Source: Bdellovibrionales bacterium (GTDB lineage Bacteria; Bdellovibrionota; Bdellovibrionia; Bdellovibrionales; UBA1609). From it: DNA of 35,522 nt. A model generated the notes under the pieces. It made no database searches. It saw nothing but the letters and a program-made list of their open reading frames with translations, and was not told the origin of the DNA. Below, in pieces: positions 1 through 35,522 of this stretch. The DNA lies in assembly GCA_020628165.1 (NCBI GenBank), contig JAHDFM010000009.1, forward strand, positions 1 through 35,522. The letters are read 5' to 3'. How positions within the stretch are numbered: the first letter of the stretch is position 1; the number at the start of each line of letters is the position of its first letter. Position numbers and translations under genes: made by a program.

Positions 1-54
1 GTGCCGCTTAACCTTTTACAAAAAACTCTTGCGCGAGGGGTCGGGTCCATATAC

Positions 55-69
55 GGAGCGAAGGGCTCC
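55..69. other. small hairpin GGAGC/GCTCC, origin unknown
   Basis: The arms GGAGC (55-59) and GCTCC (65-69) flank a five-base loop. It lies in about 80 bases at the window edge that show no convincing reading frame. It could be the tail of an RNA or of a gene outside the window. No T-tract follows, so it is not a clear terminator. Confidence 0.25.
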
Positions 70-96
70 AATTCATGATTTATTAGTTTGCTTTTA

Positions 97-142
97 GATC
101 CTTTGCTTCAATCTGGATGACAGTGCCTAGCTCAGAATAACG
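97..142 (-). repeat. modular short repeat, copy A
   Basis: Read on the minus strand this stretch contains, in order, CGTTATTCTGAGC (142-130), a TGTCATCCAGA block and GAAGCAAAGGATC (109-97). The same blocks recur at 4414-4465 on the plus strand in a different order. Both copies are intergenic. CTGAGC-n-GAAGC-AAGGATC-type sequences are often dispersed in bacterial genomes, but whether this one is mobile or a processing site cannot be told from two copies. Confidence 0.5.
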
Positions 143-175
143 GTGCATTGCTATGGATGTAGTGATGAAATACGC

Positions 176-209
176 AAAAAAAAAGCTCCCAAATTTGGAA
201 GCTTTTTTT
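176..209 (-). terminator. intrinsic terminator of rpsD
   Basis: On the minus strand the hairpin GCTTCC-AAATTT-GGGAGC (202-185, with one G-U pair) is followed by a run of nine T (184-176), about 38 bases after the rpsD stop. The plus strand also ends in seven T (203-209), so it may work in both directions. The single non-Watson-Crick pair is G-U only on the minus strand, in keeping with rpsD being the intended gene. Confidence 0.85.
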
Positions 210-239
210 AAGTTTATAAATTTTTTGTAGAATAAAATA

Positions 240-857
240 TTAAACTTTGCGGGCCGCGTAGTACTCAGTGAATAGACCAGCATCAAAGCTAAAAGGTATG
301 GCCTCAACGCCAGGAACTGCTTGGAGAGTTCCGCCGAGCTCTTCTTTAGTTAAAAACTCAGGAACATCCAATCTAGGAGAAGCCTGAGCTTGTAAAACGA
401 TTTGATTTTCTTTGGCCTTTTCAGAAACCTTAATAGTAGATCCAGCAGGAACAACGTAAGAAGAAATATCCATTTTTTTGTCGTTAACCATGATGTGTCC
501 GTGAGAAACAAGTTGTCTAGCTGCACGAATGCTTGAAGCAAGACCCAAGCGAAAAACGATGTTGTCTAAGCGGGTTTCTAAACGGCCAACTAGCTTACTC
601 ACCCAGTTAGAACCAGCTCCTCTTTTAGAGTCACGAATGAAACGTCTGAGTTGCTCTTCTTTTAAACCGTAATGGAATCTTAGCTTTTGCTTTTCTTCGA
701 GACGTAAAGCGAAGTCAGAATACTTCTTTCTTTTGTTACCATTTTCTCCAGGAGGGTAAGGACGTCTTTCAAGAGCGCCAGCCTTACCGAGGCCAGGGAG
801 TTCAGTACCAAGTCTGCGTTGAATTTTAAAGCGTGCCACTTTTCCGGGTCTTTTCAT
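240..857 (-). CDS. rpsD: 30S ribosomal protein S4 (uS4), zinc-free form
   Basis: This 205-residue protein matches uS4, the 16S rRNA-binding protein that starts assembly of the 30S body. The N-terminal third carries the S4 core, and residues around 95-150 carry the S4 RNA-binding fold, with the RLDN, RAARQLVSHGHIMVN and ISSYVV blocks. There is no N-terminal cysteine cluster, so it is the zinc-independent (C-) type. The ATG at 857 has an AAGGAA ribosome binding site six bases upstream. The gene stands alone, not beside rpsK, rpsM or rpoA as in the usual alpha operon. It may therefore be a detached or second copy, which cannot be decided without the rest of the genome. Identity is secure. Confidence 0.97.
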   Translation of the reverse strand: MKRPGKVARFKIQRRLGTELPGLGKAGALERRPYPPGENGNKRKKYSDFALRLEEKQKLRFHYGLKEEQLRRFIRDSKRGAGSNWVSKLVGRLETRLDNIVFRLGLASSIRAARQLVSHGHIMVNDKKMDISSYVVPAGSTIKVSEKAKENQIVLQAQASPRLDVPEFLTKEELGGTLQAVPGVEAIPFSFDAGLFTEYYAARKV

Positions 858-1010
858 GCTAATTCCTTATAATCAGTCGTTTTTTAAGTAAAAGTTTGTA
901 TATCTACTTTTTTTTCACTATGCAACGTAAAAATAGCAAGACCTCAAAAAAAGATGAGCTCTTTGAATTGCTTATTTTAAAGTGTTTTCAGAGTCTTGTG
1001 GGATAAATAA

Positions 1011-1083
1011 GAGGTGGGCAAAGCCAATTTCAACAAGAAATAGAGATTTGAATTTTGGTCATTTTTGCAAATATTGCCCACTC
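1011..1083. other. imperfect inverted repeat between rpsD and the TetR gene
   Basis: TGGGCAA (1015-1021) pairs with TTGCCCA (1074-1080), and GAG (1011-1013) with CTC (1081-1083) across a one-base bulge. Further in, CCAA and TTCAA (1024-1033) pair with TTGAA and TTGG (1048-1058). The element lies downstream of the TetR gene and about 150 bases upstream of the rpsD start, all on the minus strand. It could end the regulator transcript, although no T-run follows. It could also belong to a long rpsD leader, since uS4 represses its own mRNA in several bacteria. Confidence 0.4.
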
Positions 1084-1117
1084 TAAAGGTTGATAAAATG
1101 GCTCATAAGCCAAGCAT

Positions 1118-1720
1118 TTATGTCAAACTGTGTAAAAACTGGCGCAAGAAAAGCTCTTTTTGCTTTTGATCGAGAAGGCTTTTGTGAAAGATTTTATGTT
1201 TTATAAAGTCCAAACGAAGTTGAGAAAACAAGAGGCCAATGCAAAAACTAGCAAGTGTGAACTCGTCTTTATCAGAGGCGATGATGTCTTTGTTCTTAGC
1301 ACTTTTAAAATATGTCATCAGTGTTTCAAAAGTGTCGCTAAAGATGGATGAAAAAATATCACCGGCCGGGGAACTAGCAAGATCAAACTCTTTGATGAGA
1401 AGCATTCCAGAGTACTTGTTCTCAGTAAATACAGTAATAAGCTGTCCGGCCAAATGACTGAGTTTGTGGTGATAATCCTCTTTGTCACTGGCAGGAGAAA
1501 GAACTTCACTTATAAAATTAAGTTGATTGTCGCCAATGTGTTTTAAGCAAGCTCGGTACAGGCCTTCTTTGCTCGAGTAGTGGTAACTGATCATGCTGGA
1601 GTTCACGCCAGCTGTGCTTGCGATGTCGCGAATGGTTGTGCCGTTGAGCCCTTTTTTAGCAAAGAGTTCAAGGCCTGCATTGAGCAGTTTCATTTTTTTA
1701 GTCAACTTAAGGTCTGTCAT
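1118..1720 (-). CDS. TetR-family transcriptional regulator
   Basis: This 200-residue protein has a classic TetR N-terminus: helices at residues 8-60 with a helix-turn-helix reading TTIRDIASTAGVNSSMISYHY, followed by SSKEGLYRACL. The C-terminal ligand domain is not recognisable by eye. It is divergent from the fadE-like gene, with 211 bases between the two preferred starts, and the space holds a perfect palindrome (1789-1814). TetR proteins commonly repress themselves and the divergent gene, and several (the FadR/PsrA types) sense acyl-CoA. A role as the fatty-acid-responsive repressor of the neighbouring dehydrogenase is therefore likely, but it is inferred from position only. Confidence 0.9.
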   Translation of the reverse strand: MTDLKLTKKMKLLNAGLELFAKKGLNGTTIRDIASTAGVNSSMISYHYSSKEGLYRACLKHIGDNQLNFISEVLSPASDKEDYHHKLSHLAGQLITVFTENKYSGMLLIKEFDLASSPAGDIFSSIFSDTFETLMTYFKSAKNKDIIASDKDEFTLASFCIGLLFSQLRLDFIKHKIFHKSLLDQKQKELFLRQFLHSLT

Positions 1721-1788
1721 ATCTTAATTTGAAACATAATATTTAATAGTTTGTTGTTTATTTTCAATATATTAAAATGAACTCAAAA

Positions 1789-1814
1789 AAAAATCAATCA
1801 TTTGATTGATTTTT
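1789..1814. promoter_or_regulatory. perfect palindrome, likely TetR operator
   Basis: AAAAATCAATCA (1789-1800) and TGATTGATTTTT (1803-1814) are exact reverse complements separated by TT. The site lies between the divergent TetR gene (start 1720) and the fadE-like gene. Length and symmetry suit a TetR-family dimer site covering both promoters. The A/T ends could also mimic a terminator hairpin, but no gene ends here. Confidence 0.65.
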
Positions 1815-1931
1815 CCGATAAATGTTTTGTAAGATCATACTTAGAAGTAAAAACAAGATTCATTGAGCTTACTTTCAAAGATACATGCTTTTCAAAGTCA
1901 GTTCAACAAAACAACAGGAGAGAGGCCGTCC

Positions 1932-4349
1932 GTGGAATTTTTAAATCAGTACTATGGGATGTTGGAAGCTTATTGTGGACAAGCTAGTTTTGCAGTCGTT
2001 TTACTAGCACTAACACTGGGTTATTTTGGAGCACCACTTTTCTTGTGGGCCCTACTTATAGTTGGCTACTTGTTTATCACTGGTTACCCTTTATGGTTAG
2101 TTGGGGCTGCTCTCGGAGCTTTTGTTTTATTTTTGATACCGCCACTGAGACAAATCATTTCATCCGTCATTATGAAAATCATGAAAGGTGTTTTACCTAA
2201 CATCTCCGACACTGAGAGAACGGCTCTCGAAGCCGGTGTTGTTTGGTGTGAGGGTGAGCTTTTCAGTGGTAACCCTGACATCAACAAACTGATGGATCAG
2301 CCCTATCCAAAGCTCAGTGCCGACGAACAGGCCTTTATGGATGGTCCGGTTGAAGAAGTTTGTAAATTAATGGACGATTGGAAAATTTGGAAAACACGAA
2401 AAATTTCTGAAGAAGTGTTTGAATTATTAAAAAAAGGTAAGTTCTTTGGAATGATCGTGCCCAAAGAGTACGGTGGTCTTGGTTTTTCAGCTCTAGCTAA
2501 CAGTGCGGTGATTGGAAAGCTTTCATCGCGCAGTGTGTGTGCGAGTATTACTGTGATGGTGCCTAACTCTCTAGGTCCGGCTGAGTTGTTAATTCACTAC
2601 GGAACGCAAGCACAGAAGGATCGTTACCTCAGTAAACTTGCCAATGGGCAAGAGATCCCATGTTTTGGTTTGACCGAACCAGGAGCTGGAAGTGACGCTG
2701 GGTCTTTAACATCATCGGCAACTTTGTTTAAAGGTGATGATGGCAAAATATATATGAAACTCAATTGGCAAAAAAGATGGATCACCCTCGCTGCAATTTC
2801 GACAGTGATTGGTTTGGCATTTCGTCTTTATGACCCTGAGAACTTGCTCGGTAAAGGGGAAGACTTAGGGATTACTTGTGCTTTGATTCCATCAAGTAAC
2901 GAAGGGGTTGTTATTGGCCGCAGGCACGACCCTTTAGGAGTTCCTTTTTACAACTGTCCGACCGAAGGTAAAGACGTTGTTGTTAACGCCGAAGACGCTA
3001 TCATCGGTGGCCTAGACGGTGCTGGCAAGGGCTGGTCGATGTTGATGGACTGCCTTGGTGCCGGTCGAGGAATTTCACTTCCTGCTCAGTGCACAGGTGG
3101 TGCTAAGTTCGCAGCAAGAGTTGTTTCCAATCATGCTGTTTTAAGAAAGCAATTTGGTATTTCTATTGGTAAATTTGAAGGTGTTGAAGAGCCAATGGCT
3201 CGTATAGCTGGTTCTGCATACTACTTAGAAGCCATGCGCATGTACACGCTATCGGCGTTAGACCAAGGTATCAGCCCGCCAGTTGTTACGGCCATAGCTA
3301 AGTACAACGCAACCGAAGACTTCAGAAAGATTGTGAATGACTCTATGGACATCATGGGTGGTGCTGGTATCAGCATGGGGCCTAAAAACCTCATTGCGAT
3401 CCCTTACATTGCATGTCCTATTGGTATCACAGTGGAAGGTGCAAACATCTTAACTAGAACACTTATGATCTTTGGGCAGGGAGCGCTTCGCGCTCACCCT
3501 TATGCCTTTAAAGAGGTGGATGCTGTTGAAAAAGGTGATTTGAAAGCCTTTGATAAAGCCTTCTGGGGACACATTGGTCACATCGTTAGAAACTTATGTC
3601 GCTCGATAGTATTGAGTACAACCCATGGCTTACTAGCTGGCCGAGGAGGTTTCAGTGGCAAAGCGGGTAGGTATGTTCAAAAGCTTAAGTGGGCGTCTGC
3701 AAGCTTTGCGATCATGTCAGATTTAGCTATGGGTATCCTCGGTGGAAAATTAAAGTTTAAAGAAAAACTGACGGGGAGGTACGCCGATATTTTATCACAG
3801 ATGTACATAGCTACCGCTGTGTTAAGAAAGTTTAAAGCTGACGGTGAAAGAGAAGAAGATCTTCCGTACTTAGAATACTCAATGGATCTGTGTTTTTCTA
3901 AAATACAAAAAGCCTTTGATGGAATCTTTGATAACTTCATCCCGCCGTTTAAACTCATTAAGGTGTGGTCGAATTATAATTCACTAGCAACAGAGCCATC
4001 TGATGCCATCACTCATAAGTTGTCTAAGTTGATCCAAACAGACAGTGAGCAAAGAGATCGCATCACTGCAGGTATTTTTTATCCAACCAATGAGTCAGAT
4101 CAACTATGGCGCCAAGAAAAGGCCTTTAAATTGGTGTCTGAAGCCAGTGCTATTGAAAAGAAAATTAAAAAGGCCGTTGGTAATAAAACCCTGCCTAAAA
4201 AACGCGTGAAAGATCTAGTTGATTTGGCTGTCGAAAAAGGCGTGATAACTGCCAGCGAAAAAGAAACCATCGCAGAGTCTATCAAGTGGCGTTGGGATAC
4301 AATCCAAGTCGACGACTTCAGCGCAGAAGAGTTCGTCTCTAGAAGTTAA
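1932..4349 (+). CDS. fadE: membrane-associated acyl-CoA dehydrogenase FadE
   Basis: FadE-type dehydrogenase, catalysing the first FAD-dependent oxidation of fatty acyl-CoA in beta-oxidation. It matches the E. coli protein (814 residues) over its length. Two or three membrane segments lie in the first 100 residues, followed by the block IPCFGLTEPGAGSDAG and then ITVEGANILTRTLMIFGQGA, whose Glu is the usual catalytic base. The C-terminus ends in a QVDDFSAEEF block like that of E. coli. The frame is open from a TTG at 1863, but that codon has no ribosome binding site. The GTG at 1932 is preceded by AGGAG and AGAGG, with AGAGG six bases away, and is preferred (805 residues). A TetR gene and a palindrome lie upstream. 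No other beta-oxidation gene is adjacent. Confidence 0.95.
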   Translation: MEFLNQYYGMLEAYCGQASFAVVLLALTLGYFGAPLFLWALLIVGYLFITGYPLWLVGAALGAFVLFLIPPLRQIISSVIMKIMKGVLPNISDTERTALEAGVVWCEGELFSGNPDINKLMDQPYPKLSADEQAFMDGPVEEVCKLMDDWKIWKTRKISEEVFELLKKGKFFGMIVPKEYGGLGFSALANSAVIGKLSSRSVCASITVMVPNSLGPAELLIHYGTQAQKDRYLSKLANGQEIPCFGLTEPGAGSDAGSLTSSATLFKGDDGKIYMKLNWQKRWITLAAISTVIGLAFRLYDPENLLGKGEDLGITCALIPSSNEGVVIGRRHDPLGVPFYNCPTEGKDVVVNAEDAIIGGLDGAGKGWSMLMDCLGAGRGISLPAQCTGGAKFAARVVSNHAVLRKQFGISIGKFEGVEEPMARIAGSAYYLEAMRMYTLSALDQGISPPVVTAIAKYNATEDFRKIVNDSMDIMGGAGISMGPKNLIAIPYIACPIGITVEGANILTRTLMIFGQGALRAHPYAFKEVDAVEKGDLKAFDKAFWGHIGHIVRNLCRSIVLSTTHGLLAGRGGFSGKAGRYVQKLKWASASFAIMSDLAMGILGGKLKFKEKLTGRYADILSQMYIATAVLRKFKADGEREEDLPYLEYSMDLCFSKIQKAFDGIFDNFIPPFKLIKVWSNYNSLATEPSDAITHKLSKLIQTDSEQRDRITAGIFYPTNESDQLWRQEKAFKLVSEASAIEKKIKKAVGNKTLPKKRVKDLVDLAVEKGVITASEKETIAESIKWRWDTIQVDDFSAEEFVSRS

Positions 4350-4370
4350 AAATAAGTCTTAATATAAAAG

Positions 4371-4397
4371 TCAGCTGTCACTGCAAGTGACAGTTGA
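4371..4397 (+). terminator. strong hairpin after fadE
   Basis: TCAGCTGTCACT (4371-4382) pairs with AGTGACAGTTGA (4386-4397) over 12 base pairs, with one G-U and a three-base loop. It begins 22 bases after the fadE stop. The usual T-run is missing, so it may act as an mRNA end stabiliser rather than a true intrinsic terminator. Confidence 0.5.
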
Positions 4398-4413
4398 TAA
4401 TTGAGCTAAGCAA

Positions 4414-4465
4414 TGTCATCTAGAGCTCAGCAACGTTATTCTGAGCAAAGCGAAGGATCTTTCAC
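4414..4465 (+). repeat. modular short repeat, copy B
   Basis: This copy contains TGTCATCTAGA (4414-4424), CGTTATTCTGAGC (4434-4446) and AAGCGAAGGATCT (from 4448). These are the blocks found at 97-142 on the other strand, with the first two exchanged. It lies in the space between the convergent fadE and sodX genes. Confidence 0.5.
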
Positions 4466-4537
4466 ATAGTTAAACTTTTCCAAAAGTGATTAATCTATCT
4501 AGCCGAATAATAAAAGCTAGCATGAACAAATATTATT

Positions 4538-4816
4538 TTAAAATATAATTTTGTTGGTAATATTTTTGAAAGCAACAGGCCCTATTTTTTCTGTGGACGT
4601 GCTAAGTTCATTCTCACCAGAGACGGTAACGGTTTTATCTTTAGAGTTGATACTTTTGATTTGTTTTATGCAAACACCAAATTCTGGGTGATTAAAAACA
4701 ACAATGTCATTGGGTTTTAATTTTTGTTTGCGAAAGCATTTGTAGCCGAAGACAATTTGGCCATGCTTGAGTCTAGGTGACATGCTGTCACCTAGAACTT
4801 TGAAAAACTTAAACAC
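4538..4816 (-). CDS. sodX: nickel superoxide dismutase maturation protease SodX
   Basis: This small (92-residue) S24/S26-type serine peptidase is predicted to trim the leader of the nickel SOD encoded just upstream so that the mature protein starts at His. The Ser of GDSMSP (residues 9-14) is the likely nucleophile. Lys51, in a CIKQI block corresponding to the VKRI of signal peptidases, is the likely general base. There is no N-terminal membrane anchor, unlike ordinary signal peptidase I. The GTG start (4816-4814) follows the TAA of sodN without a gap, so translation is almost certainly coupled. Context makes SodX far more likely than a LexA-like or type I signal peptidase role. Confidence 0.85.
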   Translation of the reverse strand: MFKFFKVLGDSMSPRLKHGQIVFGYKCFRKQKLKPNDIVVFNHPEFGVCIKQIKSINSKDKTVTVSGENELSTSTEKIGPVAFKNITNKIIF

Positions 4817-5332
4817 TTATAGTTTTGGAAATACGATGTCTAAGTTGGGTTTGCAGTGATATTTCACTTTGCTAGATTCAATGCCTTTGGCTTGCCAAAA
4901 AGCAGTGGCAAAATCGTTCACTTTCTCTACTAATACGCGAGAAGCTTCTTTATCAACACTTTGTTTGCACTTTGAAGCCGTTGACATAATTTCGTGAGAT
5001 AAGGCGTGTAGGTTTGGGTTGTTTTCAAAGTGTTGGGCTTTGAAAAAATCACCCCAGATAATGCGAATTTCAGCTTTAACCAGCTCAGCTGATCTTTCTT
5101 TCTCTTCAACCATACGGCTAACAGTGTTGTTGTAAGCAAGGCCTCTTTCGCCGCCGTGTGAGCTGACTTCGTGATCTTCTTTTTCGATAAGAGTGTCCGT
5201 CATACGAGCCACAGTCATGGCAGCAATCTGTGCTGGGATCGGGTCGTAAATGCCACAAGGAACATCACAGTGGGCTTTCGCACCCTCGGGTTGAATGATT
5301 TTTTCAAAAGCAGCTTTGATAGATTTTTTCAT
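4817..5332 (-). CDS. sodN: nickel-containing superoxide dismutase
   Basis: This 171-residue protein carries the nickel-hook motif HCDVPCGIYDP at residues 21-31. After removal of the first 20 residues, the new N-terminal His together with Cys2 and Cys6 would ligate nickel and disproportionate superoxide to oxygen and peroxide. The 20-residue leader is not hydrophobic, so it is a propeptide and not a secretion signal, which implies a cytoplasmic enzyme. The rest is helical, as expected for the four-helix-bundle hexamer, though longer than the Streptomyces enzyme. The ATG has an AGGGAG ribosome binding site. sodX follows directly. No nickel-responsive operator was recognised upstream. Confidence 0.95.
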   Translation of the reverse strand: MKKSIKAAFEKIIQPEGAKAHCDVPCGIYDPIPAQIAAMTVARMTDTLIEKEDHEVSSHGGERGLAYNNTVSRMVEEKERSAELVKAEIRIIWGDFFKAQHFENNPNLHALSHEIMSTASKCKQSVDKEASRVLVEKVNDFATAFWQAKGIESSKVKYHCKPNLDIVFPKL

Positions 5333-5427
5333 AAATTCTCCCTGATAATATCTAAGGGAAATAATACATGAGTCCCCAGGGCTGTCAATTCGCTCTGAGG
5401 ATGTCGCTGCTTATTATTTAGAAAGAG

Positions 5428-6951
5428 TTAGGCTAGGATCTCATCGATGATTGTTTTCACTTCACCAACTTGCGGGTTACTAATGCCCATAGACTTCATC
5501 GCTGTTGTCATCAATGAAAGTGGGTGACGCTTTTTGCCGTCAATGTGTTGACCCGTTTTTATGCCTAGTTTTTTACCACCAGCATTAAAAGCAACCATAT
5601 TGTGAGTGGAGTGAGGCGACACACTACTTCCGTCACGCTCAAAGTCTTCACCATGACCAGCTTCAATCAAGTAAAGTAAATTGCTATGGTCAAGTAAACT
5701 ATCAGAGCCAATTTTAACTGCCTTGAATTGTTTGATCAGGTCAGCATAAATAGAGGCCTGCCATGCATGCCACTCCTTAAAAGCTTTTATATTTCCATTT
5801 TCTCCTAGCTTTGTAGAGTGTGTATTGCCATGAGCGTCTCGTCTTTCTTGTCCATATTCATAATTTTTATTTGTGACCCATTTGTCGAAATGTTCAATAA
5901 ATAGCCCAGAACGAGAATGGGAAAGTCCGTATGTAAAAACATGTGAGACCCCGCATGCAGCCGCCATAGTTATAATCTTATTAAGAATTGGAGCGCGTTC
6001 TTGCTCATTGCCATAATTAGTCTTACCACTGGTGTAATTGATATTTGGTTTGTTTGGAATTTGGCAAATAGCATTTTCAACCACAGTTTGATTGTTCACT
6101 TCGTTTTGCAGTTGCTTAATTTTTTCAAAATGTGTTTCTACAGTTTGACGATCGGCCGAAGAGATTGTCCGTTTGATGCTATTGTAATCTTCTAACATCA
6201 AATCAATGACAGACTTTTGCTCTAAAATTTTACTTTGTGCCTGCGATTGGGTTGCGTTGGGGTTGAGTCCATTAAATAAATTATTAAAGGCATTGGTTAA
6301 ATTGCGCTCAGGAAGTTCGTCCCTAGAGTTTTTCCATGAAATGGCTGGTCCATGACCAGACCCATGTTTTACTTTTTCTACATGAAAGGACAATAGCTTA
6401 CCTTTTTTACCCATAGCCTCATGGACTAAATGATCTGAAGTGGTTGTGTTCTGTGGTCGACGGTAGCCAGTGAATTTATCATTACTCACTCGGCCTGTGT
6501 ATTTGCCGTTCCCAGATAAGATTCCATGTAGGGCGACGGTGTGGTGAGAGGCAAAGTTAAGTGCGACATTGGCAAAAGCGCCTTCGGTACCATCAGCTCG
6601 TCCAATCCAGAGGTTGGTAAAGATATTCACATCGTTGCGAACGTCTTTCAACGGTCTTAGAGGAATGAGTGCATCTATGTTGTAATTGCTGCCAAAGCGA
6701 TCAGGGAAATAAAAGTTCCATTCATTTTGTTGGTAACCATTTTTATTGGAATTTAAAACTGCAGTTTTTCGCCAGCCCGCACCACTCGACAAACCATTCA
6801 GTGCATACAAATACACTGGTTGAAAGGGGAGACCGTTGGCCCAGGCCGTACCATTATTGTTAAGAAAACATTCAAGAAATGGGAGGGGAAGAACAAGCTT
6901 CCCAGCTCCTCTCAAAAAACGTCGACGACTGAACTCTTTTAGTTTGCTCAT
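5428..6951 (-). CDS. Tat-exported DUF1552 protein
   Basis: This 507-residue protein starts with a twin-arginine signal (SRRRFLRGAG, residues 8-17, then a hydrophobic stretch ending near AWA), so it is exported folded, probably with a cofactor. The body matches DUF1552, typically found beside DUF1592 proteins in Planctomycetes and Myxobacteria: FTNLWIGRADGTEGAF, a HHTVALHGIL block, and a C-terminal half with HSTHNMVAFNAGG and a PLSLMTTAMKSMG ending. No function is established for the family. Its start codon lies one base from the stop of the DUF1592 lipoprotein gene, so the two are co-translated. It contains many His, Asp and Glu residues that could bind metal, which is speculation. Confidence 0.85.
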   Translation of the reverse strand: MSKLKEFSRRRFLRGAGKLVLPLPFLECFLNNNGTAWANGLPFQPVYLYALNGLSSGAGWRKTAVLNSNKNGYQQNEWNFYFPDRFGSNYNIDALIPLRPLKDVRNDVNIFTNLWIGRADGTEGAFANVALNFASHHTVALHGILSGNGKYTGRVSNDKFTGYRRPQNTTTSDHLVHEAMGKKGKLLSFHVEKVKHGSGHGPAISWKNSRDELPERNLTNAFNNLFNGLNPNATQSQAQSKILEQKSVIDLMLEDYNSIKRTISSADRQTVETHFEKIKQLQNEVNNQTVVENAICQIPNKPNINYTSGKTNYGNEQERAPILNKIITMAAACGVSHVFTYGLSHSRSGLFIEHFDKWVTNKNYEYGQERRDAHGNTHSTKLGENGNIKAFKEWHAWQASIYADLIKQFKAVKIGSDSLLDHSNLLYLIEAGHGEDFERDGSSVSPHSTHNMVAFNAGGKKLGIKTGQHIDGKKRHPLSLMTTAMKSMGISNPQVGEVKTIIDEILA

Positions 6952-6952
6952 A

Positions 6953-8644
6953 TTATAAATCCCTTCGAATGAATTGCGGACTGTTAGCGATATCTAAGAT
7001 TAAGTTTTTAAATGTTTTGTTGTTGTTGAAAGTGCTCAGGTCTCTGTTGTAAGAAAGAACATGCTCATTGATTATGAATTTTCCGAAAGCATATGAGAGA
7101 ACTCTTTTCGTTAAACATAAGTTAATATCTTGATGGCCAGCCATAATGCGACCAAGCTCTGGCATGCTGTTAAAACCGACGCCATCAATTTGCCCTGGCT
7201 CAATGGTCGAACACTCTGGACGTGACTTTTCTTTGGTGCGGTACTGCCCAAGCATGTTGAAGCGCTCAAGACTCAAGCCGAGAGGCTCCATAAAAGAGTG
7301 ACATTCAAAACAGCTGCCCTTTGGGTGCAAGGTAGTTAGTTTTCGAGCCTCAATCTTACATTGATCTGTGAGCTTAGCTGCCGGGTCGTCATCAACATCG
7401 ACATCTGAGGGTGGAGGTAAGTGTTTGCACAGTAAGTCCTCTACGATTTGTAAACCACGTTTGATCGGGCTAGTTAGTTCTGGATCTCCTGTGTACTGGT
7501 AAGATAAAAATGATCCGTGACTTAAGATTCCAGAGCGCTGCCCTTGATAGTTGACCCAGTTAAAGTCATCGCCACTGGCACTCAAACCATAATGACTGGC
7601 AAGCTCCTTATTTAAATAAGAGCCAGAGCTAGTGAACAATTGAGTCCATGGTTTGTCGTTTTTGTAAATGATATCTTCAAGAAGGTTTTCAGTTTCTTTG
7701 GTGAACAGTGAAGCTAAACCGCGATCAATATTCATTTTGTTGATGCGAAAAAGTTCTTTGTTAATATTAAAGATATTGTTTTTTCCTCGGGCACTGTTGA
7801 AAAGTCTTAAAGCTTGGGTTTTGCGAACAGTTTGATCTGAGAGTTGATTATTACTGGCAAGGTCTAACAGCTCAGCATCAGGAGTGGAGCCAGTGATGAA
7901 GTACGACAAGCGACTTGCAATTTCATAATCGTTGAGAGTGTATGAGTTGCCACTTTTTGAACCTACCTCTTGCCTTAAAACAAATGAAGGGCTCTGAATG
8001 AGAGCCGATATAAATAATCTCACCCCTTTATAGCCCTCAGATTTAAAAGAGTTTAAAAAGGCAATGTATTTGTTTTTTAAGTTGCTATCGATAGGTTTGC
8101 GAAAGATCTTAAGTGGCAGTTCGTTGGTGATACTAATGATGCAAGCATCAGTCAGGTTGTTATTAAGACAAGGCACTGTTTGCAAAAGTTTAGTGTTGGT
8201 GAGCTTGCCATCGACAAGGCTAGCAACTTGCTTCAGGCCATCAACGTGGACCCGAGAAACGTTAATATCTTCATCTTGATAGTTGGTGAACATGTTTTCT
8301 GAAAAACTAGGAAGCAAGTTGTTGCTATAAACTTCACTGAGACCAATATTAAAAATATCCTCTAGAGAATATTGAACCTCTTTAGCCGTGAGCATTCGGA
8401 ATGGAACACTTTTATTGCCGCCAAGTTTTTGACTGCCTTTAAAACTTGTACCTTGAGTTGGTGGTTCAACATTGCCTCCCGAGATAGGTGAGGTAGAACT
8501 GCCTCCAGCACTAAAGTTGTCGGTATCAAGCGATTCGAAGTCATTGTTGCTGACAAATCCGCCTTGAATACTGCAGTTGTTGTATAAAAATAGTATTAAA
8601 AAACAGGAAGTAAAAACTAGGACATTGCGCTTAAATTTTTTCAT
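6953..8644 (-). CDS. DUF1592/DUF1588/DUF1585 lipoprotein with c-type haem motif
   Basis: This 563-residue lipoprotein (lipobox LYNNC, Cys24) belongs to the planctomycete-type cytochrome family. Blocks in order are: FRMLTAKEVQYSLEDIF (the DUF1587-like start); YEIASRLSYFITGSTPD (DUF1592); LSHGSFLSYQYTGDPELTSP and LLCKHLPPPSDV, with the haem site CFECH at residues 445-449 and PLGLSLERFNMLG (DUF1588); and a C-terminal DUF1585 region with the LCLTKRVLSYAFGKF block. A Ser/Gly-rich linker follows the lipidated Cys. The haem motif implies maturation outside the cytoplasm. It forms a pair with the DUF1552 gene downstream. The family's activity is unknown, and an electron-transfer or oxidative role is the obvious guess. 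Confidence 0.88.
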   Translation of the reverse strand: MKKFKRNVLVFTSCFLILFLYNNCSIQGGFVSNNDFESLDTDNFSAGGSSTSPISGGNVEPPTQGTSFKGSQKLGGNKSVPFRMLTAKEVQYSLEDIFNIGLSEVYSNNLLPSFSENMFTNYQDEDINVSRVHVDGLKQVASLVDGKLTNTKLLQTVPCLNNNLTDACIISITNELPLKIFRKPIDSNLKNKYIAFLNSFKSEGYKGVRLFISALIQSPSFVLRQEVGSKSGNSYTLNDYEIASRLSYFITGSTPDAELLDLASNNQLSDQTVRKTQALRLFNSARGKNNIFNINKELFRINKMNIDRGLASLFTKETENLLEDIIYKNDKPWTQLFTSSGSYLNKELASHYGLSASGDDFNWVNYQGQRSGILSHGSFLSYQYTGDPELTSPIKRGLQIVEDLLCKHLPPPSDVDVDDDPAAKLTDQCKIEARKLTTLHPKGSCFECHSFMEPLGLSLERFNMLGQYRTKEKSRPECSTIEPGQIDGVGFNSMPELGRIMAGHQDINLCLTKRVLSYAFGKFIINEHVLSYNRDLSTFNNNKTFKNLILDIANSPQFIRRDL

Positions 8645-8725
8645 AACTTAATTCTAGCAACTATTCGGTTTTATTGAAAAAAATCTATATTTTTAGTTTC
8701 ATTTCGTCATCATATGAGACACATT

Positions 8726-8746
8726 CCTGTCTAAGCATTGGACAGG
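8726..8746. other. small hairpin upstream of the DUF1592 gene
   Basis: CCTGTC (8726-8731) pairs with GACAGG (8741-8746) around a nine-base loop. It lies in the 210 bases between the cytochrome gene's 3' end and the lipoprotein gene's start, all on the minus strand. It has no T-run. It may be part of a leader or a weak stop. Confidence 0.3.
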
Positions 8747-8854
8747 CTGGTCATTTTGAAAATGATTTCGACAATTTTTGATGACTAACTTATAGACTAT
8801 GAAACAGTTAGGTGTGATGTGCATTTTTGGTGGTCATTGGGTATATAAAGTCAG

Positions 8855-10519
8855 TTAAAGAGTTTGCAAAAAGTAGATTAAGTTGATTTTTTCACTCTGG
8901 CTCAGGATCTCATTGCCGTCTTCATCGAGAAGTATTTTGTTGTCGTGCCCTTTGTTGTTCAACCCAGGCTTTGTACTATCAAAATAGAGTTCAGACTTTT
9001 TATTTAATTTTACTTGAGGGTAACCATTGCAGCTAAGGTCAAAGTCAGTGTCAATATTCTCTGGCAGTGTGGCCATGTATTGTTTAGGCCTTTGGTTGCC
9101 TGGGCTTAAAAGGTCACACAATGATGGGATAGAGTTATTGTGAAAGTACGGGTACCTTGCCCAAACACCAACGAGTGGTGGTGGAACGTAGCCTTTTTGT
9201 GGTTTGATAACAATGTTATTTTTTTTAGAAAATTGTAAGTCATTGAGGGGTAATAAGTGTTGCATGGCTTGGTATCTATTGCTGCTTGTGCCCACGTCAT
9301 TTGATTTCGTGTTTTCTGAATAAATGATGTTTGTGGTTTGAATAAGGTCGTACAATGGTAGGTCAGGATTTGTATCCCAGGCCTTCTCATAGGTGCCGTG
9401 ACACTTTGAGCACATTTGCGCGTAAATCTTTTGCCCTTCTTGCAAACGGTCAAGCTCAGCAAAATAGTTGATGTCGACAAAGTCAGCCATCTTTGGTGCT
9501 TCTGAAGCAAAAACAGCTGTGGTTAGGTGATCAATGATTGCTTTATATTTATCAGTCCAAGATTCAAGCTCCTCAAGGTCTGCGCCTCGGCCCACCTCAT
9601 TCCATAAGATGTTTGTTAAAATAGGGTTGCCAGAGACGACCGATCCATCTGCTAACCATTTGTTTTTGTATTTTACATTCCACCAAACCATGGGCTTTGA
9701 GTCTGCAATGAATGTGTGGAGAGGGTGGCTCTTTGTGCTGTATGGTGAGTCTGGAAAACTTGCAATGGCGTCTTTGTTTCTTTTTGCAAGTGATAGAGAA
9801 ACTTGCGCTAACGATGTGTCTAGCCCCAATTGAACGGGTATTTTTGCTCCGATGTAATCAAGTTGTAATTTAGCTTTTTTAAGCATCGCAAATTCATCGT
9901 CTTTGAAATCAGCAATGAGTTTAAATGTGTTCACCGAATATTTTTTAAAAACATCTTTCACTTGTACAAAAAAATCGTTGGGGCGAGGAAATCGTGTTGA
10001 TAATCCAATGACAGCTTTGCCAAATAGATTGCTTGTGTGGCATTGGGCACAGCTAATGGTGAAGGCGCGCGCATTGTTGATTTCTTTCAGGGTGAACCCC
10101 ATTTTTTGAATGTCACTATTAAATGGTATGTTGCCAGGAATGTAGTAGGGGAGTGGGTCTAATTCTGTTGAGTACTTAGGAAAGTCTGTGAGACCTAAAC
10201 GATCTTGCAGCTCAAATAAACTATCACTTTTGGTTAAGTTCTTAATATATTTTTTAGCAACAACTCGAATAGGGTTAAAAGTTTTTTTACTGTAAATATC
10301 GAAAAAGGGTTGGTAAGGAAAATGTATACCAGTGTCAACTGGATAGAGTAAACTGTAACCAATGCCAAAATCTAGAGACTTTTTAAAGTTGTCTTCACTG
10401 AGGGCGAGTGGGTTGTTGAGCTGATGTTCGATCAATAGTTCATCTTCGACCCAAGTGCGTGGTTGCGCGTAAGTCAACGAAGTAATTAAAAATATGACTA
10501 TTAAAATGGATCCCCTCAT
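8855..10519 (-). CDS. secreted di-haem c-type cytochrome, RoxA/CCP-like
   Basis: This 554-residue protein has a cleavable signal peptide (residues 1-18, ending TYA). It has two haem c sites: CAQCH at 157-161 and CSKCH at 370-374. A GVWARYPYFHNNSIPSLCDLL block lies near residue 460; its pattern (Y-hydrophobic-HN-S-P-L-DLL) is typical of di-haem peroxidase-like and rubber-oxygenase (RoxA/RoxB) proteins. The haem spacing of 213 residues is close to that remembered for RoxA, but the protein is shorter. It could be an oxygenase, a peroxidase or an electron carrier, and the substrate cannot be read from sequence. It sits 210 bases upstream of the DUF1592/DUF1552 pair in the same direction, which suggests a shared role. 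Confidence 0.8.
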   Translation of the reverse strand: MRGSILIVIFLITSLTYAQPRTWVEDELLIEHQLNNPLALSEDNFKKSLDFGIGYSLLYPVDTGIHFPYQPFFDIYSKKTFNPIRVVAKKYIKNLTKSDSLFELQDRLGLTDFPKYSTELDPLPYYIPGNIPFNSDIQKMGFTLKEINNARAFTISCAQCHTSNLFGKAVIGLSTRFPRPNDFFVQVKDVFKKYSVNTFKLIADFKDDEFAMLKKAKLQLDYIGAKIPVQLGLDTSLAQVSLSLAKRNKDAIASFPDSPYSTKSHPLHTFIADSKPMVWWNVKYKNKWLADGSVVSGNPILTNILWNEVGRGADLEELESWTDKYKAIIDHLTTAVFASEAPKMADFVDINYFAELDRLQEGQKIYAQMCSKCHGTYEKAWDTNPDLPLYDLIQTTNIIYSENTKSNDVGTSSNRYQAMQHLLPLNDLQFSKKNNIVIKPQKGYVPPPLVGVWARYPYFHNNSIPSLCDLLSPGNQRPKQYMATLPENIDTDFDLSCNGYPQVKLNKKSELYFDSTKPGLNNKGHDNKILLDEDGNEILSQSEKINLIYFLQTL

Positions 10520-10734
10520 AGAAATGCATTTTAGTTACAAAATTAAAAAATAAACAAATGAAAGTTTGGACTGTTATTTTTATAATTCACCACAGTAAAA
10601 AAAATTTACTAACAATTTAAACATTTTTAAGTATTTAGGAAAGAGTTCTAACTTATTCGATCTATATATTATTAGTGATGTTTTTGCTTACTTTTTATTC
10701 CACATATTTATTTATGCGAATATAATTAGCATTA

Positions 10735-12597
10735 TTAGCGTGTTTGATACTCTGACCATTCTATCACACCAGCCGGTTCACGGGTAAAGTGCATCAAGGA
10801 GTCATCATTTTTTAAACTCACATTGGCGTTGAGCCAACGGGTGAGTATCTGTGCTTCTACATCTGTGGTTGGTGGCGTGATTTCAAACGGTAAATCCTTC
10901 ATGTTGAGTTCGATCACTGAGCGTTTAAAATCCTCGTCTCGTGCGTAAAATGGATCTTGGTAAGGTTCGCCAGTAAAGATTTTAAACTCGATAACTAGAC
11001 GATCTGAATTTGCAAATGTAAGTAGTCTAATATTTGAATACTTTTCGCCATAGCGCAAAGGTGGAAAGGTGAAGTTAATGCCTTCTTGTTTTTTTGTATA
11101 AGAAAGGCTTGGACTGTGCTTGATAAAAAAACTGTTTAAAATTTTACTTATGGTGTGCCAACCGTAAGACTCCTGCACAGCGCAGTGCGATCCTTTGCGT
11201 ACATTAAGGATTTGTAAATTGTCATTTTGACTGGCGTCGATCAATTGTGAATTGCGTTTATAACGAACTACGGGGTCGTTGTTAGATGCAAAAATAAATG
11301 TTGGAGTTTCTACAAGGTGGGCAAAATTGTTGTAGTCGTTGTAATAATAATAGTCATCAGTGCTTTCGACCTTTACACCTGTGAATGGGGCTAAAAAATC
11401 TTTTTCATCAAGAGTGTTGATGTAATCCACATTTATACCAGCGAGTTTTCCTGCCAAGTGTTTTCTTTTTGTTCTTTTACTGAGATCAATGTGGTTTTTT
11501 AGGTATGGGATATTATTGTAATTGTCTTTAATAAGGTTCATCACATTGTGGCTCACGACATAGCCAATAAGGCCCCGGGCTGTGACATCTTTAACACTGT
11601 TTCTGACGTTAGTGACCGGACAAAAACCAATCACACTGTTAATGATTTTTTCGTCGAGATGATCATTGTAGATTCCAGAAAAAAGCGCTCCACTTCCTCC
11701 TAAACTGATTCCTAAAACGTGAATATCGGAAATGTAATTTTTAAAATATGAGTTTTTCTTGGCCCATTTCGCCACTTTGATGATCTCTTGTCCTTCAATA
11801 AAGCCACCTATATTGACTCGCTTGTTTTGCTGAATGTTGCGTGAGCCAGTATGATTGGCAATGAGCATAATATGAAAAGGGCCTGAGTCGTATAGATTGG
11901 CTGTGATCGTGTTATTAATGGTTGAGCTTTTGCCATTGCAAAAAACGCCGCACTTAACGATAACAAGGGGTCTTACTTTGCTGGGTTTAAGCGCGAGAAA
12001 GCCCTCTAAGCTTTCGCCGTTATCAAATTTTACTTTGAAGGGGTGAGTGTTTTTATTGCTCAAAACTTTGTACTTTCTAAGACTCACTTTTGCTAAGTCG
12101 GCGTACTTGTTGCGAAAGGAGTTCACAAGTCTGCGATCACAGCTTTTGAAATATGTTTTAAGAAGTTGATCAAATTCGTTAAGGTCTTGTGAGGCAAGTA
12201 ACTTTTCTTCTAAGTAGTACGGGTGACAGCGTTCACGAATGACATGTTTAAATTGGTTGGTGATGAAGCGGCTTCCGTATTTCTTTTTGATCTGTTTGCT
12301 TGAGATAGTGCGTTTTTGAATGGTGAGTGGTTGTTTGTAATTAAAAAATTGAAAGTCGCTTGAAAAAGCATTTTGATCATTGTTTTCTGGGTTTTGCGGA
12401 AAAGGAGTCTCGCTCAAGCTTTCGTTTTTATTGTACGATCGGTCCACCTGGCCTTGTTTGTTCAAGACTATGCCTACGATGTCGCCTTCAGAGCTGGTAA
12501 AGCTGCCTGACTTATCTAGCCATTCTACAGTTTTTACTTCTGAAAATACGTTGTAAGAAAAAAATAAAACAAACATTATCAAAATTTTTACTATCAT
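10735..12597 (-). CDS. secreted alpha/beta hydrolase (esterase/peptidase-like)
   Basis: This 620-residue protein has an N-terminal signal peptide (about residues 1-19, FFSYNVFSE). The alpha/beta-hydrolase core runs from about residue 185 to 500. The oxyanion strand is PLVIVKCGVFCNG, the nucleophile elbow is GISLGG with Ser298, an acid lies in FASNNDPVVRYK and the His in KGSHCAVQ. An N-terminal region of about 180 residues and a C-terminal region of about 110 residues are not recognised. The substrate is unknown. It lies 215 bases upstream of the di-haem cytochrome on the same strand, so it may belong to the same exported module or simply be a neighbour. Confidence 0.8.
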   Translation of the reverse strand: MIVKILIMFVLFFSYNVFSEVKTVEWLDKSGSFTSSEGDIVGIVLNKQGQVDRSYNKNESLSETPFPQNPENNDQNAFSSDFQFFNYKQPLTIQKRTISSKQIKKKYGSRFITNQFKHVIRERCHPYYLEEKLLASQDLNEFDQLLKTYFKSCDRRLVNSFRNKYADLAKVSLRKYKVLSNKNTHPFKVKFDNGESLEGFLALKPSKVRPLVIVKCGVFCNGKSSTINNTITANLYDSGPFHIMLIANHTGSRNIQQNKRVNIGGFIEGQEIIKVAKWAKKNSYFKNYISDIHVLGISLGGSGALFSGIYNDHLDEKIINSVIGFCPVTNVRNSVKDVTARGLIGYVVSHNVMNLIKDNYNNIPYLKNHIDLSKRTKRKHLAGKLAGINVDYINTLDEKDFLAPFTGVKVESTDDYYYYNDYNNFAHLVETPTFIFASNNDPVVRYKRNSQLIDASQNDNLQILNVRKGSHCAVQESYGWHTISKILNSFFIKHSPSLSYTKKQEGINFTFPPLRYGEKYSNIRLLTFANSDRLVIEFKIFTGEPYQDPFYARDEDFKRSVIELNMKDLPFEITPPTTDVEAQILTRWLNANVSLKNDDSLMHFTREPAGVIEWSEYQTR

Positions 12598-13205
12598 TTT
12601 TATTTACCAGCCCTTTGTTTTAAACCCTTCGGAGGGGCCAGTTGCCGGATTTAGAAAAAGGTCGGTAATTAATACTTATGTCCTGACAAAAAGCTTACCT
12701 ATGGCTTGATCTGAGACTGACCAGAGGTCATTAAAGCTGGGCCTGATGCTGGTTATGGGTGCAACTTTCCATTATTAAACTGGTTGTGTGAGCTGTCAGA
12801 ATTAAGATGATGGCAATGTGTATTTACATAGTTTTAAAGCATCTTTAGTCAGTTTCTGATTTGGCAGTACATGCCTTGAAAGATTTTCCAAAGATCAGGT
12901 TATTAGGCTTTGCAGTAATTAAGGTTAACAAGTTTGATGGAAAAACACTCTGCCTAGGGTCACTTGTGAGTTAGGTTTTTCATTAAGTCATTATAATAAT
13001 TGATTATTTTTTGATTTTCTTCGCAGTCATAACAACTCTGGGATTGTATTTGCTTTGGTAACTTTGGGAGTTTTATTTTGGTTGAAACTCAATAAGATCA
13101 ATAAAATCAGTGATTTATTGTTATAAACACAAGCAAATAAGTATTAATTTTTATTAGACAGGTGGTGTGATCGGTGCTAAGTTACCAATCTTTAAATAAG
13201 GAATA
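12598..13205. other. gene-free stretch of about 610 bases
   Basis: No convincing reading frame is present. The visible items are small: a CCCT/AGGG hairpin near 12630-12641, a perfect 13-base palindrome TGACC-AGA-GGTCA at 12718-12730, an AATAAT-TG-ATTATT palindrome at 12995-13008, and a hairpin just before rpmE2. A 40-codon open stretch at 13004-13126 reads like a membrane segment but lacks a good start codon. Promoters of the divergent hydrolase and rpmE2 genes must lie here, but none is clear by eye. Confidence 0.4.
13170..13191 (+). promoter_or_regulatory. possible rpmE2 leader hairpin
   Basis: GAT-C-GGT pairs with ACC-A-ATC around an eight-base loop, directly upstream of the AAGGA ribosome binding site (13198-13202) of rpmE2. 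L31 mRNAs carry autoregulatory leaders in several phyla, so this may be such a leader, but the stem is short and has one mismatch. Confidence 0.3.
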
Positions 13206-13208
13206 GTG

Positions 13209-13463
13209 ATGAAAAAAGATTTGCACCCAACAAACCATAAAGTAGTTTTCAAAGATGTCTCTTGTGACTTTGCCATTCTAACTTACTCGACTGTCAAAAG
13301 TGATGAGACCATTAAATGGGAAGACGGTAACGAGTATCCTTTAATTAAGTTTGATATTTCAAGTAATTCACACCCTTTCTACACAGGTCAGCAAAGAATG
13401 TTAGACACTGAGGGCCGTGCCGAGAAGTTCAGAAAACGTTACGGGATGAAAAAGAAATCTTAA
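13209..13463 (+). CDS. rpmE2: 50S ribosomal protein L31 type B (bL31, zinc-free)
   Basis: This 84-residue protein of the large-subunit central protuberance carries the L31B blocks [30 protein letters not shown] and a C-terminal [11 protein letters not shown]. Only one Cys is present and there is no CxxC pair, so it is the zinc-independent type. In many bacteria this type replaces the zinc-binding L31 under zinc starvation and is controlled by Zur; no Zur site was identified here. A GTG at 13206 is in frame, but the ATG at 13209 is better spaced from AAGGA (six bases). A terminator follows. Confidence 0.95.
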
Positions 13464-13494
13464 TCCAGCTTGGGTTATTGAGATTCTAAAATAG

Positions 13495-13524
13495 AGCACC
13501 TCTTATAAGGGTGCTTTTTTTTTT
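13495..13524 (+). terminator. intrinsic terminator of rpmE2
   Basis: AGCACC (13495-13500) pairs with GGTGCT (13510-13515) and is followed by ten T ending at 13524. The next gene's ATG begins at 13525, and the AAGGGTG of the 3' arm is the only Shine-Dalgarno-like sequence for that gene. Terminator and ribosome binding site therefore seem to overlap. Confidence 0.85.
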
Positions 13525-14163
13525 ATGATGCACAAATCTTTTTTAGGCAAAAAACATATCATTTGGGATTGGAACGGCACTCTGCTTGATGATGTCGATT
13601 TCACCTTATCAATTGGCAATCGCTTGTTACAAAAGAATAATAAGCCAACGGTCACTAAATACTTTTACCTAGAAAACTTCTGTTTCCCTGTGAGTGAGTA
13701 CTATCGCAAGCTCGGGTTTGATGTTGATAACTTAGATTTTTTCAAAGAGCTCTGTGAAGACTTCGTTAAAATGTACATGGAAGGGGTCACTTCCTGTCGT
13801 GTGAAAGAAGAGATGCTCGTTATCATTCATAATCTGGCAGATCAAGGCATAAAACAGTCGGTGCTTTCAGCCTCTGAACAGAATGTTCTCAACATCATGC
13901 TAAAACAACAAAAACTAAACGGTGTCTTTGAAAATGTATTTGGTCTTTCAGACAAAGCGGCCACATGCAAACGTGAGCGTGGAAAACAACTCATTGAACT
14001 TATAGACGTTGAAGATATTTCTGAGCTTCTCATAGTTGGTGACACCGTTCATGATTTAGAAGTTGGCCGGGACAATGGTGTTGAAGTCTTGCTGGTGGCT
14101 CACGGGCACAATTCTCTAGACCGCTTGCAAAACGCTCATGATCAAATTTTACAGTTTTATTAG
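13525..14163 (+). CDS. HAD-family phosphatase (phosphoglycolate phosphatase-like)
   Basis: This 212-residue haloacid-dehalogenase superfamily hydrolase has motif I DWNGTLLDD (Asp15 as nucleophile), motif II SASEQ, a Lys in the SDKAATCKRERGK block and motif IV GDTVHDLEVGRDNGV. The second Asp of the usual DxDxT motif is Asn (DWNGT), a variant seen in a subset of HAD proteins that may change or slow catalysis. The helical cap lies between motifs I and II (about residues 25-90), so it is subclass I, like Gph. The substrate is unknown. The start, ATG 13525 or 13528, abuts the U-tract of the rpmE2 terminator, leaving an unusual translation start. Confidence 0.88.
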   Translation: MMHKSFLGKKHIIWDWNGTLLDDVDFTLSIGNRLLQKNNKPTVTKYFYLENFCFPVSEYYRKLGFDVDNLDFFKELCEDFVKMYMEGVTSCRVKEEMLVIIHNLADQGIKQSVLSASEQNVLNIMLKQQKLNGVFENVFGLSDKAATCKRERGKQLIELIDVEDISELLIVGDTVHDLEVGRDNGVEVLLVAHGHNSLDRLQNAHDQILQFY

Positions 14164-14233
14164 ATACTATTTTGAAAACTTTTGACTTAACTGACAGTAA
14201 ATCAAAATTACATTTTTTAATGTCTAATAATTT

Positions 14234-14272
14234 GACCTTTAGAAGCTCACTTTTTTTAGGTTTCTAAAGGTC
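14234..14272. terminator. hairpin between convergent HAD and fadI genes
   Basis: GACCTTTAGAA (14234-14244) pairs perfectly with TTCTAAAGGTC (14262-14272) across a 17-base T-rich loop. It lies between the ends of two convergent genes, 12 bases from the fadI stop. Neither side has a long T-run, so it is a likely but not textbook bidirectional terminator. Confidence 0.6.
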
Positions 14273-14283
14273 ATTCTCTTTGA

Positions 14284-15561
14284 TTAGTTTTTTTCAACAA
14301 TAGCAGTGACGCCCATGCCTCCTGCTGTGCACACAGAAATTAGGCCACGCCCAGTGCCTTTTTCATTGATCATTTTTGCCAGGCTAGTCAGAATACGTGA
14401 GCCCGTAGCAGCAAATGGGTGGCCTAAAGCAAGGCTTCCTCCTTTAATGTTCATTTTACTTGCATCAATTTCGCCAAGCTTTGTCGAAAGACCCAGTTTG
14501 TTTTTGCAAAAGTCTTCAGAGTTCCAAGCCTTTAAGGTGCAAAGCACTTGCGCTGCAAAAGCTTCATGAATTTCGTAAAAGTCAAAGTCTTGCAGAGAGC
14601 ATTCTGCTTGCTTTAATAATTTGGCAACGGCATAGGCGGGTGCCATCAGAAGTCCTTCGTCATTGACAAAATCAACAGCTGTGGCTTGACCAAATGTAAG
14701 GTAGGCCATGATCGGTAAGTTGTTAGCTTTTGCATACTCTTCGCTTGCCAGGAAAGTGGCTGCGGCACCATCGGTTAAAGGTGTGCTGTTGCCAGCGGTG
14801 AGTGTGGCTTTGTCGGTTCGATCAAAAACTGTTCTTAGCGTGCTTAACTTTTCAAGTGTTGTGGTGGCTCTGACGTTGTTGTCTTTTTTAAGGCCGTTAA
14901 ATTCTGTGACAATGTCATCGTAAAAGCTATCGGTGTAAGCTTTCTCTGCATTTTGATGGCTAGTGAAGGCAAGCTCGTCTTGTGCTTGTCGTTCAATTTG
15001 CCACTGTTGTGCCATTTGTTCACAGCTTTGACCCATGGATAAGCCAGTCCTCGGTTCAACAACACCTGGAACAATGGGCTTTAAGTCTTTGAATTTTAGA
15101 TTCTTCCATATATGAAAACGCTCCATGCCGGTTTTTGCTTTAAAACTTGTGAGCATCTTTGTTCTAAAGTTTTCGCTAAACACAATTGGCAAGTCACTGT
15201 TGGTGTCACTGCCGCCAGCTATGCCACACTCGATTTGCCCAAGGGCAATTTTATTGGCCACAAGAATGGCAGCTTCTAGGCTTGTGCCACAGGCACGTTG
15301 AATATCAAAGGCAGGGGTTGCCGGATTGAGGCCTGAGCCTACAGTAGCTTCACGAGCCATGTTCCAGTCGGAAGAGTGCTTCATCACAGCACCCATGCAA
15401 ACTTCGCCGAGAGTCTTTCCTTGTAAGTTAAATTTTTGTACGAGTGATTTGAGCACATGCTCTTGCAGTGTTTGGTTGTGCACGGACATGTATTTACCCA
15501 TTGACCTTGCGAATGGAGTTCGTGTGCCGCCGATAATGGCTACTTTTCTAACAGAGTTCAT
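14284..15561 (-). CDS. fadI: acetyl-CoA C-acyltransferase (3-ketoacyl-CoA thiolase FadI)
   Basis: This 425-residue thiolase catalyses the last, CoA-dependent cleavage step of beta-oxidation. The nucleophilic Cys91 sits in QRACGTSLEA, the conserved His in YEIHEAFAA, the GHPFAATG block follows, and the second Cys is in SVCTAGGMG near the C-terminus. Length and the block MERFHIWKNLK fit FadI/trifunctional-beta thiolases better than acetoacetyl-CoA thiolases (about 390). No fadJ partner is adjacent and the gene is single. It belongs functionally with the fadE gene near 2-4 kb, but any common control is not visible. Confidence 0.93.
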   Translation of the reverse strand: MNSVRKVAIIGGTRTPFARSMGKYMSVHNQTLQEHVLKSLVQKFNLQGKTLGEVCMGAVMKHSSDWNMAREATVGSGLNPATPAFDIQRACGTSLEAAILVANKIALGQIECGIAGGSDTNSDLPIVFSENFRTKMLTSFKAKTGMERFHIWKNLKFKDLKPIVPGVVEPRTGLSMGQSCEQMAQQWQIERQAQDELAFTSHQNAEKAYTDSFYDDIVTEFNGLKKDNNVRATTTLEKLSTLRTVFDRTDKATLTAGNSTPLTDGAAATFLASEEYAKANNLPIMAYLTFGQATAVDFVNDEGLLMAPAYAVAKLLKQAECSLQDFDFYEIHEAFAAQVLCTLKAWNSEDFCKNKLGLSTKLGEIDASKMNIKGGSLALGHPFAATGSRILTSLAKMINEKGTGRGLISVCTAGGMGVTAIVEKN

Positions 15562-15692
15562 ATGTCACCTCACTTTATGTTGAAAATTATAGCTGTAAAT
15601 ACGTCGATTTAGAATACAAACTCTAGTTAATGCAATAAGTTAGTTTGATTAAACCGTAGATAGAAGTCTTGGGTTGTTGTTACAATTTTAAT

Positions 15693-17222
15693 ATGAGCGC
15701 ACAATTTGGTTTTAAAAATCATCAGGACTATTTGGCTGTGGCCAGTAAATTTAAATTAGGCTTTTTGCCAACAGAGCAATCTCACCCCAAGACTTGGAAC
15801 TTGTCTGAGCTTGCTGTGAACGACTTAAATCAAGCATTACTTGCTTTGAAAGATTTAGACCTCAATGTTTTAGATGTTTTGTTGTCTCGCACACAAGAAA
15901 TGCACGCCATGTCTGTACAAATCCGACAAGTGCTTGCAAGTGGCGGTCGGGTGTTTGTTTTTGGGTGTGGAGCTACAGGGCGACTTTCATTACTTATAGA
16001 GAGCTTGTGGAACAAACTCTATCCTGAAAAAACAGGTCAAGTGATGTCTTTTATGTCTGGTGGAGACATTGCCTTGGTGCAATCAGTAGAAGGTTTCGAA
16101 GATTTTACTCATTACGGAGCCAGGCAGTTAACTCAACTTGGGTTCACAGAAAAAGACATGCTGATATGCTCGACCGAAGGGGGAGAAACGCCCATTGTTA
16201 TTGGTGCTGCCTTAAAAGCCACTGAGATTTCAAAATACAAAACTTATTTTCTGTATTGCAATCCTACCGATGCCCTTGTCAATAATTTAGAACGTTCTAA
16301 AAAAGCTATTGAGCACAAAGACATTGTGCCTGTCGAATTATTTTGTGGCCCGATGGCTGTCGCTGGCAGCACGCGCATGCAAGCAAGCAGTATTTTGCAA
16401 ACCTTTATTGGTCTTTCATTATTTTTTGAGGACGAAGAGAGTATCATTAATGAAATTAAATCTTTTAAAAAGTTTTACAGTGACTTCAATATCAACGAAC
16501 TGAGACCTTTTATTGAAAAAGAGTCTGGTTTGTATATATCCTTTCAAAGGTTAACTTACCACACCGATCCCGGTGTGGCTTTAAATGTGTTCACCGACAC
16601 CACTGAACGTGCACCAACATTCAGTATGAAGCCCTTCGATCACCCGGATGAACTGTCTTTGCCGCTTTCACTCAGCTACATACAAGTCACATCCTCTGTC
16701 AATGCCATGGATGCCTGGGAGAAGCTCCTTTATCGGCAACCGAGAGCGCTCGATTGGGACGATGAAACAAAAAGGGTGTCGAGCTCTTATTTACAAAGTT
16801 TTGATTTCAGTTCAAAGGCCATAGAAAAACGACAAGGAGTCTCGGAAAGCTCACATCACTTTTTTATTTCAGAAAATGGCTCAAACATTATTTGGAAGCT
16901 AGATGAGTTTGAGCATGAGTTTGTGATTCCAGAAAATAGACACGAAGTCTTTCGACAGCTCTTTTTAAAGTATTTATTGAACACTCATTCCACGTTAGTG
17001 ATGGGTCGGATCAATCGCTATAAAAATAATCTCATGACATGGGTGAGCCCTAGTAACGGCAAATTGATTGACCGCACAGCCAGGTACATTGATTACTTCT
17101 TAAAAGAAGAGGATATAGAGTTGAGCTATGAGAATATTGTCGAAGAAATTTTTAAGGCCAATATCAGAAAAGACTGCTCAATTGTTATTGAAGTCTTCCA
17201 TAAATTAAAGGCTGAGGCGTGA
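15693..17222 (+). CDS. MurQ/GKRP-like SIS-domain protein
   Basis: This protein of about 509 residues resembles MurNAc-6-phosphate etherase (MurQ) and its longer relative, glucokinase regulatory protein. It has a phosphosugar-binding start, VFGCGATGRLSLLIESL; the Glu-containing block QSVEGFEDF, which aligns with a MurQ catalytic region; STEGGETP; and the family signature GPMAVAGSTRMQASS. A C-terminal half of about 250 residues is not found in MurQ (about 300), so the size is closer to GKRP. It may cleave or sense a phosphorylated amino sugar, for instance in peptidoglycan recycling. The ATG at 15693 is preferred over a TTG at 15669. Its stop overlaps the start of an MFS gene (GTGA). Confidence 0.75.
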   Translation: MSAQFGFKNHQDYLAVASKFKLGFLPTEQSHPKTWNLSELAVNDLNQALLALKDLDLNVLDVLLSRTQEMHAMSVQIRQVLASGGRVFVFGCGATGRLSLLIESLWNKLYPEKTGQVMSFMSGGDIALVQSVEGFEDFTHYGARQLTQLGFTEKDMLICSTEGGETPIVIGAALKATEISKYKTYFLYCNPTDALVNNLERSKKAIEHKDIVPVELFCGPMAVAGSTRMQASSILQTFIGLSLFFEDEESIINEIKSFKKFYSDFNINELRPFIEKESGLYISFQRLTYHTDPGVALNVFTDTTERAPTFSMKPFDHPDELSLPLSLSYIQVTSSVNAMDAWEKLLYRQPRALDWDDETKRVSSSYLQSFDFSSKAIEKRQGVSESSHHFFISENGSNIIWKLDEFEHEFVIPENRHEVFRQLFLKYLLNTHSTLVMGRINRYKNNLMTWVSPSNGKLIDRTARYIDYFLKEEDIELSYENIVEEIFKANIRKDCSIVIEVFHKLKAEA

Positions 17223-18529
17223 CCTTGTTTTCGTCTTTGTTTGCCAATAAAAAGTTTTCTCCCTTTTTTTGGGTGATGTTTTTATGTGCCTTCAATGACA
17301 ATATTATAAAAAATATTTTGATGATTCTGATTGCCTATAAGGGCGTTGAGCTTTTTGGTTTGGGTCCAGGGCCTTTAGTGGCTGTTGTGAGCGCTTTGTT
17401 TATTTTGCCTTTTGTGCTGTTCTCGCCGTATTCTGGAGTGTTGTCAGATAAGTACAACAGAGTGACGGTCACCAGATACGTCAAATGGGCGGAGCTGGTT
17501 ATCATGTTGATAGCAAGTATTGGTTTTGCAACAAACAACTATTATATTTTGATTTTCTCTCTTTTTTTGATGGGCACCCAGTCCACTTTTTTTGGACCTG
17601 TAAAATACAGCATTCCACCAGAGTTAGTGGCTAGACAAGATATTTCTATCGCCACTGGTTATATTGAGTTGGGAACTTTTATCGCCATTTTATTGGGGAC
17701 CATTTTAGGTGGTTATTTATCTAGCATCGACTCTTGGTTGTTGATTTCAGCAGTATTAGTCTTGGTGTCTGTTGTTGGAATTATATTTAGTTATCTACAG
17801 CCATTGAGTGATATAAAAACCAATACAGAGTTAACGTTGGGCTATAACATTCTCGCAGGGCATGGGAAACTTTACGCACTTATTAAAAAACAAGGGTTAG
17901 TACTGCGAGCCATTGTTTTGAATTCTATCTTTTGGTTCTTAGGAGCTGGCATATTGACGTTGTTGCCGACCTTTTGCAAAGACATGTTGCGTGCCAGTGA
18001 GCAAGTTGTCACTTTGTTTTTGGCTATTTTTACGGTTGGAATTGCAGTGGGTTCTATCGTCTGTGGCAAATTATCTAACCATAAAGTAGAGCTTGCTTTT
18101 GTTCCTCTGGCGGCTGTTGGTGTTTTGATTTTTAGTTTTGATCTTTACTGGATCAATCAAACAGTTGTTGCTCAGGATGGTTTAGCAAACCTTAGTCAGT
18201 ACTTAGATAGAAATCACTCTCTTAGGACAATGATAGACTTCTTCGCCATTTCTTTTTTTGGGGGTGTTTATATAGTCCCTCTTTACGCCTACTTTCAAGA
18301 GAGCTCACTTGAGGGAACTTTATCAAGAGTGATCGCTGCCAATAACATTATCAACGCCTTATTTATGGTGGTTGTTAGTGGCTTGATGATGTTACTGTTT
18401 TCATTTCAGTTAACGGCCTCTTTAAATATTCTTGTTGTATCAATATTGTTTTTTGTTGCGTCTATAGTTGTATTTTTCACATCATCACAGTTTAAAAAAG
18501 TATTTTTGAATAAATTTAATAAATCATAG
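17219..18529 (+). CDS. MFS transporter, LplT-like
   Basis: This 436-residue major-facilitator protein has about 12 membrane segments. It begins FFWVMFLCAFNDNIIKNILM, the DN start found in lysophospholipid transporters (LplT) and the transporter half of Aas-type fusions. The loop 2-3 motif is YSGVLSDKYNR, and GPVKYSIPPELV follows segment 4, again as in LplT. Its GTG start overlaps the stop of the SIS gene by four bases, so the pair is co-translated. That link suggests a sugar or cell-wall metabolite as cargo, while sequence similarity suggests lysophospholipid. The conflict is unresolved. Confidence 0.85.
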   Translation: MTLFSSLFANKKFSPFFWVMFLCAFNDNIIKNILMILIAYKGVELFGLGPGPLVAVVSALFILPFVLFSPYSGVLSDKYNRVTVTRYVKWAELVIMLIASIGFATNNYYILIFSLFLMGTQSTFFGPVKYSIPPELVARQDISIATGYIELGTFIAILLGTILGGYLSSIDSWLLISAVLVLVSVVGIIFSYLQPLSDIKTNTELTLGYNILAGHGKLYALIKKQGLVLRAIVLNSIFWFLGAGILTLLPTFCKDMLRASEQVVTLFLAIFTVGIAVGSIVCGKLSNHKVELAFVPLAAVGVLIFSFDLYWINQTVVAQDGLANLSQYLDRNHSLRTMIDFFAISFFGGVYIVPLYAYFQESSLEGTLSRVIAANNIINALFMVVVSGLMMLLFSFQLTASLNILVVSILFFVASIVVFFTSSQFKKVFLNKFNKS

Positions 18530-18740
18530 ATTTTTCAATTTAATGGTTAAGTATAGAGTTGCCAGCCTTCTGTTTTGTTAAAAGTTCTTAGACATTGTCA
18601 AATCTATAGACGGTCAAAAGCCTCTTTTTCTCAAAATGATTCAATTTTTTTGGCAATCACTTTGCAATTAATTACAGTGTTAGAGGGGACCTTTTTGTGT
18701 TTTCACTTTCAAATTAAATTTTTTTTAATGACTTTTAAGT

Positions 18741-18869
18741 AAGGTTGTTAGCTCATAAATAAATGAGCTCCATAAAGTCCTCGTGGGGTGGACTTTGAGT
18801 TTACTAATGACCACGTAATTATTTAAAAGTATTTGAGCGAAGACCAGTAGGGGGGTCTTCGCTTTTTTT
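18741..18869 (+). ncRNA. candidate structured small RNA ending in a terminator
   Basis: This stretch holds three hairpins in 120 bases: AGCTCAT/ATGAGCT (18750-18769), AAAGTCC/GGACTTT (18774-18796), and the terminator GCGAAGACC/GGTCTTCGC (18837-18862) with seven T. The loop of the second hairpin, CGTGG (18782-18786), is complementary to CCACG at 18811-18815, so an H-type pseudoknot can form. There is no reading frame, and the gene upstream ends 210 bases earlier. It could be an independent small RNA, or merely the long 3' UTR of the MFS transcript. No promoter is certain. Confidence 0.45.
18837..18869 (+). terminator. strong intrinsic terminator
   Basis: A nine-pair perfect stem, GCGAAGACC/GGTCTTCGC (18837-18845 and 18854-18862), with an eight-base loop and seven T. 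It ends four bases short of the stop of the convergent gene at 18873, for which it may also act as the 3' end. Confidence 0.9.
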
Positions 18870-18872
18870 ATG

Positions 18873-19259
18873 TTAAGAAAGTTTTATATCGACTTTGTGA
18901 GTGTGACCAGCACCCACTTCAGAATCTAAACTGAGTTCACCAGCAAATAACAATTGAGCAATGTTTTCTTGAGTGAGAGTTAAAAGGTGTGAGTGGCCAC
19001 TGTTTCCTTTGATATCCAATTGAAAACTTTCTTGTTCGCTGGCATTGATTTCACGCACAGAGAGAATTAAACCCTCTACTGAAACATCATCGAGATGATG
19101 ACCATGGTTAAAACTAATGTTCACTTTAAAGGTGAGCAAACCTTCTTTAAGAGGAACCGGCTGTTCAAGATCATTGGCCAAAGCCAGTTTCGGTAAACTT
19201 GCCAACGTGACAGCCGCCGTACCCATTTTAATTTTTTTAAGCAATTCTCTTCTTTTCAC
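18873..19259 (-). CDS. exported His-rich protein with GHxH motifs, unknown function
   Basis: This 128-residue protein begins MKRRELLKKIKMG, followed by a hydrophobic stretch ending LALA near residue 28. That is a short twin-arginine-like or ordinary signal peptide. The mature part is a small beta-rich domain with three histidine clusters: HGHH (52-55), GHSH (88-91) and GHTH (118-121). These could bind copper, zinc or another metal in the periplasm. No family name is recognised. The reading frame is complete and ends at the shared hairpin 18837-18862. It has no obvious partner gene. Confidence 0.75.
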   Translation of the reverse strand: MKRRELLKKIKMGTAAVTLASLPKLALANDLEQPVPLKEGLLTFKVNISFNHGHHLDDVSVEGLILSVREINASEQESFQLDIKGNSGHSHLLTLTQENIAQLLFAGELSLDSEVGAGHTHKVDIKLS

Positions 19260-19529
19260 AAAACCCTCCCCCAGGCATAAATGTTATCAAGGAAAGTTTT
19301 AGCAAGATTAAATCTGTTTTTGAATAGGAGTTGATAAATAGCTAATATTCTAAAAAAGAATACCTAAGTAAATTGTATATTAATATTTTGTAAGTTGATA
19401 TCAAAGGATTGTCGTTGTGAATGCTTAAAAAGAACCTTAAGGGGAATTAAGATTCTTTTGTAAAAATTAAACTTTAGTTAATGTGCAATCATAAGAAATT
19501 CACTTTAATTTGTAACAGGATCAAAGATA

Positions 19530-19982
19530 TCACTGACAAATGCGTTCAATTTTAACAACATCGCTGGTTGCATGACCGGTGTTGTCTTTGAACGAGTAGC
19601 CAAACACTTTGATGCCTTCAGCACCATCATCAAATAGTTGAAGGGCTCGAGATGTTTGCGCTCCACTTTTATTATCACCATAATTGATAAGACCAAAAGG
19701 GCAGGAGTAAATACGCTCATATCCTTTGTAATTCATTTGCCCTGGGATTAGAACTTCAATGTCAGGTTGATCACTTCTTTTTTGAACAAGTTTAAATTGG
19801 TCATTAGAAACTTTAGTGACAGAAATCTCATGAAGCTGAAACTCAATGGTAGAAACATTCCCTTTAAGATCTTCACGAACTTCCGAACAGGTCAAATCAG
19901 AAAAAGAAAACTCAGGACAAGCATTCATAGCCCAAGTGCCAGTACTTAGAAAAATAAATAATAAAGAAAACATACACCTCAT
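19530..19982 (-). CDS. small secreted protein, unknown function
   Basis: This 150-residue protein has a signal peptide with a likely cut after TWA (about residue 18). The mature part has four Cys (ACP, LTC, YSC and the penultimate residue RICQ), fitting two disulfides in the periplasm or outside the cell. The segment GLINYGDNKSGAQTSRALQLF and regular alternation suggest a compact beta fold. No known family is recognised. The upstream region carries the long hairpin element of 20138-20251, but on the plus strand. Confidence 0.7.
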   Translation of the reverse strand: MRCMFSLLFIFLSTGTWAMNACPEFSFSDLTCSEVREDLKGNVSTIEFQLHEISVTKVSNDQFKLVQKRSDQPDIEVLIPGQMNYKGYERIYSCPFGLINYGDNKSGAQTSRALQLFDDGAEGIKVFGYSFKDNTGHATSDVVKIERICQ

Positions 19983-20297
19983 AGATACCTCCGTAGAATA
20001 ATTAATTAAAATGAAATGTAGACTTAAAAACTAAACAAGAAAATCAGTAAAAAAACATTCCGCTTCAAGCAAAAGCAGCAAAAAAATACGCCAGACGCCC
20101 ATTTTCGTTTAATTTTATTTAAAAAAGAAGATTGCTAAAACAAGACCGACTCACCTGTCTCGCACGCAGTTCCGCGGGTGCGCTGCTCGCCAGTGGCGAG
20201 CGGTGCTGCCCGAGGCTGTTTGAGTACGAGACAGGTGTGTTGGTTTTGTTTGGGTCATATCTAAGGTCTACCAAAAAATAAAAGAACGAAAGAAAAG
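19983..20297. other. intergenic stretch of 315 bases with one structured element
   Basis: This space separates the 3' end of the RNase Y gene from the start of the secreted-protein gene. Apart from the GC-rich hairpin at 20138-20251 it is A/T-rich with no reading frame of note. The promoter of the secreted-protein gene must lie around 19985-20100 but is not distinct. Confidence 0.6.
20138..20251 (+). ncRNA. GC-rich 114-nt long hairpin, candidate structured RNA or element
   Basis: The whole stretch is one imperfect palindrome with loop AGT (20192-20194). From the outside in: AAACAAGACCGAC (from 20138) pairs with GTTGGTTTTGTTT; CACCTGTCTCG (20152-20162) pairs exactly with CGAGACAGGTG (20227-20237); then CAG, CC, CGGGT and the inner stem 20180-20191/20195-20206. 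At least five pairs are G-U on the plus strand and none is G-U on the minus strand, so folding as plus-strand RNA is favoured. Its base composition differs sharply from the A/T-rich surroundings. It may be a small RNA, a bidirectional terminator or a non-autonomous palindromic element. Confidence 0.55.
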
Positions 20298-21866
20298 TCA
20301 CTTTGCCATTTCGATGGCTTCACTCTTACGAACAACAGTGACTTTGATAAGCCCAGGGTAATTGCACTGATCTTCAATCTTTTTAGCAACTTCTTTACTG
20401 AGTGTAATAGCTCTACGGTCATCGACATCACGCGAATTCACCATAATGCGAACCTCTCGACCTGCACTCATAATATAAGTGTCTGTGACTTCTTTGAAGC
20501 TATTGCCAATCTCTTCAAGCTGCCCCATCTTTTGCATATAGGCATCAGCAGTGGAGCGTCTTGCACCTGGTCTGGCTCCCGACAAAGCGTCGGCGGCAAT
20601 AACTAGGTAACACAGTGGAGTGCTCGGTTGAACGTCGTAATGGTGAGCTCTAACGGCATGAACAATGTCATTAGCCTCTCCATTTTTTTCGATAAAGTCA
20701 GCGCCAATGACAGCGTGACCACCGTCAATACTGTGATCCATTGCTTTGCCAAGGTCATGTAAGACACCAGCGCGGCGTCCTTTGTGAATATCTAAGTTGA
20801 GTTCAGCTGAGAGAAGTCCACATAAGAAACCCACTTCACTACAATGAAAGTATTGGTTTTGGGCGTATGAATAACGGTAACGAAGTGCTCCCATCATATT
20901 TATAATGTTTGGACTCACCTTATTGAGTTTTAATTGGCGAAATAACTTAGTGCCGTCCATTTTAATTTTTTTGAAAAGGCTTTTTTTAGTTTTAACAATC
21001 ACACGTTGAATGCTTTTTTCGTCAACAGTTTTTTCGTGCAAAAGCTTTTCAAGGGTTAGGCGAGTGAGTTCTCTTCGGGCGGGATCAAACCCAGAAATAG
21101 AAATTGAATTCATCTCTTCATTGTAAATAAGATCAACCCCACATTCTTTTTCAATGAATTTAAAGTTGGCGTTGTCTGGGCCAAAAATTTTATTTTTAAC
21201 TTTTTCGTTGATCAAGTTTACAAAGTGATGGCCTCTTTCCGAGCAGTAAGGGCGCATAAATCGGTTGAGCGCAATTTCTATGATTTTTCTAGCTTTGCGT
21301 TCAGCCGTTCTTTCTATTTCTTCTTCGCGGTCGGTCTGCCAATTCGACATTCGAGTTTTGTAGTCTTCAAGAGTTTTTGTTGCTAGGCTTGTTTTGATGT
21401 CTTCTATTTCATTTTGAAATTGCGACTTGAGTGTGTCGTTGTATTTTTGTTTGTAGAGTGACAATTTTTCTTTGGCTTTTTTTAATGAGGACCTGATGTC
21501 ATTAAGGCCTTGAGTCTTGCCTTCGATGCGTTTTCTTTTTTTCTTGAGCTTTGATTTTATGTGACCTGTTTTTGATTTGAAATCTTTCTCGGCCTCATCT
21601 ATATGGCTCTTCAAAGATTCAATGCTCTCCATGTAGGTATTGATTTGCGATTCAGCGTTAATCTCAAGGTTGTGTTTAAATTCTTCAAACTCGAGAGTTT
21701 TTTCTTTGATGAGTTCATCGGCTTTTTGCTGAGCTTGGCTGACGATATCGTTGGCTTCGCTCTTGGCCTCTTTGATCACATTCAAGCGCACCAAGTAGCT
21801 CATTAAAACAATTAAAGAAAATCCAATAAGAAAACTGATAAAGCCCATTAATATTAACATGATCAC
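20298..21866 (-). CDS. rny: ribonuclease Y
   Basis: This 522-residue endoribonuclease begins mRNA decay at the membrane. The order is textbook: one N-terminal membrane segment (about 3-26), a long charged coiled coil (about 30-200), a KH RNA-binding domain (around 210-285, with ISISGFDPARRELTRLTLE), and an HD domain with VLHDLGKAMD, GGHAVIGADF and ADALSGARPGARRS, ending in a conserved IKVTVVRKSEA block. Length equals the usual 510-520. It is single, with an unusual hairpin element just beyond its 3' end. RNase Y occurs beyond Firmicutes, including in Bdellovibrio-type and other diderm groups. Confidence 0.95.
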   Translation of the reverse strand: MIMLILMGFISFLIGFSLIVLMSYLVRLNVIKEAKSEANDIVSQAQQKADELIKEKTLEFEEFKHNLEINAESQINTYMESIESLKSHIDEAEKDFKSKTGHIKSKLKKKRKRIEGKTQGLNDIRSSLKKAKEKLSLYKQKYNDTLKSQFQNEIEDIKTSLATKTLEDYKTRMSNWQTDREEEIERTAERKARKIIEIALNRFMRPYCSERGHHFVNLINEKVKNKIFGPDNANFKFIEKECGVDLIYNEEMNSISISGFDPARRELTRLTLEKLLHEKTVDEKSIQRVIVKTKKSLFKKIKMDGTKLFRQLKLNKVSPNIINMMGALRYRYSYAQNQYFHCSEVGFLCGLLSAELNLDIHKGRRAGVLHDLGKAMDHSIDGGHAVIGADFIEKNGEANDIVHAVRAHHYDVQPSTPLCYLVIAADALSGARPGARRSTADAYMQKMGQLEEIGNSFKEVTDTYIMSAGREVRIMVNSRDVDDRRAITLSKEVAKKIEDQCNYPGLIKVTVVRKSEAIEMAK

Positions 21867-21936
21867 AGTATATAAGTGATTGCATAAGAGGTCATGCTCT
21901 GTCTTTAAAAAGGGAGTTTGTTATTGGGGCGGCGAG

Positions 21937-22401
21937 TTAGTGCCAGCGATGGTAGGCAGGGTGGCCAGGCTTAACAGCCACAAATAGCCCCTCACAGGTG
22001 GCTGTGACTTTTTCATTGCAGGCGACTGTTGCAGTGATATTCGCTCTGTCATCTTTACTAACGTCAACGTTGGCTTCTAGGTGAAGCTCTTGTCCCGAGG
22101 GAGTCGGTCGCAGGAGTTTCACATTGAAATAGGCAGTGACCGTGCAAGGAGGGTGGTCGAGACCGAGTTTGTTCATTAAGTGCCAAGCCGCTGTCCAATT
22201 AGAATGACAATCTAAAATAGAGCCTATAATTCCGCCGTTGATCATGCCTGGAAAGGCTTCATGATGAGAATCTGGTAAGAAAGTGCTTCTAGTTTTTGTA
22301 GCACTCAAGGGGATGCTTTTTAATTTTAAACCCTTCTCATTGGCGGGGCCACAGCCGAAACAGATAGAATTAGGGGCATATTTGTCTTGTAAGTTTTCCA
22401 T
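21937..22401 (-). CDS. PaaI-family hotdog thioesterase
   Basis: This 154-residue hotdog-fold protein, probably an acyl-CoA thioesterase, starts with the family-like block NSICFGCGPANEKGLKLKS. It continues with FPGMINGGIIGSILDCHSNWTAAWHL (the helix of the hotdog), TAYFNVKLLRPTPSG and a C-terminal ATCEGLFVAV. The CFGCG start marks the 4HBT/PaaI group with an N-terminal cysteine pair. The substrate cannot be read from sequence. It is divergent from the lipoprotein gene at 22529. It may be loosely linked to the fatty-acid enzymes elsewhere in the window, but there is no operon evidence. Confidence 0.8.
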   Translation of the reverse strand: MENLQDKYAPNSICFGCGPANEKGLKLKSIPLSATKTRSTFLPDSHHEAFPGMINGGIIGSILDCHSNWTAAWHLMNKLGLDHPPCTVTAYFNVKLLRPTPSGQELHLEANVDVSKDDRANITATVACNEKVTATCEGLFVAVKPGHPAYHRWH

Positions 22402-22528
22402 GCAATCACAATAAAGCCAAATGAGTTAGAGTCAATCACAGATCTGCAGGTGTTGTATTATATTTTGAGTGTGATAACACGAAATTGAATTCAGAAAATT
22501 TGAAATGGATTTAATTTAGGAGATCTCT

Positions 22529-23764
22529 ATGAAATTATTACTCACGATCATTGTCTTGTCTGGCCTTTACATGGGCTGTGCCACAACAAATACAGCGGAT
22601 AACAACTTATCTCCCTTGCAAAAGAAAAATGCTGAAATCTTTGCGCGAGAAGCTAAGCAGCAAAAGCTCAATAAACTGGATCTCGACAGCACTAGTTACA
22701 TGGTAGAATCTATGGTTCCACCGATAAAAAAAGCCAGCGGCAAGTCTAGCGGTGGAGTCGAGTATCAAGAGTTCTCAGTAAAACTCATCAAGGTAGGGGA
22801 TCAAACGGACGGCCCAGGTTGCATTCAATACGATGATGAAATGACCACTGATTTTAAAGAGTACATCAAAGGATATCTTGGAGAATTGCAAAACACTCCT
22901 ATTTATTCTGGAGTCGATGTCACTGTGGTGGGAGCCACCCCAATGGTCAAGTATGACTATTTATTCAAAACAAAAGCAGAAGATGGAAGCGATGTAACTT
23001 ATAACTTGCAAAATATCACGGCCAAAGTGAATGGCATGACATTAACTTGCTCATGGATTGTCAATGGGTATGCAAATACATTTCAACGTTTTTTTAAAAC
23101 TATGATTGAAACGGCTCAAAGCAAAATGAATTACAATGACCCCGAAAAAGTAGATGCCACAGTTATTAACATAAACGGCGAAAATATTGGTTACGGGTTG
23201 ACTGAAATGTATCTTGGTGACGGTGTTGAAACTATTGTTTCAACGAGTGAGATGTTCATACCTCGCAGTAAAACAGACATTGCTCATACTTTTTCAAGCG
23301 ACTCCGAAGTTTTTAAAAACGGAGTGTTAACTCAAAAAGAATTCATCGAACTCAGTGACGGAAAGTACAATCTTAATTTAAGTTTAGTGAAGAAAAACAA
23401 GATCTATCAAGTGTCTGGAACCTATAAGGGACAAAAAGTCAGCTATAAGTTCCCAAAACTAAAAGACATGCATTACTCTGGAAGTATGTTCTTAACAGCA
23501 AAACAAAAGGCAAAGCTTGAAACGTTGAAAGTAGGCCAGGTATACACATATGATTATTACAATCCTTCAGTCGCTGTTTCGAAGCCTATTAAAATTTCAA
23601 CAGAAGTTTTAGAAAAAAATAGTAAAGGAATAAAGGTAAAGTCATCCTTAGCAGATACTATGACTGTAGAGTCCCTTGTTAAAAAAGGACATATCACAAA
23701 CTCTTCACTTAAAATGGGTCGTATGACCATCCAGATGGACAGCAAAGGCTCTAAAGGACTCTGA
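22529..23764 (+). CDS. lipoprotein of unknown function
   Basis: This 411-residue lipoprotein has a signal ending in lipobox LYMGC (Cys17), after which Ala-Thr-Thr does not suggest inner-membrane retention. The mature part is lysine-rich and beta-like. A repeated VDVTVVGATPMVKYDY/TAKVNGMTLTCSW region lies at about 130-180, and a C-terminal third contains KVGQVYTYDYYNPS. No known domain is recognised. The ATG has AGGAG seven bases upstream. The next gene starts one base after the stop, so this protein and the transglutaminase-like protein are made together and may act together in the envelope. Confidence 0.8.
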   Translation: MKLLLTIIVLSGLYMGCATTNTADNNLSPLQKKNAEIFAREAKQQKLNKLDLDSTSYMVESMVPPIKKASGKSSGGVEYQEFSVKLIKVGDQTDGPGCIQYDDEMTTDFKEYIKGYLGELQNTPIYSGVDVTVVGATPMVKYDYLFKTKAEDGSDVTYNLQNITAKVNGMTLTCSWIVNGYANTFQRFFKTMIETAQSKMNYNDPEKVDATVININGENIGYGLTEMYLGDGVETIVSTSEMFIPRSKTDIAHTFSSDSEVFKNGVLTQKEFIELSDGKYNLNLSLVKKNKIYQVSGTYKGQKVSYKFPKLKDMHYSGSMFLTAKQKAKLETLKVGQVYTYDYYNPSVAVSKPIKISTEVLEKNSKGIKVKSSLADTMTVESLVKKGHITNSSLKMGRMTIQMDSKGSKGL

Positions 23765-23765
23765 T

Positions 23766-24545
23766 GTGAAAGTGTTTTTGGGGGCGTTGTTTTTTTCGAC
23801 AATAGTTTTGGGGCCGTTGTTATATGCAGTTCCCAAAAAGAAACATAATATTTTTTACTCCTATGTCGATACTCAGTTTACCAAAAAAGCGACAGGTGAT
23901 TATAAAGCTCATCTTCGCCTTATCAATGACAAGGTCTTTTTTAAAAGTTTAGCATCAAAAGAAAGGTTCGTTAAAAAAGAAGATGGCTATGAGCTCAATT
24001 TGCAAGTCGCAAAGCCAAGTCTCATAAATTTAGACCCAAAAAATTATAAACAATTAGGTTTGAAGTCGACCTTTGAGGTGGCTTGGCAACATAAAGATTT
24101 TAAACCTTACTTTGCTAAAATAAAAAAAGAATTCGGTCAAAGGCCAACGGTTGATCAGCTGGTCAAGTTCGTTAGTCAGTACATAATTCATAAAGATTAC
24201 ACGCAGGCAGACGGCAGTGCCCTGGAAGTTCTAAGGTCAAAGCGAGGTGACTGCACAGAACACTCAGTGCTGTTGCTTGCGACACTTCGAGGGTTTGGGT
24301 ATTCAGCAATGAGCGTTAATGGCATTGCCGTTGTCAAGTTTGTAGACTCCGACAAACACACCTCTGTGGGACACGAGTGGGTTGAGGTCTATGATCAAGG
24401 GAAGTGGAGAGTTGTCGATGCGGCTATTGATACGGTTTTATTTTATATTCCACTTGCTGTGCAGAGGTATGAAGGAATAGACGCCATAGACTCCATAAAA
24501 TCTATGGTTTCTATTCTTGAAGTTGACTCAGTTAAAATTAAATAA
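23766..24545 (+). CDS. secreted transglutaminase-like protein
   Basis: This 259-residue protein has an N-terminal signal peptide (about 1-21) and a transglutaminase-like core. The Cys163-His203-Asp218 triad is in GDCTEHSVLLLATLRGFGY, VGHEWVEVYDQGKW and RVVDAAID. In bacteria this fold serves as a peptidase or amide hydrolase, or crosslinks proteins. The substrate here is open: peptidoglycan, envelope protein or prey protein are candidates by context only. It starts with GTG one base after the stop of the lipoprotein gene, so coupling is likely. Confidence 0.85.
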   Translation: MKVFLGALFFSTIVLGPLLYAVPKKKHNIFYSYVDTQFTKKATGDYKAHLRLINDKVFFKSLASKERFVKKEDGYELNLQVAKPSLINLDPKNYKQLGLKSTFEVAWQHKDFKPYFAKIKKEFGQRPTVDQLVKFVSQYIIHKDYTQADGSALEVLRSKRGDCTEHSVLLLATLRGFGYSAMSVNGIAVVKFVDSDKHTSVGHEWVEVYDQGKWRVVDAAIDTVLFYIPLAVQRYEGIDAIDSIKSMVSILEVDSVKIK

Positions 24546-24570
24546 CTCAATTAATTATGAGCGTAAATTT

Positions 24571-25683
24571 TTAAGCACTTTTGTAGTAAGTCGTGCGATT
24601 TATAAACTCTGTGTAGCTCAAGATGGTTTTTACAACGACTTTTGAAACGGCTGTCATACTATAGTCTTTAATATCTAAGGGCGTGTGTTCCATTTTTAAT
24701 GTGGCTTCCACAGCTTTTAACAATGATTCTTTTTTTAGTGAACACATAATAAGCGCGCCCACGTCGGTTCCTTCTGGGCGTTCGTGAATGGGTCTCATAG
24801 TTATTGCCTTAAACTTAAGGAGACTGGACTCCTCAGTGATTGTGCCACTGTCTGACAGCACACAGAGAGCATTTTTTTGTAAATGAATGTAGTCAAAGAA
24901 ACCAAAGGGTTTAGAAAATTGAATCAGGTTATGGGGCTGAATGTCTGAGCTGTCAATTTTATTTTTGGTTCTTGGATGAACAGAAAATATAATAGGTTTT
25001 TGATATTTTTCTGCAAGTGCATTGAGCGAATCAAATAGATCGTGAATATTGTCAATGCTATCGACATTTTCAGCTCTATGACTACTCACTAAAAAGTAAT
25101 TTTGTTGTTTGAGTTGTAGATCATTAAGAATTGTTGAACCATCTATGTCACCTGCAAAGACGGAAAAAATCTCTGGCATGCTGGAGCCCGTTTTAATCAC
25201 TTTTTGCGCTGACAAACCTTCAGCAATCAAATACTTGCGGCTGTGCTCAGTGAGGGTCATGTTGATGTCACTCAAATGATCGACAATTTTGCGGTTGACC
25301 TCTTCAGGAACTCTTTGATCAAAGGAGCGATTGCCAGCTTCCATATGAAAAATGGGAATTTGATTTTTTTTAAGTGCAATGGCAGCTAGGCACGAGTTGG
25401 TGTCTCCATAGAGAAGGCAGGCATCGGGTTTTATTTTTTTTACAAGCTTATCTGTTTCAACTAGGACAGATGCAATGGCTTCCATGCTTGATTCTTTAGA
25501 GCAGTTTAAAAAGTAGTCAGGTTTGCGGATTTGTAATTCATTAAAAAAAACGTCATTCAATTCGTAGTCAAAATTTTGTCCGGTGTGAGCGAGAATGTGG
25601 TCGGTGTGCTTGTCGAGCTCTTTGATAGTTAAAGATAGCTTGATCAGTTCTGGGCGCGTTCCTACGATGGTTAAGACTTTCAT
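24571..25683 (-). CDS. UDP-N-acetyl-L-sugar 2-epimerase (WecB/FnlC/WbvD type)
   Basis: This 370-residue non-hydrolysing UDP-GlcNAc 2-epimerase family member has an N-terminal IVGTRPELIKLS, HTGQNFDYELNDVFF, LLYGDTNSCLAA, HMEAGNRSFDQRVPEEVNRKIVDHLSD and, later, SDSGTITEESS and MRPIHERPEG. It is last in an operon of four. With the dehydratase and reductase beside it, the expected reaction is C2 epimerisation of a UDP-2-acetamido-2,6-dideoxy-L-hexose (giving UDP-L-QuiNAc or UDP-L-FucNAc) rather than UDP-GlcNAc to ManNAc. It follows the dehydratase gene after one base. Confidence 0.88.
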   Translation of the reverse strand: MKVLTIVGTRPELIKLSLTIKELDKHTDHILAHTGQNFDYELNDVFFNELQIRKPDYFLNCSKESSMEAIASVLVETDKLVKKIKPDACLLYGDTNSCLAAIALKKNQIPIFHMEAGNRSFDQRVPEEVNRKIVDHLSDINMTLTEHSRKYLIAEGLSAQKVIKTGSSMPEIFSVFAGDIDGSTILNDLQLKQQNYFLVSSHRAENVDSIDNIHDLFDSLNALAEKYQKPIIFSVHPRTKNKIDSSDIQPHNLIQFSKPFGFFDYIHLQKNALCVLSDSGTITEESSLLKFKAITMRPIHERPEGTDVGALIMCSLKKESLLKAVEATLKMEHTPLDIKDYSMTAVSKVVVKTILSYTEFINRTTYYKSA

Positions 25684-25684
25684 G

Positions 25685-26764
25685 CTATCTGATCATTTCC
25701 TTTTTTTCGTTCAAAGGTGAGTTTTGTTGCTGTTCAATAAGAAGTTCATGTTTTTCAAGCAACTCAATGGTTTGTTTCAGGTTCAGCACATTTTGATCGG
25801 ATGAGTACCTGCCAATAAGATCACGAGTTTGAACTTGATTGCGTTTCAGAACTTCAGGAAGCATGGGCTGAATTACGTAATAGTCACCACGGCGACAAGT
25901 TCTAATAGACTCTTCATCTGAAATCAATGTTTCATGCATTTTCTCTCCGGGACGAATTCCAGTGACTTTTATGGGAATATTTTTATCGCCAATGAGTGCT
26001 TTAGCCACATTCTCAATAGAAGCAGTTGGAGCGATCGGAATAAAAGTTTCTCCAGGTTGAGCTTTGGCAATGGCTTCAATGACAATGTCCACAGCATCTT
26101 CAAGACTCAACAAAAATCGAGTCATGTTCTCATCAGTCAGTGTGACTGGACCCCCATTTCTGATTTGCTCATGAAAGAAAGGTATCACAGACCCACGCGA
26201 GGCGAGAACATTTCCGTAACGAACACAGACATACTTGGTGTCTTTGTTGTGGACATTGGCAGAAATAAAAATCTTTTCTTGAATCGCTTTGGTCATGCCC
26301 ATGACGTTGACTGGTTTGCATGCTTTGTCGGTGCTCACGCCGACCACTGTTTCAACGGGAAGTTGCATGTCGTTGATGGCTCTGACGATGTTTTGTACGC
26401 CCACACAGTTGGTGTTGACCGCTTGATGGGGGAAGTACTCACAAGTGGGCACTTGTTTTAGAGCAGCCGCGTTGATAACAATGTCAATGTCTTTCAGAGC
26501 AGCGACGACATCGGCATAGTTTCTGACATCACCAATACGAAATTGTAAGGTGTTTAAAAAGTTATTGTAGATGACCTCATCCGTTGGATTGCTTTTTTTA
26601 GTCAAATACTCTGTGCGCATGTAGTGTTGTTTGGCTTCGTCGCGAGACAAAACAACAATTTTTTCAGGCAAACCATCTTTTCCAGACAAAGCTCTTCGCA
26701 CAAAAGTTTTGCCCATTGAGCCCGTTCCACCGGTGACGAGGATTCTCTTATTTTTTAAAGTCAT
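25685..26764 (-). CDS. UDP-GlcNAc 4,6-dehydratase/5-epimerase (FnlA/CapE/WbvB type)
   Basis: This 359-residue extended SDR enzyme begins the pathway from UDP-GlcNAc. It has a nucleotide site TGGTGSMGKTFVRRA (residues 10-24), a STDKACKPVNVMGMTKA block in which Met replaces the Tyr of the usual YxxxK (a known feature of the WbjB/FnlA/CapE group), then RYGNVLASRGSVIPFFHEQI and MTRFLLSLEDAV. It should give UDP-2-acetamido-2,6-dideoxy-L-arabino-hexos-4-ulose. Its start overlaps the end of the reductase gene by four bases and its stop lies one base from the epimerase start, consistent with one operon. The family assignment is firm, though the exact final sugar depends on its partners. Confidence 0.9.
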   Translation of the reverse strand: MTLKNKRILVTGGTGSMGKTFVRRALSGKDGLPEKIVVLSRDEAKQHYMRTEYLTKKSNPTDEVIYNNFLNTLQFRIGDVRNYADVVAALKDIDIVINAAALKQVPTCEYFPHQAVNTNCVGVQNIVRAINDMQLPVETVVGVSTDKACKPVNVMGMTKAIQEKIFISANVHNKDTKYVCVRYGNVLASRGSVIPFFHEQIRNGGPVTLTDENMTRFLLSLEDAVDIVIEAIAKAQPGETFIPIAPTASIENVAKALIGDKNIPIKVTGIRPGEKMHETLISDEESIRTCRRGDYYVIQPMLPEVLKRNQVQTRDLIGRYSSDQNVLNLKQTIELLEKHELLIEQQQNSPLNEKKEMIR

Positions 26765-27660
26765 GCCGCTTGATCTCCTGTTTTAAAAATGCGTTCGTAA
26801 AAGCTATTGTCAGTTTGAAACTCTGTGAGCATCTCATCCCACTTGGGCTGCTTAAGGCCAGTCTTCATTTGAAAATCTATGCATTTAAGCACCTTATTGG
26901 ATACTTTCTGAAAGTTGGCTGAGATTTGTATGTTCAAACTAAAAATTTTGTTGAGTTTTTTTATTAATTCAAGTTTTGAGATGGGCTCACTGCCGATTTG
27001 CAACAAACCATTGGGGCGATTATCACTTTCTATCCAGTCGTTCACTAATTGACTGAGGTACAAAGTGGTCACTCCTGAGTAAAAAACATTTTTATAACCA
27101 GCAGCTGTGTCATTAGCTCTAGAAAATATCCATTCAAAGAACTCTGTTTTGTTTTCTAGTTCACGACCTACGATGGATGTTCTTATCGTAAGAGCGTTTT
27201 TGCTATTCACTTCTCCAAGGGCTTTCGATAAACCGTAGATGTCGCGACTGTCTTTAAAGTCGTTTGCTTTGTAGGGGCCGTTGTTACCACTGAAGACACA
27301 GTCGGTGCTAAAGTGAAATAAAAATTTATTATTCTGCACGCACCATTTGTTGAGAAAGTTTGGTAAAAAGCTGTTTAAATAGATCACCTTGTCGTGATCA
27401 ATTTTTTCAATCTTTCGAGTGGTTAAGCCAACGCAGTTGATAACGTGATCTGGCTTCACTTGGTTGAGAACCTCTAAGAGGTGGTCTTTGTTGAGAACGT
27501 CGAGTTGGTCGATGCAGTGCTCTTCATCAAAGAGGTCAAACTTTTTGTAGTGGGATTTACTTTTGCGAAAAGTGACAAACACATTGTCGTGGTTTTTAAT
27601 TAAGGTTTGATACATTTTGTGGCCTAACATGCCACCGCCACCAATAATTAAAATATTCAC
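26761..27660 (-). CDS. RmlD-like sugar-nucleotide reductase (WbvR-like, no cupin)
   Basis: This 299-residue short-chain reductase has GGGGMLGHKMYQTL at residues 7-20, HFSTDCVFSGNNGPY near 116-130 and the catalytic IYGLSKALGE (Tyr142, Lys146). It resembles dTDP-4-dehydrorhamnose reductase. In this operon it should reduce the 4-keto intermediate. The bifunctional FnlB/CapF enzymes of the L-FucNAc pathway are longer because of a C-terminal cupin 3-epimerase domain, which is absent here. That favours the Vibrio cholerae O37 WbvR-like route to UDP-L-RhaNAc and then L-QuiNAc. It overlaps both neighbours by four bases. Confidence 0.85.
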   Translation of the reverse strand: MNILIIGGGGMLGHKMYQTLIKNHDNVFVTFRKSKSHYKKFDLFDEEHCIDQLDVLNKDHLLEVLNQVKPDHVINCVGLTTRKIEKIDHDKVIYLNSFLPNFLNKWCVQNNKFLFHFSTDCVFSGNNGPYKANDFKDSRDIYGLSKALGEVNSKNALTIRTSIVGRELENKTEFFEWIFSRANDTAAGYKNVFYSGVTTLYLSQLVNDWIESDNRPNGLLQIGSEPISKLELIKKLNKIFSLNIQISANFQKVSNKVLKCIDFQMKTGLKQPKWDEMLTEFQTDNSFYERIFKTGDQAA

Positions 27661-28871
27661 ATATCACTCCGATGAATCAGTTTGTTAATTCGCAATAAGA
27701 CTTTTTCTTTTGAAAAATGGTTTGTGTAATAAACAAAGCCATTTTGTCCTAATTGCTTAACTTCTTCATCGGATTTGTGAATCATCTTCTTAATGTTTTT
27801 AGCAAGAATTTCAGCATCTTTGGCCGGTCCTACAAAGCCAGCCTCAGCCTTAAGTAGCGTTTCCTGTGCTTGTCCATTCACAGCACCGACAATGGGCTTG
27901 GCGCTTGCCAAGTACGACTGGACCTTTGAGGGAATCACTCGAGCAATGGCAGGGTCATCCATTAATGTGATAGCTAATGCTTGGGCCTGTTGGTAATAAT
28001 AAGGCATTTCATTACTTGGACGGCCAGGTAAGAAAACAACATTTTTTATGTTTTCTGATTTAACTTTTTTTTGTAGGCGTGATTTTTCACTGCCTTCACC
28101 AAGGAGTAGTATTTGAATCTGATCTTCACTTTGCACTATTTTAGCTGCTTCTAATAGAGTGTCGAGATCTTGAGCTTTGCCGATGTTGCCAGCAAATAAT
28201 ATTTTAAACTTTTGAGGATCTAATTGAGGGGCGCTGTCTGGTGTGAACAGTTTTTGTTCTAAAAGATTGGTCCAATTAGGAATCCAATGAATCTTATCTT
28301 TATGTCCGCCATGTTTAACAACACTTTCTTCGAAACCAGGGGATTGCACCCAGATCGCGTCACAAAACTTATAAATAAGACCTACAAAAAAGCCAATTAA
28401 TCTTAATAAAAAAGGTGATTTGATAACATCTAAGGATTTTAAAGTCTCCGGCCAGAGATCTTGCACCCAAAAGTGTAAGGGTTTCCTTTTGAATATTTTT
28501 AAAATCACCGCTGGTAAAGCTTGAAGTGCGGGAGAAGTGCCCCAAGCTATAATGCTATCAAGCTTCAAAAAAAGCAATCGAGGCAAACCAAAAACTGTGG
28601 CTGAGAGAATAAAACTCAGGTAATTGAGTGCAAGGTGAATGGCTTTACCATCTTTTCTTGGGTAGACGGGAACTCTTAAAATGGTGATGTCGCCGTATCT
28701 ATCCTTCCAACGTGATGAGTTGCTGTAACCATCAAAAATTTGACCATCAGGATAATTGGGTTGCCCGGTGAGCACAGTGACCCTGTGACCTTGTTTGCTC
28801 AGTGTGTTGGCTAGATCATTGAGTATAAATCGCTCGGGATAAAAAAACTGACTGACTATGAGTAAATGCAT
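27657..28871 (-). CDS. GT4 glycosyltransferase (WbuB-like)
   Basis: This 404-residue GT-B glycosyltransferase of family 4 is the first gene of the minus-strand operon. The N-terminal LIVSQFFYPERFILNDLA, LTGQPNYPDGQ and WVQDLWPETLKSLDV blocks resemble WbuB, which transfers L-FucNAc to the lipid-linked primer in E. coli O26. The C-terminal half holds LFAGNIGKAQDLDTLLEA and PSKVQSYLASAKPIVG. It probably transfers the L-amino sugar made by the three genes downstream. A hydrophobic stretch near residues 88-120 may fix it to the membrane. The next gene overlaps it by four bases. Confidence 0.88.
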   Translation of the reverse strand: MHLLIVSQFFYPERFILNDLANTLSKQGHRVTVLTGQPNYPDGQIFDGYSNSSRWKDRYGDITILRVPVYPRKDGKAIHLALNYLSFILSATVFGLPRLLFLKLDSIIAWGTSPALQALPAVILKIFKRKPLHFWVQDLWPETLKSLDVIKSPFLLRLIGFFVGLIYKFCDAIWVQSPGFEESVVKHGGHKDKIHWIPNWTNLLEQKLFTPDSAPQLDPQKFKILFAGNIGKAQDLDTLLEAAKIVQSEDQIQILLLGEGSEKSRLQKKVKSENIKNVVFLPGRPSNEMPYYYQQAQALAITLMDDPAIARVIPSKVQSYLASAKPIVGAVNGQAQETLLKAEAGFVGPAKDAEILAKNIKKMIHKSDEEVKQLGQNGFVYYTNHFSKEKVLLRINKLIHRSDM

Positions 28872-28940
28872 TTGATTCTATTATAATAGGAAATTCCAAA
28901 GAACCAAATGATTGCTCATGTTAGGACTTAGATCGAGTGA

Positions 28941-29276
28941 CTATGGAGCTCCATAGAAAACATAGGACGTCGAATAGTCACTGATTTCAAAATACACTTT
29001 TTTTTCATCTGGATCGACAATGCCATTTTGGTTGGCGTCGAGAACTCCATAACCAAACCTGTAAGGTCTTGATGTGCCACCTCCACCTGTAGAAGATGCT
29101 GTTGTTAGTTTGTCGATCTTAATAAATTTTTTAACAAGCTTGTTTCCTGCGTAGATTTCAAGAACGCCATTGGTTCCTGTCCAGTTTTGTAAGGCTCGAC
29201 CAAATTTATTTTGGATCTCCTGAGTGCAGCTTGTTAGGGCTAAAATGGCTATCATTAAAAAAATAGTTTTCAACAT
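28941..29276 (-). CDS. small lipoprotein with EF-hand-like loop
   Basis: This 111-residue protein has a lipoprotein signal ending LTSC (Cys17). The body has ENGxLEIYAGNKLVKKF-like strands and a Gly-rich linker. A calcium-loop block, DANQNGIVDPDE, fits the DxNxNGxVDxDE pattern of an EF hand or dockerin loop. Only one loop is present. No family is recognised. It lies between the two halves of the polysaccharide locus, upstream of and in line with the glycosyltransferase operon, 70 bases apart. A link with a calcium-dependent surface polysaccharide is only a guess. Confidence 0.65.
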   Translation of the reverse strand: MLKTIFLMIAILALTSCTQEIQNKFGRALQNWTGTNGVLEIYAGNKLVKKFIKIDKLTTASSTGGGGTSRPYRFGYGVLDANQNGIVDPDEKKVYFEISDYSTSYVFYGAP

Positions 29277-29430
29277 AACGGTGACTCCTATGTGATAAAA
29301 CGGAAGTCAATCACAACTCAATAGAGGCGTCAAATACAAACAGGCTCATGTCTTGAGATAACTTGATAAAGTGTTGGCAAGTCTTAACAATCATTGCCAT
29401 TTTTTATTTGTTGCTCTAGCTTTATAAGGT

Positions 29431-30504
29431 ATGAAAGTGCTCTATGTTGGAAAGTACTATGCTCCTCAAATTGGTGGCATTGAAACTGTGACTGAAACTT
29501 TATGTCGTGAGTTGTCGGCTCGAGGGGTCGAGGTGGTATGTATGGTTCACCATCACCACAAATGGCAAAAAAACATTGATCTGCAACAAAATTTAACAGT
29601 TGTCAAAAAATGGCAAGCAGGATCTTTTATGTCTGTTCCCTTGAGCGTGTGGACAAGTGAAGAAATCAATATCTACCAACCAGACATTGTGCATTTTCAT
29701 CTACCAAACCCCTTGCCTCTGTTTAGTTTGAAAAACATAAAAGCAAAAAAAGTTGCGACTTATCATTGTGATATTGTCGGAAAAGGACTTCCTGGTGGTA
29801 TGTACAAAGCGATCTATAAAAAACAGCTGCAACAGTTTGATCGAATCATATTGACCTCTCGTCATTTAAAGATGTCCTCGTATTTTAAAAAGTTTGAGCT
29901 TGATAGTGAAAGAATAAATGTCGTGAATTTAGCTGTAGGTTTGCCTAAAAACATTTACAAACAAAAAAATGAAATTAAAAACATAGTTTTTTCAGGGCGA
30001 TTTGTGAAGTACAAAGGCGTTTTGCATTTGTTAGCAGCTATCAAAGATTTAAATGTGAAACTCACTCTTATAGGTGATGGCCCCGAGAAACCTTCTTATT
30101 TGAAATATATAAAAAAACACTCTTTGAATGATAAAGTCAAAATCATTTCAACAATGAATAAAAAGGACCTTTACTCAGAGCTCATCAAACATGATCTGTT
30201 TGTTTTGCCATCTGTGAATGAGGCCGAAGCCTTTGGTATGTCAGCACTTGAGGCCATGTCTTTAGGCTTGCCTGTGATCACTACCGACTTAGAGACGGGT
30301 GTTAAAGAACTCAATCAGCATCAAAAAACCGGTTTGGTGGTAAGGGCTGGCAGTGTTGATGATTTAAGAGAGGCCATTGTCTTTGTAATGAGTGATAAAA
30401 AAACACATCAAGAAATGTCTAAGCAAGCTCGACAAAGAGTGTGTCGCTTGTTCACACAAGATGTCATGATTGACCGTTACTTAGAAATTTATAAATCATT
30501 ATAA
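29431..30504 (+). CDS. GT4 glycosyltransferase
   Basis: This 357-residue GT-B family 4 glycosyltransferase opens the plus-strand half of the polysaccharide locus. The acceptor side begins VLYVGKYYAPQIGGIETVTETLCRELSARG. The donor side has VFSGRFVKYKGVLHLLAAI, the loop LVGDGP-type LTLIGDGPEKPSYLK, and EAEAFGMSALEAMSLGLPVI with the E-x7-E motif near 265-273. The nucleotide-sugar donor cannot be read. The protein probably builds the repeat unit of the polysaccharide exported by the neighbouring Wzc/Wzy pair. It begins with ATG a few bases after an AAGG site and is divergent from the lipoprotein gene. Confidence 0.88.
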   Translation: MKVLYVGKYYAPQIGGIETVTETLCRELSARGVEVVCMVHHHHKWQKNIDLQQNLTVVKKWQAGSFMSVPLSVWTSEEINIYQPDIVHFHLPNPLPLFSLKNIKAKKVATYHCDIVGKGLPGGMYKAIYKKQLQQFDRIILTSRHLKMSSYFKKFELDSERINVVNLAVGLPKNIYKQKNEIKNIVFSGRFVKYKGVLHLLAAIKDLNVKLTLIGDGPEKPSYLKYIKKHSLNDKVKIISTMNKKDLYSELIKHDLFVLPSVNEAEAFGMSALEAMSLGLPVITTDLETGVKELNQHQKTGLVVRAGSVDDLREAIVFVMSDKKTHQEMSKQARQRVCRLFTQDVMIDRYLEIYKSL

Positions 30505-30565
30505 TGTTAATAAAATGAACTAAAGTCCGTATAGATCTCATTTTGGAATACCGAAATATTAAAAG

Positions 30566-32788
30566 ATGGAAAATAGTAGTCATTCTTCCAACAATATCAT
30601 TGTAGATTTAAATTTTCTACAATTGATCAAGTACTTTTACTCACAAAGAATCATTTTATTGATTTTTGTGGCAGCACTCCCTGCGTTTTCAGGGCTCTAT
30701 TTGTTTTTCTTTAAAAAGCCAATGTATTCATCGAGTGTAAAGATCGTCGTAAATACAAATTCAAAAGCCAACGCCATTGATGACCGAATGGCTTACTATT
30801 TTTCACAAGAGCAACAAGCTATTTCTAAAATCAGTCAAGTGGAGGATTTTGTCAATTCGCGTTTATTTCTCGATCAGCTGAAAAGCTTTTTCAAAGATAA
30901 AAGTTTGATCGTAAGTAAGTACCCTGAGATTCAAGAGCACCTCTTAGAAACGGAACGATACATCAAAGGCTACTCCACGTCTCAAAAAATCACTCCAGAT
31001 GTTAAAGCGGGCATGATTTTTTCTAGAATTGGATTTGGTTCTGATTTAGAAAAAAGAAGTTTGTTCATTTCAGTGAGCTCGCGCGTGCCTAAAGCGTCTG
31101 CCGCCATGGCCAATGTCGCTTCTTTCGTTCTACTAAATTATAATCACGATGAAATGCTCAAAGAAGAAACGTCGGTCATTAACTTTTTAAAAGAACAAAC
31201 AGATCGTTTAGAAAATCAACTTCTCAATTTAGAAGAAGAGTATGTTAACCTACAGAAAAAATATAATATCTTTTCTGAAGAGGTGGCTAAAAATCAGATG
31301 AATTTAATTCATATTGCACACACTAAAGAATTGTCTGAGATAAATAAAAAGGTGGAAGTTCACCGCAAAGTTTATAACTCATTAAAAGATCAGCTCCGGA
31401 GTGTGCACAATCAGGTGGGGGTGAATAATAACTCCTCATTTCTTTACTTGAAGCAATTACAAAAACGCCTTGATCTTTTGAATTACCAAAGCTCCATTAA
31501 AAACGCACGTGGACTAGCCTCAGAGAGTGAAAAAGAAAATATAAAATTAAAGATTGCTAATATCATTGAAAGATATAAATTGAAAGTCACTAAATCAAAA
31601 CCTTACTTAACGATCAATCCACTAGAGAACATCACTTCTTTAGAAAAGAAAATCAAAGAAGTGGATGACAAATTGTTTCAATTGCAGGCAAGAAAAAATG
31701 CACAAATGAAAGTGATAGATGCAAGTGCCGATAGAATCAAAAATTTACCAAAAGCAACGCAAGAGTTAATGAGCATCAAGCGAAGAATCGATCTTACGGC
31801 CAATTTGTTTCGTGAGCTTGTGATTAAACTTCAAGAAACAAAAGTGAGAGAAGCTGGTTATGTCAATGACTTAAAAGTGATCACTTATGCCGAGGCAAAT
31901 GGCCGTCCAGCTGGCATGGGCGTTAAAAAGTCTTTCATATTATCTAGTCTAGTGGGGCTTGCACTTGGGTTGATGTTGTTGTTGCTTCGTTTTGTTCTAA
32001 TTCCAACAGTTAGAGATCAACTTGATTTAGAGAAAATTGGCATTAAAGTTATAGGCAACTTACCATTTTACCGTTCTAAACGAAAAACAGTTCTGTCAAT
32101 GGGTTCAAGCCCTTCGGTAATTTTAGAAGATGAAAGTATTGGTTACGAAGCTAACCTTATCAGAAAGACTCGTTTTCTTTTACAAAAAGAAATGAATAAA
32201 ATTAATAAGATGTACACAGGCAACTCGAGTGCGACTTTGATATCCATATGCAGTGCCAATGCCAACGAAGGAAAGACCTTCTTTTCATCGAACCTAGCTT
32301 TATCTTTGTCAAAAACAGAGCAAAGAACATTGCTCGTTGATTTAGATTTTTTAAAACCCGATGTTCAGGATTACTTTAGAGGTATAAAAGACATAGAAGA
32401 GAATATGAAATATGACTTGGGTGGAATTGAATTGCGCACAAGAAATGTCAATGAATTCTTTGATATTTTGGATGCCCCATCAACCACAGATAATGTTGCT
32501 GATAAATTGCAAGGGCCACAATTTAGAAAACTATTGGTCGAACTCGGCAAAAAATATGATGTCATACTATTTGATACTCCTGCTGCGAATGGCTTTTTAG
32601 AGCCGATGATCATTGCCCAGTATTGTGAATTGCTAGTAATGGTTGTCAATCAACGCATGACTCTGATCGAAGATGTGAGGCGCACCATTCAAAAAATAAA
32701 TGACGGTGATGTGAGTAACATTCTCGGTGTTATTAACTTCAATTATGACGACTACAAAGCTAATAATAAAATGGTCAAAGCGTCCTGA
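30566..32788 (+). CDS. Wzc-like polysaccharide copolymerase with BY-kinase domain
   Basis: This 740-residue PCP-2a-type protein controls polysaccharide chain length and export. Membrane segment 1 is at about residues 28-50. A large periplasmic coiled coil (about 60-445) follows, then segment 2 near 453-479, then a cytoplasmic P-loop kinase: the Walker A SANANEGKT (near 563), LLVDLDFLKPDV (A') and YDVILFDTPA (B). The C-terminal tail holds only two Tyr (NYDDYKANN), not the five to seven of typical Wzc. Autophosphorylation is therefore reduced or displaced, or the protein works mainly as a scaffold. Length is usual. The hairpin at 32786-32803 covers its stop. Confidence 0.9.
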   Translation: MENSSHSSNNIIVDLNFLQLIKYFYSQRIILLIFVAALPAFSGLYLFFFKKPMYSSSVKIVVNTNSKANAIDDRMAYYFSQEQQAISKISQVEDFVNSRLFLDQLKSFFKDKSLIVSKYPEIQEHLLETERYIKGYSTSQKITPDVKAGMIFSRIGFGSDLEKRSLFISVSSRVPKASAAMANVASFVLLNYNHDEMLKEETSVINFLKEQTDRLENQLLNLEEEYVNLQKKYNIFSEEVAKNQMNLIHIAHTKELSEINKKVEVHRKVYNSLKDQLRSVHNQVGVNNNSSFLYLKQLQKRLDLLNYQSSIKNARGLASESEKENIKLKIANIIERYKLKVTKSKPYLTINPLENITSLEKKIKEVDDKLFQLQARKNAQMKVIDASADRIKNLPKATQELMSIKRRIDLTANLFRELVIKLQETKVREAGYVNDLKVITYAEANGRPAGMGVKKSFILSSLVGLALGLMLLLLRFVLIPTVRDQLDLEKIGIKVIGNLPFYRSKRKTVLSMGSSPSVILEDESIGYEANLIRKTRFLLQKEMNKINKMYTGNSSATLISICSANANEGKTFFSSNLALSLSKTEQRTLLVDLDFLKPDVQDYFRGIKDIEENMKYDLGGIELRTRNVNEFFDILDAPSTTDNVADKLQGPQFRKLLVELGKKYDVILFDTPAANGFLEPMIIAQYCELLVMVVNQRMTLIEDVRRTIQKINDGDVSNILGVINFNYDDYKANNKMVKAS

Positions 32789-32803
32789 CCTAGGTCGAGG
32801 TCA
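32786..32803 (+). other. hairpin over the stop of the Wzc-like gene
   Basis: TGACCT (32786-32791) pairs with AGGTCA (32798-32803), starting with the stop codon TGA. With no T-run it is not a classical terminator. The next gene begins 40 bases later, so it may lower read-through or protect the upstream message. Confidence 0.35.
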
Positions 32804-32842
32804 GATAACAAATTATTCATATAACAGCTACAATGAAACCCT

Positions 32843-34147
32843 ATGGGACATGTTCGTTTTACTTGGGTCATATTTGTATTGTTCATAGGCCTTATTTTCT
32901 TCCATGCACTGGCAGCTTACTCGATTGCTGGGGTTCCTTTGCAGTGGATGGCTCAACTTGGTGTTGTGGCTGTCTGCTTTTATGTTTTTGTCAAAGATAG
33001 AATCTATTTATTTCCAGGGTTTAACCCACTGATTTTATTGTTAACTTGGGCTGTGTTCGTCACTCTAGGTAATAATATATTTACTGATTACTCCATATTA
33101 TTGGGTTCAAAATCAACGACTGGTTATGAGTTTTTTATTTTCTTACGCTTTTTGGGGCTCATCTTTTTTCTATCAGCCATTTTGTTGACCTACTATCTTT
33201 GTTATTGTGGGTATTACAAAAAGCTCATTGATATGATTGTGGCTGTGGCGACAGTGGTGAGCGTTTTGTCCATATACATGTATTTAGCTCAAATCCTTGG
33301 CTTGCCGGAACCTCCACGAACTCGTATGGGCACGGGTGGCGGCCAGGCTGTGACCACCTTCACGTATGCCTTTCACAGAGCAATTGGCACCTTTCGAGAA
33401 CCCAGTCACTTAGCTGAGTGGTTGGTTGTACCATTTTTGTTGTCTTATCTTAGAAGTTACAAATTAGTTAATTTCCAAGGTCTGATCATAGGTGGAGTTC
33501 TTTTGCTGACGGGGAGTTTAACAGGAATTGTGTCTGTCATTGGAGGTTTGATAGCTTCTATGATGATCAATATGAATTTTAACACCAATCAAATCAAAGC
33601 ATTTGGAAAGATTTTACTACCAGTTATGGGAGCCTTTGCCATTTTCTCTTTAGTTACGGTTTCAAACAACAAGGGTGTAGATAAAGGAATCATAGATGTT
33701 GTGTGGGATAGAATTGAGCCGATCATCTACGACAAAGGCGTTCATTCGACCAATCGCTCTTACGTCTACAATTACTTTGAAAAACAAAATGCACCGATCA
33801 TTGGTGATGGGCTAGGCAATGCTAATATCAAGTTTAGTAAATACATGGGTATTGAAGCCACGGTGAGTTTTCTGAACTTATTTTTGTACATGTCTTTTTC
33901 GCTGGGGATCATTGGTTTTTTGTTAACAGTGGCTTTCGTTGCTTATCCGATTATTTTATTTGTCCTGTTGCGCAGTTCTTTAAAAGGAGTGGGGCCCATA
34001 TTTTTGCTCTCAGCTTATGTTGCCTGGCTGTTCATTTTTGTGATGCACTCAGAGGAGTTTTCTCTCTTCTTTGGAGTGATCTATGCTATGTTGGTGTATC
34101 ACTTAAAATTTGAAGTTCAGAATGAGCATGTGGATCAACTGACATGA
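32843..34147 (+). CDS. O-antigen ligase/polymerase-like membrane protein
   Basis: This 434-residue polytopic protein has about ten to twelve membrane segments and a Wzy/WaaL-type layout. Its large hydrophilic part is the periplasmic loop (about residues 290-340) with VHSTNRSYVYNYFEKQNAPIIGDG; the G(D/N)G-type end and the ahead-lying IGTFREPSHLAEWLV block are typical of O-antigen polymerases. It probably joins repeat units made by the glycosyltransferases here. Whether it is a polymerase (Wzy) or ligase (WaaL) cannot be told by sequence alone; the company of a Wzc-like protein favours polymerase. Its stop overlaps the next start. Confidence 0.8.
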   Translation: MGHVRFTWVIFVLFIGLIFFHALAAYSIAGVPLQWMAQLGVVAVCFYVFVKDRIYLFPGFNPLILLLTWAVFVTLGNNIFTDYSILLGSKSTTGYEFFIFLRFLGLIFFLSAILLTYYLCYCGYYKKLIDMIVAVATVVSVLSIYMYLAQILGLPEPPRTRMGTGGGQAVTTFTYAFHRAIGTFREPSHLAEWLVVPFLLSYLRSYKLVNFQGLIIGGVLLLTGSLTGIVSVIGGLIASMMINMNFNTNQIKAFGKILLPVMGAFAIFSLVTVSNNKGVDKGIIDVVWDRIEPIIYDKGVHSTNRSYVYNYFEKQNAPIIGDGLGNANIKFSKYMGIEATVSFLNLFLYMSFSLGIIGFLLTVAFVAYPIILFVLLRSSLKGVGPIFLLSAYVAWLFIFVMHSEEFSLFFGVIYAMLVYHLKFEVQNEHVDQLT

Positions 34148-35522
34148 TGGCTATGGACAGTTTATTTAAAAAAATACAGCGTTACAGAGGACACAGTCTC
34201 TTTTCAATATTAACATATTTAAAGTTTAGAAAAAGACAATGCTCATTCAAACAGGAACTTCAAAAAACTTATGCTCAGGCGTCTTGTTACCAAAAAGCTG
34301 AGCTCACTATTTCAGATGTGAAGTTGTTCTCGACGCTTTCGATGAAAGAATTAAAGATTAAAAGAAATCAGATAATAAGTTTGGCCGATAAGTTTATGTT
34401 TCATCAATTCAGTGTTTTAGGGTCTGAATGGGTGGAATGTGATCTAAAAATTTCTAGAAACAATGAGTTTTTGTCGAGTCCTTCGATTCAAGATGTGCAA
34501 GCCTATAAGAAGTTAATAAGCCCAAGCTTTAAATGCATCCATTGGCACAAAGATCTAAAAACTAATTATGTTTGGCCGAGGAATCAACTTTCATCAACCA
34601 TTCAATTTAACAGGCAAACAAAGCAAGATATAAAGAATATCTGGGAGCTAGCGAGATTTTATCATTTGCCAACTCTGGCACTGGCTTTCAAAGTAACGGG
34701 TGACAAAAAGTATTTAGAAGAAGGGATGAATCAAATTTTTGATTTTATGTGTGCCTGCCCTCCTAGCTATGGTCCAAATTGGTTCAATGCTATGGAAGTG
34801 GCTATACGTGCTGTGAATTTTCTCACATTTTATGAGTTAGCTGAGTTGGATAAGACTTTAGATAAAAAATACGTAGATGGTTTTTCAAGGATCCTCAATG
34901 ATCATTTTCAATTCATAGTCAGAAACTTAGAGTGGACATTGGTTGCTAGAAGTAACCATTACTTAGCAAATTTATTGGGACTGTTACACATTCTTCACAA
35001 GGTGCATCGGTGCGATGAACTGGAGTCATTGCTTTGCTGGGTTGAGAATGAAATTGCGGTAGAATTTGATTTTCAATTTTTAGAGGATGGTGGTAATTAT
35101 GAGGGATCGACAGGCTATCATAAGCTTTCTTGTGAGATTATTTATCTTAGTTACCAAGTCATAGCGAGCACCCGGCGACCAGAACCTGAGAATTACAAAG
35201 ACTTTGTTAAAAATAATGTTTTTAATTTACCTTATTTTCATAAAAGAAATCATTCGCTCATGAGTCATCACAGTAAGTTGTTTCAATCCCATTTGTTTTT
35301 GCAGGAAATATCTAGTGATAATGAGTTTGTTCAGATTGGTGATAATGACTCTGGTCGTATCTTGAGACTCTCTTATGACAGTAAGGACCAAGATTTGGTG
35401 TGCACTCAGCCGGTGCTTGATTATTTATCAAATGAAAGTCAGACTCTAGAATCCTTATTGTTTGAAAAAAGTGTTAACCTCACATATATCTCAACAAAGA
35501 ACACAATTCAAAAAATCTCTAT
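34144..35522 (+). CDS. heparinase II/III-like polysaccharide lyase, 3' end missing
   Basis: An open frame of 459 codons with no stop runs off the window end, so the C-terminus is absent. It begins ATGATGGCTATGG, where the first ATG overlaps the preceding gene's TGA (ATGA). Recognisable blocks are ELARFYHLPTLALAFKVTGD, YGPNWFNAMEVAIRAVNFLTF, RSNHYLANLLGLLHIL, EDGGNYEGSTGYHKLSCEI and IGDNDSGRILRL. These are the N-terminal helical-barrel and following region of the heparinase II/III and alginate-lyase-like group found in polysaccharide clusters. Such proteins cleave or trim uronic-acid polysaccharide, often the strain's own product. No signal peptide is seen, so the protein may be cytoplasmic or exported in an unusual way. 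Confidence 0.88.
   Translation, partial: MMAMDSLFKKIQRYRGHSLFSILTYLKFRKRQCSFKQELQKTYAQASCYQKAELTISDVKLFSTLSMKELKIKRNQIISLADKFMFHQFSVLGSEWVECDLKISRNNEFLSSPSIQDVQAYKKLISPSFKCIHWHKDLKTNYVWPRNQLSSTIQFNRQTKQDIKNIWELARFYHLPTLALAFKVTGDKKYLEEGMNQIFDFMCACPPSYGPNWFNAMEVAIRAVNFLTFYELAELDKTLDKKYVDGFSRILNDHFQFIVRNLEWTLVARSNHYLANLLGLLHILHKVHRCDELESLLCWVENEIAVEFDFQFLEDGGNYEGSTGYHKLSCEIIYLSYQVIASTRRPEPENYKDFVKNNVFNLPYFHKRNHSLMSHHSKLFQSHLFLQEISSDNEFVQIGDNDSGRILRLSYDSKDQDLVCTQPVLDYLSNESQTLESLLFEKSVNLTYISTKNTIQKIS

Follow-up and report, generated by a model that had tools for sequence, protein, structure and literature searches.

A DUF1592-DUF1552 gene cassette beside a secreted hydrolase and a RoxA/MauG-like cytochrome in a Bdellovibrionales genome

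Genes and features of the locus

The window, i.e., the whole stretch of DNA under study, comprises 35,522 nt of a Bdellovibrionales genome (labeled G000; its congeners are labeled G002 and G003). The first-pass annotation had described four exported proteins encoded on one strand and three haem motifs (CFECH, CAQCH and CSKCH). All four open reading frames and all three motifs were recovered, and the features of the region are as follows.

6953..8644, minus strand: DUF1592 lipoprotein with a PSD5/PSD4/PSCyt3/PSD2 architecture and one c-type haem site; cassette gene 1 (Pfam, open reading frame, alignment)
5428..6951, minus strand: DUF1552 (HXXSHH) Tat-exported protein with a predicted alkaline phosphatase/sulfatase fold; cassette gene 2 (Pfam, open reading frame, alignment, model)
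8855..10519, minus strand: RoxA/MauG-like di-haem c cytochrome, an independent gene without conserved neighbours across the order (Pfam, NCBIfam, neighbourhoods, alignment)
10735..12597, minus strand: secreted serine hydrolase of alpha/beta-hydrolase type, triad S298/D441/H471 (open reading frame, alignment)
8573..8575, minus strand: Cys24 after YNN, non-canonical lipobox of the DUF1592 protein (alignment)
7298..7312, minus strand: CFECH haem c attachment site of the DUF1592 protein (alignment)
6922..6927, minus strand: twin arginines R9 and R10 of the DUF1552 Tat signal
5818..5832, minus strand: H374-GNT-H378 of the DUF1552 protein, an invariant His pair and putative metal ligands (alignment)
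5611..5613, minus strand: H447 of the DUF1552 protein, the third invariant His (alignment)
10037..10051, minus strand: CAQCH, N-terminal haem site of the cytochrome (H161; alignment)
9398..9412, minus strand: CSKCH, C-terminal haem site of the cytochrome (H374; alignment)
4817..5332, minus strand: Ni-superoxide dismutase gene sodN, located 3' of the cassette and not a part of it (profile matches)
4538..4816, minus strand: small signal-peptidase-like open reading frame with a GDSMSP motif (read by eye, GTG start assumed), by its sequence probably the Ni-superoxide dismutase maturation protease

The DUF1592 and DUF1552 genes are separated by a single nucleotide (TAA-T-ATG), which is consistent with translational coupling. 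Wider gaps separate the cytochrome gene from the DUF1592 gene (210 bp) and the hydrolase gene from the cytochrome gene (215 bp). The numbers of promoters and terminators predicted in the region did not exceed those of shuffled sequences and are uninformative on transcript borders. A foreign origin of the cassette was considered from base composition and rejected: GC-content ranges from 0.34 to 0.45 over the region with no break.

Conserved residues of the four exported proteins

The DUF1592 lipoprotein matches PF07631, PF07627 and PF07624, the first two above cut-off (84 bits and 72.4 bits, respectively), and Pfam identified no carbohydrate-binding module in this copy. Its YNNC lipobox is non-canonical, with the N-C residues invariant in 15/15 homologues, and the haem site residues C445, C448 and H449 are invariant as well. 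We found no conserved His or Met among the homologues that could serve as sixth haem ligand, so electron transfer through the DUF1592 protein should not be assumed. The protein is largely helical. Foldseek returned no match (best E 3.4) and no close fold match was found in the PDB. A second fold comparison placed mostly phycobilisome linker domains on top (residues 76-258), at Z scores of 5.7 or less that lie below the trusted level.

The DUF1552 protein scored 114.3 bits against PF07586, for which the gathering score is 30, and the Tat twin arginines are present in 27/27 aligned homologues. The HXXSHH signature reads H-GNT-H-S in the copy of the window; its first and second histidines are invariant in the 27 homologues and the third is not. 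Three histidines are invariant in total (H374, H378 and H447), and H137 and D173 are usual.

The cytochrome (554 aa) matched the RoxA-like family PF21419 above cut-off, and its residues 411-553 matched the di-haem cytochrome c peroxidase model NF040606 with 88.8 bits, below the curated cut-off of 150. Against the RoxA equivalog model of NCBIfam the protein reached 40.9 bits for a cut-off of 1000, and the cut-offs of the RoxA, RoxB and RoxC models were all missed. Four histidines, H161, H374, H460 (in PYFHNNSIP) and H525, are invariant in 21/21 cytochromes and align to RoxA H195, H394, H517 and H641 (residues tabulated in PMC10837239). The position of RoxA Trp302 is occupied by Ala, Ser or Leu in the homologues, and that of the oxygen-stabilising Phe317 by Trp306 in 21/21 sequences, in a stretch where the alignment is weak. 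Because of this last replacement, RoxA activity should not be assumed, and a role as rubber oxygenase was rejected based on the model scores and the Phe317 position. Its conserved motifs place it among the RoxA/MauG-like di-haem cytochromes, and it probably binds O2 or peroxide at the N-terminal haem.

The hydrolase presented no Pfam hit and its PDB profile matches were only marginal (E 0.01). However, the Ser298/Asp441/His471 triad is invariant in 18/18 homologues, with GISLGG as nucleophile elbow. This triad gives the initial designation as an alpha/beta hydrolase good sequence support, even though none of the libraries assigns the protein a name.

Linkage of the four genes across genomes

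The present genome contains 16 DUF1552 loci and 16 DUF1592 loci, which are adjacent in 16/16 cases; these cassettes are scattered and set among unrelated genes. Across the complete cassettes compared in this genome and in relatives, the DUF1592 gene comes first in 30/32, with gaps mostly between -1 and 15 nt. The distance matrices of the two families are correlated, both among 13 pairs of the genome itself (r = 0.58; 0/5000 permutations as high) and among 32 pairs (r = 0.83; 0/2000 permutations as high). The adjacency and the correlated divergence confirm the first-pass view that the two genes belong together: they are a genuine pair whose families diverge together, forming an independent two-gene cassette of which the window holds one of 16 diverged copies. 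A scan of named relatives returned only three loci (Pseudobdellovibrio, Bdellovibrio qaytius and a Bacteriovoracia MAG).

The first-pass annotation had further assigned the cytochrome and the hydrolase to the same module as the DUF pair. As a single exported module, the hydrolase would free a lipid or polymer, the cytochrome would oxygenate it and the DUF pair would pass electrons. The four genes lie on one strand and all their products are exported, and the RoxA relatives PA2077/PA2078 are known to oxygenate fatty acids (PMC4496055). However, the gaps of more than 200 bp that flank the cytochrome gene speak against such a module, and comparison with the congeners shows that the linkage is missing there. 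In G003, the HAD, L31, hydrolase, cytochrome and acyl-CoA dehydrogenase genes are found in the same layout, with the DUF pair missing. The orthologous DUF pair of G003 (74% and 61% identical) is found at C158 instead. Its four left-hand neighbours recur in collinear order at G000:C40 and G002:C31; behind them, G000 has a lipoprotein gene and no cassette. The corresponding locus of G002 consists only of the acyl-CoA dehydrogenase, hydrolase, L31 and HAD genes, with neither cytochrome nor DUF pair. We conclude that the older neighbour of the hydrolase is the gene of ribosomal protein L31 and not the cytochrome, and that cytochrome and hydrolase came to lie beside the cassette by local rearrangement.

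The distribution of the genes points in the same direction. Across 99 genomes, the cytochrome and DUF1552 co-occur at the level expected by chance (13 observed vs 12.7 expected; Fisher p = 1.0). None of the 15 other cassettes of the present genome has a cytochrome or hydrolase homologue alongside. A conserved operon around the cytochrome was also rejected, as its 22 other loci share no neighbours beyond single coincidences. Elsewhere, then, cytochrome and hydrolase largely do not accompany the DUF pair, and G048 constitutes a loose end: there, a homologue of the hydrolase with 26% identity sits immediately upstream of a DUF1552-DUF1592 pair, the gene order being reversed. Two hydrolase-DUF proximities within 2.5 kb were found vs 0.12 expected (rough and post hoc P ~0.007). 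A hydrolase-cassette link could therefore exist, since chance is an unlikely source of these proximities. Hydrolase and cytochrome co-occur slightly more often than expected across the 99 genomes (23 vs 17.9; p = 0.04, phylogeny not corrected for), which likewise counts against the reading favored below. The module of four genes was itself rejected on the congener synteny and the occurrence data, and we consider it highly improbable. We favor instead, with a probability of about 0.85, two unrelated units at this locus: the DUF cassette, and a neighbourhood of hydrolase and cytochrome genes which a congener has without the cassette.

The second unit might be a lipid-oxidation pair restricted to the genus, the hydrolase releasing acyl chains that a RoxA/FadCcp-like cytochrome then oxygenates. 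The two genes are adjacent and in identical order in G000 and G003, and the cytochrome has its haem ligands and MauG motif in common with RoxA and FadCcp. Nevertheless, they are not adjacent outside the genus and G002 has the hydrolase without the cytochrome; together with Trp306 at the Phe317 position, this makes the pairing quite unlikely in our estimation.

Possible functions of the DUF pair and known systems

The AlphaFold2 model of the DUF1552 protein (pLDDT 71; confidence is weak near the histidine loop) predicts an alkaline phosphatase/sulfatase fold. Over residues 37-507 it matched sulfatases, a phosphonate monoester hydrolase and NPPs with VIA Z scores of 15-16.8, the best match (Z 16.8) having an rmsd of 4.0 over 281 residues. 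We attempted to place the histidines on the catalytic residues of sulfatases using hhalign and discarded the result: at a probability of 23%, the alignment is too weak to map residues.

This fold raises the possibility of a conventional sulfatase- or phosphatase-like hydrolase of the alkaline phosphatase superfamily: the DUF1552 protein would act on polysaccharide or lipid of the envelope, the DUF1592 protein would be its anchor and the haem would be structural. The fold matches, which also include a PEtN transferase, speak for this possibility. In Verrucomicrobia, sulfatase genes are reported to lie near PSCyt genes and carbohydrate-binding modules to be fused to PSCyt proteins (PMC5615132). 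The counts of PF00884 matches were likewise taken in its favor (one, weak, in G000; three in G002; two in G003). However, in a by-eye reading of the 27 homologues, the place of the sulfatase nucleophile has no invariant Cys, Ser or Thr and is mostly His (H137, 20/27), and the D-[HN]-G (Asp-His/Asn) metal pair is not conserved. We place this explanation somewhat short of even odds.

The predicted fold and the invariant H374, H378 and H447 make plausible the metal site suspected in the first pass. A putative envelope complex combining metal and haem redox centers appears to be the most likely function of the DUF pair, at slightly better than even odds. Each of the 16 diverged cassettes would encode its own complex. 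The DUF1592 protein has a lipoprotein anchor and one c-haem; the DUF1552 protein is exported in folded form by Tat and bears a histidine-rich site (H374, H378, H447 and usually H137 and D173). The two proteins may bind each other, the DUF1552 protein holding a metal-bound substrate site and the DUF1592 protein passing electrons to or from it, and the paralogous cassettes might serve different envelope or prey-derived substrates. A broader proposal would see these cassettes as a widespread class of two-component envelope redox enzymes, in which an alkaline-phosphatase fold was turned into a His-ligated metal oxidase, reductase or oxygenase coupled to a haem c lipoprotein, its 16 copies perhaps serving prey envelope material; we regard this generalization as rather doubtful.

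Planctomycetes and Verrucomicrobia encode many uncharacterised PSCyt/DUF gene pairs, and this locus offers a clean testable unit, one pair instead of four genes, with a predicted DUF1552 fold. The residues H374, H378, H447 and D173 of the DUF1552 protein and C445/H449 of the DUF1592 protein form a shortlist for mutation, and the genome supplies 16 natural cassette variants. The locus also cautions that adjacent exported genes need not form a pathway.

Among known systems, the cytochrome resembles RoxA/RoxB/RoxC and FadCcp in its two CxxCH sites, its MauG motif and its C-terminal His ligand, but it is shorter than the Rox proteins, falls far under their model cut-offs and has Trp306 for Phe317. 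Its likeness to di-haem cytochrome c peroxidases is below cut-off and confined to the C-terminal part. The DUF1552 protein shares its predicted fold with the alkaline phosphatase/sulfatase superfamily but differs in its three invariant histidines and in the lack of a visible conserved nucleophile or D-[HN]-G. The closest parallel to the cassette is found in the PSCyt3/PSD proteins (DUF1592, DUF1588, DUF1585, DUF1595) of Planctomycetes and Verrucomicrobia; according to PMC5615132, PSCyt3 genes usually neighbour a family of unknown genes, and no function is known for them. The likeness includes the Pfam domains on one polypeptide, one CxxCH, multiple copies in the genome and a second conserved family encoded alongside. 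This pairing is already published and the cassette is not new in kind; what sets it apart is its presence in a Bdellovibrio-like genome, where the two-gene cassettes are 16 in number and isolated, and where the lipobox is NNC/QNC.

Layout of the four exported genes

The genome (3.19 Mb in 56 contigs, 99% complete) falls in the neighbourhood of Bdellovibrio. Four exported genes lie in the window as the first-pass annotation had described, and they are followed by a superoxide dismutase gene (sodN) and a short ORF:

10735-12597, minus strand: exported hydrolase, first of the four in transcription order
8855-10519, minus strand: di-haem cytochrome, second
6953-8644, minus strand: DUF1592-type lipoprotein, third
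5428-6951, minus strand: DUF1552 protein with a Tat signal, fourth
4817-5332, minus strand: Ni-superoxide dismutase (sodN), after DUF1552
minus strand, after sodN: short signal-peptidase-like ORF

The DUF1592 and DUF1552 genes are separated by a single base, and the two remaining internal gaps measure 210 and 215 bp. The superoxide dismutase is swapped between congeners: the interval from the cytochrome to an acyl-CoA dehydrogenase holds the Ni-superoxide dismutase here (4817-5332) and an Fe-superoxide dismutase in the congener G003 (locus L085, 5537-6112). Searching our genome for Fe/Mn-superoxide dismutase gave no match. The Ni enzyme was found in only 2 of 99 relatives; in the second, G024, it and DUF1552 lie on separate contigs. 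Just upstream of sodN stands TTGACA-16-TATTAT (11/12, at 5361-5388), which resembles a promoter more closely than any other site in the region; taken together, promoter-like sites showed no excess over shuffles.

Relation of the DUF pair to the neighbouring genes

A whole-genome search returned 16 DUF1552 and 16 DUF1592 matches and, judged by coordinates, every copy of each family adjoins the other (16/16). All of these pairs are surrounded by unrelated genes, and one, on contig C18 (L023), is broken: there is a stop inside the DUF1592 frame, and the ORFs are split. Since the relatives carry 0 to 7 copies, 16 is the maximum among the 99 genomes searched. In 30 of 32 complete pairs DUF1592 precedes DUF1552, and the gap is mostly -1 to 15 nt. 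The pairwise distances of the two families are correlated, both for 13 pairs of this genome (Mantel r 0.58; 0/5000 permutations as high) and for 32 pairs (r 0.83; 0/2000). This pairing and correlated divergence argue strongly that the two proteins act together.

The four genes had also been proposed to form one exported redox/hydrolase module, which the comparison with congeners contradicts. The equivalent neighbourhood of G003 runs from a HAD phosphatase through ribosomal protein L31, the hydrolase (49% identical), the cytochrome (59%), an Fe-superoxide dismutase and three other genes to the same acyl-CoA dehydrogenase, without the DUF pair; the orthologous pair (74% and 61% identical) is located on a separate contig. 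The four genes left of that location occur in collinear order in our genome (contig C40), where a lipoprotein gene and no cassette follows, and in the congener G002, whose contig ends at that point. The G002 version of the window neighbourhood comprises acyl-CoA dehydrogenase, hydrolase, L31 and HAD, and lacks both the cytochrome and the DUF pair. L31 is the older neighbour of the hydrolase, because their adjacency recurs in another genus (G007).

Cytochrome orthologues occur in 37 of the 99 genomes, 24 of which lack DUF1552; the two are found together in 13 genomes against 12.7 expected (p = 1.0). The only named relatives in which a search recovered the cytochrome are Pseudobdellovibrio, Bdellovibrio qaytius and one Bacteriovoracia MAG, and no conserved neighbours were found around its orthologues. 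We therefore consider the cassette and its neighbours to be two independent units (probability about 0.85).

A link between hydrolase and cassette is nevertheless possible, since two proximities within 2.5 kb are improbable by chance (about 0.12 expected; P about 0.007, a rough post hoc estimate on fragmented contigs). Locus L128 (9370-14882) of G048, which belongs to a different family within the order, has a homologue of the hydrolase immediately upstream of a pair arranged as DUF1552-DUF1592, opposite to the order in most cassettes.

Two further genomes, G062 and G025, present a DUF pair with two extra neighbours (L134, 5787-7965; L147, 3089-5380), an NNC/QNC lipoprotein of 243-262 aa and a protein of 485-495 aa, which look alike by eye in starts and lengths only.

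Predicted properties of the proteins

The AlphaFold2 model of DUF1552 (27 homologues; pLDDT 71, pTM 0.76) found sulfatases and their kin as best Foldseek matches, with VIA Z up to 16.8 across residues 37-507, and the predicted fold is that of the alkaline phosphatase/sulfatase group. The twin Arg, H374, H378 and H447 are invariant (27/27), D173 and C296 nearly so, and H137 is present in 20/27. A sulfatase-like LTG after H137 suggests, as read by eye, a His in the nucleophile's place; a profile alignment to sulfatases was too weak to confirm it. Metal site 1 of alkaline phosphatase has D-x3-H and His ligands. DUF1552 likely holds a putative metal, by analogy, because its H-x3-H spacing and later His resemble these ligands. 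PF00884 sulfatases gave one weak match in our genome, 3 in G002 and 2 in G003; DUF1552 copies are most numerous in ours.

Invariant in DUF1592 are the lipobox Cys24 after N23, a haem motif (C445-x2-C448-H449) and the cysteines C159/C168, C406 and C510, which possibly form disulfides. Beyond H449, its homologues conserve no His or Met to serve as sixth haem ligand. A Foldseek search with the largely helical model (pLDDT 76) gave no match; residues 76-258 weakly resemble phycobilisome linker domains (Z at most 5.7), a model-based lead only. Histidine-rich site, Tat export and haem lead us to infer, at a little above even chances, that the pair forms a metal-plus-haem redox complex; less than even is the chance that DUF1552 is instead a hydrolase anchored by DUF1592.

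The motif [FY][QN]NC (8573-8583; L152, 5592-7532; L119, 9890-11290; L138, 4108-6993) is not confined to DUF1592. Among ORFs of the fetched loci, a sample enriched in DUF1592 loci, the first Cys that follows the N-terminal hydrophobic stretch is most often preceded by Asn (N 31, G 28, S 22, A 15). The lineage may have a lipobox or sorting signal of its own.

The hydrolase had no match in Pfam or NCBIfam and only marginal ones to polyester hydrolases and lipases in a PDB profile search (E 0.01). Its invariant S298 (in GISLGG), D441 and H471 (18 homologues) identify it, by sequence, as an exported serine hydrolase.

Comparison with known systems

The cytochrome shares the haem plan of RoxA/MauG/FadCcp, because its four invariant His (H161, H374, H460 and H525; 21 orthologues) align with RoxA H195, H394, H517 and H641 (residue table in PMC10837239). 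In contrast, RoxA Phe317 aligns with an invariant Trp306 and RoxA Trp302 with Ala/Ser/Leu290, and the cytochrome scores far below the cut-offs of the RoxA models. The protein is a candidate dioxygenase or peroxidase; FadCcp enzymes, its relatives, act as oxygenases on fatty acids (PMC4496055).

A literature search of limited extent found no paper assigning a function to DUF1552 or DUF1592. PSCyt3 genes paired with a family of unknown genes have been published in Verrucomicrobia, functionally unexplained (PMC5615132). New here are the separation of the cassette from cytochrome and hydrolase, its 16-fold expansion in a Bdellovibrio relative, and the residue list and fold prediction.
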